Shown here: positions 1 to 64,000 of the stretch, piece by piece
Layout of the letters: each line of letters opens with the position of its first letter
Position numbering within the stretch: position 1 is the stretch's first letter
DNA from: Anaerobacillus sp. CMMVII
GTDB taxonomy: Bacteria > Bacillota > Bacilli > Bacillales > Anaerobacillaceae
Assembly: GCF_025377685.1 (NCBI RefSeq)
Contig: NZ_JACEHK010000015.1
Coordinates: 372,001-436,000 of the forward strand
DNA: 64,000 bases
Reading direction: 5' to 3'
Position numbers and translations under genes: made by a program
Notes under the pieces: generated by a model
The model's database searches: none
The model's input: only the letters and a program-made list of their open reading frames with translations
Told to the model about the DNA's origin: nothing

Positions 1-1
1 T

Positions 2-408
2 CGAATTTTTATTGATACTCCTGCCACAATAGTAGGACAATATGTTATGCTTTTAATCGGAGTAATTATCTGTGGTTACGGCATTGGTTTATATATAGCT
101 CCCAAATGTGGAGCCGGTCCTAGGGATAGTTTGATGATTGCTATTACTGAAAAAAGTGGCTGGAAAGTTCAGCATGTACGATTTGTAATGGAAATTGTCG
201 TATTAATTATTGGTTGGAGTTTAGGGGGACCTGTATTTGTTGGAACCGTCGTTTTTAGCTTAGCGATTGGTAATGTTGTAGGTTTACGTTGCCACAATGT
301 CAACGTTTAGTAGATGGAATGATAGAAAGAGGGATTAAAATTGAAAATATCGACAAAAGGGCGTTACGGGTTAACGATCATGATGGCATTAGCAAAGAAG
401 CACGGTGA
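2..408 (+). CDS. YczE/YitT-like integral membrane protein, 3' part, frameshifted
   Basis: The 5' end lies outside the window. The readable frame has hydrophobic segments and the family-like stretch GYGIGLYIAPKCGAGPRDS followed by WSLGGPVFVGT, typical of YczE-type membrane proteins of unknown function. The frame stops at 308-310, but adding one T in the run at 283-285 lets it continue as FTLPQCQRLVDGMIERG and on to a TGA at 406-408, which would overlap the start of cymR by 68 bases. The missing T fits the homopolymer-deletion pattern seen elsewhere in the window. Family call is fairly good; the exact C-terminus is an inference. Confidence 0.6.
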
Positions 409-760
409 AGGACCAGTATCATTAAAATCCATAGCGAAGGATTATGATTTGTCAGAACATTACTTAGAGCAATTGATCGCGCCACTTCGAAATGCTTCAT
501 TAGTAAAAAGTGTTCGAGGTGCCTATGGTGGCTACATGCTTGCGAAAGATGCAGATAAAATAACGGCTGGAGATATTATTCGAGTGCTAGAGGGACCAAT
601 TAGCCCTGTAGAAGTACTAGAGGATGAAGAACCAGCAAAACGAGATCTTTGGATTAAAATCCGCGATGCGGTCAAAGATGTTCTTGACAATACCACACTA
701 GATGACTTAGCTAACTACGAAGATAAAGGAAAGCAAGAATACTATATGTTTTATATTTAG
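341..760 (+). CDS. cymR: Rrf2-family cysteine metabolism repressor CymR
   Basis: A 139-residue Rrf2-family winged-helix regulator. The N-terminus MKISTKGRYGLTIMMALA and the HYLEQLIAPLRNASLVKSVRGAYGGY region are characteristic of CymR, the Bacillus repressor of cysteine uptake and synthesis genes that works with the CysK enzyme as corepressor. It lacks the three-cysteine Fe-S cluster motif of IscR, as expected for CymR. Translation starts at a TTG after AGAGGGA. It sits directly before the cysteine desulfurase gene, the same pairing as in B. subtilis (cymR-yrvO-mnmA), linking sulfur supply sensing with sulfur transfer to tRNA. Confidence 0.93.
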   Translation: MKISTKGRYGLTIMMALAKKHGEGPVSLKSIAKDYDLSEHYLEQLIAPLRNASLVKSVRGAYGGYMLAKDADKITAGDIIRVLEGPISPVEVLEDEEPAKRDLWIKIRDAVKDVLDNTTLDDLANYEDKGKQEYYMFYI

Positions 761-771
761 TCCATAATAAG

Positions 772-868
772 TTTAGAGTGTTGAGTTTTGAGTTATGAGT
801 TGTCTTTTGCTTTGCTTCGAAGCTTAGCTGATATTAACTCAACACTCAACACTCATAACTCATAACTG
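772..868. repeat. intergenic hairpin repeat, family 1 (GCTTCGAAGC core)
   Basis: The left arm is made of TTGAGTT-like units (GAGTGTTGAGTTTTGAGTT), the right arm of AACTCAACACTCAACACTC units, so the two arms pair over a long imperfect stem. The centre carries the palindrome GCTTCGAAGC at 814-823. Similar structures with the same core but different arm units occur at 6297-6380 and 9124-9220. Confidence 0.7.
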
Positions 869-896
869 AATTTAGTAAGAAGGTGCCAATATTATC

Positions 897-2039
897 ATGA
901 AATCTATATATGTAGATCATGCTGCTACTTCGCCAACTCATCCGGAGGTTGTCGAAGCAATGCTTCCTTATTTTTATGAGGACTTTGGAAATCCATCTAG
1001 CATTCATCACTTCGGACGAAAAACAAGACAAGCAATTGATGAGGCTAGAGCTTATTTAGCATCTACGATCAATGCCACTGAAAAAGAGATTATTTTTACG
1101 AGTGGTGGGACTGAAGCTGATAATTTAGCTGTCATCGGGTTTACGATGGCCAATCAAAATAAAGGAAAGCATATTATCACGACTGCAATTGAACATCATG
1201 CTCTTTTGCATACGTGTGCCCATTTAGAGAAACAGGGGTTTGAGGTTACATATTTACCCGTCGATCATTCAGGAAAAATATCTATAGATGAACTAAAACA
1301 AGCAGTACGTGAGGATACGATCTTAGTTTCTATTATGTATGGGAATAACGAAGTAGGTACGATCCAACCAATTTTACAAATTGGTGAGTTTTTACAAGAC
1401 AAAGGAATTGCCTTTCATACTGATGCTGTCCAAGCTTATGGTATTGAAGATATCGATGTGAAAAAACTGCATATCGATTTTTTAAGTGTATCTGCTCATA
1501 AAGTAAACGGGCCGAAAGGTGTAGGCTTTCTTTATGCAACAAATACTAAAAAGATCTATCCAAATCTATTTGGAGGGGATCAAGAAAGAAAGCGACGTGC
1601 TGGAACAGAAAATGTTGCTGGAATTGTGGGATTGAAGAAAGCAGCTAAAATAGCCTTTGAAAAAAGAGAAGCAAGAAGAGAAGAATATTTTGCTTTTCGT
1701 CAAAGAATGTTAACGTTGTTTTCTGATCATAATCTCGACTTTGAGATCAATGGAGACGATAACGAATGTTTACCACATATCTTAAATGTTAGTTTTCATG
1801 GAGTTGGAGTAGAGTCCTTCCTAGTGAATTTAGATCTAGCAGGGATAGCTGCTTCGAGTGGTTCCGCTTGTACCGCAGGAAGTTTAGAGCCTTCCCATGT
1901 TTTAGCAGCGATGTTTCCTAACGATAAACAAAGAACAATGTCCGCAGTTAGGTTTAGTTTTGGATTAGGAAATACGTTAGAGGAAATAGAGCAAGTTGCT
2001 AAAGAAACAGTGAAAATTATTCAGAGAATTAAACAGTAA
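897..2039 (+). CDS. yrvO: cysteine desulfurase dedicated to tRNA thiolation (YrvO/IscS type)
   Basis: A 380-residue class V aminotransferase. It removes sulfur from cysteine as an enzyme-bound persulfide, using PLP. The PLP lysine is in SAHKVNGPKG (about residue 202) and the catalytic cysteine in SSGSACTAGS (about residue 325); SGGTEADN near residue 67 is also family-typical. The gene is followed after 18 bases by mnmA, which is the known arrangement for YrvO, the desulfurase that feeds MnmA for 2-thiouridine in tRNA. Start ATG follows AGAAGGTG. The frame is intact. Confidence 0.93.
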   Translation: MKSIYVDHAATSPTHPEVVEAMLPYFYEDFGNPSSIHHFGRKTRQAIDEARAYLASTINATEKEIIFTSGGTEADNLAVIGFTMANQNKGKHIITTAIEHHALLHTCAHLEKQGFEVTYLPVDHSGKISIDELKQAVREDTILVSIMYGNNEVGTIQPILQIGEFLQDKGIAFHTDAVQAYGIEDIDVKKLHIDFLSVSAHKVNGPKGVGFLYATNTKKIYPNLFGGDQERKRRAGTENVAGIVGLKKAAKIAFEKREARREEYFAFRQRMLTLFSDHNLDFEINGDDNECLPHILNVSFHGVGVESFLVNLDLAGIAASSGSACTAGSLEPSHVLAAMFPNDKQRTMSAVRFSFGLGNTLEEIEQVAKETVKIIQRIKQ

Positions 2040-3161
<1,122 letters not shown>

Positions 3162-3185
3162 AAACTAGGGTTTATCGGGTAAGTG

Positions 3186-3222
3186 GACTGATCTCAATGT
3201 GCCTTTGAGACAGTCTTTTTTT
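3186..3222 (+). terminator. rho-independent terminator after mnmA
   Basis: Stem GACTG-A-TCTCAA pairs with TTGAGA-CAGTC, with loop TGTGCCT and a run of seven T residues. It closes the cymR-yrvO-mnmA group. Confidence 0.9.
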
Positions 3223-3268
3223 CCATTAGTGTCTCTTCGGAGAGTAACTATTCAGGGCTTTTCTAACA

Positions 3269-3299
3269 AACTAACCAACCAACCAACTAACCAACAACC
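3269..3299. repeat. short CCAA/CTAA tetranucleotide tract
   Basis: A run of degenerate AACC/AACT tetranucleotides lies between the mnmA terminator and the ribosome-binding site of the TPR gene. It has no matching inverted partner; it may be a slippage-prone tract in the leader of the next gene. Confidence 0.55.
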
Positions 3300-3333
3300 A
3301 GTAAGCGTTATTAAAAAATAAGGAGATTTGAAA

Positions 3334-3999
3334 ATGGATAATAAACAAATCGAAGCTGCACAATTAATTCAAGAAGGAAAACTTGAGGAAGCAGCGAAAC
3401 TACTAAATGAAGCAATTGACGAAAATCCTAGGGATCCACTAGCTTATGTGAACTTTGGTCATCTCCTTTCGATCATTGGTGAAAAAGATCGAGCGATTAC
3501 TTTCTATCATAAGGCAATTGAACTTGATGAGACAATGGCCACAGCATATTACGGTGCAGGGAATACTTATTTTGAACAAGATAAATTTGAAGAAGCGATT
3601 GGAATGTTTAAAGAAGCGATCGCTAATGGCTTAGTAGAAGCAGATGCATACTTTATGCTAGGCCTTTGCTATTCGAATATGGGGATCTTTCCTTACGCGC
3701 TAGCCAATTTTCTAACAGCTACTGAGAAAAACCCAAACGACATTGATGCCTTGTTTCAATACGGGATTACATTAGCACAAACCGGGCAAATTGATGAAGC
3801 TATTGCAACTCTAGAAAAAGTTATTCAACTAAATGAGAACCATGCCGATGCTTATTACAATTTAGGAGTTGCGTTTGCGTTTAAGGAAGAAGGAAAAAAG
3901 GCACTAAAGATGTTCGAAGAGGCGTTGAAAATACAACCAGACCATCTTTTAGCTGGAAATGGGAAAAAACAGCTAGAGGCTTTACTCCAAGAAGAATAA
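3334..3999 (+). CDS. yrrB: tetratricopeptide repeat protein (YrrB)
   Basis: A soluble 221-residue protein built almost entirely of 34-residue TPR units, e.g. ALANFLTATEKNPNDIDAL and ADAYYNLGVAFAFKEEGKK, about six in all, giving an alpha-solenoid for protein binding. There is no catalytic domain, signal peptide or membrane segment. The ATG at 3334 lies 8 bases after AGGAG; the TTG at 3328 is too close. YrrB is found at this same position between mnmA and recD2 in Bacillus. Its partner is not established from the sequence; proximity suggests a tRNA-modification or repair partner but that is inference. Confidence 0.85.
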   Translation: MDNKQIEAAQLIQEGKLEEAAKLLNEAIDENPRDPLAYVNFGHLLSIIGEKDRAITFYHKAIELDETMATAYYGAGNTYFEQDKFEEAIGMFKEAIANGLVEADAYFMLGLCYSNMGIFPYALANFLTATEKNPNDIDALFQYGITLAQTGQIDEAIATLEKVIQLNENHADAYYNLGVAFAFKEEGKKALKMFEEALKIQPDHLLAGNGKKQLEALLQEE

Positions 4000-4026
4000 T
4001 ACTTGGACTGGAAGAGGTTATGACGA

Positions 4027-6309
4027 ATGATTATTGAAACTCCAAATGAGAACCAACCCTATATAAAAGGGGAACTAATTACCGTTGTTTATATGAATGA
4101 AGAGAATTTTTATACCGTTGCAAGGGTAAAAGTACACGATACAAATGTGGAGTTATCTGATAAGGTAATTGCGATTGTAGGGACCCTTCCAAAGCTAGAC
4201 GAAGAACATTTATATACGTTCTATGGGAAAAAAATTGACCATCCTAAGTTCGGTGAACAATTTCAAGTGAGTTCGTTTGAAAAAGAGATACCAAAAACAA
4301 CAGAGGGAATCGTCCGTTATCTGAGCAGTGATCGTTTTAAAGGAATTGGACGAAAGACAGCTGAAGCTATTGTTCAAACTTTAGGCGAGCAAGCGATTTC
4401 TAAAATTATTGAAGACAAAAATGTATTGAAAAAAATTCCGACATTAAAAGATGATAAAATCCAATTGATTTACAATCAAGTGATTGAACATCAAGGGATT
4501 GAACAGGTTTTAATAGAGCTATATAAATTTGGATTCGGTGCACAACTGGCAATGAGGATATTCCAAGCTTATAAGGATGAGACGCTTCAAGTAGTGAAAA
4601 CTAATCCATATCAACTCATCTACGACGTTGAAGGGATTGGTTTTGCTAGAGCAGATGCTTTAGGGCAAGTGCTTGGTTTTACGAAAGAACAACCTGAACG
4701 AATCCATGCCGGATGCCTTCATATTGTCCAAGAAATGTCTTTGCAGGAAGGACACGTTTATATCGAAAGAAGTGAGCTTATCGGAGGAGCCATTAAGCTA
4801 CTTAGCGATTTCTCGTATTCAATCTCAAGACAAGATGTTGAGCAGCAATTGTTGTTTTTAGAAGAAGAAGGACAACTAATTGTTGAGGGGGAAAATGTAT
4901 ACCTACCTTCTTTATTTTTTGCTGAGAAGGGTCTGGTTACAAATATAAGTAAACTTTTAACTGACGATACTCAAATTGAAGAGTTCCCTGAAGCAGAGTT
5001 TCTAAAGGCAATTGGTGAGACAGAGGAAGAATTAAAAATTGAATATGCTCCGTCTCAAAAAGAGGCAATTAAAACTGCGCTTAAATCAGGAATTATGATT
5101 TTGACAGGGGGGCCTGGAACAGGTAAGACGACAGTGATTAAGGGCATTGTTGAATCTTATGCAAAGCTTCATGGGCTTTCATTAAATAAAAGAGATTACG
5201 GAAAAAACAATCCCTTTCCAATTATCTTGGTTGCCCCTACTGGAAGAGCTGCAAAACGAATGTCTGAAGCGACTGGTCTGCCTGCTGAAACCATTCACCG
5301 TCTGTTAGGTTGGAAGGGTGGTCATTCAGGATTTGAAAAAGATGAGGATAATCCAATAGAGGGTAAATTACTGATAGTTGATGAAGTTTCGATGGTAGAT
5401 ATCTGGCTCGCCAACCAGTTGTTTAAATCTTTGCCAAGTACGATTCAGGTCATCCTAGTAGGTGACGAAGATCAGTTACCGTCAGTAGGCCCTGGCCAAG
5501 TGTTAAGTGAATTGCTGCATTCAAATGTAATACCGACAGTAAACTTAATTGATATCTATCGCCAAGCAAAAGAATCCTCGATCATTCAGTTAGCACACAA
5601 AATGAAAGAAGGTCATTTACCTGAGGACATAACAGAAGCCAAGGTAGACCGACGTTTTTTCCCATGCAGTCAAGAACAAGTTATCTCAGTTATTACGCAA
5701 ATTTGCCAAAATGCGCTAAAAAAAGGCTATACGGCAAAGGAAATACAAGTGTTGGCGCCTATGTATCGTGGTAATGCTGGTATTGAAGCATTAAATACAA
5801 CACTTCAAAAGATATTTAATCCAAAACAAGAAAAACAGCGAGAGATTGTTTTTGGTGAAGTTTCATACCGAGTCGGTGATGTCGTTTTACAGCTTGTTAA
5901 TAATCCTGAAGAAAACGTATTTAATGGCGATAGAGGGGAAATCGTTGCTATTTTTTACGCCAAAGAAAATGTTGAAAAGCAAGACCAAGTGGTTATTTCT
6001 TTCGAGGGAATTGAAGTTACATACACAAAACAAGATCTAAATCAAATTACATTAGCTTATTGCTGCAGTGTTCATAAGTCACAGGGCAGTGAATTTCCCA
6101 TTGTCATTATGCCAATTGTCAGAGGGTATCACAGAATGCTTCGTCGTAATTTAGTTTATACAGGAATTACAAGAGCAAAAGAGTATTTAATCCTTTGCGG
6201 GGAAGTAAAGGCCTTCGAGACAGCAATCCAGCAACAAAATGAGATGAAGCGTAATACGAAATTAAGGGAGAAACTGATGGCAGTTATGAGTTTGAGTGAG
6301 GAGTTTTGA
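4027..6309 (+). CDS. recD2: ATP-dependent 5'-3' DNA helicase RecD2
   Basis: A 760-residue superfamily 1B helicase that works without RecBC. The N-terminal part contains helix-hairpin-helix stretches (GIGRKTAEAIV near residue 108), typical of RecD2 and absent from E. coli RecD. Walker A is GGPGTGKTT (about residue 360), Walker B DEVSMVD (about 451), and late motifs include GDEDQLPSVGPGQ and HKSQGSEFP. It acts in DNA repair and replication-fork maintenance. Start ATG 4027 follows GGAAGAGG. The gene is intact and followed by a family 1 repeat. Confidence 0.95.
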   Translation: MIIETPNENQPYIKGELITVVYMNEENFYTVARVKVHDTNVELSDKVIAIVGTLPKLDEEHLYTFYGKKIDHPKFGEQFQVSSFEKEIPKTTEGIVRYLSSDRFKGIGRKTAEAIVQTLGEQAISKIIEDKNVLKKIPTLKDDKIQLIYNQVIEHQGIEQVLIELYKFGFGAQLAMRIFQAYKDETLQVVKTNPYQLIYDVEGIGFARADALGQVLGFTKEQPERIHAGCLHIVQEMSLQEGHVYIERSELIGGAIKLLSDFSYSISRQDVEQQLLFLEEEGQLIVEGENVYLPSLFFAEKGLVTNISKLLTDDTQIEEFPEAEFLKAIGETEEELKIEYAPSQKEAIKTALKSGIMILTGGPGTGKTTVIKGIVESYAKLHGLSLNKRDYGKNNPFPIILVAPTGRAAKRMSEATGLPAETIHRLLGWKGGHSGFEKDEDNPIEGKLLIVDEVSMVDIWLANQLFKSLPSTIQVILVGDEDQLPSVGPGQVLSELLHSNVIPTVNLIDIYRQAKESSIIQLAHKMKEGHLPEDITEAKVDRRFFPCSQEQVISVITQICQNALKKGYTAKEIQVLAPMYRGNAGIEALNTTLQKIFNPKQEKQREIVFGEVSYRVGDVVLQLVNNPEENVFNGDRGEIVAIFYAKENVEKQDQVVISFEGIEVTYTKQDLNQITLAYCCSVHKSQGSEFPIVIMPIVRGYHRMLRRNLVYTGITRAKEYLILCGEVKAFETAIQQQNEMKRNTKLREKLMAVMSLSEEF

Positions 6310-6380
6310 GTTTTTTTAGCAATGCTTCGAAGGTTTACCGAGAATAACTCAAAACTCCAAATTCAAAACTCATCACTCAG
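6297..6380. repeat. intergenic hairpin repeat, family 1
   Basis: Left arm GAGTTTTGAGTTTTTTTAGC includes the recD2 stop codon; right arm is AACTCAAAACTCCAAATTC plus AAAACTCATCACTC. The centre reads TGCTTCGAAGG at 6323-6333, close to the core of the copy at 772-868. Confidence 0.65.
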
Positions 6381-6456
6381 TTGGAAGTAGTTACTTAGCA
6401 TGTTTAGTTGAGGAATAACAAACTATATAAATGTTCGGAAAGGTGGGGGATTAACT

Positions 6457-6936
6457 TTGCGAACGTTTTCCGTTCTTAATGGTTTACCCGTTATTTCTTT
6501 AACTGGTGGAAAAGAAATTGGCAAAGTGATCGATTTATTGTTTCATAAAACACATGTCGAAGGTTTTTTAATTGATCAGAATGGCTGGTTAAATCGCCAT
6601 CTTTTTGTACCGTTAGAAAATATTCATGCAATAGGACATGATGCTTTAATTATTGATGACGTTAAAGAGCTATCCACTTTTGATAAAAAACAGTTTCCAT
6701 TCTATTCTCTTCATAATGGGACAAAGAAAATTGTTGGGAAGACATTAATGTCGACCGAAGGGGAAAAGTTGGGCTTGGTAGAAGATGTATATTTTAATGA
6801 AAATTTGGGCAATATCGTAGGGTATGAGGTGACAGACGGTCTAATCGCTGATTTAAAAGAGGGGAAACGAGTGTTGAAATCGACAACTCCTTTAACAGTT
6901 GGTGAAGAAGTTCTCGTCATCGATTTAAATTGTTAA
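6457..6936 (+). CDS. yrrD: PRC-barrel domain protein (YrrD)
   Basis: A 159-residue protein with two PRC-barrel beta modules, the first around residues 5-70 (SLTGGKEIGKVIDLLF) and the second around 85-150 (KTLMSTEGEKLGLVEDVYF). PRC barrels occur in photosynthetic reaction centre H subunit and RimM; a molecular role for YrrD is not established. It begins with TTG at 6457 after AAAGGTGGGGG. Position between recD2 and yrrI matches B. subtilis yrrD. No signal peptide or membrane segment is seen. Confidence 0.85.
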   Translation: MRTFSVLNGLPVISLTGGKEIGKVIDLLFHKTHVEGFLIDQNGWLNRHLFVPLENIHAIGHDALIIDDVKELSTFDKKQFPFYSLHNGTKKIVGKTLMSTEGEKLGLVEDVYFNENLGNIVGYEVTDGLIADLKEGKRVLKSTTPLTVGEEVLVIDLNC

Positions 6937-6949
6937 AGGAGGCCCTGCG

Positions 6950-7141
6950 ATGCGTTGTCCTAATTGCAAAGGGAAGGATATTGGAAAAATTGGTACAAAT
7001 CAATATTATTGCTGGCATTGTTTTATTGAATTAACTATCGTGAACGGGCGATTTTCACTACACCAAGTTGAAGAAGACGGGAGCTTAAGCTCACTTGATG
7101 ATCTTTTTGAGGATGAGGATATGAGCGTGGAAAGCAGCTAA
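6950..7141 (+). CDS. small zinc-ribbon-like protein
   Basis: A 63-residue protein starting MRCPNCKGKDIGKIG with a second pair CWHC at residues 22-25, so CxxC-N15-CxxC is a probable zinc-binding ribbon. The C-terminus is acidic (DDLFEDEDMS). The start is 13 bases after yrrD and preceded by AAAGGAGG, so the two are co-transcribed and probably translated together. It lies where B. subtilis has small conserved genes of unknown function. A role in nucleic-acid or protein binding is possible but not shown. Confidence 0.75.
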   Translation: MRCPNCKGKDIGKIGTNQYYCWHCFIELTIVNGRFSLHQVEEDGSLSSLDDLFEDEDMSVESS

Positions 7142-7225
7142 CAATCGTTCGTACATTAAGTGTTAGAGGGGAAGTAGTTTGACCAAAAGTCAAAGGAAGA
7201 CACTCTATAATTGGTGGTGAATGAA

Positions 7226-7414
7226 ATGCGTACAACAACATTATTAGCGATCGGATTAGGGGCCGCTGCTGTTACAATGATGGATCCAAAACGTCGCAAA
7301 AGAATGATGCGAATGATGGAACCAATGACGAACAACATTGAAATGGCAGAAATGATGCCTTCGAAGCGTACAATTCAAAAAATTCAAAAACGTATGATGC
7401 GTACATTTTCTTAA
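7226..7414 (+). CDS. yrzQ: small YrzQ/DUF3918-like protein
   Basis: A 62-residue protein: hydrophobic N-terminal stretch TLLAIGLGAAAVTMM, then a very basic methionine-rich segment (DPKRRKRMMRMM) and KRTIQKIQKRMMRTF at the end. This composition resembles the YrzQ family found next to yrrI in Bacillus. The ATG at 7226 follows GGTGGTGA; upstream in-frame TTG/GTG codons overlap that ribosome-binding site. Function unknown. A strong terminator follows within 10 bases. Confidence 0.7.
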   Translation: MRTTTLLAIGLGAAAVTMMDPKRRKRMMRMMEPMTNNIEMAEMMPSKRTIQKIQKRMMRTFS

Positions 7415-7422
7415 ATGAAAGA

Positions 7423-7451
7423 AGCTCCTAGTCAAGGCTAGGGGCTTTTTT
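7423..7451 (+). terminator. rho-independent terminator after yrzQ
   Basis: Nine-pair stem AGCTCCTAG / CTAGGGGCT with a six-base loop and a T run. Confidence 0.9.
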
Positions 7452-7454
7452 AGT

Positions 7455-7605
7455 TAAGAGTGTAAAGTTATATCTTATAAAAAAATAAATGTATAAACAG
7501 ATTTCTGAGCTATGTTATCCACTAAACGTAAATGGCGATTTCTTATAAACAATTCTCCGAAGCTTTTGCTTTTAACACTATAAACTTTAAACTTTAAACT
7601 CAAAT
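7455..7605. repeat. probable degenerate family 1 hairpin region
   Basis: TTAAGAGTGTAAAGTT on the left can pair with AACTTTAAACTTTAAACTC on the right, and TCCGAAGCTTTTGC lies within the right half. It resembles family 1 but the core palindrome is degraded. No gene is seen between 7452 and 7665. Confidence 0.4.
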
Positions 7606-7665
7606 TATAATTTAGCAGTTCTTGTAAATAATAACATTAGCTTGGATAACTATGGGGTGAGTTTT

Positions 7666-8769
7666 TTGGAACCATTACCAATAAAATGGCTTATTCGATT
7701 TGTAAGTCTCTTAGTGTTATTTTTGTGCGGCTACGTTTTTTTACTACTTGCTCCAATCTGGGAACCAATTTTAACCGTCACTATTAGAGTTGCAACCCCG
7801 TTTATCATTGCTGGGGTTATCACTTACTTATTGCATCCAATTGTCGAGCAATTGAAGAATATGGGGCTACCAAGACCAATTTCGATCCTCTTAATTTACG
7901 TTGTATTCATGTTTGTATTTGCTTCTTTGTTAATGAAGGGAACTCCTTACATTATTGAAGAACTTAAGGATTTAGTTGAAAATATACCTAATTTCATCAA
8001 CATCTATCGTGATTTGGTTAGTGATTTCTATAAGCAGACGTCTATGATGCCTGACGGGTTTCGAGTGAAAGCAGAAGGATGGTTAACGAATATAGAAGGA
8101 GTAGCGGCTGATGGTGTTGTCGGTACTGTTGAAACTCTAGGTGGATTAGTAGATTATTTATTAATGATTATTATTATTCCCTTCCTGGTTTTCTATCTTT
8201 TAAAAGATTTTAATTTACTCGAGAAAACAGCTTGGTATTTAACGCCTCGTAAATGGAGAGGTTCAGGGAGAGAGTTGTTAAGGAATATTAATGTGTCATT
8301 AGGTAACTACATTAGGGGGCAATTGATAGTCTGTTTAGCAGTAGCAATTATCGCTTCATTGGGACTTTGGCTAATCGGGATGCCTTATGCAGTAATTCTG
8401 GGTATTTTCATTGGTATCACTAATATCATTCCTTATTTTGGCCCTATTATAGGTGCAGTCCCAGTAGCAATTATTGCGTTTACGGAATCGTTTCAACTAG
8501 TTTTACTAGGATTAATGGTTAATTTCGGTCTACAGATGATCGAGGGAAACATTTTATCCCCTTTAATTGTAGGGAAAAGCTTACATATGCACCCAATTTT
8601 AATTATGTTAGCTTTAATTGTTGGTGGAGAAGTTGGAGGGATCATTGGACTTATTTTGGCTGTACCAATTTTGGCGGTCATTAAAGTTTTATTATCCATG
8701 TTCGTGAGGCTCTGCAAGAAAAACACGAAAAAGCAGCAAAAATGTAACTCGGAAAAAATGGGATCATAA
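7666..8769 (+). CDS. yrrI: AI-2E family transporter (YrrI, former UPF0118)
   Basis: A roughly 367-residue polytopic membrane protein. Membrane segments include LLVLFLCGYVFLLLAPIW near the start, FIIAGVITYLLHPIVE, and a C-terminal cluster with the family signature FGPIIGAVPVAIIAF and EGNILSPLIVGKSLHMHP. The family includes exporters of autoinducer-2 and Na+/H+ antiporters, so the substrate is open. The TTG at 7666 follows GGGGTGA; an in-frame TTG at 7642 has no ribosome-binding site. B. subtilis yrrI lies at the same place before alaS. Confidence 0.85.
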   Translation: MEPLPIKWLIRFVSLLVLFLCGYVFLLLAPIWEPILTVTIRVATPFIIAGVITYLLHPIVEQLKNMGLPRPISILLIYVVFMFVFASLLMKGTPYIIEELKDLVENIPNFINIYRDLVSDFYKQTSMMPDGFRVKAEGWLTNIEGVAADGVVGTVETLGGLVDYLLMIIIIPFLVFYLLKDFNLLEKTAWYLTPRKWRGSGRELLRNINVSLGNYIRGQLIVCLAVAIIASLGLWLIGMPYAVILGIFIGITNIIPYFGPIIGAVPVAIIAFTESFQLVLLGLMVNFGLQMIEGNILSPLIVGKSLHMHPILIMLALIVGGEVGGIIGLILAVPILAVIKVLLSMFVRLCKKNTKKQQKCNSEKMGS

Positions 8770-8889
8770 AATTGCAGGAATGGCATGATATTGACAAAGA
8801 GTTTTCCGATAACTATAATGACCTTAACAAGCTAAAATATTGAAAACTTGATGAAGGAACCCTTTATTAAAGACCATCTAAATAAGGTT

Positions 8890-9116
8890 TATGTAAGAAT
8901 GTTTGCTTACAAGATCCTAACGCAGAGAAGAATTTCCATGGCTGAGAGAAATTCTAGATGAAGGTTAATAAAAAGCTACTCCTGAAAGCAGGCCAAAACC
9001 TGCCGGCTAAAAACCGTTATTTATGATTTAAGGTGATGAACAGATTTCTTCGTTCATAACTAGGGTGGTACCGCGTGAGTTCAGCTCTCGTCCCTGTTTG
9101 GGATGAGGGCTTTTTT
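8890..9116 (+). promoter_or_regulatory. T-box riboswitch (alanine) of alaS
   Basis: The T-box sequence AGGGTGGTACCGCG is at 9062-9075. Stem I contains GCAGAGAAGAA and GGCTGAGAG; by comparison with the glyQS leader the specifier is GCT at 8975-8977 (followed by ACTCCTGAAAGC), an alanine codon matching the gene. The terminator has an 11-pair stem (9084-9094 with 9100-9110) followed by six T. Uncharged tRNA-Ala would stabilise the antiterminator and switch on alaS. Confidence 0.93.
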
Positions 9117-9123
9117 CTATTCA

Positions 9124-9220
9124 AATTTAAAATGTAGAATGTAGAATTTAAAATGTTTTCTTAATGCTTCGAAGCTCTACATAAAAAAATTCTGCATTTT
9201 ACATTCTGAATTCTACATTT
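9124..9220. repeat. intergenic hairpin repeat, family 1, between T-box and alaS
   Basis: Left arm AATGTAGAATGTAGAATTT pairs with right-arm units ATTCTGAATTCTACATTT; core GCTTCGAAGC at 9166-9175 is identical to the copy near 814. It lies downstream of the T-box terminator, so the alaS mRNA leader carries a second large hairpin before the ribosome-binding site. Confidence 0.7.
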
Positions 9221-9239
9221 AAAAAGGGAGGAATTAAAA

Positions 9240-11876
9240 ATGAAGCGATTAACTTCAGTTGAAGTTAGACAAATGTTTTTAGATTTTTTTAAAGAAAAGG
9301 GACATGCTATTGAGCCCAGTGCATCACTTGTACCTCATGAAGACCCGTCATTACTTTGGATTAATAGTGGCGTGGCAACCTTGAAGAAGTATTTTGATGG
9401 ACGAGTTATTCCTGAAAACCCAAGGATTACGAATGCTCAAAAGTCGATAAGGACAAATGATATTGAGAATGTCGGAAAAACGGCACGACATCATACGTTT
9501 TTTGAAATGCTTGGTAACTTTTCAATTGGGGATTACTTTAAAAAAGAGTCGATTGAGTGGGCTTGGGAATTCCTAACAAGTGACGAATGGATTGGTTTTG
9601 ATCCAAATAAATTATCTGTAACTATTCATCCTGAAGATCATGAAGCCTTTGAGATTTGGAGTAAAGAGATTGGAATTCCTGAAGACAGAATTATTCGTTT
9701 AGAAGGAAACTTTTGGGATATTGGTGAGGGTCCAAGTGGTCCAAATACGGAAATTTTTTACGATCGTGGTGAAGGGTATGGTAATGATGAAAATGATCCT
9801 GAACTTTTTCCTGGTGGAGAGAATGAGCGATATTTAGAGGTTTGGAATCTTGTGTTCTCACAATTTAATCATAATCCAGATGGAACTTATACACCACTTC
9901 CAAAGAAAAACATTGATACTGGAATGGGACTTGAAAGAATGGTTTCGGTTGTACAGGACGTGCCAACAAACTTTGATACAGACCTTTTTGTTCCAATTAT
10001 TAAAGCGACTGAACAAATATCAGGAGTTTCGTATGGGGAAACAAAGGAAACCGATGTATCATTTAAAGTGATCGCTGACCATGTTCGTACAGTAAGTTTC
10101 GCTATTGCTGATGGGGCTCTTCCATCAAACGAAGGTAGAGGTTATGTGCTCAGACGTTTACTCCGTAGAGCAGTGCGTTATGCAAAGTTAATTAACATTG
10201 ATCGCCCGTTTATGTATGAGCTAGTCCCTGTTGTTGGCGAAATCATGGTTGATTTCTATCCAGAAGTAAAAGATAAAACTGAATTCGTTCAAAAAGTCAT
10301 TAAAAATGAAGAAGAACGATTCCACGAAACGTTAAATGAAGGATTAACAATTCTAGCAAAGGTAATTGAACAAGCCAAAAGTGCAAATGAACAAGTGATT
10401 TCTGGTGAGAATGTCTTTAGATTATATGACACTTACGGTTTCCCAGTAGATTTAACTGAAGAATATGTAGAGGAAGCTGGACTTACAATCGATCGAACAG
10501 GCTTTGAGGTAGAGATGGGGAAGCAAAGAGAAAGAGCTCGTGCAGCTCGTCAAACGGATAACTCAATGCAAACTCAAGACAGTGTTTTAGGAGAACTTAA
10601 GGTTGAAAGTGAGTTTGTCGGTTATGAAAATCTTTCCGCAGATTCAGTAATTGAAGTAATCATTAGAGATAAAGAGCTTGTGAAAGAAGCTAGCGCTGGT
10701 GATGTAATTAAAGTGATTGTTGATAAAACACCATTTTATGCTGAAAGTGGTGGGCAGGTTGCTGATAAAGGGTCTATGAGAGCAAGTGGAGTTTACCTTA
10801 AGGTAGAGGACGTTCAAAAAGCTCCGAATGGGCAAAATTTGCACTCTGTTCGTGTAATTGAGGGGTCAATCTCAGTTGGAACGAAGGTAATTTCAGTCGT
10901 GGAAGAAACTGAACGTATTGGTACTGTCAAAAACCATACAGCTACACATATTTTGCATAGGGCCTTAAAAGATACTCTTGGTGAACACGTAAATCAGGCA
11001 GGTTCTTTAGTTTCAGAGAATAGACTTCGTTTTGATTTTTCTCATTTTGGACAGGTAACTCCTGAAGAATTAGCAAAAGTTGAGTCGATCGTTAATCAAA
11101 AAATTTGGGATGCTATTACAGTTGAAATCTCTAACAAAAATATCGAAGAAGCTAAAGCTATGGGTGCTATGGCTTTATTCGGTGAAAAATACGGTGAAGT
11201 TGTTCGTGTAGTTCAAGTTGGAGAGTATAGTTTAGAGCTTTGTGGTGGCTGTCACGTGAAGAATACAGCAGAAATTGGTCTATTTAAAATTGTTTCTGAA
11301 TCAGGAATTGGTGCTGGGATCCGCCGTATCGAAGCTGTGACAGGAAAAGGTGCATATGAGCACATGAATTCGCAAGTCGATCTACTAAAAGAGGCAGCGA
11401 CTTTAGTAAAAGCTAACTTAAAAGACGTACCAGATAAAGTAGAACAGCTTCAACTACAACTTCGTAAGTTACAACGAGAAAATGAATCATTAGCTGCAAA
11501 GCTAGGAAATATGGAAGCAGGAGGGTTGATCGAAAACGTTAATAAAATAAATGACGTATCGGTTATTGCTCAAAAGGTAAATGTAGCTGACATGGATAGC
11601 ATTCGCAGTTTAGTCGATACATTAAAAAATAAATTAGGTTCAGGTATTGTTGTATTAGGTGCTGTCAATAATGGGAAGGTAAATATCGTTGCAGGTGTAA
11701 CGAATGATTTAATCAAAAAAGGGTATCATGCTGGAAATATTGTTAAAGAAGTTGCCACACGTTGCGGCGGCGGCGGTGGCGGTCGACCTGATATGGCCCA
11801 AGCAGGTGGGAAAAATCCAGATCAGCTTCAAGAAGCTCTAGATTTTGTTCCAGAATTTCTGAAAACAATTTCCTAA
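9240..11876 (+). CDS. alaS: alanyl-tRNA synthetase
   Basis: An 878-residue class II synthetase of normal length. Catalytic core motifs include [18 protein letters not shown] near residue 80 and [15 protein letters not shown]. The editing domain has its zinc/hydrolysis residues in [11 protein letters not shown] (about 565) and CGGCHV (about 667). The C-terminal oligomerisation (C-Ala) domain ends with the glycine-rich [15 protein letters not shown]. It charges tRNA-Ala and clears mischarged Ser/Gly. Regulated by the T-box leader upstream. Start ATG follows AGGGAGG. Confidence 0.97.
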
Positions 11877-11975
11877 ATAATTCATGTTAGTGTACAATAT
11901 GGATAACAGGTTACATGTCCATTCATTTAGTGGAATGTAAATCAATTGTGCATTGTAGGAAAAGAGGTGTTTGTG

Positions 11976-12242
11976 ATGAGTTCAATGGATAACACAATGA
12001 AATTTAATTTCCAAGATGACTCAGAAGATACGAATGTTCAAGAAGTACTTCTAACTGTATACGAGGCATTGGAAGAAAAGGGCTACAATCCAATTAACCA
12101 AATTGTAGGTTATTTATTGTCAGGAGACCCTGCGTACATTCCTAGACACAAAGATGCAAGATCATTAATTCGTAAGCTTGAGAGAGATGAATTAATCGAA
12201 GAATTAGTGAAATCGTATTTATCACAGCACCAAGAGGAGTAA
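11976..12242 (+). CDS. yrzL: IreB family regulatory protein (YrzL)
   Basis: An 88-residue protein of the IreB/UPF0297 family: [19 protein letters not shown], then [20 protein letters not shown] and [17 protein letters not shown]. In enterococci IreB is a phospho-target of the PASTA kinase IreK; in Bacillus its role is less clear. The ATG at 11976 gives the family-typical length and follows AGAGGTG; the upstream in-frame TTG at 11946 would add an unrelated ten residues. It is followed within 2 bases by ruvX, the conserved alaS-yrzL-ruvX order. Confidence 0.9.
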
Positions 12243-12243
12243 T

Positions 12244-12660
12244 ATGAGAACATTAGGATTAGATGTAGGTACGAAAACGATTGGTGTAGCAGCTAGTGAT
12301 GAATTAGGTTGGACAGCTCAAGGTGTTGAAACAATTAGGCGCGATAGTGAAAATCCAGATAATGATTGGGAAAAGTTAAGCAAACTGATTAAAGAACTTG
12401 ATATTGTTAAAGTAGTAGTCGGCTTACCCAAAAACATGAATGGAACGATTGGCCCAAGTGGGGAAGCATGTCAGCAATTTGCTGAAGAGGTTAAACAACG
12501 CTTTCAATTACCAGTCATTCTATGGGATGAACGTTTAACAACTGTTGCAGCTGAAAAAATGTTGATTGCTGCTGATATGAGCCGTAAAAAGCGAAAGAAG
12601 GTTATCGATAAGATGGCCGCAGTAATGATATTACAAGGGTATTTAGACTCAACATCATAA
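12244..12660 (+). CDS. ruvX: Holliday junction resolvase-like / pre-16S rRNA nuclease RuvX (YqgF)
   Basis: A 138-residue RNase H-fold protein. The first acidic motif is in [13 protein letters not shown] (Asp near residue 6), [12 protein letters not shown] is the central motif, and [15 protein letters not shown] carries the second. The family processes the 16S rRNA 5' end in E. coli and was also proposed as a Holliday junction resolvase. It overlaps nothing but sits one base after yrzL, so translation is probably coupled. Confidence 0.92.
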
Positions 12661-12749
12661 TGTAATACGAATGCAAACTAAGAAATATGGAAATATTAAC
12701 TTATGAGTATTTTAAGCATTTTGATATATAAAAATAATGGGGTGTTATT

Positions 12750-13046
12750 ATGGAAACAACTGAAAGAGAACGTATTGTTATTCCAGACGAAAATGGCGAT
12801 GAGCATTTATTTGATGTATTATTTACATTTGACGTAGATGAAACTGGTAAATCTTACATGGTATTAGTTGACGCTGGTGATGCTGAAAGCGATGATGAAG
12901 AAATGGAAGTACATGCTTTTCGCTATGAAGAAACAGGCGAAGGTGACGATGATTTACAACTTTTCCCGATCGAAACAGACGAGGAATGGGACATTGTTGA
13001 AGAAATGCTCAACACATTCCAAGAAGGCGAAGACGACGAAGAGTAG
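12750..13046 (+). CDS. yrzB: DUF1292 protein YrzB
   Basis: A 98-residue, highly acidic protein (DAESDDEEMEVHAFRY and TFQEGEDDEE), matching the DUF1292 family, which is always found near ruvX/yrzL. Its function is unknown. No signal peptide or membrane segment. It starts with ATG after GGGGTG and ends just before a terminator, closing the alaS-yrzL-ruvX-yrzB unit. Confidence 0.88.
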   Translation: METTERERIVIPDENGDEHLFDVLFTFDVDETGKSYMVLVDAGDAESDDEEMEVHAFRYEETGEGDDDLQLFPIETDEEWDIVEEMLNTFQEGEDDEE

Positions 13047-13050
13047 AAAA

Positions 13051-13084
13051 AAGGCTGTTCTCTTAGGAGAATGGCCTTTTTTTT
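13051..13084 (+). terminator. rho-independent terminator after yrzB
   Basis: AAGGC-TG-TTCTC pairs with GAGAA-T-GGCCTT around loop TTAG, followed by eight T. Confidence 0.88.
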
Positions 13085-13251
13085 GCGTTTGATTTTATAG
13101 CTTGCGAAAAAATTCTACATTTTCCACTGCATTTCTACATATATAATGAAATTTTGAGGAGATATAGTATAATAGGAGTGTTGTACTTTTTATCGTGCAA
13201 ATGGAATTTTCTAAATTAATCACTTATACCATTGTGAGGAGGGAGGAAAAC

Positions 13252-14379
13252 ATGGCTTCAAACGATAAACAAAAAGCGAAACAAGAAATAAAAAAACAAT
13301 TGTTACGAGAACGTCAAGAAGAAGCAAGTATTGTTAGAAAAATTGTAGCAGTATGTTTATTGTTACTTATTATAGCTTTTGCTGTAACTGGAGCTTCTGC
13401 CTATTATTACATTGAAGGTGCTCTTAGCCCCGTTGATGAAACGAATGAAGAACTAATTGATATTCACATACCTATTGGCTCCACAAGTACCAGAATTGGT
13501 AATATCCTAGAAGAAAATGAATTGATTAGTAACGCTAGTTTTTTCCGTTATTATATTCGTTATAAAAATGAGTCTGGATTCCAAGCTGGCGATTACAAAT
13601 TGTCACAAAGTATGAATTTAGATGAAATTATCGCTGAATTAAAAGAGGGGAAAATTCTTCAGGATTATAAGTTATCCTTTACAATTCCTGAGGGTAGATG
13701 GCTTGAAAGTATTTTAAAGACCATTTCTGACAACACTAGTCATGCAGAAGAAGAATTAATTGAAAAAGTCACGGATCGAGAATATCTTGAAAACTTAATT
13801 GCTCGGTACTCCATTTTATCGGAGGATATATTAGATGAGCGATTAAGGTGGCCATTAGAAGGTTATTTATTCCCAGCTAGATATGATTTTATCGAAGAAA
13901 ATCCTTCAATTGAAACAATTATTGAAGCAATGCTCGCGCGAACAGAACAAGTGATTAGCAAGTATTCTGGAAACCTTGAAGAAACTGAATATTCGACCCA
14001 TGAAATTCTAGCTTTGGCTTCAATCATTGAGGGTGAAGCACAAAAGCAGGAAGATCGTTATACAATCTCAGGCGTGTTATACAATCGTTTAAAGATAAAT
14101 ATGGCTCTTCAAGTTGATCCATCTATTGCTTATGCGCATGGTCAGCATTTCTCAAGAACATTGTACGAGCATCTAGATATTGATTCACCTTATAATACCT
14201 ATCGTTATCCTGGGATTCCGATTGGTCCTATAAATAATCCGGGCGAGTTTTCTATTAAAGCTGCCCTTCAACCTGAGGAACACAAATATCTTTATTTTTA
14301 TGCTGATAGTCAAGGTGATGTACATTATAGTGAAACATTTCAGCAGCACCAAGAAGTCTTACGTAAGTATCGTGATTAA
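13252..14379 (+). CDS. mltG: endolytic murein transglycosylase MltG (YrrL)
   Basis: About 375 residues. One N-terminal membrane anchor (VCLLLLIIAFAVTGASAYYY) follows a charged cytoplasmic stretch rich in K and Q. The extracytoplasmic part has a LysM-like region (IPIGSTSTRIGNILEENELI) and the YceG catalytic domain with LASIIEGEAQ (catalytic Glu), YNRLKINMALQVDPSI and GPINNPG. MltG cuts nascent glycan strands to set their length. The ATG at 13252 follows GAGGGAGGA; the upstream GTG start at 13195 lacks a ribosome-binding site. Confidence 0.93.
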   Translation: MASNDKQKAKQEIKKQLLRERQEEASIVRKIVAVCLLLLIIAFAVTGASAYYYIEGALSPVDETNEELIDIHIPIGSTSTRIGNILEENELISNASFFRYYIRYKNESGFQAGDYKLSQSMNLDEIIAELKEGKILQDYKLSFTIPEGRWLESILKTISDNTSHAEEELIEKVTDREYLENLIARYSILSEDILDERLRWPLEGYLFPARYDFIEENPSIETIIEAMLARTEQVISKYSGNLEETEYSTHEILALASIIEGEAQKQEDRYTISGVLYNRLKINMALQVDPSIAYAHGQHFSRTLYEHLDIDSPYNTYRYPGIPIGPINNPGEFSIKAALQPEEHKYLYFYADSQGDVHYSETFQQHQEVLRKYRD

Positions 14380-14412
14380 TAGGAGAACTTAGCTAGGTTC
14401 TTTCTTTAAAAC

Positions 14413-14436
14413 ATTTGTTAGTCCGAACTAACAAAT
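14413..14436. other. perfect 10-bp hairpin downstream of mltG
   Basis: ATTTGTTAGT and ACTAACAAAT flank the loop CCGA. It lacks a T run, so it is probably an mRNA 3' stabilising hairpin rather than a terminator. Confidence 0.5.
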
Positions 14437-14450
14437 AGATCTTATTTCGA

Positions 14451-14510
14451 AAGTTCACTTTCCTTAAACCAAATGTTTATCTACCAGTTGGTGAAAGTGA
14501 GCTTTTTCTT
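14451..14510 (+). terminator. probable mltG terminator
   Basis: Twelve-pair stem AAGTTCACTTTC / GAAAGTGAGCTT with a 30-base loop and a TTTTTC tail at the 3' side. Confidence 0.65.
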
Positions 14511-14547
14511 TGGATCTAGCCAGGGGAAAAGTACACTTTTTCCTAGT

Positions 14548-14815
14548 GCGCTTCTGCTTTTCAATGTCTAGCATAAGCGCCTAGCTCCTCGGGGTCAAAT
14601 AACCTGGAAGAAATAAAAGTGGAGAGCGCACTTTTAATCTGCTAGAACATTTGCCTGTCGGAGCTAATCAGGCGCTTCTGCTTTTCAATGTCTAGCATCA
14701 GCGCCTAGCTCCTCGGGGTCAAATAACCTGGCAGAAATAAAAGTGGAGAGCGCACTTTTAATCTGCCAGAACATTTGCCTGTCGGAGCTAATCAGGCGCT
14801 TCTGCTTTTCTTAGA
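14548..14815. repeat. two tandem 124-bp structured repeats (family 2) plus partial third
   Basis: GCGCTTCTGCTTTTC occurs at 14548, 14672 and 14796, giving an exact 124-base period. Each unit contains TAGCTCC...GGAGCTA as a closing stem and an inner hairpin around AAAAGTG / CACTTTT. In the second unit CTGGCAG pairs with CTGCCAG; in the first the partners differ (GGAAG versus CTGCTAG). A diverged relative lies at 27036-27226. No coding frame is apparent. Confidence 0.8.
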
Positions 14816-14973
14816 GAGTGTGATATATTCGCATTCTCTTTCTGTTTATGTTACAATAAATCGTTCTTTTTAGAATTTGTCTATTTTAATAAAGCTTGTT
14901 CCTTTCGTAAAAAATCCCAAAAACCGGATTTTTACACAAAATACTATGATATCACTACTTATTAGTAAGTATT

Positions 14974-15102
14974 GCTCTTTTCTTACTAAACTTATTGGGT
15001 GATATCTATTCATCTAAGGAATTTTTCAATTATCTTAGGTTAAAAAGCAACATGTTTTTTTGTGCGACGAGTAACCGCAGGAGCAATGTTTTAGAAAAGA
15101 GC
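14974..15102. repeat. repeat with GCTCTTTTCT / AGAAAAGAGC ends (family 3 relative)
   Basis: Terminal arms GCTCTTTTCT (14974-14983) and AGAAAAGAGC (15093-15102) are perfect inverted repeats. The right half carries GTGCGACGAGTAACCGCAGG, whose relative GCGACGAGTAAACGTAG is in the 27-kb repeat. The right end TTTTAGAAAAGAGC matches the right end of the element at 43849-44036. The rest of 14816-15129 holds no gene that I can see. Confidence 0.6.
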
Positions 15103-15129
15103 TTAGAATTTAAATAAGGAGGCTTTCTA

Positions 15130-15783
15130 GTGGTCTCAGAGCAAGTAAATGCTTATATTAGTTCTTTAATTAAAGCAAGAAACCCATTACTAACAGAAAT
15201 GGAACAATATGCACGGGAGCATGAAGTCCCGATTATGGATATTGTGAGTATCGAAGCAATGTTACAAATCCTTTCATTTGCTGGAACGAAGAAGGTATTA
15301 GAAGTTGGCACTGCTATCGGTTATTCCGCGATGCGAGTTGCAGAGAGACTTCCTCATTGTAAAATCGTATCAATTGAAAGAGACGAAGATAGGTATAATA
15401 AAGCACGAGACTATATCAAGAGAGCAAATCTTGAAAATCGTGTTACCCTTATCTTTGGTGATGCCCTCGAAGTAGGGAGTGAAATTGAACAGTTTGGTAT
15501 GTTCGACTGTTTATTTATAGATGCTGCAAAAGGTCAATATAAACGTTTTTTTGAATTATATAGTCCTCTTGTCCAACCCAATGGTCTTGTCGTCAGTGAT
15601 AATGTGCTTTATAAAGGTATTGTTGCCCATGAAGGCAAAATCGCAAAAGGTATTCGGACAATGGTAACTAATTTAAAGAGTTACAATGAAATGTTAATGG
15701 CAAATGAGCAATTTGAAACAACCTTTTATCCAATTGGGGATGGAATGGCTATTAGCAAAAAAATAGGTGGTGTAGAATTATGA
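15130..15783 (+). CDS. trmR: tRNA 5-hydroxyuridine methyltransferase TrmR (YrrM)
   Basis: A 217-residue class I O-methyltransferase. SAM-binding motif EVGTAIGYSAMRVA is near residues 58-71 and the metal/catalytic region CLFIDAAKGQYK near 135. In B. subtilis YrrM (TrmR) methylates 5-hydroxyuridine at tRNA position 34 to 5-methoxyuridine, using the hydroxyuridine made by the two U32 proteins encoded next to it. Start is GTG after AAGGAGG. Its stop overlaps the next start (ATGA), so the three genes form one operon. Confidence 0.9.
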   Translation: MVSEQVNAYISSLIKARNPLLTEMEQYAREHEVPIMDIVSIEAMLQILSFAGTKKVLEVGTAIGYSAMRVAERLPHCKIVSIERDEDRYNKARDYIKRANLENRVTLIFGDALEVGSEIEQFGMFDCLFIDAAKGQYKRFFELYSPLVQPNGLVVSDNVLYKGIVAHEGKIAKGIRTMVTNLKSYNEMLMANEQFETTFYPIGDGMAISKKIGGVEL

Positions 15784-16709
15784 ACAAACCTGAAATACTT
15801 GTCACACCGACAAAGGTAGAAGACATTGACAGATTAATCAAAGCAGGAGCTACAGCCTTTATCATCGGTGAAGAGAAATTTGGTCTACGTCTTGCAGGTG
15901 AATTTACAAGAGATGATATTAAGGAAGCTGTTAAGATTGCACATAGTTCTGGTGCAAAGATCTATGTTGCAATGAATGCGCTGTTCCATAATGATAAATT
16001 GGAATTATTGCCGGATTATATTTCATTTTTAGCGGAAAATGGTGTAGATGCGATTGTTTTTGGAGATCCTGCGGTATTAATGGTTGCTAGAGAAGTTGCT
16101 CCTCAAATGAAGCTTCATTGGAATACAGAGACAACTGCAACTAATTATTACACGGCTAATTATTGGGGACGAAAAGGTGCTAAGCGTGCAGTAATGGCTA
16201 GGGAAATTAATATGGAGGCAATCGTCGAAACAAAGGAAAATGCGGAAGTGGAAATTGAGGTTCAGGTCCATGGGATGACTTGTATGTTCCAATCAAAGCG
16301 AACGTTAATTGGAAACTACATGGAGTTTCAAGGGAAGGACTTAGTGGTTGAGGGACGTAGTAAAGACCGTACATTGGTTTTACATGATCCGGAGCGTGAG
16401 GCGAAGTACCCTATCTTTGAAGATGAAAATGGGACACATATTATGAGTCCAAATGACATTTGTATCATTGACGAGTTAGAAGATATGCTTGATGCTGGAG
16501 TAGATTCATTTAAGATTGATGGAATTTTAAAATCCGTTGATTATTTAGAAAAAGTAACAGCATTGTATAAAGAGGCAATCGAGCTTTACTTAGAGGATCC
16601 AGATGCATATCAGGATAAGAAATTTCATTTTTTACAAGAAGCAGAAAAAGTACAACCAAGAAATCGAAAACTAGATACTGGATTTTTCTTTAAAGAAACT
16701 GTTTATTAA
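15780..16709 (+). CDS. trhP1: U32 family tRNA hydroxylation protein TrhP1 (YrrN)
   Basis: A 309-residue peptidase U32-family protein. The TIM-barrel features include GATAFIIGEEKFGLRL, VAMNALFHN and VQVHGMTCMFQSKRTLIGNY, which carries one cysteine of the family motif. YrrN and YrrO together are required for prephenate-dependent tRNA U34 hydroxylation in B. subtilis; despite the name a protease activity is not expected. Overlaps trmR by four bases and is 15 bases before trhP2. Confidence 0.88.
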   Translation: MNKPEILVTPTKVEDIDRLIKAGATAFIIGEEKFGLRLAGEFTRDDIKEAVKIAHSSGAKIYVAMNALFHNDKLELLPDYISFLAENGVDAIVFGDPAVLMVAREVAPQMKLHWNTETTATNYYTANYWGRKGAKRAVMAREINMEAIVETKENAEVEIEVQVHGMTCMFQSKRTLIGNYMEFQGKDLVVEGRSKDRTLVLHDPEREAKYPIFEDENGTHIMSPNDICIIDELEDMLDAGVDSFKIDGILKSVDYLEKVTALYKEAIELYLEDPDAYQDKKFHFLQEAEKVQPRNRKLDTGFFFKETVY

Positions 16710-16724
16710 GGAGGGGTGTTTACC

Positions 16725-18000
16725 ATGGAAAAAATATCAACTGTCACTCCAGAAGGAAAACGTGTCATTACTAAAAAGCCTGAGTTATTAGCCCCTGCTG
16801 GTAGTTTAGAAAAATTAAAAATAGCTGTTCACTACGGTGCCGATGCAGTATTCATTGGTGGTCAAGAATTTGGACTTCGTTCGAATGCTGATAACTTTTC
16901 GATTGAAGAGATGCGTGAAGGTGTAGAGTTTGCGAATAAGTATGGTGCAAAAATTTATGTGACTACAAATATCTTTGCTCATAACGAGAATATGGATGGA
17001 CTAGAGGAATATTTGCAAGATCTTCAGGATGTAGGGGTTGCTGGGATTATAGTCGCTGACCCGTTAATTATTGAAACATGTAAGCGGGTGGCACCTAAAG
17101 TTGAAGTACACTTAAGTACACAACAATCACTTACCAATTGGCAGGCAATTAAGTTCTGGAAAGAAGAAGGACTTCACCGTGTCGTTTTAGCTCGCGAAGT
17201 AGGAATAGAAGAAATGTTAGAAATGAAACGAAACGTAGATATCGAGATAGAAACGTTTATTCATGGTGCTATGTGTATATCTTATTCAGGAAGATGCGTT
17301 CTAAGTAACCATATGACTGCACGCGACTCAAATAGAGGTGGATGCTGTCAGTCATGTCGTTGGGATTATGATCTTACGAACAAAATGAACAAGACGAATT
17401 CAATGAAAGTCCTTTATTTTCAGAACAGGATCTACCATTTTCAATGAGTCCTAAAGACCTTAACTTGCTAGCTGGAATTCCAAAGGTAATTGAAGCTGGG
17501 ATTGACAGTTTAAAAATTGAAGGTAGAATGAAATCGATCCATTATGTAGCTACGGTTACATCTGTGTACAGAAAAGTAATTGATGCTTATTGTGCCGATC
17601 CCGATAATTTCACCTTAGATCCTAAGTGGGTTGAAGAATTGGACAAATGTGCAAACCGTGATACAGCTTCTTCGTTCTTTGAAAACGAACCGACATATAA
17701 GGAGCAATTGTTTGGAAGAGTTGATGGCAAAAAAACACCTTATGATTTTGCCGGTCTTGTCCTAGAGTATGATCAAGAAACAAAAATTGTTACTTTACAA
17801 CAACGAAATTACTTTAAACCAGGTGACAAAGTTGAGTTCTTCGGTCCAGAAATTGATAACTTTACAGTCACAGTTGGAACGATCTGGGATGCGAAAACTG
17901 GTGAAGAAATGGATGCAGCTAGACATCCACTACAAATTGTAAAATTTCAAGTGGATAAACCACTTTTCCCTAATAATATGATGCGTAAAGGAGTACTATA

Positions 18001-18001
<1 letters not shown>
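16725..18001 (+). CDS. trhP2: U32 family tRNA hydroxylation protein TrhP2 (YrrO), frameshifted
   Basis: The first part (to 17447) has [21 protein letters not shown], the metal-ligand region [13 protein letters not shown] and [11 protein letters not shown], all typical of the larger U32 protein. Frame is lost in the A run at 17382-17385: one extra A restores [15 protein letters not shown] and joins it to the second half ([20 protein letters not shown], and the C-terminal beta domain). Repaired length is about 425 residues, normal for YrrO. ATG 16725 follows AAGGAGGGGTG. Its TAA overlaps the udk ATG. The break is likely a sequencing error. Confidence 0.85.
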
Positions 18002-18635
<634 letters not shown>

Positions 18636-18697
18636 TAGCATAGAGAATAGGGTTTTTAATTTTTACCTTTTCAGCTAATTATTTCATAAGTTGTAAT

Positions 18698-18742
18698 GAA
18701 AAGCTTGTGCATTTCACGTCACAGTGAAATGCTAAGCTTTTC
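18698..18742 (+). terminator. hairpin terminator after udk
   Basis: GAAAAGCTT-GT-GCATTTCAC pairs with GTGAAATGC-TA-AGCTTTTC around a six-base loop; the 3' arm itself is T-rich. Confidence 0.75.
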
Positions 18743-18879
18743 TGTATACATATAGTTGGCAGATTTATCATTAATTTTTAGCTCTTCATTATTGAAAACC
18801 TTACCAAAATGAATGAAAGTACAATATTTACCGAATAGTAACGTAAATTGTAGACAACTTTAAGGAGTGAATGAACAAA

Positions 18880-19356
18880 ATGAGTGAAGACAAAAAGTTT
18901 TATATGACATTGGATGGAAAAGCAAAATTAGAGCAAGAGTTAGAATTTTTGAAAAGTGAAAAAAGAAAAGAAGTTGTAGAGCGCATCAAAATTGCACGTT
19001 CTTTTGGGGATCTTTCTGAGAACTCCGAGTACGATTCAGCAAAAGAAGAGCAAGCATTTGTCGAAGGGCGTATTGTGACTATTGAAAAAATGATTCGTAA
19101 TGCAGTAATTATTAAAGAGGATGAAACGGATTCTTCTGTTGTCTCCTTAGGAAAGTCAGTAAAATTTAAGGAACTTCCTGATGGTGACGAAGAAGTTTAT
19201 ACAATTGTAGGAAGCGCAGAAAGCGATCCATATGAAGGGAAAATTTCTAATGACTCACCTATGGCACAAAGTCTACTTGGAAAAACCGTTGGAGATAAAG
19301 TAACTGTCCAAACACCTGGTGGCGAAATGAAAGTAGAAATTTTAGAAATTAAATAA
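18880..19356 (+). CDS. greA: transcription elongation factor GreA
   Basis: About 158 residues. N-terminal coiled coil [20 protein letters not shown] and the acidic tip [16 protein letters not shown] carry the residues that stimulate RNA polymerase cleavage of backtracked transcripts; the C-terminal globular domain has [14 protein letters not shown] and [10 protein letters not shown]. Two starts are possible, ATG 18871 (3 bases after AAGGAG) and ATG 18880 (12 bases); the second gives the more usual N-terminus, so it is used here with some doubt. Confidence 0.93.
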
Positions 19357-19454
19357 GGACTTATTTTTCGAATAAGGTTATTTTCTCAAATTTATTGAAT
19401 TACTGTCCATAAAGCCACAATATTTGCAAAAAGAGCCTAGTTTAAAGAATAGAT

Positions 19455-19493
19455 GCCCAACTTCTACCTAAGTAGTGGTTGGGCGTTTTTTTT
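19455..19493 (+). terminator. rho-independent terminator after greA
   Basis: GCCCAAC-TT-CTAC pairs with GTAG-TG-GTTGGGC around CTAA, followed by nine T. Confidence 0.9.
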
Positions 19494-19560
19494 TGAATGG
19501 AAAGCATAACCATTTTAGTACTATAAACCTAGCTCCAGACGCAATCTGCTCATAACGATT

Positions 19561-19611
19561 TCAAAACCCAAAACTCAAAACTCAAAACTCAAAACTCAAA
19601 ACTCAAAACTC
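19561..19611. repeat. heptanucleotide tandem repeat (AAAACTC)n
   Basis: About seven copies of CAAAACT/AAAACTC lie between the greA terminator and the PBP gene. The unit is the same as in the right arm of the family 1 repeat at 6345-6375, so this may be one arm of such an element. Confidence 0.75.
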
Positions 19612-19674
19612 TATACATACACTAAATGAATAAACTTCCATGAATAAGTAACAATGTTAATGGGAGGTGATGGT

Positions 19675-21498
19675 ATGATTGTTCATAAACGAATTGTTGG
19701 TATGCTGGTTCTATTTAATGTCTTGTTGCTGGTATTTATCTTTAGGTTAGCTTATGTTCAATTGGTAGGGACCCATCATATCTCGAAGTATGATGTTGAT
19801 TTAGTGGAAGAAAGTATTAAACAACGTACGAAAAAGTTTATTCTACATTCTGGTCGTGGTTATTTCACTGATCGTCATGGTGAGTCCTTACATATGGATT
19901 ACTACCCTAGTTTGATTTTGTTCCCGTTTTTAAAAGAGCAACAATGGCCAGCCACTCAACTGGCTAACATACTTAATATTAATCCATTAACAATGATTGA
20001 AGCCGTTGAAATGGCAAATGAGCCTATCGTTTTTGAAGTACATGGAAAACGGCGGAAATTAACTATTGAAGAAATGAAGAAAATAAATGAGTTAAAAATT
20101 CCAGGAGTCTATGCTCATTACGTTCAAGAACGTGTTGAAAACATTGCCCCCCATTTAATAGGTGTTGTCGGTGAAAATGTTGAAGAAGTGAAACGTAGGT
20201 ACGGGACACAAGTAGAAAATGGGACTATATCAATCCATTCAGAAATTGGCGTTTCCGGAATGGAACGTTCTTTCGATCCTTTTTTAATCTCACAAGGACA
20301 TTCGGCATTATCTTATTTTGTTGACAATTTAAATAGACCCCTATTCGGCTTTGATGTACGGTATTCTGCTCCAGCTGATCCATATCACCCAACAGAGGTA
20401 GTAACTACTATTGATAAGGAAATACAAACTTATGTAACAAACGTATTAAAGGAAGAAGGTTTTACTAGTGGAGGAGCAGTAATTCTTGATGCGAAAACAA
20501 ATGACCTGCTGTCACTCGTCAGTTTTCCTACATTTAACGTTCATTTTCCCTTTGACCAAGGAGCGAAAAATCAAATGGTAACAGCCAATACGCCTGGTTC
20601 AATTTTTAAAATTGTTGTTGCTGCGGCCGCTATTGATTTAAATCTTGTTACTAAATTTGATTTATTTGATTGTAGCAAAAACATGTATGGGGACAAAGAA
20701 GATGTAAGACAATTAGGCAAGCTGACGTTCCAAGAGAGCTTTTCCCAGAGCTGTAATTACACGTTTACATTATTAGCTAATGAGTTACTAAAGAAGGATA
20801 AAGATATTTTAGAAACATATGCAAAAAAATTGGGGCTAGTGGATAAAGTAGGGTGGATCGGAGATGTCTACCGTTTGGAGGATATTGCCCATTTTCCTGA
20901 GGAAGAGGTAGGAACAATTATCATTGACGATGCAGACATCGGTGATAGTTACGCTATCGCCCAAACAGCAATCGGACAAAAAAATGTGCGACTAACTCCT
21001 CTCGCAGTAGCGAATATGTTAGCTACAATTGCCCGTGGTGGAGAGAAAAAGCAAGTTCGTAGTGCTTCAAAGATTAAATATGAAAATGGAACAACAGTAG
21101 TGGAGTTCCCTAGCCAATCGCTAGAAAGCGATGAACAAATCTCTTCTTATACAGCGATGCGCCTACAAGAGCTGCTTCGGTCAGTTGTGAAATTAGAAAA
21201 AGGAACAGCTTACTCATCTCTACAAAAATCTCCATACTCTGTAGCGGGAAAAACGGGAACGGCTCAAAAAGGTTTGAATAATGAGGAACATAGTCATTGG
21301 TTTGCTGGTTATTTTCCAGCTAACAATCCAAAGTATGTTATGGTTATCGTTGATCTAGATCACCAGAGTGGAACAATCAAAACGATGAAGGCGTATGAGA
21401 AGATCGTTCAATTTCTCTTTAATTATGAAAATAAAAATAAAACACTTCATTCGCGTGAATTTCATAATTACCTTAATCAAGCTACAGATAGAACTTAA
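19675..21498 (+). CDS. pbpI: class B penicillin-binding protein (PbpI/YrrR type)
   Basis: About 607 residues. One N-terminal membrane anchor (MLVLFNVLLLVFIFRLAYV), a dimerisation domain, then the transpeptidase with the active-site serine in TPGSIFKIV (about 308), SCN in SQSCNYTF (about 359) and KTGTAQKG (about 525). It crosslinks peptidoglycan, probably during sporulation or division, as PbpI does. ATG 19675 follows GGGAGGTGATG. The last 14 codons (EFHNYLNQATDRT and stop) are made of a repeat element found elsewhere in the window, so the natural C-terminus seems to have been replaced. Confidence 0.88.
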   Translation: MIVHKRIVGMLVLFNVLLLVFIFRLAYVQLVGTHHISKYDVDLVEESIKQRTKKFILHSGRGYFTDRHGESLHMDYYPSLILFPFLKEQQWPATQLANILNINPLTMIEAVEMANEPIVFEVHGKRRKLTIEEMKKINELKIPGVYAHYVQERVENIAPHLIGVVGENVEEVKRRYGTQVENGTISIHSEIGVSGMERSFDPFLISQGHSALSYFVDNLNRPLFGFDVRYSAPADPYHPTEVVTTIDKEIQTYVTNVLKEEGFTSGGAVILDAKTNDLLSLVSFPTFNVHFPFDQGAKNQMVTANTPGSIFKIVVAAAAIDLNLVTKFDLFDCSKNMYGDKEDVRQLGKLTFQESFSQSCNYTFTLLANELLKKDKDILETYAKKLGLVDKVGWIGDVYRLEDIAHFPEEEVGTIIIDDADIGDSYAIAQTAIGQKNVRLTPLAVANMLATIARGGEKKQVRSASKIKYENGTTVVEFPSQSLESDEQISSYTAMRLQELLRSVVKLEKGTAYSSLQKSPYSVAGKTGTAQKGLNNEEHSHWFAGYFPANNPKYVMVIVDLDHQSGTIKTMKAYEKIVQFLFNYENKNKTLHSREFHNYLNQATDRT

Positions 21499-21531
21499 TA
21501 GCCAAAAATAATGAATTATGAAGTTTATTAA
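21455..21531. repeat. TIR-type repeat, family 4, copy 1, inside the pbpI 3' end
   Basis: GTGAATTTCATAATTACC begins at 21455 and the complementary AATGAATTATGAAG ends near 21523. It shares both ends with 51219-51334 and 62595-62706 but lacks their central hairpin. It supplies the pbpI stop codon. Confidence 0.8.
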
Positions 21532-21624
21532 ATCATAAAAAATATTTTTTTCTCTTCTATTTATCGAAAAGATTGTAATATTTGATTATAATGGAGACTA
21601 GTAGTTAACATAGGAGGGATTAAA

Positions 21625-22266
21625 GTGAACGATCATTTTTATGGAGCTCGGAGTCAGAAACGGAAACGAAAGAGAGCGGATAAAATCTTAAATATCTCAA
21701 TAGGTGTCGTTATTTTTCTCATTTTGTTAATTGGTGGTCAGCTACTTATTGGTGGGAAATCCGCAGATCCAGTGGTTAGCGATAAACTTGTAGACCCTGA
21801 AACTAAAGGGGAAAATACTGAAACAGAATTAGATACTGAAGACCTGTCTACAGATGACTCAGAGGAAGCTGAGGAAACAGAAGAAACTGATCATGGTTCA
21901 GGTACTTCTGAGCAACCATCTTCAGGAGAAGAGCCAGAAACGACAACTGAAGAAGAAGCCACGACTCTTTCTACCGGTCAATGGGCACCGATTGGAACGG
22001 TTCAGCAAGAACCATTTGCTGCTGTTTATGAAAAGGATCATGTAAACTGGGAAGAGATGATTAGAGCATTTCAAGTAGCAACCGGTTTAGGGGATAACAT
22101 GATATTATGGAGAGTTAAAAATGGTGGAGACCACCAAAGTGCCTTCGGTTACGTTTCTGATTCTGAAAATAGTAATACTCCTTTTAGAGTAAGAATTGAG
22201 TGGGTGACCAATGAAGGTTGGATGCCTGTAAGTGTAGAGCTATTAAATGAAAATCCTTACAAATAA
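21625..22266 (+). CDS. yrrS: YrrS-like membrane-anchored protein (DUF1510)
   Basis: A 213-residue protein: basic start (RSQKRKRKRADK), one membrane segment ISIGVVIFLILLIGGQLLIGG, then a low-complexity acidic linker rich in E, T and S (residues about 50-115), and a C-terminal globular domain (WAPIGTVQQEPFAAVYEK, and WRVKNGGDHQSAFGY). This layout is YrrS. The role is not defined; adjacency to pbpI suggests an envelope function. GTG start after GGAGGG. Confidence 0.85.
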   Translation: MNDHFYGARSQKRKRKRADKILNISIGVVIFLILLIGGQLLIGGKSADPVVSDKLVDPETKGENTETELDTEDLSTDDSEEAEETEETDHGSGTSEQPSSGEEPETTTEEEATTLSTGQWAPIGTVQQEPFAAVYEKDHVNWEEMIRAFQVATGLGDNMILWRVKNGGDHQSAFGYVSDSENSNTPFRVRIEWVTNEGWMPVSVELLNENPYK

Positions 22267-22318
22267 AAATTAACTTAAAATAATAGAGAAAAAGCATCTT
22301 GGAAAGGAAATAGTATTT

Positions 22319-23014
22319 ATGAGAATTGGAATTATTGGCGCAATGGATGAAGAAGTAGAACTATTAATAGAAAAACTTGAAAACAAAAAAGAGGAAACAA
22401 TTGCTGGGTCTGAGTTCTACATAGGGACTTTAAATGGAATGGATGTAATACTGTTAAAATCAGGTATTGGTAAGGTTAATGCAGCCATCGGTACAACATT
22501 ACTTATCGAAAAGTTTAAGCCAAACTACATCATAAATACAGGATCTGCAGGCGGTTTTGAGCAATCGTTAAAAGTAGGTGACATTGTTATTTCTTCAGAG
22601 GTTCGCTATAACGATGTAGATGCTACTGTTTTTGGCTATGAATTTGGTCAGGTACCAAGAATGCCAGCCTTTTATGAGCCAAGTGAAATGCTTGTCTCTG
22701 TAGCAGAAAAAAGCGCAGCAGAAGTAGGGGTTCACTCCGTAAAAGGATTAATCCTGTCTGGAGATTCGTTTATGAGCGATGAAAATAAGGTCTTTGAACT
22801 TAAAGAAAAGTTCGTTGATGCCTATTGTTCAGAAATGGAAGCTGGGGCCATTGCACAGGTTTGTTATCAATTTCAATGCCCATTTGTCATTATTCGTTCG
22901 TTAAGTGATATCGCAGGTAGTGATGCAAAAATGTCATACGATCAATTTCTAAAAACAGCATCAGTTAATTCAGCAAATCTCGTCTTATTAATGGTTGAAC
23001 AATTGAAAAATTAA
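22319..23014 (+). CDS. mtnN: 5'-methylthioadenosine/S-adenosylhomocysteine nucleosidase
   Basis: A 231-residue nucleoside phosphorylase-fold enzyme. [17 protein letters not shown] carries the catalytic Glu, GDSFMSD the ribose/metal region, [12 protein letters not shown] the substrate Glu and [10 protein letters not shown] the catalytic Asp. It hydrolyses MTA and SAH, recycling methionine and freeing adenine. In B. subtilis it lies in a yrrT-mtnN-mccA-mccB-yrhC operon; here yrrT and mccAB are absent and mtnN is followed by yrhC alone. Confidence 0.95.
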
Positions 23015-23022
23015 TATTTCAA

Positions 23023-23053
23023 GAGGCTAACACAAATGTGTTGGCCTCTTTTT
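23023..23053 (+). terminator. rho-independent terminator after mtnN
   Basis: GAGGC-T-AACACA pairs with TGTGTT-G-GCCTC, with T run. So mtnN and yrhC are probably separate units here. Confidence 0.9.
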
Positions 23054-23156
23054 GGATTTATTTGCATTTAAACTCTAACTCTTATACATGTTATACTGAT
23101 ATAGTATTGAGTGGTAAAAAACGCTCAACTTTTTCATAGAGTTGGAGGTTATTAAT

Positions 23157-23405
23157 ATGGCAGATAAAACAACCAATGTTACTAAGATATTAGAGGATAA
23201 AATTGCAGACTATAAGCGCTTTGCATTTATTTTGTTAGCACTTACGATTTTTCTATTTCTTGGCTTAATTGTACCTAATGAAGGAGTTAGCCAAAATCAA
23301 CAGTTAGTTTTAATAGGCTTGAGTATCAGCTCACTAATTCTTGCGGCAGTCTTTCATAAAAAAGCAATGAAATACAAGGAACAACTTTATAGTGAAGAAA
23401 ACTAA
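23157..23405 (+). CDS. yrhC: YrhC-like small membrane protein
   Basis: An 82-residue protein with two membrane segments (FAFILLALTIFLFLGLIVP and QLVLIGLSISSLILAAVFH) and charged ends, as in YrhC. Function unknown. ATG 23157 follows TTGGAGG. It has its own upstream space after the mtnN terminator. Confidence 0.75.
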   Translation: MADKTTNVTKILEDKIADYKRFAFILLALTIFLFLGLIVPNEGVSQNQQLVLIGLSISSLILAAVFHKKAMKYKEQLYSEEN

Positions 23406-23432
23406 AACCTCTACTTAGAATTGTAGAGGTTT
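23405..23432. terminator. bidirectional terminator between yrhC and YIP1-like gene
   Basis: AAACCTCTAC / GTAGAGGTTT, ten perfect pairs with loop TTAGAATT and A/T tails on both sides, between convergent genes. Confidence 0.85.
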
Positions 23433-23451
23433 CTTTGTTTCAACGAAATAT

Positions 23452-24024
23452 TTAGGAAGGCGGTAAGACAATGTAATAAATACTGATATAAAAAATAAAT
23501 GCCAATAAAACAGCTACATATGCCCGCCAAGGAACAAATTGTTGAGTTACCTCAACCACCTTAGAACAGATTAAATAAATCCATAATACTGCGACAATCA
23601 TTGTTGTAAACATCAGTGGTGTCATTGGTGTCCCAACTTGAAGGGAAATGAAAGCCGGTAAAGCAATAACAGAAGGAATGAGTGCAAAAGTAGTATTTCG
23701 GTATAATACGCCCAACAAGCCTCGTCCACTTAAGCCTTTTGATCCAGCCCATAATAATAATGAAAGACCTACTTTTGTAATCAAAATCATTAGGATCCCA
23801 AAAAATAAAAACAGCCCTGGAACGATTGTTTGTCGTAAAATTGGAGTTTCAAATGAGGCAATTGTTTCACTATTTATTGAAATTGCGGTGTAGCCATAGA
23901 CTAATCCTAATAAAACAGTGATACACATGCTTAGTAATTTCCAACTGCTTTTAGGTTCGGAAAGCTGCTGTATGGCTTCTTTGTCTAGTATGAGTGCTTT
24001 AAAAATTAAAATGACCTCTTTCAT
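23452..24024 (-). CDS. YIP1-family integral membrane protein
   Basis: A 190-residue protein with about five membrane segments (LLSMCITVLLGLVYGYTAI, VPGLFLFFGILMILITKVG, LMFTTMIVAVLWIYLICSK, VAVLLAFIFYISIYYIVLP). A short cytoplasmic start (DKEAIQQLSEPKSSWK) is typical of Bacillus YIP1 proteins. Function unknown; it is not obviously linked to its neighbours. RBS GGAGGGG precedes the ATG. Confidence 0.7.
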   Translation of the reverse strand: MKEVILIFKALILDKEAIQQLSEPKSSWKLLSMCITVLLGLVYGYTAISINSETIASFETPILRQTIVPGLFLFFGILMILITKVGLSLLLWAGSKGLSGRGLLGVLYRNTTFALIPSVIALPAFISLQVGTPMTPLMFTTMIVAVLWIYLICSKVVEVTQQFVPWRAYVAVLLAFIFYISIYYIVLPPS

Positions 24025-24069
24025 ATTCCCCCTCCTAGTTATAACGAATTCTAAATAATAAGGTTAAAT

Positions 24070-24124
24070 ACATGAAGTGACACAAAAGCAATGGTAACAA
24101 AGGTTGCTCAAGGTCACTTCATGT
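24070..24124. other. inverted repeat downstream of the symporter gene
   Basis: ACATGAAGTGAC and GTCACTTCATGT pair perfectly over 12 bases, with inner AGCAA/TTGCT pairing. It lies between two minus-strand genes and lacks a clear T tail, so it may be a processing or stabilising hairpin for the symporter mRNA. Confidence 0.5.
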
Positions 24125-24264
24125 TAAATTCTACCTTTAATTGTATCTGCATGTCTATACTTTTAATTACACTGCTCGATAAGATTGGCGGGCACCTCTT
24201 CTAACCTACTATTCGATTAGAAACGGAAGCAGTCGGTCTACGCTGAAACTAAATTGTTTCTTAA

Positions 24265-25914
24265 TTAAAACTGCCATGGCATGATCGCCCAAATGGCTAC
24301 TAATGCACAGACAAAAGTAATGATAAATGCTCCTAAACTACTGTTGTAACGCTTTGGATTAATATCAGTCCAGCCGTGAATTCTTTCAACAAGCTTGTTA
24401 ATTTCGACTTTAGACGTTTCATCATTCAATGAAGGGATACGGTTAGTGATATAAGAGACAACAATTAAGATTACAAAACTAAGTGGGACAGCAAGCATTC
24501 CCCCAGATAATCCCATACTATCAGTTAACGCATGACCACTAACAACGATTTCTGGGAACACGAATGGAGAAACGACGACATAGAGAATTCCTCCAAAGAG
24601 AGAAGCTGCAATTGCGCCATAACGGTTGGCCTGCTTCCACCAAACTCCCATAATAATGAGTGGAGCATTCGTCGTACCAGCTAAACCAAAGGCCCAGAGA
24701 ATACTTACGATTAAAAAGGCTGGTGGCTCTATAGCTAAAAGTACAGCTGCAATACCACCTAGGGCAATAGAAATATAGCCCAATCTTACTTTTGTTTTAT
24801 TTGTTAAATTAGGCTTAAGTGTTGTTACGATGTCTTGAGAAATTAGAGCACCAATAGCTAGAAGGTTACCACTTAATGTAGATAAACCAGCAGAGATAGC
24901 CCCGGCAATAACTAAGGCCGTAACCCACTCTGGGTTATATACTAAATTTAAGATGATCGTTAATTTGTCTGTGTCTCCTGGAGCAATGAACGTACCATTA
25001 GCGGTCATTTCAAATACTCCAGCAAAGCCCATGGTATAAGTTGCTGAGAAAACCAATCCAAGTGCTAACGCGAACCAAATCATTGCCGAACGAGCGCTCT
25101 TTAAGCTTGATGCAGTATAAACACGCATCGCTAAGTGAGGTAATCCTAGAGATCCAATCGTAAGCGCCGGTATTAGAGCAACGTACCATTTAACAGAATA
25201 TTGATAATCAAAGAAACCAGGTAAAGCTTCTAACATGGCTGGTACCATATCAGAGTAGAAAAGAGGTGGGAAAAACCAACCCGTACTTCCCATCGCCTTC
25301 ATAATAGCCCCTAATGGAACGATAAACATTAAAGCAATAATAACCATCTGGATGGCAGCGTTATTCGTTGCACCACTCATTCCACCCATAGTTACATAAC
25401 CGATGATTAGGATACCACCAACAATTAAACCAGTCATATAAGGAATTCCTAATAATGTTTCAAACGTAACCGCAACACCAATCATTTGTCCTAATGCATA
25501 CATGATTGATACGAGGATCATCCAAAGGGCAGCAATTATTGATGCTGATTTGCCATAACGGTCTCTAATAAAGTGAGTTGGAGAGAATGCACCCATCCTA
25601 CGTAAACTTACACCGTAAATGATCGTAATTAATGGAATAGCTAAAATAAATTGGATCCATAGCATAACAAATGGAGCTTGAAGACGTAATATAAGTGCCG
25701 TAACCCCTAAAAATGTTGCCAAACTCATGTAGGTAGAGGCCATTGCCAAGCCATTTGTGATCGGACCTACCCCACCTTTAGTGGCGTATAAATCTTGGAC
25801 TGAAGAACTTGCACGGTTTGAAAGATAGGCAACAACGTAAAACAGGACGAACGTTAAAATAACTATGATAATACCAACTAGCGGATTACTTATTTGCCAA
25901 ACTTGATCTTCCAT
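24265..25914 (-). CDS. sodium/solute symporter (acetate or monocarboxylate type)
   Basis: A 549-residue solute:sodium symporter family protein with about 13 membrane segments. Family motifs include YATKGGVGPITNGLAMASTYMS near residue 45, LGLPHLAMRVYTA, and AISAGLSTLSGNLLAIGALIS, the Na-binding region. The closest known types are ActP/MctC carriers of acetate and other short monocarboxylates. A small membrane gene ends 1 base upstream, and a cre site precedes the pair, as expected for a catabolite-repressed acetate carrier. The precise substrate is inferred. Confidence 0.85.
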   Translation of the reverse strand: MEDQVWQISNPLVGIIIVILTFVLFYVVAYLSNRASSSVQDLYATKGGVGPITNGLAMASTYMSLATFLGVTALILRLQAPFVMLWIQFILAIPLITIIYGVSLRRMGAFSPTHFIRDRYGKSASIIAALWMILVSIMYALGQMIGVAVTFETLLGIPYMTGLIVGGILIIGYVTMGGMSGATNNAAIQMVIIALMFIVPLGAIMKAMGSTGWFFPPLFYSDMVPAMLEALPGFFDYQYSVKWYVALIPALTIGSLGLPHLAMRVYTASSLKSARSAMIWFALALGLVFSATYTMGFAGVFEMTANGTFIAPGDTDKLTIILNLVYNPEWVTALVIAGAISAGLSTLSGNLLAIGALISQDIVTTLKPNLTNKTKVRLGYISIALGGIAAVLLAIEPPAFLIVSILWAFGLAGTTNAPLIIMGVWWKQANRYGAIAASLFGGILYVVVSPFVFPEIVVSGHALTDSMGLSGGMLAVPLSFVILIVVSYITNRIPSLNDETSKVEINKLVERIHGWTDINPKRYNSSLGAFIITFVCALVAIWAIMPWQF

Positions 25915-25915
25915 T

Positions 25916-26185
25916 CTAGATTACCCCCTTTCCGCTTTGCTTTTCATTCTCTTGATTTTCTTTTTCAATAGCTTCATCAATGTGATTACCAATTTTTCCA
26001 GAAATGATAGTTAACCCAAGAACACCAAACCAACCAACTAGGATAGGAACAATGTACATAATTGGAAACCCGAATAAGTACCCTTCAACTGGAAAAAGTG
26101 AAAAGAATACACCTAAGTGACCCGAAATTACAAGAATCAATGACATAATAATGGTGAACCAAACTTCCTTTTTATAAGCGTCCAT
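25916..26185 (-). CDS. small membrane subunit of the symporter
   Basis: An 89-residue protein with two membrane segments (VWFTIIMSLILVISGHLG and PIMYIVPILVGWFGVLGLT) and a charged C-terminus (HIDEAIEKENQENEKQ). Small two-helix partners of this kind commonly precede SSS-family carriers; the exact DUF is uncertain. Start at 26185 follows AAAGGGGGA; the longer frame to 26227 begins upstream of this site. Stop is one base before the symporter ATG. Confidence 0.75.
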   Translation of the reverse strand: MDAYKKEVWFTIIMSLILVISGHLGVFFSLFPVEGYLFGFPIMYIVPILVGWFGVLGLTIISGKIGNHIDEAIEKENQENEKQSGKGVI

Positions 26186-26415
26186 AAAAAAAATCCCCCT
26201 TTTAAAGTGAAATACTTCTGTTCCCATCTAGATTGGTACGTTAACTATGTCTACTTTGATTTTGTAATTGAGTAAAAGTATCGTTACGACGATTAGTGGA
26301 ATCTGAGCGAGTGCTCAATCAAGATTAAAAAATAAAAGGTAAACTAAACAAGAACAGTAAAATTTAAAAATCTCCCCCCCTCTAGGCATAAAAAATTAAA
26401 TACTCTTCTGATTTG

Positions 26416-26444
26416 AATTTACAATAAAAAGTAATCGTTTTCAA
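26416..26444 (-). promoter_or_regulatory. predicted promoter with overlapping CcpA cre site for the symporter pair
   Basis: On the minus strand TTGAAAACGATTACT (26444 down to 26430) fits the cre consensus WTGNAANCGNWNNCW at every position. TTGAAA also serves as a -35 box, followed after 17 bases by TAAATT. That leaves a leader of about 230 bases before the small subunit gene. The remaining 26186-26713 interval shows no gene. Confidence 0.6.
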
Positions 26445-26713
26445 GGATAAATTTAGAAAATTTAAAATTTTTAAATTAATGAAAATAAGATTATTTTAGC
26501 GGTATACTTTCTAAGGATGAATTAGAGGTTGTAGGAGTTCTTATTCGGATTTATATTATTATATTGAAAGAACTGATTGATCAAAACTATCTGATAAAGT
26601 ATATTAACAAAATGTTTAACATTTAATTAAATATCTTCCAATTTCTTTGGTAAAATAAGATAATGGTATCAGCTATAATAATTAAAAACTTAATCTAAAA
26701 GGAGTTTTCTTAA

Positions 26714-26959
26714 ATGAAACTGAAAGTATTAACACCAATTTTTGCCGAAGCAGCTAGCAAGCTAGTGAATACGACAAGTAAGTATCCTGAAACCATCTTA
26801 CTTAAAAAAGACCATTGGGTAATCGACGCAAAAAGTTTACTAGGAGTACTTGCAATTGCTTTACAGCCTGGTCAAGTTGTCGAATTTAGTACAGAAACAG
26901 ACGCTGAAGAGCTTATCGCAGAATTAAAGGATTTAGGTCTATTTGAAAAGGCAGAATAA
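26714..26959 (+). CDS. HPr/Crh-like protein lacking the phosphorylatable histidine
   Basis: An 81-residue HPr-fold protein. Aligning IFAEAASKLVNTTSKY with HPr GIHARPATLLVQTASKF puts Phe10 at the place of His15, so it cannot accept phosphate from PEP-driven EI. The second site is kept: KSLLGVLAI has Ser41 at the place of HPr Ser46, as in Crh. A role as a regulatory Crh-type partner of CcpA is therefore plausible. It is divergent from the cre-controlled symporter. RBS AAAGGAG. Confidence 0.75.
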   Translation: MKLKVLTPIFAEAASKLVNTTSKYPETILLKKDHWVIDAKSLLGVLAIALQPGQVVEFSTETDAEELIAELKDLGLFEKAE

Positions 26960-26963
26960 AAAG

Positions 26964-27000
26964 GATTGGTCTCCAAATACTTGGAGATCAATCTTTTTTT
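26964..27000 (+). terminator. rho-independent terminator after the Crh-like gene
   Basis: GATTG-G-TCTCCAA pairs with TTGGAGA-T-CAATC around ATAC, with seven T. Confidence 0.92.
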
Positions 27001-27035
27001 AAAAGATAAGAATGTATAAAATTTCAACGTAATAA

Positions 27036-27226
27036 CTGTCTAGCTCCAAGACACATCAATGAAGTTACTTCATTGCAGTTTTTGCGACGAGTAAACGTAG
27101 TGACGCAGGAGCACCGCCCAGCCCCTCGAGGTCAAATAACCTTCGAGAATAAAAGTGAAAGAGCACACTTTTATTCTCGAAGAACATTTGCTAGTCGGGG
27201 CTTAACAGGGCGCTTGCGCTTTTCTT
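27036..27226. repeat. family 2 structured repeat, single diverged copy
   Basis: Shares TCTAGCTCC, CCTCGAGGTCAAATAACC, GAACATTTGC and GGCGCTTGCGCTTTTC with the tandem units at 14548-14815. Its inner stem is a perfect 16 pairs (27142-27157 with 27166-27181) whose outer half differs in sequence from the other copies yet still pairs. The closing stem is AGCCCC / GGGGCT here versus AGCTCC / GGAGCT there. It also has an extra left module with CAATGAAG-T-TACTTCATTG. Confidence 0.75.
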
Positions 27227-27354
27227 AGATCATTTTATTAATCCAATTCAGTAAATATAATCTAGCCGTTCAACTGTTCGTTCAGGTTCGCCACTACGAA
27301 TTTATAGTTTGGAAACAGCAAGTGCTCTCTAAGATGGAAAGCTGTGCTTCTTTT

Positions 27355-27394
27355 AGGAAACCGTTTGCACAAAGTTAACATGATAGAGTATGAT
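27355..27394 (+). promoter_or_regulatory. sigma-A promoter overlapped by a cre site, for the GH13 gene
   Basis: TTGCAC (27365-27370) and TATGAT (27389-27394) are 18 bases apart. AGGAAACCGTTTGCA (27355-27369) matches the cre consensus with one mismatch (second position) and covers the -35 box, so CcpA binding would block the promoter when glucose is present. Confidence 0.75.
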
Positions 27395-27450
27395 TGAACA
27401 TATTGGCTATACTTTATATGTATAAAGGTAAGGGAGATGACTAAATAACT

Positions 27451-29127
27451 ATGAAAAAAGCCTGGTGGAAAGAAAGTGTTGTATATCAAATTTATCCGCG
27501 CAGTTTTGCAGATAGCAATGGGGATGGGATTGGTGATTTAAGAGGTATTATTTCGAAACTTGACTATTTACATAAGCTTGGAATCGATGTGATATGGCTC
27601 TCTCCGGTTTATAAATCTCCAAATGATGACAATGGTTATGACATAAGTGACTATCAAGATATTATGGAAGAGTTCGGAACGATGTCTGACTGGGAAGAAC
27701 TCTTAGACGAGGTTCATAGTCGTGGTATGAAGCTTATCATGGATTTAGTAGTGAATCATAGTTCAGATGAGCATAAGTGGTTTATAGAATCAAAAAAATC
27801 GAAGGATAATCCTTATCGTGATTACTACATTTGGCGTCCAGGCAAAGATGGTGAAGAGCCAAATAATTGGGCATCTGCATTTAGTGGCTCTGCTTGGCAA
27901 TATGATGAAACAACAGATGAATACTTTCTACACCTATTTTCTAAAAAGCAACCAGACTTAAACTGGGAAAACCCGAAGCTGCGAGAAGAAATTTATCAGA
28001 TGATGAATTGGTGGCTTGATAAAGGTATTGATGGCTTCAGAATGGATGTAATAAATTTCATCTCAAAAGTTGAGGGATTACCTAGTGCACCAGCTGACGC
28101 TGAGAAAAAATATGTTTCTGGTCACGAGTATTTTATGAATGGTCCACGAATTCATGAATTTTTACGTGAAATGCATGAAAAGACAACGGCAAATTATGAT
28201 GTAATGACTGTTGGAGAAATGCCTGGGGTAACCCCTCGCCAAGCTAGATTGTACACAGATGAGAATACACGCGAAGTAAACATGGTCTTTCAATTTGAAC
28301 ATGTTGATTTAGATTCAGGTCCTGATGGAAAATGGGATCTTCGTCCTCTAAAACTACATGATCTCAAAGAGAATTTATCTGGATGGCAAAAGGGATTAGA
28401 AACTGTTGGGTGGAATAGTCTTTATTTTAATAATCATGATCAACCACGCATGGTTTCACGCTTTGGTAACGATAAGGAGTACCGAGTAGAATCGGCAAAA
28501 ATGCTAGCCACTTTATTGCATATGATGAAGGGGACGCCCTATATTTACCAAGGTGAAGAAATGGGAATGACGAATATTCGCTTTGAGGATATCAAGCAAT
28601 ACAAAGATATTGAAACATTAAATATGTACAAAGAAAAACGTGAGCAAGGTGTTCCACATGAGAAAATTATGGAATCCATCTATGTTAAAGGTAGAGATAA
28701 TGCAAGGACGCCAGTTCAGTGGGACAACAGTGAGCATGCCGGTTTTACAACAGGAACGCCATGGATAGAAGTCAATCCAAATTACAAAGAGATCAATGCA
28801 AAAGCTGTTGTTGAGGATAAAAATTCCATTTTCTACTACTATCAAAATTTAATTCGTCTCCGTAAACAACATGAAATAATCGTTTATGGCGGTTATGATT
28901 TGATTTTGGCAGATGATCCTGAAATCTTTGCTTATGTTAGGACTTTAGGCAAAGAAAAACTTGTTGTCATCTGTAACTTCTATGGCAATGAGCCAACATT
29001 TGAACTTCCTGATGACATTCATTTTACTACCAGTGAATTGGTTGTATCGAATTATCCTGAAAGCGTTGGCGATGTAAGCAATTTCTCTTTAAAGCCATAT
29101 GAGGCTAGGGTTTATTTAATTAAATAA
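27451..29127 (+). CDS. malL: oligo-1,6-glucosidase (GH13, MalL type)
   Basis: A 558-residue cytoplasmic alpha-glucosidase without signal peptide. GH13 signatures: YPRSFADSNGDGIGDLRGI near residue 12, nucleophile Asp in GFRMDVINF (about 199), acid Glu in VGEMPG (about 256) and NNHDQPR (about 327). Valine directly after the nucleophile aspartate is the residue associated with alpha-1,6 preference (isomaltose, panose). It is a lone gene behind its own cre-controlled promoter, with a terminator right after. Confidence 0.9.
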   Translation: MKKAWWKESVVYQIYPRSFADSNGDGIGDLRGIISKLDYLHKLGIDVIWLSPVYKSPNDDNGYDISDYQDIMEEFGTMSDWEELLDEVHSRGMKLIMDLVVNHSSDEHKWFIESKKSKDNPYRDYYIWRPGKDGEEPNNWASAFSGSAWQYDETTDEYFLHLFSKKQPDLNWENPKLREEIYQMMNWWLDKGIDGFRMDVINFISKVEGLPSAPADAEKKYVSGHEYFMNGPRIHEFLREMHEKTTANYDVMTVGEMPGVTPRQARLYTDENTREVNMVFQFEHVDLDSGPDGKWDLRPLKLHDLKENLSGWQKGLETVGWNSLYFNNHDQPRMVSRFGNDKEYRVESAKMLATLLHMMKGTPYIYQGEEMGMTNIRFEDIKQYKDIETLNMYKEKREQGVPHEKIMESIYVKGRDNARTPVQWDNSEHAGFTTGTPWIEVNPNYKEINAKAVVEDKNSIFYYYQNLIRLRKQHEIIVYGGYDLILADDPEIFAYVRTLGKEKLVVICNFYGNEPTFELPDDIHFTTSELVVSNYPESVGDVSNFSLKPYEARVYLIK

Positions 29128-29139
29128 ATGGTATGAATG

Positions 29140-29167
29140 AAATCGCACACAATTGTGTGCGATTTTT
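29140..29167 (+). terminator. terminator after malL
   Basis: AAATCGCACACAATTGTGTGC is a near-perfect palindrome followed by GATTTTT; 12 pairs. Confidence 0.85.
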
Positions 29168-29261
29168 GGATTAATAGGCTATAGATGCGTTGTGTTGACG
29201 GGGTATGAGGATTAATATGTTGCGAAACCAGTGAAAGTCGCAACATAAAAATAAAATGTAT

Positions 29262-29288
29262 AAAAACTCTGCATTGAGCAGAGTTTTT
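29262..29288. terminator. bidirectional terminator before mgtE 3' end
   Basis: AAAAACTCTGC / GCAGAGTTTTT with loop ATTGA; on the minus strand it ends mgtE. Confidence 0.9.
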
Positions 29289-29303
29289 GAAATATACAAT
29301 CGC

Positions 29304-30674
29304 TTAATGTGGTAAAAAATCAATTAAAGCGGTCGCGATTGAAAAGTAAATAATTAATCCTAATAAATCATTAATAGTTGTAATGAAGGGCCCGGAGGCT
29401 ACTGCTGGATCAATCTTAAACTTATTAATAATTAATGGGACAATGGCACCAACCATTGTAGAAATACTTAATGTTACAAATAGGGATAAACCAACAATAC
29501 CTGCTAACCAAAATCCTCCTTGGGGATATAGCAACGGAATTAAAATAAGTAGGGTGATGGCGCAAATTAAACCTAACATAATACCAGTTCCAAATTCCCG
29601 GCGTAGCATTTTACTAATCGTTGATTTATCGACGGCTCCTAAAGCTAAGCTTCGAACAACAACAGCTAAGGCTTGGGTTCCAGTATTACCCGCTGACCCC
29701 ATAATCAAAGGAATAAAGACTGAGAGTAAAATGACTTCCTCAAGTGTGTCTTCAAACTGACCGATAACCCCGGCAGTTATTAGTCCAAGAAACATCAACA
29801 TAATAATCCAAGGTGAACGTTTTTTAGCAGCTGTAAAAGAGGTTACGTTCGTGTCTAATGATCCTCTTACAGCAAACATTTCACCAAAGTCTTCTTCTGT
29901 TTCTTCTTCAACAACATCCATAATATCATCTACCGTAATAATCCCGACAAGTTTGCCTTGGGCTGTTACGGGTATCGCTAAAAAGTCGTACTTTTTGATA
30001 ATCCTAGCTACTTCTTCTTGGTCTGTATGTGTTTCTACAGATTTTACTCTTGATAACATGACTTCTTCAATTTTTTCTTCTAAAGGAGAGATAATTAAGT
30101 CTCTTAAGGAAACAACACCGACGAGTTTCAGTTGTTGATCGATAACATAAAGGTAGTAAATGGTTTCTGCTTCAGGCGCTTCAGTACGCAATCTCTTCAT
30201 TACCTCGGCGACAGTTTCCATGCACGACACTGAAATGAACTCAGTTGTCATAATTGCCCCTGCAGTTTGGTCCTCATATTTTAATAAATGGATAACCTCT
30301 TGAGCCTCTTCTGTTTCCATCATTCCTAGATAAAGCTCTTTTGTTATTTCAGGTAATTCACCTAAAAAGTCAGCGATGTCGTCATAAGACATATTGTTAA
30401 TAACATCTATCGCATAATTTTGCTGAAGTTCAGCAATATATTGCTTTTGCTCCTCAGGCTCTAATCCTTGAAAAATTTCAGCGAATTCCTCAGGAGATAG
30501 GAATTTATATATAGTATGGCGCTGTTTTTTCGTAATTTTATTGAATAACTCAATTTGGTCTGTTGGGTGTAATTCAAAAAATAATTCTCTGAAATCTTTA
30601 ATGTTTTGATCGTTTAGCGTTTCAATTAATTGTCTAGTATAGCCTTCACGATTTTCTTGGTCTAATCTTACCAT
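29304..30674 (-). CDS. mgtE: magnesium transporter MgtE
   Basis: A 456-residue Mg2+ channel. The N-terminal superhelical domain (DIADFLGELPEITKELY) is followed by two CBS domains (about 130-255; DQTAGAIMTTEFISVS, VGIITVDDIMDVVEEE) that sense Mg2+, and a five-helix membrane domain with SAGNTGTQALAVVVRSLALG lining the pore. Mg2+ bound to CBS closes the channel. Expression is controlled by the M-box leader upstream. RBS AAGGAGGTAATT precedes the ATG. Confidence 0.95.
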   Translation of the reverse strand: MVRLDQENREGYTRQLIETLNDQNIKDFRELFFELHPTDQIELFNKITKKQRHTIYKFLSPEEFAEIFQGLEPEEQKQYIAELQQNYAIDVINNMSYDDIADFLGELPEITKELYLGMMETEEAQEVIHLLKYEDQTAGAIMTTEFISVSCMETVAEVMKRLRTEAPEAETIYYLYVIDQQLKLVGVVSLRDLIISPLEEKIEEVMLSRVKSVETHTDQEEVARIIKKYDFLAIPVTAQGKLVGIITVDDIMDVVEEETEEDFGEMFAVRGSLDTNVTSFTAAKKRSPWIIMLMFLGLITAGVIGQFEDTLEEVILLSVFIPLIMGSAGNTGTQALAVVVRSLALGAVDKSTISKMLRREFGTGIMLGLICAITLLILIPLLYPQGGFWLAGIVGLSLFVTLSISTMVGAIVPLIINKFKIDPAVASGPFITTINDLLGLIIYFSIATALIDFLPH

Positions 30675-30812
30675 AGGAATTACCTCCTTCTCAGGACCCC
30701 AAAAACCAATAATGGAAAATGAAAATCCTGCTTTTGTTTTTAGTATTGTGCATTAAAAAATGACTACTATTCGAGTCAGGATCCATTTCCCCACCACCTT
30801 TTTTAAAACGTC

Positions 30813-30840
30813 AAAAAACACCTTCTACGAATGAAGGTGT
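30813..30840 (-). terminator. expression-platform terminator of the M-box
   Basis: On the minus strand ACACCTTC / GAAGGTGT pair around a seven-base loop followed by six T. It lies between the M-box aptamer and mgtE. Confidence 0.88.
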
Positions 30841-30898
30841 TAAATAGCATACGGAAAAAAGCATACTTTAGTAAGGAAGTAAGCTAATGCGTAAAAGT

Positions 30899-31057
30899 CC
30901 TTCTTTCGTAGAGCTTTAGCACTGTGCGGCATAGGAATACATCCAGCTACATTAAAAACCACCTTAAGTCGATAGTTTCTGTTGACCCATTGGCGTCTTT
31001 GGACATTTTTGGGCAGCAGCATATCTCCAGCACAGGAGCCTCACCTAACGAAGGTAT
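30899..31057 (-). promoter_or_regulatory. M-box (ykoK) magnesium riboswitch of mgtE
   Basis: The minus strand contains the well-conserved M-box blocks in order: GTTAGGTGAGGCTCCTGT, GAGATATGCTGCTGCCC, AAAATGTCCAAAGACGCCAA, TGGGTCAACAGAAA, TTAAGGTGGTTTTTAATG, AGCTGGATG and CAGTGCTAAAGCTCTACG. Mg2+ binding favours the downstream terminator. Open reading frames overlapping this stretch on both strands are not genes. Confidence 0.95.
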
Positions 31058-31156
31058 TCATTTGTCTTGTTTAGGTTATCGAACAAAAACTAGACTGTCA
31101 ACCTAAAACTTAAAGTTCGAAATAAAGGAACTTTTCAAAAAATGTTCAAAAACTTC

Positions 31157-31206
31157 TTGAAAATAAGGGTACATAAAGCATATAATGATAGTGAAAATTA
31201 TTCTCA
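31157..31206 (+). promoter_or_regulatory. sigma-A promoter with Fur box
   Basis: TTGAAA (31157-31162), 18-base spacer, TATAAT (31181-31186). TGAAAATTATTCTCA at 31192-31206 matches the Fur 7-1-7 consensus TGATAATNATTATCA at 12 of 14 defined positions and covers the expected transcription start. Confidence 0.7.
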
Positions 31207-31226
31207 ATCAGGAGAGTGAGAGCGTT

Positions 31227-31388
31227 ATGGTGTATGGACTTATTTTATTAACTATTGTTGTTTATTTTCTAATTATTATCCGTATTTTTTATGGAATTAA
31301 CGACGTTAGGACGGTTTCTTTCGTTACAAAATTAAAAGGTGTTTTTAAAACAAAGGATCTTGAGACAATAAATACTCATGCAAAGTAG
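31227..31388 (+). CDS. small single-span membrane protein under Fur-box promoter
   Basis: A 53-residue protein: membrane segment YGLILLTIVVYFLIIIRIF, then a basic soluble tail (RTVSFVTKLKGVFKTKDLE). The ATG at 31227 follows AGGAGAGTG; the longer frame from 31185 starts within the promoter. I do not recognise the family. The Fur box suggests a role in iron limitation, and the next gene is an IscA/HesB-like protein, but both links are inference. A terminator overlaps its stop codon. Confidence 0.65.
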   Translation: MVYGLILLTIVVYFLIIIRIFYGINDVRTVSFVTKLKGVFKTKDLETINTHAK

Positions 31389-31410
31389 GTAAACAACTTT
31401 ACCTGCTTTT
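31387..31410 (+). terminator. terminator overlapping the stop codon of the small membrane protein gene
   Basis: AGGTAAA / TTTACCT around CAAC, followed by GCTTTTTG. Confidence 0.8.
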
Positions 31411-31538
31411 TGTATTTCTTGAAGTATATTTTGCTAAAAGAATTTACGTTTACAGGTCTTCTTCCTTGTGAATAATAAATATTATTGGTACGATAATTAA
31501 GCATGATAATTTATACTTTTAGGGAAATATTCTTGTTA

Positions 31539-31559
31539 CTAAGCAAAGCTTAGTTTTTT
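31539..31559 (+). terminator. small hairpin with T run before the HesB-like gene
   Basis: CTAAGC-AAA-GCTTAG followed by TTTTTT. It lies 35 bases before the HesB-like start, so it could attenuate that gene or be a remnant terminator. Confidence 0.45.
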
Positions 31560-31593
31560 AGAATACTTCATGAAAGATTTTTGAGGTGAAAAA

Positions 31594-31874
31594 ATGAAAA
31601 TTACAGAGGAAGCAAAAGCGTTATTCAAGAAGTACTTGAACAAAACAACGCAAAAGGAATTAAAGTCATTTTTGCAGGAATGGGCTGAGGTGGCCCAAAA
31701 TTAGGATTGTCTCTGGAAGAGGCAACAGACCAGGATATCGTTGAAACAATTAACGGTGTACAAGTAGCATTTGAAAAAAGCATTAAAGACCAAACTGAGG
31801 GGTTAACCCTGGATTTCCAAGAAACTCCACAAGGTTCTGGCCTTGTTATGGTTGGAATTAACGAATGTTGTTAA
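31594..31874 (+). CDS. HesB/IscA-like protein, predicted selenoprotein (in-frame TGA), frameshifted
   Basis: Start MKITEEAKAL after GAGGTG. One missing base near 31623 must be restored (TTAATT for TTATT); then the frame reads IQEVLEQNNAKGIKVIFAG, MG, TGA at 31686-31688, GGPKLGLSLEEATDQD, and ends VMVGINECC at 31872-31874. Repaired length is 93 residues with the TGA as codon 32. The product matches the HesB-like family, whose members carry Cys or selenocysteine in GMG(C/U)GGP. A SECIS-like hairpin lies 25 bases after the TGA. Probable role: Fe-S or other metal/redox handling. The TGA could also be a base-call error for Cys (TGC/TGT). Confidence 0.75.
31686..31725 (+). promoter_or_regulatory. 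candidate bacterial SECIS element
   Basis: After TGA (31686-31688), TTGTCTC (31707-31713) pairs with GAGGCAA (31719-31725), seven pairs including one T-G, around the loop TGGAA. The loop starts 25 bases after the TGA and has G at its second and third positions, as expected of bacterial SECIS hairpins bound by SelB. Confidence 0.65.
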
Positions 31875-31880
31875 AATCGC

Positions 31881-31910
31881 GGGACTAACCTATTACTTAG
31901 GTTAGTCCCT
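31881..31910 (+). terminator. terminator after the HesB-like gene
   Basis: GGGACTAACCT / AGGTTAGTCCC, eleven perfect pairs, loop ATTACTT, short T-rich tail. Confidence 0.8.
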
Positions 31911-32043
31911 TCCTACCTGATTAGGTATTTTTTATTAATTCGAGGAAATATTGTGTTATAATTAATATATAACAGATCGAGAGTGCGTCTAAAAGATAAG
32001 GATCTTTTGTTGTATAACAATTTATACAGGAAGGGTTGTGCTC

Positions 32044-32209
32044 ATGGATTATAGTGATTTTTGAGTAGTAAGGATATTGAAAAGGTAAAGCACTTGCAGA
32101 GAAGCTAAAGACAACATCTTGTTTTGATGAAAGAAAAAGGTTGGTTACGAAAAAAACATTAGTTATTGAAAAAGCTAGGGTTAAAAGGGAAAAAAACTTA
32201 CCGCAATAA
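32044..32209 (+). CDS. small hypothetical protein, doubly frameshifted
   Basis: Follows AGGAAGGG. Adding one T in the run 32058-32062 and one G near 32090 gives a continuous frame MDYSDFLSSKDIEKVKAL then KLKTTSCFDERKRLVTKKT and VKREKNLPQ with a TAA at 32207-32209, about 56 residues, basic, without membrane segment. Family not recognised. Two repairs are needed, so the call is weak; it may instead be non-coding sequence or decay. Confidence 0.35.
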
Positions 32210-32322
32210 CATATTTTTAAAGGTCCCTTCATGTATAACGTCTCTCACAAAGGAAAGCTTAATAGAGATGGTTATAAGGGGATTTTTTTGTATGAGAATT
32301 AGACATGTAGGAGGAAATGTAA

Positions 32323-33028
32323 ATGAGTGTACATATAGGTGCTAAAGAAAATGAAATAGCTGAGTCAATTTTATTACCAGGGGATCCGTTACGAGCAAAA
32401 TTTATAGCTGAAAATTTTTAGATAACCCACAATGCTATAACGAAGTTCGTGGAATGCTAGGGTTTACAGGTACATATAAAGGAAAGCGAGTTTCTGTCCA
32501 AGGAACTGGTATGGGAATTCCATCAATATCGATTTATGCACAAGAATTAATGCAAAGCTATGGTGTCAAAAATTTAATTCGAGTTGGGACATGCGGTGCT
32601 ATTCAGGAAGATGTGAAAGTGAGGGACTTGATCATTGCAATGAGTGCTTCTACTGACTCGTCTGTGAATAGAGTTAGGTTTAAGGGAATTGACTATGCTC
32701 CAACAGCAAATTTTGATTTATTAAAAACGGCTTATGATATTGCCATAAGTCGCAATAAAAAGTAAGCGTCGGAAGTGTATTTACGAGCGATACATTTTAC
32801 AATGAAGATAAAGCAGCAGTTGAAAATTGGGCGAAGCATGGTATTTTAGCGTTGGAAATGGAAACAACGGCTCTTTACACGTTAGCTGCTAAGTTTGGAG
32901 CTAGAGCTCTTTCGATTTTAACTGTGAGTGACCACGTGTTAACTGGAGAAGAAACAACTTCTGAAGAACGTCAAAAAACATTTGGCGAGATGGTTGAGAT
33001 CGCCTTAGATACGGCCATTCAATTTTAG
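32323..33028 (+). CDS. deoD: purine-nucleoside phosphorylase DeoD, doubly frameshifted
   Basis: Reads [20 protein letters not shown] and [13 protein letters not shown], then breaks at the T run 32415-32419; with one more T it continues [18 protein letters not shown] to YDIAISRN, breaks again in the A run at 32757-32761, and then reads [35 protein letters not shown] and [16 protein letters not shown] to the TAG. Repaired length is about 235 residues, normal for the hexameric DeoD that phosphorolyses inosine, guanosine and adenosine. RBS AGGAGGAAATG. Probably intact in the organism. Confidence 0.87.
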
Positions 33029-33036
33029 AAATAAAT

Positions 33037-33066
33037 AAAAAGCGAAGGGAGTCCTTTGCTTTTTTA
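33037..33066 (+). terminator. terminator after deoD
   Basis: AAAGCGAAGG-GAGT-CCTTTGCTTT followed by TTTATTTT. Confidence 0.75.
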
Positions 33067-33127
33067 TTTTGGTTATTTATTTAGAGTGATAGCTAGCTTG
33101 ATTAGGGTAATTATGAAATTCACTCGG

Positions 33128-33429
33128 TTATAAAAATATTCTTAGTCCTAAAGCGATCATACCAACTGCTGATACGTATAACCATAATTTTAGCTTCGCC
33201 AGCTTCTTTTCAACAGCCTCATTTGTTACGATATTTTCTTTTCTAAGTGTTTCTTGAATCATGACAATAATTTTATCTTCTCTCGGAAGTTTTTCTATGG
33301 ATTTATTTATCATATTTTCCGTTTTTTCATTAGTGGGAACATCCTCTAATTGCTTTAAACGATCCTCTAAAAGGACAACTTTTGTTTTAGTTCATTGACC
33401 TCATCTCTTAAGTCTTTATTGTGTGGCAT
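33128..33429 (-). CDS. coiled-coil protein with C-terminal membrane anchor, frameshifted
   Basis: Start ATG at 33429 follows GAGGAGGGAAAT. The first 16 codons (MPHNKDLRDEVNELK) are out of frame with the rest unless one T is added to the run 33385-33388; then TKVVLLEDRLKQLEDVPTNEK leads into the downstream frame (MINKSIEKLPRED...). About 100 residues: heptad-like N-terminal helix, charged middle, and membrane segment LWLYVSAVGMIALGLRIF at the end. Family not recognised; tail-anchored layout suggests a membrane-tethered adaptor. Confidence 0.6.
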
Positions 33430-33519
33430 GGTATTTCCCTCCTCAGCAAAATCCTTTCCCCCATTTACTACTATATGCGATGGAATGGAGTCTGAAAGGG
33501 ACAGGTGTCAGTAAAAATG

Positions 33520-34317
33520 CTAGATTTTCTTAAATCTTCTAAGGACGGCCTCTCGATATACGTCTGCAACTTTTCGTTGCCTGTCAGGATTATTCTTACA
33601 ATATTCATCAAGCATGACCTGTTCATTAATTTCTAAGACATGTAATCCTCTAGAAGTTTGTAAAATATCTACTGTACAGAAATCTAATTCTAAGGCACTA
33701 GCTGCTTTATTAGCAAGAGTAGCTAGTTGGGGAGCTTGTTCATCGGGAATATCAATTGCTATAGCTCCACTAATTAAATTGTGCTTCCATGAGGTTGTTC
33801 GTTGTTTTCCTAAAAATAATTTTGGTTTGCTTGCTAATGTGACAATTCTATATTCATACGTAGCCTCTTCGTATGGGCTAATGGAAGCGTTGACTCCTAA
33901 TTGAAAAAGTAGTTTCAAGCACTTAATTAACTCTTCTATTGACGTTACTTTATAAACATTATTTCCTTGAGAGCCGTTATCCTGTTTTACTACAACCTTT
34001 TTATTCCATTGAGAAAATAGCTGCTTGGCTAGTTCAAAAGAGTCATTTTTGCTAAATCTCGAACTAGTGTTCATTAAAAAAGCGTGTTCAATTGCTGGGA
34101 TATCGTAATATTTTAAAGTCTCATACGTTCCAGACTTACTCATCGCTGTTTTTGCTGCTGCGCTATTGTTTAATCCAACCTCAACGTCATGCATTAAGAA
34201 AGATTTCTCTCCTAGTATGGCACGATACAAGTAGTTCGGGACAATTTCTTCAAAAGATACACCATCATTCTTTACTGAATGTTGGATTAAGTTCAAATAA
34301 GGACGATTTGTTGTCAA
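33520..34317 (-). CDS. ATP-grasp protein, YheC/YheD or RimK-like
   Basis: A 265-residue protein. VVVKQDNGSQGNNVYKV is the ATP-grasp nucleotide-binding strand and loop, EYRIVTLASKPKLFLGKQR and DFCTVDILQTSRGLHVLEIN the Mg-ATP residues (final Glu/Asn). ATP-grasp enzymes ligate carboxylates to amines or thiols. In spore formers YheC/D proteins are coat-associated, but the substrate here is unknown. TTG start after GAGGAGAC. It is divergent from the leucine-degradation operon. Confidence 0.7.
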   Translation of the reverse strand: MTTNRPYLNLIQHSVKNDGVSFEEIVPNYLYRAILGEKSFLMHDVEVGLNNSAAAKTAMSKSGTYETLKYYDIPAIEHAFLMNTSSRFSKNDSFELAKQLFSQWNKKVVVKQDNGSQGNNVYKVTSIEELIKCLKLLFQLGVNASISPYEEATYEYRIVTLASKPKLFLGKQRTTSWKHNLISGAIAIDIPDEQAPQLATLANKAASALELDFCTVDILQTSRGLHVLEINEQVMLDEYCKNNPDRQRKVADVYREAVLRRFKKI

Positions 34318-34390
34318 AGTAAAGTCTCCTCTTTCGCGTTAATTCTATAAGTATTGTATCAGTAAAAGTTAGCTTTTAATACAGACCCAT

Positions 34391-34404
34391 CTTGTCAAGT
34401 GACA
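34391..34404. promoter_or_regulatory. palindrome TTGTCA-AG-TGACAA in the divergent region
   Basis: Perfect 6+6 inverted repeat between the ATP-grasp gene and the leucine operon; a candidate operator for a dimeric regulator, no regulator gene nearby. Confidence 0.35.
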
Positions 34405-34481
34405 AACTTTCAAAATTTCAAGGAAAAATATTATTAAAATTCTAAATATTATAATATAATAGAATTGAAGTTTGGTTTTGA

Positions 34482-34495
34482 ACCGAATGAGCGGT
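34482..34495. promoter_or_regulatory. candidate TetR-type operator ACCG-N6-CGGT
   Basis: ACCGAATGAGCGGT lies about 80 bases before the acyl-CoA dehydrogenase start and downstream of TATAAT boxes at 34450-34460. Fatty-acid and acyl-CoA pathways in Bacillus are often under TetR-family repressors; this assignment is inferred. Confidence 0.35.
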
Positions 34496-34571
34496 TGTTC
34501 AGGGTGATAAGTCAAGTTTTTCTTTTGAGAGAAAATGAAAACACTTACATTGGAAAATAAGGGGGATACAA

Positions 34572-35713
34572 ATGAATTTTGAATTAACAAAAGAACAACA
34601 AATGATCAAAGAAATGGTTAGGGACTTTGCGAAAAACGAAATTGCTCCTTATGCGACCGAGTTAGACAAAACTGAACGCTTCCCAATTGAAACCTTTAGA
34701 AAAATGGGGGAGTTAGGACTGATGGGAATCCCTTTTTCTGAGGAGTATGGCGGTTCCGGTGGGGATACCATCTCCTACATTTTAGCTGTTGAGGAAATTG
34801 GGAAAGCTTGCGGAAGTACTGGCTTAAGTTATGCTGCAACAACTTCATTAGGTGCAAGTCCGCTATATTATTTTGGAACTGAAGAGCAAAAAAGAGAGCA
34901 TCTTGTCCCGCTAGCTTCAGGAAAATCATTAGGGGCATTTGGTTTAACTGAACCTAATGCAGGCTCAGATGCTGGTGGAACACAAACAAAGGCTATTGTT
35001 GATGGAGATGATTTTGTTATCAACGGCGAGAAGTGCTGGATCACTAATGCCTCCTTTGCTAGAACAGTGATTGTGACAGCGGTAACGGGAAAAGATGAGC
35101 GAGGAAAAAATATCATCTCAGCAATCATCGTACCGACTGATACGAAGGGACTTACAATTAATACACCGTATGAAAAAATGGGGGTTCGAGCTTCCAATAC
35201 GACGGAATTAGTTTTAGAAGATGTTCGTGTACCTAGATCAAATTTATTAGGCGATCCACAAAAGGTTTCGGACAATTTCTTTATACATTAGATGGCGGAA
35301 GGATTTCGATTGCTAGTCTTGCAGTTGGAATTGCTCAAGCGGCATTTGAAGCAGCTTTAAAATATTCTCAAGAAAGAAAGCAGTTTGGGAAGGCTATCTC
35401 TAATTTCCAAGCCATTCAATTTAAATTAGCTGATATGGCGATGGAAATTGAATTAGCTAGAAACATGGTACTAAAAGCGGCATGGTTAAAAGATCAAGAT
35501 AAACCATTTAAGAAAGAAGCTGCATATGCGAAGTTATTTGCTTCTGAAATGGCTACACGAGTTTGTAATCAGGCCATTCAAATTCATGGTGGCTATGGCT
35601 ATATGCGTGAATATCAAGTAGAACGCTATTTGAGAGATGCAAAATTAATGGAGATAGGTGAAGGAACTTCAGAAGTTCAAAGAATGGTGATTGCTCGTCA
35701 ATTACTTTCATAA
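34572..35713 (+). CDS. yngJ: acyl-CoA dehydrogenase (isovaleryl-CoA type, YngJ), frameshifted
   Basis: Flavoprotein that desaturates short branched acyl-Co[16 protein letters not shown] (residues about 118-132) and WITNASFA are FAD motifs; the C-terminal part has [20 protein letters not shown] and the catalytic-site region. The frame breaks in the A run 35260-35263: one more A gives [19 protein letters not shown] and joins the halves to about 380 residues, the family norm. First gene of a leucine-breakdown operon in the same order as B. subtilis yngJIHGFE. Start ATG follows AAGGGGG. Confidence 0.88.
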
Positions 35714-35798
35714 AGTTAAGTAAAAGTTTAGTCTTTCTGACTAGTTTTCTAAACTAGTCAGATACATAAATTTATGAACACTTATAAGGAGGCGTGGA

Positions 35799-37439
35799 AT
35801 GGCTGCCGAAATTAAATTAACTATTGGTGAGTTGCTAGAGAGTGTTGCAAATAAATTTCCTACGAAAGATGCCCTCGTATACCCAGATCGAGGCTTACGA
35901 TTATCTTATGAGCAATTTAATCATAAATGTAAAGACGTTGCCAAAGGATTAATGAAGCTTGGGATCAAGAAAGGCGAACATGTGGCAATTTGGGCGTCCA
36001 ACCGTCCAGAGTGGGTGACCAGTCAATTTGCCACAGGTAAAATTGGAGCAGTGTTAGTAACGGTGAACACAAATTACCGTTCGTCAGAGTTAGAATATTT
36101 ATTAAAACAATCTGATTCCACAACGTTAATTTTAATGGAGCAATTTAAAGATACTTCTTATATTGAAATGCTGTATGAAATCATTCCTGAATTAAAAGAA
36201 GCAGAGCCGGGCAAATTGCAATCAGAAAAATTCCCTTTTTTAAAAAACGTGATTGTCCTAGGTGAAACCAGCTATCCTGGTACTTTTTTATGGGAGGATA
36301 TTGTTTCTTTTAAAGATGAGGTATCCGATCAGGAGTTAGTAAAACGCATCTCCACACTTCATCCAAATGATGCAATTAATATGCAGTACACTTCTGGTAC
36401 AACGGGGTTCCCGAAAGGGGTTATGTTAACACACTATAATATTGTGAATAACGCAGTAAATATTGCAGAATGTATGAATTTAACAGAGCAGGATCGTATG
36501 TGTATTCCAGTTCCTTTCTTTCATTGTTTTGGCTGTGTCCTTGGCACCCTTGCTTGTGTCACTGTAGGGGCGACGATGGTTCCGGTTCAAGAATACAATG
36601 TAAAAGATGTGTTAACAGCAGTTGAACAAGAGAAATGTACAGCTCTTCATGGTGTACCAACCATGTTTATCTCACAGCTGAATGACCCTGATTTTGATAA
36701 GTATGATCTATCTAGTTTAAGGACTGGAATTATGGCTGGTTCACCTTGTCCGATTGAGGTCATGAAAGCCGTAGTGACAAAAATGGGGGCTGACCAAATC
36801 ACGATCGCTTACGGTCAAACAGAATCGTCTCCTGTTATTACGCAAACGAGGGTATATGATCCTATTGAGCTACGTGTAGCGTCAGTTGGAAAAGCACTTC
36901 CAAAAGTGGAGGTGAAAATTGTTGACCCGACCACAAACGAGGAGGTCCCTCGTGGGGTTCAAGGAGAGTTATGCACAAGAGGATATCAAGTTATGAAAGG
37001 TTACTATAAAAATCCAGAAGCAACGAGTGCTGCCATAGACCATGAGGGATGGTTACATACAGGGGATTTAGCTGTAATGGATGATGATGGTTACTGTAAG
37101 ATAACAGGTCGTCTAAAGGATATGATCATCCGTGGTGGTGAAAATATTTATCCAAGAGAAATTGAAGAGTTTTTATATCAGCATCCCAAAGTTGTTGACG
37201 TTCAAGTGGTAGGTGTGCCTGACGAAAGGTTTGGTGAAGAAGTAGTTGCTTGGTTGAAACTTAAAGAAGGTGAAACAGCTACAGATGAGGAAATTCGCCA
37301 ATTCTGTTTAGGGAAAATCGCCCGCTATAAAGTCCCTAAGTATATCGTTTTTTGTGAGGAATACCCAATGACTGCTTCTGGGAAAATTCAAAAATTTAAA
37401 TTACGGGAGCAGTCAGTTGCGCTAACAAAAGTCACTTAA
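35799..37439 (+). CDS. yngI: acyl-CoA synthetase, AMP-forming (YngI)
   Basis: A 546-residue ANL-superfamily ligase. P-loop YTSGTTGFPKG (about residue 197), YGQTESSPVI, and the hinge HTGDLAVMDDDGY with GRLKDMIIRGGENIYP; the catalytic lysine is in TASGKIQKFK near the end. It activates a carboxylic acid to acyl-AMP then acyl-CoA. From its operon position the substrate is probably isovalerate, 3-methylcrotonate or acetoacetate; the sequence alone does not say. Confidence 0.9.
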   Translation: MAAEIKLTIGELLESVANKFPTKDALVYPDRGLRLSYEQFNHKCKDVAKGLMKLGIKKGEHVAIWASNRPEWVTSQFATGKIGAVLVTVNTNYRSSELEYLLKQSDSTTLILMEQFKDTSYIEMLYEIIPELKEAEPGKLQSEKFPFLKNVIVLGETSYPGTFLWEDIVSFKDEVSDQELVKRISTLHPNDAINMQYTSGTTGFPKGVMLTHYNIVNNAVNIAECMNLTEQDRMCIPVPFFHCFGCVLGTLACVTVGATMVPVQEYNVKDVLTAVEQEKCTALHGVPTMFISQLNDPDFDKYDLSSLRTGIMAGSPCPIEVMKAVVTKMGADQITIAYGQTESSPVITQTRVYDPIELRVASVGKALPKVEVKIVDPTTNEEVPRGVQGELCTRGYQVMKGYYKNPEATSAAIDHEGWLHTGDLAVMDDDGYCKITGRLKDMIIRGGENIYPREIEEFLYQHPKVVDVQVVGVPDERFGEEVVAWLKLKEGETATDEEIRQFCLGKIARYKVPKYIVFCEEYPMTASGKIQKFKLREQSVALTKVT

Positions 37440-37476
37440 AGCTAAATAATAGAGAGAAAAAAAGAGGAGTGAGCCG

Positions 37477-38823
37477 ATGTTTAAGAAAATATTAATTGCG
37501 AACCGTGGAGAGATTGCCATTCGGGTGATGCGCACCTGTAAAAAACTAGGCATAAAAACGGTAGCTGTTTATTCAGAAGCAGATGCCCAGGCTCTCCATG
37601 TAAAATACGCAGATGAAGCATTTTTACTAGGTCCACCTAGAGTAAATGAAAGCTATTTAAAAGTGGAGAAAATTATTGAGATAGCTAAACATACAGGAGC
37701 AGAGGCTGTTCATCCAGGATACGGTCTTTTATCAGAAAATGCCAACTTTGCTAGAGCGTGTGAAAATGCGGGTATTACGTTTATAGGACCTAGCCCCGAG
37801 GTAATTGAAAGTATGGGTAGTAAAATTGAGGCTAGGAAAACGATGGAAAAAGCCAATGTGCCCATTGTTCCAGGTGGGAATGAACCATTAGTTGATGCTG
37901 AGGAAGCAGTTCTTAGGGCTCGCGAAATGGGCTTTCCAGTCATGTTAAAAGCATCAAGTGGTGGTGGCGGAATTGGCATGCAAATTGTTCAAGATGAGGA
38001 ACAATTACTAAAGGCGTTTGCTAGTAACCAAAAGCGTGCTCAAGATTTCTTTGGCGATGGTGCGATGTATTTAGAAAAATATATTGCTAACCCGCGGCAT
38101 ATCGAGATTCAAGTGCTGGCAGATAAAGCTGGGAATACCGTTTATCTTTGGGAAAGAGAATGCTCAATCCAAAGACGTCATCAGAAAGTAGTAGAAGAAG
38201 CCCCATCACCATTTCTAGATCCTGAAACGAGGAGGAAAATGGGCGAAGCTGCAGTGAGAGCTGCAAAAGAAATTGGCTATGAAAATGCCGGAACAATTGA
38301 ATTTCTAGTAGATGAGGAAAAGAATTTTTACTTCTTAGAGATGAATACAAGATTACAAGTAGAACACCCTGTTACAGAGGAAATTACAGGTTTAGACTTA
38401 GTCGAACAGCAATTGAAAATAGCCTCTGGTGAATTACTACAATTTCAACAAGAGGATGTTCAATTACAGGGGCATGCCATCGAGGTAAGAATTTATGCAG
38501 AGGATCCGGTTCGATTTTTTCCATCACCAGGTCAAATTACTGCTTACATTCTTCCACAAGGTGAGAATATACGGAATGAAACGGGTGTTGATGAAACGAG
38601 TAAAGTCACTCCTTTTTATGATCCAATGATTGCAAAATTGATTGTGCGGGGAAATGATCGACAAAGTGCGATCAATGAACTCCAAAAAGCATTAAGTCAG
38701 TATCATGTCGAGGGAATAAAAACAAATATTCCAATGCTAAAACGAGTAGCCGAGCATGATGCATTTATTAATGGCGATACGACTACTAGCTTCGTAGAAA
38801 CATATTTAAACCAATCAAAATAA
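37477..38823 (+). CDS. yngH: biotin carboxylase subunit (YngH, methylcrotonyl-CoA carboxylase alpha)
   Basis: A 448-residue ATP-grasp biotin carboxylase. FKKILIANRGEIAIRVMRT start, ATP-grasp glycine loop SSGGGGIGM (about residue 164), RECSIQRRHQKVVEEAPSP, and EMNTRLQVEHPVTE near residue 288. It carboxylates biotin on the separate carrier protein encoded next. Unlike plant or mammalian MCC alpha there is no fused biotin domain, as in B. subtilis. Confidence 0.93.
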   Translation: MFKKILIANRGEIAIRVMRTCKKLGIKTVAVYSEADAQALHVKYADEAFLLGPPRVNESYLKVEKIIEIAKHTGAEAVHPGYGLLSENANFARACENAGITFIGPSPEVIESMGSKIEARKTMEKANVPIVPGGNEPLVDAEEAVLRAREMGFPVMLKASSGGGGIGMQIVQDEEQLLKAFASNQKRAQDFFGDGAMYLEKYIANPRHIEIQVLADKAGNTVYLWERECSIQRRHQKVVEEAPSPFLDPETRRKMGEAAVRAAKEIGYENAGTIEFLVDEEKNFYFLEMNTRLQVEHPVTEEITGLDLVEQQLKIASGELLQFQQEDVQLQGHAIEVRIYAEDPVRFFPSPGQITAYILPQGENIRNETGVDETSKVTPFYDPMIAKLIVRGNDRQSAINELQKALSQYHVEGIKTNIPMLKRVAEHDAFINGDTTTSFVETYLNQSK

Positions 38824-38847
38824 CCGAAATTATAGGAGGAAAAGAAC

Positions 38848-39060
38848 ATGGAGAAAGTTTTAGCAAGCATGGCAGGAAATGTTTGGAAGGTACTAGTAAA
38901 AGAAGGCGATCAAGTCGAAGAAGGCCAAGATGTCGTCATTTTAGAATCAATGAAAATGGAAATTCCAATTGCTGTAGAGGTGTCCGGGACAGTTCAAAGT
39001 GTCAAGATTAATGAAGGTGATTTTGTCAATGAGGATGATGTTTTAATCATTGTTGAGTAA
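38848..39060 (+). CDS. yngHB: biotin carrier protein (YngHB)
   Basis: A 70-residue free-standing biotinyl domain. The biotinylated lysine is in ILESMKMEIPI (Lys near residue 36). Two-fold symmetric barrel, e.g. EGDQVEEGQDVV and EGDFVNEDDVLI. It shuttles carboxyl groups between the biotin carboxylase and the carboxyltransferase encoded downstream. RBS AGGAGGAAA. Confidence 0.93.
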   Translation: MEKVLASMAGNVWKVLVKEGDQVEEGQDVVILESMKMEIPIAVEVSGTVQSVKINEGDFVNEDDVLIIVE

Positions 39061-39072
39061 CAGGAGGCCGCT

Positions 39073-39972
39073 ATGTTTCCTAACAAAGTTACGATAAAAG
39101 AAGTTGGTCCACGCGATGGCCTACAAAATGAAAAAACGATTATTACGGTTGACGATAAAGTATCCTGGATTAATATGCTTTCTGAAACTGGACTATCTTA
39201 TATTGAGGTTACTTCCTTTGTAAATCCGAAGTGGATACCTGCATTAGCGGACTGTTTTGAAGTAGCGACAAGGATTGAGAAAAAGCCAGGCGTCACCTAT
39301 GCGGCTTTAGTGCCAAACCAAAAAGGCTTAGAAAAAGCGTTACAAGCGGACATTGATGAAATCTCAATTTTTATGTCTGCTAGTGAATCACATAACTTAA
39401 AAAATATTAATAAATCAATCCAAGAAACATACCCTGTACTAAACGGAGTTGTAAAGGATGCTTTAGCTGCCGAAAAGTCTGTTCGTGGATATCTATCCAC
39501 TGTTTTTGGTTGTCCCTACGAGGGTGAAATCAATATTGATCAAGTAATAGAAGTGACAGAAAAACTTTTTGAAATGGGAGTTTCTGAACTATCGCTTGGG
39601 GATACGATTGGAGTTGCTACCCCAAGACAAGTTCAACTTTTCCTTGAACAGTTCTTAAAACGGTTTCCGAAAGAAAAAATTGCCCTTCATTTTCATGATA
39701 CAAGGGGTACAGCATTAGCGAATATTTTCGCAAGTCTAGAAATGGGGATGACTGTATTTGATAGTTCACTAGGAGGTTTAGGTGGATGCCCTTACGCTCC
39801 GGGTGCCTCAGGAAATGTTGCTACCGATGATGTGAACTACATGTTAAAGAAGATGGGTATTGAAACAAATATTGAAGATGAAAAGTTACTAGATGCAGCT
39901 CAATTTATTGAAACATGTCTAAATAAAAGACTTATGAGTCATAGCATGTTAATTAATCGTAGTAAATGTTGA
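39073..39972 (+). CDS. yngG: hydroxymethylglutaryl-CoA lyase (YngG)
   Basis: A 299-residue TIM-barrel lyase splitting HMG-CoA to acetyl-CoA and acetoacetate. KEVGPRDGLQNE holds the catalytic Arg/Asp at the N-terminus; HFHDTRGTALAN carries metal histidines, and GLGGCPYAPGASGN the catalytic-site loop cysteine. Starts after CAGGAGG, 12 bases behind the biotin carrier. Confidence 0.95.
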   Translation: MFPNKVTIKEVGPRDGLQNEKTIITVDDKVSWINMLSETGLSYIEVTSFVNPKWIPALADCFEVATRIEKKPGVTYAALVPNQKGLEKALQADIDEISIFMSASESHNLKNINKSIQETYPVLNGVVKDALAAEKSVRGYLSTVFGCPYEGEINIDQVIEVTEKLFEMGVSELSLGDTIGVATPRQVQLFLEQFLKRFPKEKIALHFHDTRGTALANIFASLEMGMTVFDSSLGGLGGCPYAPGASGNVATDDVNYMLKKMGIETNIEDEKLLDAAQFIETCLNKRLMSHSMLINRSKC

Positions 39973-40006
39973 TAGAGTACTAGTTTACTTGGAAGGAGGA
40001 GAAGTG

Positions 40007-40783
40007 GTGGGAAGTGAAGCAATACTTTCTATACAAGAAAATGAAATCGCCATCATATTACTAAACCGCCCTGAAAAAGCCAATGCCTTATCTGTTCAAA
40101 TGCTAACTGAACTCCAAGAAATTATCCAACAAATAAAATACAATCCAGCAATTCGCTGTGTCATTATTACTGGTGCCGGTGAAAAAGCGTTTTGTGCAGG
40201 CGCTGATCTAAAAGAGCGAGCAACAATGAATCAACAGGAGGTTCGGAAGACGGTTGCCCTCATTCGCAAGACGATTAACGATCTTGAAGAGCTACCAAAG
40301 CCTGTCATTGCAGCAATAAATGGGGTAGCACTTGGTGGTGGAACTGAACTTGCCCTTGCTTGTGATATTCGAATAGCAGCTAATAGAGCAATGCTGGGAC
40401 TAACCGAGACTTCTCTGGGAATTATTCCTGGTGCTGGTGGAACGCAACGGTTAGCACGTTTAGTTGGTAAGGGAAAAGCCAAAGAGTTAATTTATACAGC
40501 GAAAAAAATAGTGGCAAATGAAGCTGAAAGAATTGGTCTTGTGGAGCATGTGGACGAGGATTTTATGAGCAAAGCAATGGAACTTGCAAAACAAATATGT
40601 AAAAATGCCCCAATTGCGATTTCTCAAGCTAAGCTTGCTATCGACAAGGGGTATGAAATGGATCTTCAAGCAGGTTTAGCGTTTGAACAAGCCGCTTATG
40701 AAATTACAATCCCAACAAAAGATCGTTTAGAAGGCTTACAAGCGTTTAAAGAAAAGAGACCGCCAAATTATACTGGTGAATAG
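40007..40783 (+). CDS. yngF: enoyl-CoA hydratase (methylglutaconyl-CoA hydratase, YngF)
   Basis: About 258 residues, crotonase fold. Oxyanion-hole segments are CAGADLKERA and GVALGGGTELALACD; catalytic Glu residues lie in the GGTELAL and GLTETSLGIIPGAGG regions. In this operon it should hydrate 3-methylglutaconyl-CoA to HMG-CoA. GTG 40007 is 7 bases from AAGGAGG; the longer frame from TTG 39989 overlaps that ribosome-binding site. Confidence 0.9.
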   Translation: MGSEAILSIQENEIAIILLNRPEKANALSVQMLTELQEIIQQIKYNPAIRCVIITGAGEKAFCAGADLKERATMNQQEVRKTVALIRKTINDLEELPKPVIAAINGVALGGGTELALACDIRIAANRAMLGLTETSLGIIPGAGGTQRLARLVGKGKAKELIYTAKKIVANEAERIGLVEHVDEDFMSKAMELAKQICKNAPIAISQAKLAIDKGYEMDLQAGLAFEQAAYEITIPTKDRLEGLQAFKEKRPPNYTGE

Positions 40784-40802
40784 AGAGAAGGAGGCTAACG
40801 GA

Positions 40803-42332
40803 ATGTCGTTAGAAGATCGTTTACGTGAGCGTGTCGCCCAAATTTCAAAAGGTGGCGCCGAGAAGTATCATCAAAGTAACGCAGAAAAAGGGAAACTTTT
40901 TGTTCGAGAGAGACTAAACCTATTATTAGATGAGGGTGTTGAGATTGAAGATGGCCTGTTAGCTAACTGCCAGGATGAGACATTGCCTGCTGATGGTGTT
41001 GTCACTGGAATGGGGAAAATCAATGGACAATCTGTTTGCTTTATGGCCAATGACTCAACAGTAAAAGCTGGATCATGGGGAGCAAGAACGGTAGAGAAGA
41101 TTATCAGAATTCAAGAGACTGCTGAAAAGTTAAAAGTACCGATGATTTACTTGGTAGATTCAGCGGGAGCTAGAATCACTGATCAAATCGAAATGTTTCC
41201 AGGTCGTAGAGGAGCAGGAAGAATTTTTTACAATCAAGTAAAGCTTTCAGGGAAAATCCCACAAGTTTGTGTTCTTTTTGGCCCTTCAGCTGCAGGCGGT
41301 GCTTACATCCCAGCATTTTGCGATGTGGTCATCATGGTTGAAGGAAATGCTTCCATGTACCTTGGCTCGCCGCGGATGGCTGAAATGGTCATAGGTGAAA
41401 AAGTAACGCTGGAGGAAATGGGTGGAGCAAAAATGCATTGCTCAGTCTCAGGGTGTGGAGATATTCTAGCAAAAAATGAACCTGATGCCATTGATCAAGC
41501 ACGTAAATATTTATCCTACTTACCGCAAAACTACTTAGAAAAGCCGAAAATCGTAGAGACAGTTAAGGTTAAAGAATTTGATAAATCAATTGAAGATATT
41601 ATTCCAAAAAACCAAAATGCTCCTTTTAATATGGTTGATTTAATCAATCGTGTTGTTGATGAGAATAGCTTTTTTGAAATTAAGAAGCTTTTTGCTCCAG
41701 AGCTACTAACAGGCTTTGCAAGAATTGATGGCCAATCAGTCGGAATTATTGCCAATCAGCCGCGAGTAAAAGGTGGCGTATTGTTCCATGATTCTGCTGA
41801 TAAAGCAGCTAAGTTTATTACATTATGCGATGCTTTCCATATTCCACTTGTGTTTTTAGCGGATATTCCAGGATTTATGATTGGAACAAAAGTAGAACGT
41901 GCAGGGATCATTCGCCATGGGGCAAAAATGATTTCAGCAATGGCTGAGGCAACTGTTCCAAAAATCTCAATCATCGTCCGAAAAGCTTATGGTGCCGGTC
42001 TTTATGCGATGGCGGGTCCAGCATTTGATCCCGATTGCTGCTTAGCTTTACCAACAGCCTCGATTGCTGTTATGGGGCCAGAGGCAGCGGTAAATGCTGT
42101 TTATGCGAACAAAATTGCTCAGCTAAGTGAAGAAGAGCGTCCAGCATTTATTGAGGAAAAGCGAAGTGAGTACCGCGAAGATGTTGATATTTATCGTTTA
42201 GCTTCAGAATTAATTATTGATGGAATTATCCCAGCCAACTCACTACGTCATGAATTAAGTACTCGCCTTTCGATGTATATGTCTAAATATGTAGTGTTCT
42301 CTGAAAGAAAACATCCAGTTTATCCTGTTTAA
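40803..42332 (+). CDS. yngE: acyl-CoA carboxyltransferase, methylcrotonyl-CoA carboxylase beta (YngE)
   Basis: About 509 residues, two crotonase-like halves typical of propionyl/methylcrotonyl carboxyltransferases: IYLVDSAGARITDQIEMFPG and GPSAAGGAYIPAF in the N half; VFLADIPGFMIGTKVERAG and GAGLYAMAGPAFDPD in the C half. It moves CO2 from biotin to 3-methylcrotonyl-CoA. ATG 40803 follows AAGGAGG by 8 bases; the frame from 40776 overlaps yngF. Confidence 0.92.
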   Translation: MSLEDRLRERVAQISKGGAEKYHQSNAEKGKLFVRERLNLLLDEGVEIEDGLLANCQDETLPADGVVTGMGKINGQSVCFMANDSTVKAGSWGARTVEKIIRIQETAEKLKVPMIYLVDSAGARITDQIEMFPGRRGAGRIFYNQVKLSGKIPQVCVLFGPSAAGGAYIPAFCDVVIMVEGNASMYLGSPRMAEMVIGEKVTLEEMGGAKMHCSVSGCGDILAKNEPDAIDQARKYLSYLPQNYLEKPKIVETVKVKEFDKSIEDIIPKNQNAPFNMVDLINRVVDENSFFEIKKLFAPELLTGFARIDGQSVGIIANQPRVKGGVLFHDSADKAAKFITLCDAFHIPLVFLADIPGFMIGTKVERAGIIRHGAKMISAMAEATVPKISIIVRKAYGAGLYAMAGPAFDPDCCLALPTASIAVMGPEAAVNAVYANKIAQLSEEERPAFIEEKRSEYREDVDIYRLASELIIDGIIPANSLRHELSTRLSMYMSKYVVFSERKHPVYPV

Positions 42333-42359
42333 CATTTATCTATATAAGGGAGAGTGAGA

Positions 42360-43052
42360 TTGTTGAAACCAATTTATACTTCATTTGTTGATGCCGTAAA
42401 AGATATTCAAGATGGAGCAACTTTAATGGTAGGTGGTTTTGGTTTAGTTGGAATTCCCGAAAATTTGATTAAAGCACTACTCGAGCGAGAGGTCAAAGAT
42501 TTAACTGTCATCTCCAATAACTGTGGTGTGGATGAGTGGGGACTTGGCTTGCTGTTGAAAAACAAGCAAATTAAAAAAATGATTGCATCCTATGTCGGTG
42601 AAAATAAAGAATTTGAACGTCAAGTATTATCTGGAGAACTTGAAGTTGAACTAGTACCGCAGGGAACGCTAGCAGAGAAAATTCGAGCTGGTGGTGCAGG
42701 GATTCCGGCCTTTTTTACACCTGCTGGAGTAGGAACTCCAATTGCTGAAGGCAAAGAGACTCGGGTTTTTAATGGGAAAGAATACTTGCTTGAAGAAGCT
42801 CTTGTTGCTGATTTTAGTTTAGTTAGAGCAATGAAGGGCGATAAGCTTGGAAACTTAATTTATAACAAAACAGCGCAAAACTTTAACCCAATGATTGCTA
42901 CTGCAGGAAAGATTACGATTGCTGAAGTTGAAGAGCTCTATGAAATAGGCGAACTTCACCCGGAGCAAATTCATACGCCAAGTGTTTATGTGCAACGACT
43001 CATTGTTGGTAAGCAAGAGAAACGCATCGAACGACTAACTGTTAGTGATTAA
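42360..43052 (+). CDS. scoA: 3-oxoacid CoA-transferase subunit A
   Basis: About 230 residues, CoA-transferase family I alpha subunit: [13 protein letters not shown] (CoA-binding), [14 protein letters not shown] and [15 protein letters not shown]. Together with the next gene it transfers CoA from succinyl-CoA to acetoacetate (or acetate/butyrate). Placement after the HMG-CoA pathway lets the acetoacetate it yields be reactivated. TTG start at 42360 (AAGGGAGAG upstream) is preferred, though GTG 42354 is possible. Confidence 0.88.
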
Positions 43053-43071
43053 TGAAAGGGAGGCGTAAATA

Positions 43072-43713
43072 GTGAATATTCGCGAACGAATTGCCCGCCG
43101 TGCCGAAAAAGAAGTGCAAGATGGATTTTTCGTAAATTTAGGGATCGGAATGCCAACGCTTGTTGCCAACTATATTTCTGAAGATAAACAAGTTGTTCTT
43201 CAGTCAGAAAATGGTTTATTAGGTATAGGTCCCTATCCTACAAAAGAAAAAGTCGATCCCGATCTAATCAATGCAGGGAAAGAAACTGTAACAGCCATTA
43301 AGGGTGCCGCTTATTTTAGTAGTGCTGAATCCTTTGCAATGATCCGTGGTGGTCATATTGACCTTGCCATTTTAGGTGCGATGGAAGTCGCTGAAAATGG
43401 TGATTTAGCAAACTGGATGATCCCGGGGAAAATGATAAAAGGAATGGGCGGAGCCATGGATTTAGTTCATGGTGCCAAAAAGGTTGTCATCATTATGGAG
43501 CATGTGAACAAAAAAGGAGAACCTAAAATTCTAAAAAACTGTACCCTCCCTTTGACGGGGAAAGGAGTAGTAAATAGAATTATTACTGATCGCGCTGTGA
43601 TAGATGTTACTGAAAATGGTTTAAAGCTAATTGAGGTAATGGAAGGATACACAGTTGAGGATATCAAAAACTCGACCGAGCCTGAGTTAATCATTGCAGA
43701 AAATTTACAATAA
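43072..43713 (+). CDS. scoB: 3-oxoacid CoA-transferase subunit B
   Basis: A 213-residue beta subunit. The catalytic glutamate is in [13 protein letters not shown] (Glu near residue 47); [13 protein letters not shown] and [19 protein letters not shown] are family motifs. GTG start after AAAGGGAGG. Last gene of the operon, ending before a strong terminator. Confidence 0.93.
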
Positions 43714-43721
43714 GTAGGAAA

Positions 43722-43760
43722 GTGACTGACACTACGATTTAGGGTCAGTCGCTTTTTTTT
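43722..43760 (+). terminator. terminator of the leucine-degradation operon
   Basis: GTGACTGAC pairs with GTCAGTCGC (one T-G pair) followed by eight T. Confidence 0.9.
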
Positions 43761-43848
43761 GATACAGCGATTAACTGTAAATCTACGTCGCAAACCATAA
43801 GGCTTTGTTGGAGTGAGTTACTTGGTAACAGGGGCATTTTGTTTTTTT

Positions 43849-44036
43849 AAAGGCTCTTTTAATAAACTTTGTTGCTTTTAGGTCGTCTTTTGAGAATAAA
43901 TAAGCCATTGGGACAAATTTATTTGTCCCAATGGCTTATTTATTCTCAAAAGCTTCACGCACAGCGTGAAGAACCAAGCATTGGCTTGGTTACGACCTAA
44001 AAGCTAATAGCACCAATCTTTTAGAAAAGAGCCTTT
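43849..44036. repeat. cruciform repeat, family 3, with perfect 32-bp palindrome
   Basis: Outer arms AAAGGCTCTTTT / AAAAGAGCCTTT, then CTTTTAGGTCGT / ACGACCTAAAAG, enclose three hairpins: a perfect 32-pair stem (43887-43918 with 43921-43952, two-base loop, inner part GGGACAAAT/ATTTGTCCC), CTTCACGC / GCGTGAAG, and AACCAAGC / GCTTGGTT. The whole thing can fold as a four-way junction. Part copies lie at 45011-45127 (reverse order) and 60313-60408. Confidence 0.85.
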
Positions 44037-44259
44037 CGTAAACATTGTGAAAATAAAATAAATCATTATTTGACCGCTTACAGCCACCGAATGTTAGAAA
44101 AGATGCTCCTGAGGCTTTGGATATATCTTGTCATTACTAGCTAAATTACAAGCAACAAACTTTGAGGAAAACATTCTTTTTAAAAGAATTAAATATGTAC
44201 AGACACACACAAGCTCACCATTACATAAGTATAGAATAAATGCCTATGGAGGTGAGCGG

Positions 44260-44970
44260 ATGTCCAGTATTATCGCAGCACTAAGTTATTTCATTAAAGA
44301 AATAGTCTTCTTTGTCTCGTTTGTAAAAAACAATGCGTTCCCGCAACCGTTAAAAGAGGAGGAAGAACAAAAATATTTAAAGCTTATGGCTGAGGGAGAC
44401 GACATTGCCAGAAACCGCTTGATCGAGCATAATTTACGGCTTGTTGCACATATTGTTAAGAAATTTGAAAACACAAGAGAAGATACAGAAGACTTAATAT
44501 CGATCGGAACAATTGGATTGATGAAAGCAATTGATAGCTATTCAACTGGAAAAGGAACAAAACTAGCCACATATGCGGCCCGTTGTATAGAGAATGAAAT
44601 CCTCATGCATCTAAGAGCTTTAAAGAAAGTTAAAAAAGATGTTTCTCTTCATGATCCAATTGGAACAGATAAGGAAGGGAACGAAATTACTCTTATCGAT
44701 GTCCTCCAGGCAGATACTGCCGATGTCGTCGATACAATCCAGTTAAAGATGGAAAAAAAGCAAGTGTATGACTATATCCATATTCTAGATGACAGAGAGA
44801 AAGAAGTGATCATTGGTCGCTTTGGACTTGATATGAAAAAGGAACGGACACAACGAGAAATTGCCAAAGACTTGGGCATCTCACGAAGCTATGTGTCGCG
44901 CATTGAAAAGCGAGCTTTGATGAAGCTGTTTCATGAGTTTTATAAGCAGAGCCAGAAGGGGAAGAAGTAA
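44260..44970 (+). CDS. sigK: pro-sigma-K sporulation sigma factor, uninterrupted
   Basis: A 236-residue sigma-70 family factor of the late mother cell. The N-terminal pro-sequence is hydrophobic ([17 protein letters not shown]) and would be cut by SpoIVFB. Region 2 has [20 protein letters not shown] and [17 protein letters not shown]; region 4 has [23 protein letters not shown] 44260 follows GGAGGTGAG; the longer frame to 44128 is non-homologous. In B. subtilis a prophage-like element splits the gene; here it is continuous. It is bracketed by two family 3 repeats. Confidence 0.95.
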
Positions 44971-45010
44971 TTTTTTAGCTTTACCTGAGACAGAGGGGAC
45001 AATTACATTA

Positions 45011-45127
45011 TGACCGTAGCCAAGCAAAGCTTGGCTCTTCACGCATAGCGTGAAGTTTGTAAACTAAATGAGGCGTAGGGACAAATCCATTTGTCCCTAC
45101 GCCTCATTTAGTTTACGAAAGCGGTCA
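45011..45127. repeat. cruciform repeat, family 3, inverted relative to 43849
   Basis: TGACCG / CGGTCA close three hairpins: AGCCAAGC / GCTTGGCT, CTTCACGC-AT-AGCGTGAAG, and a perfect 28-pair stem (45059-45086 with 45089-45116). The order is the reverse of the 43849 copy. The long stem keeps GGGACAAAT/ATTTGTCCC but the outer 19 pairs are a different sequence. Confidence 0.85.
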
Positions 45128-45223
45128 AAATGCGAAATACACCGGAAATATTTAAAGAGTTTATAGGAAGAAGTTTTATTATTTAAAAAGAAGCAATGCA
45201 AATACAGGGGTTCTAGCATGGCA

Positions 45224-45362
45224 TTAGCCCATGATATTCCGCGAATAACAAATCGGCATTCTAGTAAATATTTTATAAATTTGTTTATCTAAGTGACGGT
45301 CCGTAACAACGACAATCGTTAAATCCGTTAACTCAGGAGTACGTTGAATTTTTCTTAATCAG
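45224..45362 (-). pseudogene. remnant of a type I restriction HsdR-like helicase
   Basis: The minus strand reads LIKKI, then QRTPELTDLTIVVVTDR and LDKQIYKIFTRM before TAA at 45226-45224; a frame slip separates the first five residues. TPEL..LTIVVVTDR.DLD.QI..TF is the strand/loop region after Walker A in HsdR restriction subunits. No start, no Walker A and no other part of the gene is found in 45128-46120, so this looks like a worn fragment. The surroundings hold no other gene. Confidence 0.45.
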
Positions 45363-45523
45363 TATGTATTGCTGAATATTTTAGAATTTTATATTGATGG
45401 AGAAAGGTAGTATGTTGATGAGGTAGCTCCGATACGACAATTTCAAAGATGCACCAAATAAAATCACTAATAAAAAAACTAACAGGTTTATTTCAAAGGT
45501 GCAAACAAGCCACTCACAATCAA

Positions 45524-45567
45524 AAACACATGTGATTTCACAGCAGGAATCACATGTGTTTTTTTAT
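45524..45567. terminator. isolated hairpin with T run
   Basis: AACACATGTGATT pairs with AATCACATGTGTT around a ten-base loop, then seven T on the plus strand. There is no gene directly upstream; possibly left from a lost gene. Confidence 0.6.
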
Positions 45568-45995
45568 TGTTATATCAGTTTTTCATTACAAAATAGATTT
45601 GAAATCACAAAATAATTCACCTCCCCTTTCACATAGGTGGAAATAAATATTTCCTTCTTGTGATTTCGATGTGATTTCTATTTGCTATGTGTATTATCCA
45701 AAGGTACTTAAAATAAGTGGAGATTTTCCCCTTATGCTTCGGAATATAGCTTGGTTAGGGGGAAATAAGGGGAGGTTTTCCCTTTAATATAGCAAAATAA
45801 TCAAATTTTCATGTTTATTTAGTAAATAGCGGGAAATTTTCCTTCTATTTTAACTCTTTTCAGTGACGTTTCCTATTTAAGGGAAGTTTCTCCCCTTATT
45901 ATATCAACCCATGTTGTTGATTCCCTCATTGGTCCGAGTGGGGTCATGAATAATGAATAAGGAGTGATTAGCGTTCGATAAGCAAAAAGAAAAAC

Positions 45996-46021
45996 AATGG
46001 CACGAAGTCCTTCGTGCCATT
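45996..46021. other. perfect 12-bp hairpin in gene-free region
   Basis: AATGGCACGAAG-TC-CTTCGTGCCATT followed by TT. Bidirectional terminator-like, no gene attached. Confidence 0.55.
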
Positions 46022-46122
46022 TTAATATGCGAATTATACTGTGATTTCGGTTGTGAAAGTTGTGTGATTTAGCGAGTGTAATTGCCTGCGTTTTTCCGTT
46101 TTGCACCTCTTAAGTAAACCCG

Positions 46123-46158
46123 TTAAAAAAAACGGGTTTGGTATAATTGCCAAACCTG
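46123..46158 (-). terminator. terminator of the LacI-family gene
   Basis: On the minus strand CAGGTTTGG / CCAAACCCG around loop CAATTATA, then a run of T. Confidence 0.8.
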
Positions 46159-46178
46159 TTTTTTCATTTATATAAAAA

Positions 46179-47192
46179 CTATTCTTTTATGAGTTTTTCA
46201 TTTCTTCTTGGGGGAGCACACGAGTCGCTAATATTAATTTCGGGCTCTAATATTATCGCTTCATTAATTTCTTTCTCCTCAATAATATCAAGAATGGTTT
46301 CAGTTATTTTTTGAGCAATTCGATTTAGTGGAACACCCACTTTTGTAAATTGAACGTCAAGATTTTCTGTCTGAGGGATATTGTCGTAACTAATGATTGA
46401 AAGTCCACTAGGAACGTTAATATTCAGCTCTTGAGTAGCTCTAAGTATTCCTCTTGTTAAATCGTAGCTACCACTAATAATTGCAGTCACGTCTTCAGAG
46501 TCCTGAAACAAAGATTTAGCGCCTAAATATCCATCATATACATCTAGGCCCTTGGTTGGGATAACCATATTTGGCTGTATTGGAAGATTATTAGCTTCCA
46601 TAGCTTCTACATACCCAATATATTTTTCTTTTTGAAGTGGATCTTTTGTTGAGATTTCTCCAATATAACTAATATTTTTATGTCCTAAGCTTGTTAGATG
46701 TTCAACAGCTAACCCTACCGCCAGTCTTCTATTTACATCAATCGTAGGGTACTCTGAATTTGCATTTATTCCGTAGTAGAGAATTGGGACTGTTGAGTGG
46801 TACTTTTCTGCTTGACTTACATCACTTTCATTATCAGCAAAAACAACAACGGCATCAACTTGAAAACGATTAAACGTTGATATGGCTGAATCAATTTTAT
46901 TAATTGAGAGTAAGGTTGTATATGAATGATTTTCGAGCATGTCGTTTATTATCGTTATTAATGCTGAGGGAGCAACCCTTTCAACAGTAGGCCAAACAAC
47001 TCCGATCGTATATGACCTTTTTTGTACGAGACTTCTAGCGGCGATGTTAGGTACATAGCCTAATTCTTCGGCAATCTTTATGATTTTCTTTTTTGTGGGA
47101 TCTTTAACGAGAGGACTATTCCTTAAAGCCTTTGATACAGTTGAGTAACTAACCCCTGCATGTTTGGCAATATCTTTAATTGTTATGCTCAT
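46179..47192 (-). CDS. LacI-family transcriptional regulator of the pectin locus
   Basis: A 337-residue repressor. MSITIKDIAKHAGVSYSTVSKALRN is the helix-turn-helix and AARSLVQKRSYTIGVVWP starts the periplasmic-binding-protein-like sensor domain; ISYDNIPQTENLDVQFTKVGVP is the typical C-terminal region. Start ATG at 47192 follows TGGAGGAAT; the longer frame begins in the promoter. It is divergent from the 47436-50152 genes and probably represses them through the palindrome at 47250-47266. The effector would be a pectin-derived sugar, by inference. Confidence 0.87.
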   Translation of the reverse strand: MSITIKDIAKHAGVSYSTVSKALRNSPLVKDPTKKKIIKIAEELGYVPNIAARSLVQKRSYTIGVVWPTVERVAPSALITIINDMLENHSYTTLLSINKIDSAISTFNRFQVDAVVVFADNESDVSQAEKYHSTVPILYYGINANSEYPTIDVNRRLAVGLAVEHLTSLGHKNISYIGEISTKDPLQKEKYIGYVEAMEANNLPIQPNMVIPTKGLDVYDGYLGAKSLFQDSEDVTAIISGSYDLTRGILRATQELNINVPSGLSIISYDNIPQTENLDVQFTKVGVPLNRIAQKITETILDIIEEKEINEAIILEPEINISDSCAPPRRNEKLIKE

Positions 47193-47249
47193 TTTAATTC
47201 CTCCATAAATAAGGGACATATACATAAATAATAGAGTATTTATTTGATT

Positions 47250-47266
47250 TTTACAACGTTGTTAAA
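47250..47266. promoter_or_regulatory. LacI-type operator TTTACAACGTTGTTAAA
   Basis: Nearly perfect palindrome centred on the CG step, in the space between the divergent LacI-family gene and the 47436 operon. Autoregulation and control of the pectin genes are likely. Confidence 0.65.
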
Positions 47267-47435
47267 AGAAAATGTTTTGTACTCATAGATCAACTAACAA
47301 TCCAGACACTTTGTCATAATCAATTTGTTAGAACTTTCATTTGGTTGTTATTTCTGTAGTACAGATTATTTCTATTATATGAATTCTACCATATGATAGG
47401 AGCAGGCTTCACAATTAGGGAGGATTGAGGAATAG

Positions 47436-48563
47436 ATGGAATTGCCAATAAGTGAAAAGAAAGCGCTTTTAAAACCATTGGAGGATCTTTTTAATGACTT
47501 TTTTCCTTGGTTAGCTGGTCAGTATGATCATGAAAATGGCGGCTTTTATTATGCAAAAAGTTCTAGGGAACTGCAAAACATTGAACCAGATATTGAATCT
47601 AGTGCCCAAGCATTAAATATCCTTGAGCGCTATCATCTAATTGAACTTATGCCTGAGGAGATGAAACGCAAGTTAATAACCTTTTTTCAACAAAAACAAG
47701 ACATGAATACGGGTTATTTTCTAGACCGGAATCCAAACATGGTTGATGATGAAGTAATGGTAGCCAGAGCAATTGGTTACAGCACGAACAGGCTAGCGAA
47801 ATTTGGTGCAAAACCACTTTACCCGCTTCCGAGTAAGGATAACTCAGCACCTGATTATATGGAGTCAATCGCATCATACCGCCAATGGTTAGAAAGCATT
47901 GATTTACGAAATAGTTGGAGAGGCTGTGACCGCTTAGGTGTGTCAGCTATATATTTAGCAGAGTTACCTAAAGGTATCCGTGAAGAGTATTTAAATACAG
48001 CCCTAGAATTTTTTAAAGAAATCCAAGACCCTGAGACAGGATTATGGGGTGAGGGGTCAATGTATGTGCGAATTTCTGGTACATTTAAATTGCATACATT
48101 TTATAGTCGTTTTCAAAAGCCTCTACCTAGAAGTGAAAAAATCTATGAAAGTATCATTCAATGCTTAAAATCAGAGGTCGCAACTGATATGTGTTACATT
48201 AGAAATTCTATAAATCTATTAGATTATATGGAAGTAGAAATTTCAGATTCAGATTTAACCACTATTATTGAAATTACAACAGCTAATATACGAAAGCTAA
48301 AGCGTGAGGATGGTGGATTCTCAAGAGAGATTGCTAACTCACCTTCTGCACCCAATGTCGCTCAGGTGAAAAAAGGGGATTATTATCCTGATATGCCTGT
48401 GGCGGTTCGTTTAAGTCAAGGGCTGTTTGAAGGAGATATGAATGCCTCCACTCAAGCTGTATTAATCCACCGTCTATGTTATCGTTTAGCAAATCTAGAT
48501 TTTGACTATCAACATCCAGATTTTGAACAGTTCTATAAGATGGTCGATGCATTGAGGGGTTAG
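47436..48563 (+). CDS. alpha/alpha-toroid protein of the pectin locus
   Basis: A 375-residue cytoplasmic protein with no signal peptide. Repeats such as DHENGGFYYAKSS, PETGLWGEGSMY and LKREDGGFSREIAN recur about every 60 residues, each with a glycine-rich turn between helices, as in six-hairpin glycosidases, lyases and terpenoid cyclase-like toroids. No conserved catalytic Asp pair can be pinned down by eye, so hydrolase, lyase or non-enzymatic roles remain. It is the first gene after the LacI operator, 4 bases before the MFS gene. Confidence 0.65.
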   Translation: MELPISEKKALLKPLEDLFNDFFPWLAGQYDHENGGFYYAKSSRELQNIEPDIESSAQALNILERYHLIELMPEEMKRKLITFFQQKQDMNTGYFLDRNPNMVDDEVMVARAIGYSTNRLAKFGAKPLYPLPSKDNSAPDYMESIASYRQWLESIDLRNSWRGCDRLGVSAIYLAELPKGIREEYLNTALEFFKEIQDPETGLWGEGSMYVRISGTFKLHTFYSRFQKPLPRSEKIYESIIQCLKSEVATDMCYIRNSINLLDYMEVEISDSDLTTIIEITTANIRKLKREDGGFSREIANSPSAPNVAQVKKGDYYPDMPVAVRLSQGLFEGDMNASTQAVLIHRLCYRLANLDFDYQHPDFEQFYKMVDALRG

Positions 48564-48567
48564 AGTA

Positions 48568-49806
48568 ATGAAATGGTTTCGTGTCCAAAAGGAAAAAAGG
48601 TTATCACGACAAGCGATAATAACCCTAACGAATCACGGGATATTTCAGTTTGGAAATTCATTATCGGTTATTTTTGTTAACTTGTACTTATGGAGATTAA
48701 CCAATGACCTATGGATTAATGGTGCCTATAATTTAATTACGTTATTGTCTGCGCCAATCGCAACGATTTTGATTGGTAAAATTGCAAAACAAAAAGATCG
48801 TTTAATTATTTACCGCTCAGGTATCTTTTTAACGGCTATTTTCTACTTAGCCATTTTTCTAGCGATGGAGAGAATGGTAGAGTACTTTTATTTATTTGCC
48901 TTATTAAAAGGTGTTTCTACCTCCTTTTATTGGTTAGGTCATTTTACATTAATGTATGATTTTTCTAATAACAATAATCGCCACAGGTACCTAGGTTGGA
49001 ATATGATCGTCAATAATATTGCCCAACTAACAGGGCCGGCACTAGCGGGGATCATTATCGGTATATATACTGACTTAACAGGCTATTCAATTGTTTTTGG
49101 TTTAGCATTTGTGATGTTTTTGACTGCTTCCATCGGTAGTTTAAGAATGGAAAAGGCACCAACACATCATAAAACATACTATCTCAAATATACTTTTCAA
49201 ATGCTTAGGAAATATAAGCAATTTTCTCGTTCCTTAACTGGTTGGTACATTATCGGACTTCCTCAAGGGATTATGATGTATATCCCGGCAATCTTATTGT
49301 TTACTGTTTTTGAGAAAGAACAAATCATTGGCTTTATGAATGTATTTTTCTTTAGTTTAACCATTATTTGTAGCTACTTAATTTCTCGTTACGCTTCTAT
49401 TCAGAAAACAGGGATGTATATGTTATTGGCTGCTATAGGCTTTTCCATAGCCTCATCATTGCTTTTGTGGGGAATAAATATGTGGACAGTTGTGATATTC
49501 ATGATTATTTACCATATCTTTAATCCACTGCATTCAAACACTTACACAGCGCACTATTATCAAATGATGGATGAGCTTCCATTAAACAAAAATTTCCGAA
49601 TTGAATCGATTGTGGTTAGAGAAACTGCGATTAATTTAGGTAGAGCAACTAGCGTTATCATCGTCATGCTTTCGATACAAAATGTAGATGCGGGCTTTTT
49701 GCCTTGGTTATTGTTTTTCATGGCACTTATGCAATTTTTCTTGCAATGGGCTGTTAAAAAAGTGGCAGAACCTTCAAATCTAGCAAAACTAAAACAAGCA
49801 CAATAA
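48568..49806 (+). CDS. major facilitator superfamily transporter
   Basis: A 412-residue protein with about 12 membrane segments, e.g. LITLLSAPIATILIGKIAK, AIFYLAIFLAMERMVEYFY, LTGPALAGIIIGIYTDLTG and WTVVIFMIIYHIF. The RYLGWNMIVNNIAQLTGPA stretch resembles MFS carriers seen next to carbohydrate genes. Probable role: uptake or efflux of a sugar or uronate. ATG start, tightly behind the toroid gene (its ribosome-binding site GGGTTAGAG overlaps the upstream stop). Confidence 0.75.
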   Translation: MKWFRVQKEKRLSRQAIITLTNHGIFQFGNSLSVIFVNLYLWRLTNDLWINGAYNLITLLSAPIATILIGKIAKQKDRLIIYRSGIFLTAIFYLAIFLAMERMVEYFYLFALLKGVSTSFYWLGHFTLMYDFSNNNNRHRYLGWNMIVNNIAQLTGPALAGIIIGIYTDLTGYSIVFGLAFVMFLTASIGSLRMEKAPTHHKTYYLKYTFQMLRKYKQFSRSLTGWYIIGLPQGIMMYIPAILLFTVFEKEQIIGFMNVFFFSLTIICSYLISRYASIQKTGMYMLLAAIGFSIASSLLLWGINMWTVVIFMIIYHIFNPLHSNTYTAHYYQMMDELPLNKNFRIESIVVRETAINLGRATSVIIVMLSIQNVDAGFLPWLLFFMALMQFFLQWAVKKVAEPSNLAKLKQAQ

Positions 49807-49837
49807 ATAACATAGAGTAAAGTGGAGGGATAAAACT

Positions 49838-50152
49838 ATGAGTTCAATTGGAAAATGGGAAAATGCAGAACCCGGGGTAACTCGGAAGATCTTTGAGCCA
49901 GGGAAGTCATTAATGATGATGGAGGTTCACTTCGAGATAGGCGCAGAGGGGTATGAACACAGTCATCCACATGAACAGCTAACGTATTGTATTCAAGGTA
50001 AATTGGAATTTCAGATTGAAGGAAAATCGCATATTATCACAGCAGGTGAAACGCTAGTCATTCCAAGCAATGCGAAACACGGGGCAAAGGCTCTTGAAAA
50101 ATCAATCATTGTCGATATTTTCACTCCACTTCGAGAAGATCTATTAAAATAA
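49838..50152 (+). CDS. kdgF: KdgF-like cupin, unsaturated uronate-linearising
   Basis: A 104-residue single-domain cupin. Metal ligands are in EHSHPHEQLTYCI (two His and Glu) and HGAK; LMMMEVHFEIGAEGY and VDIFTPLREDLL are the family ends. KdgF opens 4,5-unsaturated uronate monomers to 5-keto-4-deoxyuronate after pectate or alginate lyase action. This fits the PL9 lyase further downstream. RBS AGTGGAGGG. Confidence 0.82.
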   Translation: MSSIGKWENAEPGVTRKIFEPGKSLMMMEVHFEIGAEGYEHSHPHEQLTYCIQGKLEFQIEGKSHIITAGETLVIPSNAKHGAKALEKSIIVDIFTPLREDLLK

Positions 50153-50178
50153 GAAACTATAGAAAAGAGGTTGGGAAA

Positions 50179-51021
50179 ATGTCGGTCGGTGTATTAGCTC
50201 ATTTATGTGGAAAATCCAATTACAAAGAGGTAGCTAAAAATGTAGGTTCCTACGGTTTTAGTCACGTTCAGCTAGCTCTATGGAAAGCATTTGATGACAT
50301 AGACTATACGAAACCTGGAAAGTTAAGTCCTGGTTTAGCGAAGTTAATTAGAGATGAGTTTCAAAAGTATGGAGTCTCTATTTCTGTCTTAGGGTGCTAT
50401 CTTCATTTATTTGATCGAAATGAAGAACAACGTAGAAGGAATATTGAAAGATTTAAAGAAATTTTACGTCATGCTAAGTTTTTTGGGACAGCAACTGTTG
50501 CGGTCGAAGTAGGGAAACTTCCAAATAATGATTTTACAGATCAGGATTGGCTCAATTTAAAGGAAACTCTTAATGAACTAGTGGAAGAAGCCCAAAAGTG
50601 GGGGATCTTCATTGGAATAGAGGCTGCGGAGCATCATATGGTTGATAATGCTGTAAAGCTAAAACAATTGTTAGATGAGGTTCCTTCTTCAAATATCGGA
50701 GTCGTTCTAGATCCTGGAAACCTTATTACAATAGAAAATATCGCTAATCAAGATGAAGTAATTGAAGAGATGTTTCATTTACTGGGAAATAAAGTTGTCG
50801 CTTTTCAAGCAAAAGATTGTTTAGTTACTGATACAAATACAATGATCTGGACTCCAATTGGCAAGGGTCAACTAAATTACGAATTAATATTTAAGAAATT
50901 GTTTGAATACAAGCCATACGTAGATATAATTCTTGATACAGTAAAACCAGAAAATATGGCGGAAACGAAACAATACATTGAGAGTATGTTAACAGAAGTT
51001 GCAAGCTTATCAGTAAAATAA
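50179..51021 (+). CDS. sugar phosphate isomerase/epimerase (xylose isomerase-like TIM barrel)
   Basis: A 280-residue TIM barrel. Metal-site residues are seen in VAVEVGKLPN (Glu), IGIEAAEHHMV (Glu, His), VVLDPGNL (Asp) and AFQAKDCLV (Lys/Asp). Family members act on uronates, tagaturonate, hydroxypyruvate or keto-sugars. Substrate here is most likely a uronate-derived keto sugar given KdgF next door, by inference. Ends just before a terminator. Confidence 0.75.
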   Translation: MSVGVLAHLCGKSNYKEVAKNVGSYGFSHVQLALWKAFDDIDYTKPGKLSPGLAKLIRDEFQKYGVSISVLGCYLHLFDRNEEQRRRNIERFKEILRHAKFFGTATVAVEVGKLPNNDFTDQDWLNLKETLNELVEEAQKWGIFIGIEAAEHHMVDNAVKLKQLLDEVPSSNIGVVLDPGNLITIENIANQDEVIEEMFHLLGNKVVAFQAKDCLVTDTNTMIWTPIGKGQLNYELIFKKLFEYKPYVDIILDTVKPENMAETKQYIESMLTEVASLSVK

Positions 51022-51026
51022 GTGAA

Positions 51027-51068
51027 AAGGAAGCTTCTTGTCATAGTAGACAGGAAGCCTTTTTTTTA
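51027..51068 (+). terminator. terminator after the TIM-barrel isomerase gene
   Basis: GCTTCTTGTC pairs with GACAGGAAGC around ATAGTA (outer AAGG/CCTT adds more), then eight T. Confidence 0.9.
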
Positions 51069-51218
51069 TAATCTTTTAATAGTTCGAATAATCATTTTTC
51101 TTTTTTTCATAGGATGAAAACGTGGTGTTATCACACACCTGAGTAAATGATTATAGTGTTATTTGTTAAGTGGTACTTATAATTATCAAGAACAAAACTT
51201 TAATTTCTATTTAGTTGA

Positions 51219-51334
51219 GTGAATTTCATAATTACCTTAAAAGAGCTATATCAATCTAAATTAGTTGCGAATGGTTTATACGCAACTACATTTAGGTCTT
51301 AATAGCGAAAATAATGAATTATGAAATTCATTAA
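51219..51334. repeat. TIR-type repeat, family 4, copy 2
   Basis: TGAATTTCATAATT and AATTATGAAATTCA are perfect 14-base terminal inverted repeats. The centre has the hairpin TAGTTGCG...CGCAACTA. It lies in front of the PL9 lyase gene. Confidence 0.85.
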
Positions 51335-51457
51335 GTTGTTGAGGTTTAAATTATCTAAATCTCTCTAGTGATTTGGTTTGTATCGGTCATAGCTCGTCGA
51401 CTTTACGAGTGACAATACTATCAAAACTATTTGGAGGGGGGATTCATTTACTGTTAG

Positions 51458-51472
51458 TTGTAAGCGTTAACA
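51458..51472. promoter_or_regulatory. cre/LacI-type operator before the PL9 lyase
   Basis: TTGTAAGCGTTAACA fits the cre consensus WTGNAANCGNWNNCW at every position and lies just before the ribosome-binding site (AAGGAGG at 51479), so CcpA or the local LacI-family repressor could block elongation here. Confidence 0.7.
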
Positions 51473-51494
51473 AATTTAAGGAGGTATATTTACT

Positions 51495-54400
51495 TTGAAA
51501 CAAAGAAGATGGCTCTCACTTACTTTAATCTTTTTATTAATGTTTTCATCTCTAAATTTAACAACGTTGGCATTTGCTGAAACAGTTCAACAAGATCCTT
51601 TTGAAGGCATGATTAATATTTCGAGTGACTGGCAAGGAAGTGTATTTGGTGATAATGGTGGACAGGGTAATATCACTAAAGAAAACTTTGAAATCACAGA
51701 AAATGAAAATGAAACTGTAATCTTAAGAAGTTCTAATAATAGAGGGAAAATCGCGAGCAGTTCAGAAGGAATAGCTTACTATTTTAAGGATGTTCCTCTT
51801 GATGGGAATTTTGAACTAACAGCCACTGCACATGTAGATGCATGGACAGCTAATAATCAAGTAGCTTTTGGTTTAATGCTTCGCGAAAACATCTTAGTAA
51901 ATACAAATATGGGCACATTTACCGGAGATTATGTAGCTGTCGGTGCTCTAGATCAAGTAATCAAAGGTTTTTATAAATCCGAAGCTACAGGTCTTGCAAA
52001 AAACGATTGGTTATTTGAGGAAGCTGTCGTTCCAGCAGCTGAAACAGAATACCAGTTAAGTATTCAGAAAACAGGAAATCTATTTATCTTAAAAGTCGGT
52101 GACGAAGAACAGTTGATCGAAAACTTCACAGGTGACATCAACTATGCAGGTCTATTTACATCAAGAAACACAACCGTAACATTCAGCAACGTAAAGTTAG
52201 CAATTGAAGGACAAATTGAACTAGGTGATTGGGAGTTCAGTGCGTTTGGTGATAATACAAATACAACAAATAATCCACCGAGAAATCCAGAACCAACATT
52301 AAATCAGGATGGTTCAGTAACATTGTTAGCTACTGGAGGTAAAGTATCAAATACTACTGATGGGATCTCTTTCTATTATAAAGAAGTACCAGCAGGCGTG
52401 AATTTTGAGATTACCACTAAAGCTACAGTAAATAGTTTTAATAGTACGAGTGGGATCAGTACTCCAAACCAAAAATCATTTGGTTTAATGCTAAGAGATG
52501 AAATTGGAACGCATGCAAGTACAGGTGGCCATATCTCTCGTTATGTAGCGGTTGGTGCACTAGATACAGTTATGAAAGGTTTTTACAAGACTGATAGTAA
52601 TGTACAAGCCGGAAATATGACAAAACTTGAACCATTTGCAGATGTAGTAATGCCAGCTGCCGGTCAAGAATACGATTTATCAATTAGAAAAGCTGGAGAT
52701 ACGTTTGTAGTAACAACAAATGGTCAAAGTGAAACCTTTTCTGCAGTAGACTTATTTAAAGATGAAGTTTTCGTAGGTTTCTACGTAGCACGAGATGCAG
52801 ATGTTACCTTTAGTAACTTCGAAATCCAAGTGGATGCACGAAAAGTAAGTGAATTAAAGGTAGATACGTCCGAAATGGACACTGAATTTTTGTTAGGGCA
52901 AAACTTAAACTTAGATGGTTTAAAAGTAACAGCAGTGTTTTCAGATGGTACTGAACAGGTATTATCTGATTCTGATTATATTGTTACTGGGTTTGATAGC
53001 AGTGTAGTTGGAACAAATACCATAACAATTAATTATAATGGGGTAACGAGAACGATTGAATTAGAGATTTTATCGTTATCAGTTACCGAATTAGAGATTA
53101 AATATTTCCCTGCAAAAACAGTCTACTATAAAGGCGATAAATTTGATCCTACAGGAATTGTCATTGTAGCAAACTATGAAGACGGATACAAATTTGCTGA
53201 TCTCTCAAGTGATCAATATACGTTTTCAATTAGTAACCTTGATGGTGAAGGATATGAATTCTTAGAAGCAGGGATTGTAGAAGTTACTATTTCCTCAAAT
53301 GAAACACCAGAAACAACTACAGCCTTCAATGTTACTGTTAAAGATGCTGATCTAACTCAACTAGACATTAGACAATTACCAGTAAAAATGCTTTATTTTA
53401 TTGGTGACGAATTGGACCTAGCTGGTATTAATGTTTATGCAAGCTATGATGATAATTCTAGTGTAAGGCTGTTGCCTAATGAATACGAGGTTTCTGGGTT
53501 TGATTCTGAAAATCCAGGGACAAAAGAAATTACTCTTACACACAAAAGTAAGGAAGTAACATTCTCAGTTAGTGTAAAGATTAAAGAGGTAACAAACATT
53601 GAGGTTGCGGACTACCCGCAGACAACTTTTGTTGTTGGTGAAGAGTTTAATGTTGATGGCTTAGTGATTTCAAAAGTATATGATAATGGTGATAGAGAAG
53701 TATTGGCTTTTGGAGAATATACGATCAACTCAGCTAGTTTTGATCTTTCAGCTGCAGGAATATATGATATTGAAATCGTACCAAACAATCTTGAAATTGA
53801 ATCTATTATTTACCAAGTAACTGTAAGAGAAGAAGTGGAAGTAGAATGGAAGAAGATGAGATTTGGTCAATCTACTTCAAATGCAAATAACTATGTAGAA
53901 GTTTTAGAAGATGGAACAATTAAAGTTGTCGCACTTGAAGGTGGTGGAAAAATCACTGGTGATCATGACGGTATCGCATTTTACTATACCGAGATTGATG
54001 CAAATGAAGATAACTTTGTTTTATCAGCAGATATTCATGTAATCACTTATGCGAAAACTCCTCATGATGGACAAGAATCTTTCGGTATTATGGCAAGAGA
54101 TGCAATAAACCCAGTTCAAGATGCAAGTGTATTTGCTTCGAATATTGCCGCAGTAGGTGGATTTAGCGGTGGGACAAGAGATGCAAATGGTACGCAAGCA
54201 TTTGTGCGAACCGGGGTACTAGCTTCTGATGGTGAAGGTAGCCAAGGAATTCAGAAAAAGATGTTAAAAAATGAAAGACCGACTACAGCTAATACAACAG
54301 AAAATTATCGCTTAACATTAGCAAAAACAAATAGTGGTTATACGGGAATGTTAAATGATGGCGAAGAGGCTATTTTCTTTGAGCCAGATTTACTAAATGT

Positions 54401-56123
54401 TCAAGATTCAAAAATTTACGTAGGTTTCTATGCTGCACGCCTTGCTACCATTGAAGTAAGTAATATTGACTATACAGTTACGGCAGCTGCAACAGACGCT
54501 CCAAAAATAGAACCACCAGCACAACCAGTTTCACCACATGTAGAGATTTTATCTCTTGATAAAACTCCATTGTCTGAATATGACTTAATCGTAAGATCAA
54601 ATGTGAATGGAACTGTAACAGTGAGACAAGGCCAGACTGAAATTGCGTCTGAGGTGGAAGTTGAACAAGGAGAACTGTTAAAAATTCCTACAATTTTATC
54701 TGCTAATAGCAATACAAATTTTAGCTTAACGTTTTTACCAAACGATACTCAATATTTAACTTCGTATGCACCGATTGTTCGTAATTTTACAGTTCAAACG
54801 AAAACGTTTGCTGGAGGAGAAGGTGATATTTATGTATCTCCAACTGGAACAAACTCTGGTGATGGTACGAGAGAAAATCCTCTTAACCTAGATACAGCAA
54901 TCGAATTTGTAAAACCTGGTCAAACGATCATTGTGCTTGAAGGTAATTATGTACGTAACTCAAAAATTGAAATTAAAAAGTATAATGATGGTACTACTGA
55001 AGCAATGAAGTTTCTAATAGCTGACCCAGCAGCAACTACAAGACCTGTCATTGATTTCGATAAGAGGTCTGAAGGGGTTGTCCATAGTGGAAAATATTGG
55101 CATGTTAAGGGGATAGACTTTGCACGTTCAGCTGGAAATACGAAAGGTTATACTGTTGGTGGAAGTCATAATATCATTGAAAATGTAAGGCTTTATGAGC
55201 ATGGAGATACAGGTTTACAAATAAGCCGAACTGACACGTCAGAAAATGATAAATCTCAATGGCCATCTTATAACCTTATTCTTAATAGTATTTCATTTGA
55301 CAATATTGATCCGTCTCAAAACAATGCCGATGGATTTGCAGCAAAGCTTACAGTGGGTGAAGGAAATGTATTTGATGGTTGTATATCTCATAATAATATT
55401 GATGATGGTTGGGATTTATATACGAAAGTTGGTACAGGGGCAATTGGACCTGTAACAATAAAAAATAGTATTGCCTTTAGTAACGGAACATTAACGAATG
55501 GATATGAAGGTAGTGCCGGTAAAAATGGTTTTAAACTTGGGGGCGAAGGGGTTCATGTTCCTCACGTTATTGAAAATAGTATTGCAATTGGCAATGGATA
55601 CTTTGGGTTTACAAGTAACAGTAATCCTGGTTTAATTGCAAACAACAATATTGGTTTTAACAATGTTGGTGCAAATCTAAGCTTTTCAACATATGCCCAT
55701 ATTCCAACTGATTTTTCGATTAATGGGTTTGTCTCTTACAGAACTGAAGGTGTTGATCATAGAAATGATAGTTATCCAACACACTTAGATTCTGATAATA
55801 ACTATATGTTTAAATCTGGAGCGTCTGTAAATGCATCTGGTGAAGAACTTTCTAATGAAATTCTAGAGAGCTTACAAGAAATTCTCGTTTACGATGACCA
55901 AGAGAAGCTTATTGGAATTAAGCGGGATGCTGAAGGTAACATTCAGTGGGGAGATTTATGGGAAGTATATAACGCCTATATGGGAATTGAAGAAACAGCT
56001 GGAGATGATAATGAACGTCGCGGCAAACCATCTGTTTTACCAGGCCCACCGATTACACCACCAGGTAAAGGTAGTCCGTTTCCTCCAGGTTTACCGATTA
56101 CACCACCAGGTCTGAACAGATAG
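51495..56123 (+). CDS. secreted multidomain pectate lyase, PL9 family
   Basis: A 1542-residue exported protein. Signal peptide: RRW, hydrophobic SLTLIFLLMFSSLNLTTLAFA, cut near AFA-ET. Then two jelly-roll-like repeats (about 47-235 and 245-445; WQGSVFGDN and WEFSAFGDN), four bacterial Ig-like domains (about 450-775, each with the LDGLKV or DPTGI pattern), a third jelly-roll (about 781-990), and the PL9 parallel beta-helix from GDIYVSPTGTNSGDG (about 1109); the signature NADGFAAKL then CISHNNIDDGWDLYTK is near 1276. A proline-rich tail (ITPPGKGSPFPPG) follows. It cleaves pectate, releasing unsaturated uronates. TTG start after AAGGAGG. Confidence 0.9.
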   Translation: MKQRRWLSLTLIFLLMFSSLNLTTLAFAETVQQDPFEGMINISSDWQGSVFGDNGGQGNITKENFEITENENETVILRSSNNRGKIASSSEGIAYYFKDVPLDGNFELTATAHVDAWTANNQVAFGLMLRENILVNTNMGTFTGDYVAVGALDQVIKGFYKSEATGLAKNDWLFEEAVVPAAETEYQLSIQKTGNLFILKVGDEEQLIENFTGDINYAGLFTSRNTTVTFSNVKLAIEGQIELGDWEFSAFGDNTNTTNNPPRNPEPTLNQDGSVTLLATGGKVSNTTDGISFYYKEVPAGVNFEITTKATVNSFNSTSGISTPNQKSFGLMLRDEIGTHASTGGHISRYVAVGALDTVMKGFYKTDSNVQAGNMTKLEPFADVVMPAAGQEYDLSIRKAGDTFVVTTNGQSETFSAVDLFKDEVFVGFYVARDADVTFSNFEIQVDARKVSELKVDTSEMDTEFLLGQNLNLDGLKVTAVFSDGTEQVLSDSDYIVTGFDSSVVGTNTITINYNGVTRTIELEILSLSVTELEIKYFPAKTVYYKGDKFDPTGIVIVANYEDGYKFADLSSDQYTFSISNLDGEGYEFLEAGIVEVTISSNETPETTTAFNVTVKDADLTQLDIRQLPVKMLYFIGDELDLAGINVYASYDDNSSVRLLPNEYEVSGFDSENPGTKEITLTHKSKEVTFSVSVKIKEVTNIEVADYPQTTFVVGEEFNVDGLVISKVYDNGDREVLAFGEYTINSASFDLSAAGIYDIEIVPNNLEIESIIYQVTVREEVEVEWKKMRFGQSTSNANNYVEVLEDGTIKVVALEGGGKITGDHDGIAFYYTEIDANEDNFVLSADIHVITYAKTPHDGQESFGIMARDAINPVQDASVFASNIAAVGGFSGGTRDANGTQAFVRTGVLASDGEGSQGIQKKMLKNERPTTANTTENYRLTLAKTNSGYTGMLNDGEEAIFFEPDLLNVQDSKIYVGFYAARLATIEVSNIDYTVTAAATDAPKIEPPAQPVSPHVEILSLDKTPLSEYDLIVRSNVNGTVTVRQGQTEIASEVEVEQGELLKIPTILSANSNTNFSLTFLPNDTQYLTSYAPIVRNFTVQTKTFAGGEGDIYVSPTGTNSGDGTRENPLNLDTAIEFVKPGQTIIVLEGNYVRNSKIEIKKYNDGTTEAMKFLIADPAATTRPVIDFDKRSEGVVHSGKYWHVKGIDFARSAGNTKGYTVGGSHNIIENVRLYEHGDTGLQISRTDTSENDKSQWPSYNLILNSISFDNIDPSQNNADGFAAKLTVGEGNVFDGCISHNNIDDGWDLYTKVGTGAIGPVTIKNSIAFSNGTLTNGYEGSAGKNGFKLGGEGVHVPHVIENSIAIGNGYFGFTSNSNPGLIANNNIGFNNVGANLSFSTYAHIPTDFSINGFVSYRTEGVDHRNDSYPTHLDSDNNYMFKSGASVNASGEELSNEILESLQEILVYDDQEKLIGIKRDAEGNIQWGDLWEVYNAYMGIEETAGDDNERRGKPSVLPGPPITPPGKGSPFPPGLPITPPGLNR

Positions 56124-56193
56124 CACGGCTATTTCTAGTGTTACCTAATAAGACTTAGGTAGTTAAGATATTCAATAAAACAATATGAAAATT

Positions 56194-56255
56194 TGTCTGC
56201 CATTTTCCTCACTACAGAGATGTGTTTGATAGTAAGGAGAATGGCAGATTTTTAT
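56194..56255. terminator. bidirectional terminator between the convergent lyase and esterase genes
   Basis: TCTGCCATT-T-TCCT and AGGA-G-AATGGCAGA form a long stem, T run TTTTT follows on the plus strand and A tract before on the other side. Confidence 0.8.
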
Positions 56256-57163
56256 TAAAAGTTTCTTTTGAGAAATCGAACAATTTCTTCTCGCATTTCT
56301 TTATTTTCTTCGTGTCCACAGTCAAACATTTTGAGACTCCAGTTTTGAGGTTTTCCTTCATTTTCATAAATTTGTTTTAAGATCGGTTCGATTCGTTCTA
56401 ATCCTGAAACTGGAATTAGTTTATCGTGAATACCAGCGACACTTAAATGTGGACGTGGAGCAATTAGAGAATTAATTTCAGCAGTTGAAAAGTATTTTAA
56501 CAATCTTGGAACATAAAAGTAAAAACCATGTTTATCCAGGCTATCCGTTTCAATTAAAGCTTGGAAATCAGCTAAACCGCAAACATCAACGCACCACTTA
56601 ATTCTAGTATCTAAAGCAGCTAACCACCAAGTCATAATACCACCCATGGACATTCCCATGGTTCCTATTCTTTCACCATCAACATCAGAACGGGTTTGTA
56701 AATAATCAAGTGCTCTAATACTATCAAATACTCTCATGCCCCATAAAACTTGCCCCTTCCAGAGCATTTCTTTAAAAAGAGAGCTTTCTGTACGAGTACT
56801 TCTTTCTCCAAAGCCCCAGGCATCGATACAAAGAACAGCATAGCCCATTTTGGTTAATTCAATCCCAAAAGCAGGCGTGTATAAATAACTATTTCCCGAA
56901 GTTAGCTCTTCTTTTCCCAGATGAAATTTACCACCATGTGAATGATTAAATAATATTGTCGGTAGCTTTTTATTATCACTATGTAATGGTTTCAAAAAAT
57001 AGGCTGGAACCAATTCTAATCCGTTTAAATCTAATAATAATTTCTCAAGTTTGTAATGCTCATTTTCTTCTACTGCGATTACACTAATTTGAATTTGTGT
57101 CTCTCTTGCTGGAAGTTCTCCCAGCAAGGAGTAGAGTCTGTTGCGAAGCTCTTGTTTGTTCAT
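56255..57163 (-). CDS. alpha/beta hydrolase, dienelactone hydrolase or acetylesterase-like
   Basis: A 302-residue cytoplasmic esterase. Nucleophile Ser is in GMSMGGI (about residue 178), Asp in VAGIHDKLIP and His in DCGHEEN near the end; the oxyanion-side loop HSHGG is typical of DLH-like esterases. In a pectin locus an acetyl or feruloyl/methyl group from pectin or rhamnogalacturonan is a likely substrate. ATG 57163 follows GAGGTGG. Confidence 0.75.
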   Translation of the reverse strand: MNKQELRNRLYSLLGELPARETQIQISVIAVEENEHYKLEKLLLDLNGLELVPAYFLKPLHSDNKKLPTILFNHSHGGKFHLGKEELTSGNSYLYTPAFGIELTKMGYAVLCIDAWGFGERSTRTESSLFKEMLWKGQVLWGMRVFDSIRALDYLQTRSDVDGERIGTMGMSMGGIMTWWLAALDTRIKWCVDVCGLADFQALIETDSLDKHGFYFYVPRLLKYFSTAEINSLIAPRPHLSVAGIHDKLIPVSGLERIEPILKQIYENEGKPQNWSLKMFDCGHEENKEMREEIVRFLKRNF

Positions 57164-57265
57164 GTTCCACCTCAAAAATAAAGTATAGTTGGTAGCTTAA
57201 GTATACCGCTTCCTCAAGAAAAGATCCTTATGTAAAACAATTTCAAATGGAAAAGGTGATGAAAT

Positions 57266-58057
57266 ATGTCAAAACTACTTTGGAAAGATGGTGCTCCCAA
57301 AGTGTCTGGAGCAATGGATGAGGAGGTACCGATACTTACTCCATTTATAGTAGAAGGAGAAGCGAAATCTGCAGGAATGATTGTTTGCCCAGGGGGAGGT
57401 TATCACCATAGAGCGTTACATGAGGGGGCACCAATTTGTAAGTGGTTAAATAGTCTTGGAATTTCTGCATTTCTACTTGACTACAGAGTTGCCCCTTCTA
57501 AACATCCAGCTCCATTATTGGACGCAAAGCGCGCGATCCGTTATGTCCGGTACCATGCTCCTAATTGGAATATTGATAAAGATAAGATAGGTATTTTAGG
57601 CTTTTCTGCAGGTGGTCATTTAGCGGCAACTGCCGGAACACAGTTTGATTTAGGAAATCAGAATGCTGTAGATCCAGTTGAGAGGGAAAGTTCTAGACCT
57701 AATGTATTAGTCTTGTGCTATCCAGTAATTTCATTTGTTGAAAATTATCATCAAGGATCAGTCGTCAATTTACTAGGTGAAGGAAGTACTGAAGAAGAGC
57801 GCATTGTATTATCAGCGGAAAAACAAGTGAAGGAGACTACGCCACCAACTTTTCTATGGCACACTGCAGATGATCGATCAGTTCCAGTTGAGAACAGCTT
57901 GGCATTTGCTAAGGCTCTAAGTACTCATAACATTCTGTTTGAGTTACATATCTTTCAAAGTGGTAGACATGGGTTGGGACTAGCGGAGGCTGATTCACAT
58001 GTCGCAAGTTGGTCAAGGATTTGTAGTTCTTGGTTGAGAGGACAAGGCTTTAGATAA
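57266..58057 (+). CDS. alpha/beta hydrolase, acetylesterase (Axe/BD-FAE-like)
   Basis: A 263-residue hydrolase without signal peptide. CPGGGYHHRALHEG is the oxyanion region, GFSAGGHLAAT carries the nucleophile serine (about 113), TADDRSVPVEN the aspartate and FQSGRHGLGLA the histidine. It would remove acetyl groups from imported sugars (xylan or pectin type). Convergent/divergent to the other esterase; about 680 bases of control region follow before the ABC genes. Confidence 0.8.
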   Translation: MSKLLWKDGAPKVSGAMDEEVPILTPFIVEGEAKSAGMIVCPGGGYHHRALHEGAPICKWLNSLGISAFLLDYRVAPSKHPAPLLDAKRAIRYVRYHAPNWNIDKDKIGILGFSAGGHLAATAGTQFDLGNQNAVDPVERESSRPNVLVLCYPVISFVENYHQGSVVNLLGEGSTEEERIVLSAEKQVKETTPPTFLWHTADDRSVPVENSLAFAKALSTHNILFELHIFQSGRHGLGLAEADSHVASWSRICSSWLRGQGFR

Positions 58058-58125
58058 TGTCTATCTCGACCTAGAAGAATGGAATAATAATCTCTAAATA
58101 ATATGATAATCCTTTTCTTAGATGT

Positions 58126-58140
58126 ATGAAAACGTTGTCA
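58126..58140. promoter_or_regulatory. cre/LacI-type operator, upstream of the ABC genes (site 1)
   Basis: ATGAAAACGTTGTCA fits WTGNAANCGNWNNCW at all positions. About 600 bases before the binding-protein gene. Confidence 0.6.
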
Positions 58141-58418
58141 AAATAGCGATTTGATAGCCAACACCCGATTTTCTAGTAGAGATAAGGGTGTTCAAACGGT
58201 ACGGTTCCTTGTTTACTGGGGTCATCAATAGTAGTCATTGCACTGGTCAAACTCAAAAAAGAAGATAGAGTACACATTCATGTAAGGTATTGATTATATA
58301 CGCAATGGCTATTCGTTCTTTATAGTAAGGATGTAACAACCAAGTTGTAACTTATCACAATGTCAATTAAGGAGTGATGGATCGAAGAGGGGGTTAAAAA
58401 AGAGAGATAGTAAATTTT

Positions 58419-58433
58419 TTGAAAGCGTTACCG
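58419..58433. promoter_or_regulatory. cre-like operator, upstream of the ABC genes (site 2)
   Basis: TTGAAAGCGTTACCG matches the cre consensus except for the last base. Apart from the two operators the 58058-58738 region holds no gene I can support; GAAACGTTTC at 58463 may be a further LacI-type half site. Confidence 0.5.
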
Positions 58434-58738
58434 TTAAGAAATCCGATAAGAGCTGAAGGAAGAGAAACGTTTCAAGATCTTCCCCTCTTTATGATTTAGT
58501 AACCTTACGCTTTAAAGTTAGCAATCTGTTTTCTATCCTTATATTATCTCGGGTAACGTGTGTGGATAGTTAGTAATTACTTTTCCTATAATTGGATTGT
58601 AAAAAATAGTTAATCAATTACTAGGTCTATTCGTTTATAATAGTAAAATGGACGTATCGCCAATTTTTATTACTATAAAACACTTGTCATCCAATCACTA
58701 GCTTAAGAGATAATCAAAAAAAATTGGAGGTTGTTTGA

Positions 58739-60274
58739 ATGAACGTATTGAAAAACAAGAAGTTTATGACACTTTTCACAACACTAACACTTTTCGTACT
58801 ATTGTTAGCTGCATGTGGAAAAAATGAAAGCGCTACAAACACGAATACAGAGGGTAATGCTGATGGTACTCCTGCAGAGGAAGCACCATTTGAAATTTCA
58901 ATCATGATGAACCTTCATACACCTGAAGTTCCTAGTGATAGAATTAAAAAGATGGTAGAAGAAGCAACAAACACAGTACTAGATATTCAATTTGTTCCAG
59001 ATGCTAACTTTAGTGACCGTTTAAATACTGCATTTGCAACAGGAACTTTACCGATGGTAGTTCCAATGAACTTCCAAACATTTAATCAGTTTAAAGATGC
59101 AATCCGTGATGATCAATTTTGGGAAGTTGGAGCTTATCTTGATGAGTATCCAAACTTAAGCAAGTTAAAGCCAGAGATCTTAGAAAACACGAAAGTAGAT
59201 GGAAAAATCTATTCTTTATATCAAGGAAGACCGTTATCTCGTCAAGGATTTATTTACCGTAAAGACTGGGCTGACAATCTTGGAATTGAAACACCAAAAA
59301 CAACTGCTGAGTTCTTTGAAATGGCGAAAGCTTTCACTGAGAACGATCCAAACGGATCAGGCAGAAAAGATACAATCGGGATTACTGACCGTAGTGACTT
59401 AGTATATGGTGCATTTAAAACAATTGCTTCTTGGCATGGTGTACCAAATGACTTCGGAATTCAAGATGGTCAAATTTTACCTGAGTTTATGTTTCCGCAA
59501 TATATGGACACTTTAAAGTATATGAGAGATCTTCACTCAAACGGTTACATGAACCAAGATTTCCCTGTAACTAGTAAGAATGATCAACAAGCATTATTCA
59601 AAAATGGAACTGCAGGTATTTATGTAGGTTCAATGCCAGATGTTAACAGCTTATATAATGATACTGTAGCTTTAAACCCAGACGTAGTATTTGATGTTCA
59701 TAACTACATTGAAGGGCCACATGGAGAGTATGGAATTTGGTCTATCCCTGGATTTGGTAGTGTTGTAATGTTCCCGAAATCTTCTGTTAAAACAGAAGCT
59801 GAATTAAGAAGAATTCTTTCATTCTATGATCAGTTAATGACTCCAGAAGTAGCTAACATCTTAATTAGAGGTGTTGAAGGCGAACATTATGAAGCAATCG
59901 ATGGAAGAGCTAAAGTTCTTGATCAAACTCTATTCGACAACGAAGTTAGACCTTACCTTTCACTTGAAATTGGTGAGCCTGAAACAAATGGTCGTTATGA
60001 TGCTTACTTCTCATACGATGTTCAATTAAAAGCTCTTGAATTACAAGCTGAAAATGAGTCTTATTTAATCACTAACCCAACATTAACACTTGACTCTGAT
60101 ACGTTTGTATTAGATGGCCCAAGATTATATCAAATTATTGAAGATGCTACAATTAAGTTCATTCTTGGACAACTTGACGAAGCTGGATTTGAAAAAGCAG
60201 TTGATAACTGGAAATCACAAGGCGGAGACAAAATTATTGAAGAATTCACAGCATCTTATAAAGCTGCTAACTAA
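58739..60274 (+). CDS. extracellular solute-binding lipoprotein (LplA/YtcQ type)
   Basis: A 511-residue lipoprotein: signal peptide with LFVLLLAACGKNE, the lipid-modified cysteine being the first residue after LAA. After a low-complexity linker (NTNTEGNADGTPAEEA) comes a large type I binding protein; YLDEYPNLSKLKPEI and WADNLGIETPKTTAEFFEMAK are typical of the LplA group, which takes up complex pectin or rhamnogalacturonan oligosaccharides in Bacillus. It feeds the permeases at 60659-62532. RBS TTGGAGG. Confidence 0.88.
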   Translation: MNVLKNKKFMTLFTTLTLFVLLLAACGKNESATNTNTEGNADGTPAEEAPFEISIMMNLHTPEVPSDRIKKMVEEATNTVLDIQFVPDANFSDRLNTAFATGTLPMVVPMNFQTFNQFKDAIRDDQFWEVGAYLDEYPNLSKLKPEILENTKVDGKIYSLYQGRPLSRQGFIYRKDWADNLGIETPKTTAEFFEMAKAFTENDPNGSGRKDTIGITDRSDLVYGAFKTIASWHGVPNDFGIQDGQILPEFMFPQYMDTLKYMRDLHSNGYMNQDFPVTSKNDQQALFKNGTAGIYVGSMPDVNSLYNDTVALNPDVVFDVHNYIEGPHGEYGIWSIPGFGSVVMFPKSSVKTEAELRRILSFYDQLMTPEVANILIRGVEGEHYEAIDGRAKVLDQTLFDNEVRPYLSLEIGEPETNGRYDAYFSYDVQLKALELQAENESYLITNPTLTLDSDTFVLDGPRLYQIIEDATIKFILGQLDEAGFEKAVDNWKSQGGDKIIEEFTASYKAAN

Positions 60275-60284
60275 ATGAAAATGA

Positions 60285-60322
60285 TAAAGGCTAACTCATT
60301 GTGAGTTAGCCTTTATTTATTC
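60285..60322 (+). terminator. terminator (or attenuator) after the binding-protein gene
   Basis: TAAAGGCTAACTCA pairs with TGAGTTAGCCTTTA, then TTTATTCT. It may limit read-through into the permease genes, as often seen after binding-protein genes. Confidence 0.8.
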
Positions 60323-60408
60323 TCAAAAGCTTCACGCAAAGCGTGAAGAACCAAGCATTCGCTTGGTTACGACCTACAAGCTAATAGGAACAATTTTTTA
60401 GAAAGGAT
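60313..60408. repeat. family 3 right-half copy between binding protein and permease genes
   Basis: TTTATTCTCAAAAGCTTCACGC then GCGTGAAGAACCAAGC, GCTTGGTTACGACC and a TTTTTTAGAAAGGA end match 43938-44024 with few changes. The left arm is missing and replaced by the binding-protein terminator. It separates genes normally adjacent; 60409-60658 holds no gene. Confidence 0.8.
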
Positions 60409-60658
60409 GTTTTCTCAAAGAGGGTTGCTTGAAAATAGTTATGTTTAAGGACCGATTAAAACAAGAAAATTCCGCTTATATATTTGATAATCAATGTCTC
60501 ACTTTTATGAAAAAAGCCTTATAAAATCAGGGTTTTTAGTACCTAAATAACCTGATGATTATAGCTGTTATTCTAAGAATAGATTAATCTTTAACCAAGG
60601 AGAGAAAACATGATTGAAAGGAACAAAGAGATGAAAAATTATAGTTTTAGAAAGGTAG

Positions 60659-61630
60659 ATGAAAATGGAAAATAATGTAGCAGTCGAAAAACAAGTTCCA
60701 CCACAATCTCCAAAATCGGAAAAACGTGCCGAGTTATGGAGAAAAATTAAGAAGAATAAGATGATCTACTTAATGATTACTCCAGGACTTTTATATTTCT
60801 TAATCTATAAATATGTACCGATGTACGGATTAATCATTGCGTTTCAAGATTATAAACCTTATCAAGGTATCAGTGGTAGTACATGGGTTGGGTTAAAGCA
60901 TTTTGAGAGACTATTTACAAGTGCAGATTTCGGAATGATCTTTAAGAATACGATAATATTATTTGGACTCCAAATATTTATTTATTTCCCAATACCAATC
61001 ATTTTAGCGTTAATGCTAAATGAAGTAAGAAAAGAATTTTTCAAAAGAAGTATCCAAACATTAATCTATATTCCTCATTTTATGTCTTGGGTTGTAATCG
61101 TTTCCATTAGTTATGTAATGTTAACGTTAGATGGCGGGATGGTTAATGGACTATTAGAATTTTTAGGTTTTAAACCGATAAACTTCCTACTAAGCTCTGA
61201 ATGGTTTAGACCGATGTATATCATTCAAGTAATTTGGCGTGAAGCTGGTTGGGGAACAATCATTTTCCTAGCGGCAATCTCAGCTGTTGATCCATCTCTT
61301 TATGAAGCAGCAAGAATGGATGGAGCGAACCGCCTTCAACAAATGTGGCACATTACAATTCCAGCGATTAAGAGTGTTATTATCGTTCTATTAATCTTAA
61401 AAGTTGGAGATGTTTTAGAATTAGGTTTTGAACACATCTTCTTATTATTAAATGCAGCAAATCGTGAAGTAGGGGAAATTTTTGACACGTATGTATATAC
61501 AGCTGGTTTAAAGCAAGGGCAGTTTAGTTACAGTACCGCAGTAGGATTTTTCAAAGGCTTTGTAGGTCTAGTATTAATCATGTTTGCTAACTGGGCAGCG
61601 AAAAAAGCTGGAGAAGAAGGCGTTTACTAA
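60659..61630 (+). CDS. ABC transporter permease, LplB/YteP type
   Basis: A 323-residue permease with six membrane segments. Long basic N-terminus, then YLMITPGLLYFLIYKYVPMYG and the EAA loop YEAARMDGANRLQQMWHITIP that contacts the ATPase. With the next gene it forms the membrane pore for the oligosaccharide taken up by the LplA-type lipoprotein. Start ATG 60659 (or ATG 60665) after AAAGG. No ATPase gene is present; Bacillus systems of this type share MsmX. Confidence 0.9.
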   Translation: MKMENNVAVEKQVPPQSPKSEKRAELWRKIKKNKMIYLMITPGLLYFLIYKYVPMYGLIIAFQDYKPYQGISGSTWVGLKHFERLFTSADFGMIFKNTIILFGLQIFIYFPIPIILALMLNEVRKEFFKRSIQTLIYIPHFMSWVVIVSISYVMLTLDGGMVNGLLEFLGFKPINFLLSSEWFRPMYIIQVIWREAGWGTIIFLAAISAVDPSLYEAARMDGANRLQQMWHITIPAIKSVIIVLLILKVGDVLELGFEHIFLLLNAANREVGEIFDTYVYTAGLKQGQFSYSTAVGFFKGFVGLVLIMFANWAAKKAGEEGVY

Positions 61631-61656
61631 GATTTAATTTAAGGAGGGCGTAAAAA

Positions 61657-62532
61657 ATGGTAGAAGATAAATCATTAGGCAGTAAAATATTTAATGTTAC
61701 AAACAATACAATACTCGCAATCATTGCGTTTCTAACAGTTATCCCATTTGTACATGTAATTGCAGCGTCTTTTGCAACAAGTGCAGAACTAGCTCAGAAA
61801 AGGTTCCTGTTATTCCCGACGGTTTTTAGTTTAGATGCTTATCGTTATATTTTCTCAACAGATACTATTTTGAAGGCGATGGCAATTTCAGTATTCGTAA
61901 CTGTTGTTGGTACTCTATGGAGTATGTTTATGTCTACACTTACGGCATATGGACTTTCACGTCGTGATTTAGTAGGTCGCAGACAAATTACATTCTTTAT
62001 CATCTTTACGATGCTTTTCAACGGGGGGATGATCCCAACTTTCTTAGTAGTTCAACAAACGGGTTTAATGAATTCACTTTGGGCGTTAATTATCCCTGTC
62101 TCGATCAATGCTTTTAATATGATTATATTAAGAAGTTTCTTCCAAAACCTTCCTGCAGGTTTAGAAGAATCAGCAAAAATTGATGGATGTAGTGATTTTG
62201 GAATTCTATTTAGAATTGTTATCCCATGTTCATTACCAGCGATTGCAACAATCTCACTTTTCTATGCAGTTACGTATTGGAACACTTATATGCATGCAGT
62301 TCTATATATCAGTGACTCGTCGAAATGGCCAGTTCAAATTCTTTTACGACAAATTGTTGTACTAGCAACTGGAATGAACTATGATGGGGCCAACTTTACG
62401 GACGTGCCACCACCTGAAATTACAATTAAAATGGCGGTAATCGTGGTAGCTACCTTACCAGTACTCATGGTTTATCCATTCATTCAAAAGTATTTTGCAA
62501 AAGGTGCTCTTTTAGGATCGGTAAAAGGTTAA
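61657..62532 (+). CDS. ABC transporter permease, LplC/YtcP type
   Basis: A 291-residue permease of the carbohydrate-uptake 2 type. EAA loop region is LEESAKIDGCSDFGILFRIVIP; membrane segments include LAIIAFLTVIPFVHVIAAS and ITIKMAVIVVATLPVLMVY. Partner of the preceding permease. RBS AAGGAGG, 26 bases after the previous stop. Confidence 0.92.
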   Translation: MVEDKSLGSKIFNVTNNTILAIIAFLTVIPFVHVIAASFATSAELAQKRFLLFPTVFSLDAYRYIFSTDTILKAMAISVFVTVVGTLWSMFMSTLTAYGLSRRDLVGRRQITFFIIFTMLFNGGMIPTFLVVQQTGLMNSLWALIIPVSINAFNMIILRSFFQNLPAGLEESAKIDGCSDFGILFRIVIPCSLPAIATISLFYAVTYWNTYMHAVLYISDSSKWPVQILLRQIVVLATGMNYDGANFTDVPPPEITIKMAVIVVATLPVLMVYPFIQKYFAKGALLGSVKG

Positions 62533-62594
62533 TTAGAATTTACATTTAGAGGAATATGCAACGTTTTTATTCAAATTAGGTACTTACTAAATAA

Positions 62595-62706
62595 GTGAAT
62601 TTCATAATTACCTTAAGCAAGCTATACCAATCTATATGTAGTTGCAATTGTTTACGTAACTGCATATAGAGCGGGGAGCGAGGATAATGAACGATGGAAT
62701 TCATTA
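62595..62706. repeat. TIR-type repeat, family 4, copy 3
   Basis: GTGAATTTCATAATTACC at the left, AATGAACGATGGAATTCATT at the right. Inner hairpin TGTAGTTGCA...TGTAACTGCA differs from copy 2 but still pairs. Lies between the permease and GH43 genes. Confidence 0.75.
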
Positions 62707-62776
62707 AAAATGTAGTATTTTTACATGAATAATAAGCTGCATATTCCTCTTATTTTTATAGGAGGTTGATTGAAAA

Positions 62777-64000
62777 ATGGTTGGCGAAATAGTTGTAGAT
62801 AATGCCGAAACATTTCTTAACCCTATTCTTAAAGGGAACTATGCGGATCCTTCAATTATTCGTGTCGAGGATCACTATTATATGGTCAACACATCTTACA
62901 AATATCTACCGGGATTAATAATATGGCATTCTAAAAATCTTATCGATTGGAAGCCAATTGGTACCGCACTTGAGCATTTTAATGGAGATGTTTGGGCTCC
63001 TGACTTTGTTTATTATGAAGGAATGTATTATATCTATTTTCCAGCAGAGAAAACAAATTGGGTAGTTACGGCAACAGATCCCAAAGGCCCATGGAGTAAA
63101 CCAATTAATCTGAATACAAAACATATTGATCCTGGCCATGTAGTTGGTCCAGATAAGAAGCGATACCTGCATTTATCTGGAGGACATATGGTGCAACTAT
63201 CAGAAGATGGGCTATCAGTAGTTGGAGACGTACAGCATGTCTATGAACCTTGGAAATACCCAAAAGAATGGGAAGTTGAAGCTTTTAGTCCAGAAGGTCC
63301 AAAGTTAACTTTTCATAACGGGTACTACTACTTAACTCTAGCTGTCGGTGGTACAGCTGGTCCACCGACGAGTCACATGGTTGCTAGCTCTCGTTCGAAA
63401 ACTCCCTGGGGACCATGGGAACATTCGCCATACAATCCGATCACCAAAACGAAAACAAAAGAAGAGCGCTTTTGGTCACAAGGTCATGGCACATTGATCG
63501 ATACTCCTTCAGGAGAGTGGTGGATGGTTTATCACGCTTATGAAAATGGCTTTCATACACTAGGCCGGCAAACATTGCTTTTACCAATAGAATGGACAGA
63601 GAACGGTTGGTATAAAGTTCCAGAAGGGATAAAAGCTGATCAACCGCTCCGAAAGCCATTGGGAGAAACAGGAACTCACGGTTTTCCAACCAAAGATCGT
63701 TTTGAAGAAAAAAGAATAGGTTTACATTGGCAAACCAATGGTGAAGTAGATGAACAACGCTATTCGATTAAGAATGGGGCGCTAAATATTAAAGGGGACA
63801 GTACTGGGGGTGTTTCACCACTGCTGTATATGGCACAAGATAAGTCATATGAGGTTGAAGTTGATGTTTCAGTTGAAGAAGCTGTTGAAGGAAAGTTTAT
63901 GTTGTATTACAACGAAAATTCATATTTTGGACTTTCCGTCACTGTAGAAGGAATTCAGCATTTTCGGACATTTAAAAAGTATAAAGTAGTCCCTTATGAT
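62777..64000 (+). CDS. glycoside hydrolase family 43, partial at window end
   Basis: Open to the window end without a stop, at least 408 residues. Five-bladed propeller motifs: GNYADPSIIRVEDHYY (base Asp), GDVWAPDFVYYEGMYYIYF (pKa-modulating Asp), WEVEAFSPEGPKLTFHNG (acid Glu) and WSQGHGTLID. A C-terminal beta-sandwich begins near 63700. No signal peptide, so it acts in the cytoplasm, as a beta-xylosidase or alpha-L-arabinofuranosidase trimming imported side chains. ATG follows AGGAGG at 62760. The 3' end lies beyond the window. Confidence 0.85.
   Translation, partial: MVGEIVVDNAETFLNPILKGNYADPSIIRVEDHYYMVNTSYKYLPGLIIWHSKNLIDWKPIGTALEHFNGDVWAPDFVYYEGMYYIYFPAEKTNWVVTATDPKGPWSKPINLNTKHIDPGHVVGPDKKRYLHLSGGHMVQLSEDGLSVVGDVQHVYEPWKYPKEWEVEAFSPEGPKLTFHNGYYYLTLAVGGTAGPPTSHMVASSRSKTPWGPWEHSPYNPITKTKTKEERFWSQGHGTLIDTPSGEWWMVYHAYENGFHTLGRQTLLLPIEWTENGWYKVPEGIKADQPLRKPLGETGTHGFPTKDRFEEKRIGLHWQTNGEVDEQRYSIKNGALNIKGDSTGGVSPLLYMAQDKSYEVEVDVSVEEAVEGKFMLYYNENSYFGLSVTVEGIQHFRTFKKYKVVPYD

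Follow-up and report, generated by a model that had tools for sequence, protein, structure and literature searches.

Gene Structure and In-Frame UGA

In the window, that is, the 64,000 nucleotides of Anaerobacillus sp. CMMVII analysed here, a short HesB-like gene contains a TGA triplet in the frame that covers most of its length (Table 1). This frame reads ...IKVIFAGMG-U-GGPKLGLSLEEA...GINECC (U denotes selenocysteine, Sec), and the predicted product has about 93 residues. All the features on which a preliminary description of the locus had dwelt, namely the GMG-TGA-GGPKLGL product, the positions of a hairpin downstream of the TGA and the -GINECC end, are found in this segment, and the observation as a whole is confirmed. 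Among 20 aligned homologues, the last Cys of the C-terminal pair is invariant and the preceding one is nearly invariant (at least 90%). The inverted repeat that follows the stop codon is absent from the consensus-scan listing. Promoter-like sites between 31350 and 32000 number five, compared with 2.4 expected, and were not used as evidence.

Table 1. Features of the HesB-like locus (window coordinates).
Feature	Position	Strand	Details and basis
Likely ribosome binding site	31583..31588	+	GAGGTG, before the ATG; read from the sequence
Predicted HesB/IscA-like selenoprotein gene	31594..31874	+	ATG 31594, TAA 31872-31874; frame broken in the assembly; homologues, family models, fold
Frame break	31615..31626	+	Match passes from the ATG frame to the TGA frame; comparison with intact relatives
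In-frame TGA, predicted Sec	31686..31688	+	UxGP motif as U-G-G-P; kept in 6/6 other genus genomes
Predicted bacterial SECIS hairpin	31707..31725	+	Stem 31707-31713/31719-31725, loop 31714-31718 TGGAA; covariation, codon controls
C-terminal Cys-Cys pair of the product	31866..31871	+	Alignment of 20 homologues
Inverted repeat, possible terminator	31881..31909	+	GGGACTAACC ... GGTTAGTCCC, 3' of the stop codon; read from the sequence

Protein Family and Predicted Fold

The best family matches of the product are TIGR01911 (HesB_rel_seleno; score 41.5, cut-off 66.35) and NF038090 (IscA_HesB_Se; 47, cut-off 85), and 20 of 20 aligned homologues match both models at E 0.001 or better. The HesB-like identity proposed earlier stands in so far as these are the best matches, but the curated cut-offs of both models are missed, as they also are by the intact relative L026 (49.2 and 55, respectively). 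Given these scores, we file the product as a HesB-like selenoprotein in the broad sense, outside both models. With Pfam PF01521, the product scores 17.4 (cut-off 26.3), and a search of its own genome with this model missed the gene and returned two other loci. The product shares with HesB-like selenoproteins the UxGP motif listed for them in PMC13188914, here in the form U-G-G-P, and a UGA followed by a predicted SECIS element. Unlike members of TIGR01911 and NF038090, it falls below their cut-offs together with the intact member from the genus, suggesting a divergent branch.

Profile comparison places the product nearest to the solved structures HI1723, AQ_1857 and Escherichia coli IscA (yfhF). 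A structure predicted for the residues encoded from 31623 onward, based on their alignment to 16 Cys homologues (pLDDT 83.3, pTM 0.69), matches the IscA structures 1x0g, 1r94 and 1s98 (for the best chains, E is 1.8e-4 to 1.5e-3 and query TM 0.65–0.74; two other 1x0g chains, 0.52–0.58) and, more weakly, SufA 2d2a (E 0.028). In its predicted fold, the product accordingly resembles the A-type Fe-S carriers IscA, SufA and ErpA, whose equivalog models give weak matches, far below cut-off. The ligand set of these carriers is Cys ... Cys-Gly-Cys. In contrast, the product has Sec in place of the first Cys, which the alignment pairs with the GGGCSG Cys in the SufA/ErpA-like relative L053, and a C-terminal Cys-Cys instead of Cys-Gly-Cys (...SCGCG in L053). 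The Cys forms from the order and from named Alicyclobacillus, Oceanobacillus and Virgibacillus genomes have Cys, often as Cys-Cys-Gly-Pro, where the window product has Sec. By function, Sec and the C-terminal Cys-Cys pair probably bind iron or an Fe-S cluster, or act in redox chemistry.

The Frame Break and the Neighborhood

The ATG and the TGA lie in different frames, and the assembly holds no intact ORF for this gene. Compared with intact L026 (93 residues), the ATG frame matches the first eight residues and the TGA frame matches from about residue 8, so that the switch occurs around codons 8–11; the preliminary description had placed the break near 31623. The six copies of the gene from the genus each run in a single frame; programmed frameshifting as the cause of the break was rejected for this reason.

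Two nearby genes are also broken. In the relative G003, a 19-kb region surrounding the gene contains 15 ORFs, and 13 of them could be placed on the window between 24.3 and 42.3 kb. Among these, deoD is in three pieces in three frames (32323–32418, 32394–32762 and 32759–33025) and the gene for a 380-residue protein is in two (34572–35282 and 35261–35710); the other eleven are in one piece each. The deoD gene is unbroken in G001, G003, G004 and G005 (no copy turned up in the G002 stretch analysed, and the contig of G006 stops short of the gene), and the gene for the 380-residue protein is unbroken in G001, G002, G003 and G005. All the breaks, including that in the HesB-like gene, cluster between 31.6 and 35.3 kb. 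Given that the six genus copies are unbroken and that two more genes are broken within 4 kb, a sequencing or assembly error is the most likely cause, albeit not a proven one, and recent loss or decay in this strain is less likely. If the strain instead carried a genuine pseudogene, the break would be biological and the UGA and the SECIS hairpin would be relics of a selenoprotein that the relatives still make, an explanation that accords with the presence of the break in the assembly and with the disruption of two more genes relative to G003. We consider it unlikely because the residues after the break are 76–91% identical to the six genus copies (61-genome search), the hairpin is intact, and deoD, broken twice close by yet whole in four relatives, points to sequence quality. 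The earlier suggestion that the gene is whole in the cell is therefore likely, with the unbroken genus copies and the broken nearby genes in its favor, but it is not proven.

The neighborhood, in particular mgtE, a 558-residue protein gene and deoD, is partly common to members of the genus; none of the three was found beside the HesB-like gene in G051 and G047. An M-box magnesium riboswitch (RF00380; 30894–31059, reverse strand, 146.4 bits, E 3.2e-33) stands in front of mgtE (29304–30674, reverse strand).

Geometry and Stability of the Hairpin

The arms of the predicted hairpin, TTGTCTC and GAGGCAA, form seven pairs, one of them G-U, with 18 bases between the TGA and the stem and 25 between the TGA and the loop. 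In the window copy, U31714 and A31718 could also pair, leaving a GGA triloop. The bacterial SECIS (bSECIS) model, as laid out in PMC13188914, has a loop of 3–9 nt, a stem of 4–16 bp, a G among the first two loop nucleotides, a distance of 16–37 nt from the UGA and a free energy of -7.5 kcal/mol or lower (PMC13188914). As had been claimed, the hairpin falls within the usual bacterial range, with a stem of 7 (or 8), a loop of 5 (or 3), a spacing of 25 (or 26) and G at loop position 2 (or 1). Its energy is -7.2 kcal/mol for the bare stem-loop, slightly short of the value in the model, and -7.8 for a 24-base slice.

By a simple scan of both strands, the hairpin exceeds chance: of the 2481 TGA triplets in the window, 22, counting that of the HesB-like gene, precede a fitting hairpin of equal or greater stability, and 28 of 5000 synonymous recodings attain its stability. 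Against the hairpin stand those 22 triplets and the fact that, folded alone, the 50-base stretch is no stabler than its shuffles (z 0.71; equalled or surpassed by 154 of 200). No Rfam SECIS match appears in 31000–32500 at E up to 10 or in the whole window at gathering scores. Given that the single-sequence fold is not significant, the case for the hairpin is put on covariation between species and on codon controls.

Covariation and Codon Controls

The homologues come from a search with the window product against 61 genomes (its own and 60 relatives), which yielded 26 matches with one internal TGA from 22 genomes, the own genome contributing two. All 26 form the UGA set, with 48 bases cut from the TGA. 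The Cys set comprises 30 loci (26 distinct) of 31 candidates, L045 having been dropped for want of a motif match; seven are from the 61-genome search and 23 from a scan of named genomes, the pattern of which had Cys for Sec, so that only Cys forms could be returned and these loci serve as Cys controls only, not for frequencies. Generic SufA/IscA-type matches from the 61-genome search and the second Cys copies of G049, G015 and G012 were dropped before the Cys count.

In the 26 UGA homologues, taken in register, 94.0% of the cells of the seven stem pairs form standard pairs, and two-sided changes occur in four of the seven pairs (22 cells). None of 500 shuffles matches the paired percentage, the two-sided-change cells or the covariation score, and two and three of 500, respectively, match two other measures, although these counts overstate independence given that the homologues are related by descent. 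When the partner arm is slid by 1–3 columns, pairing falls to 31–58%, and RNAalifold, unaided, recovers the same seven pairs along with two beside the UGA. Imperfect stems do occur: in L033 a single inner pair is broken, and seven of the 26 copies lack the outermost pair. The 30 Cys homologues are 38.5% paired, below their own shuffle mean, and show no hairpin in register.

Furthermore, the Leu codon that closes the 5' arm and opens the loop is CTG in 26 of 26 UGA forms compared with 2 of the 30 Cys forms; across six window genes, CTG accounts for 6 of 256 Leu codons. The residues at Sec+8 and Sec+12 of the UGA forms are Ala/Pro (11), Ser/Ala (8), Val/Pro (2) and five other combinations found once each, whereas Ser/Pro, present in 21 of 30 Cys forms, occurs in none of the 26. 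The proposed SECIS hairpin is borne out by the covariation in the UGA homologues, and, judged from the compared sequences, we take the predicted hairpin to be a real SECIS element. We would give even odds to the further proposal that part of the protein sequence is dictated by the recoding hairpin and not solely by protein function: the two bases of a stem pair change jointly (U-G/G-C, C-G/U-A), Sec+8 and Sec+12 change as pairs, and the Leu at Sec+9 would be fixed to a codon seldom used in the genes of the window. This proposal includes the view that the branch is a distinct, divergent group of HesB selenoproteins with two copies in the genome.

Conservation of the UGA and Distribution of Selenocysteine

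Beyond the genus (Table 1), TGA occupies the Sec position in 15 further genomes of the order. The six genus copies are 72–86% identical to the window product (alignment-based). The UGA position is Cys in the 30 Cys homologues compared; those from the order are at most 49% identical to the window product, and those from the named Alicyclobacillus, Oceanobacillus and Virgibacillus genomes at most 54% over residues 8–92. The frame breaks in the same stretch might raise the suspicion that a Cys codon was missequenced as UGA, but the same TGA in six of six other genomes of the genus and in the 15 further genomes makes such an error exceedingly improbable. A second, more distant UGA group is represented by L051, L083 and L084 from three other genomes of the order, with the motif MGIG-U-GGP and the same CTGGA loop.

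The selA gene scores over the cut-off in 35 of the 61 genomes searched (28 of the 54 that lie outside the genus), which does not fit the initial impression that Sec insertion is unusual in spore-forming Bacillaceae: in the order, Sec use is not out of the ordinary. All 22 genomes with a UGA form have selA, whereas of the 39 without one, 13 have it and 26 lack it (Fisher p 7e-8); with the genus excluded, the proportions are 15 of 15 and 13 of 39 (Fisher p 5e-6), both p values being guides only, which overstate independence as the sampled genomes share ancestry. In these 13 genomes with selA, no UGA form of the HesB-like gene was found.

Selenocysteine Machinery of the Genome

The search of the rest of the genome for selA, selB, selD and tRNA-Sec, which the preliminary description had proposed as a check, recovered all four, so that its refuting case of a genome lacking selB/tRNA-Sec does not apply. 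In the assembly (G000; 4,874,683 bases, 21 contigs, completeness 100), they share contig C6, where they span about 11 kb: tRNA-Sec at 8259–8351 (58.6 bits, gathering cut-off 47; ARAGORN also calls tRNA-SeC, anticodon tca), selB at 10489–12360 (349, cut-off 242), selD at 15730–16659 (401, cut-off 125) and selA at 17813–19192 (556, cut-off 268). An ORF overlapping the end of selB in this locus (L024:7379-8407, forward strand) is one that we take to be glycosyltransferase-like. Among 14 control genomes, selA is over the cut-off in 1, selB in 2, selD in 2 and tRNA-Sec in 5; given that single markers are passed by 1–5 controls, the weight rests on all four together.

At least six UGA-bearing selenoprotein candidates are present in this genome: two HesB-like genes, selD, which itself carries one in-frame TGA (in GGUGCK), and three formate-dehydrogenase-like genes. 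The second HesB-like gene with an in-frame TGA, L078 (G000:C9:78251-78448, reverse strand), has the hairpin TGGTTC-TGGAT-GAACCA. In the formate-dehydrogenase-like genes (L093, L094 and L095, on C10, C2 and C1, respectively), the TGA is at the R-x-U-H place; one exceeds the Fdh-alpha model cut-off and two are partial matches below it, and the gene on C10 also looks split near its C-terminal end. A small protein encoded at L001:1501-1803 (G000:C15:560177-560479) matches NF041239, "CC/Se motif family (seleno)protein", at 24.5 (cut-off 40) and has Cys, with no TGA inside the match.

Proposed Decoding

By analogy with the known mechanism, from which the decoding step is inferred while its parts are seen in the sequence, SelA would make Sec-tRNA-Sec with selenophosphate from SelD, SelB would carry it to the ribosome, and the hairpin 25 bases past the UGA would recruit SelB, such that the UGA would be decoded as Sec and not as a stop. 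Sec would then stand where the A-type Fe-S carrier fold has its conserved first Cys.

A mechanical ORF list would have the UGA as a plain stop, leaving a short 5' product and an unrelated downstream ORF (31707–31874, TTG start). However, the 26 UGA forms are homologous on both sides of the UGA, the 30 Cys forms have Cys at the corresponding position, only the UGA forms retain the hairpin, and the Sec machinery is present, which renders a plain stop very improbable. Our preferred reading, to which we assign a probability of about 0.95, is that the segment is a gene for a selenoprotein of the HesB/IscA fold with the UGA read as Sec, the frame break being most likely an error of sequencing or assembly. 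The selenoprotein interpretation offered originally is, as a whole, supported.

Relation to Known Selenoproteins and Implications

HesB-like selenoproteins are a known kind: 11 were counted in 2006 in the survey of PMC1794560, which lists three selenoproteins of three families for Firmicutes/Bacillales, and 90 in 86 organisms are given for 2016 in PMC5029168. Literature searches returned no paper joining Bacillaceae to selenocysteine and selenoproteome, and none joining Anaerobacillus to selenocysteine. The present case is a sound but ordinary example that leaves the general picture of selenoproteins unchanged; what it adds is a divergent branch whose covariation is clear, the presence of two copies within a single genome and the other UGA-bearing candidates found alongside them. 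Automatic annotation would probably split or drop the gene, the UGA and the frame break being two separate points of failure. The 26 homologues make up a clean comparative SECIS data set, a single genome displays the whole Sec apparatus together with its at least six candidates, and Sec forms of HesB-like proteins, present in 22 of the 61 sampled genomes, are spread across the order.
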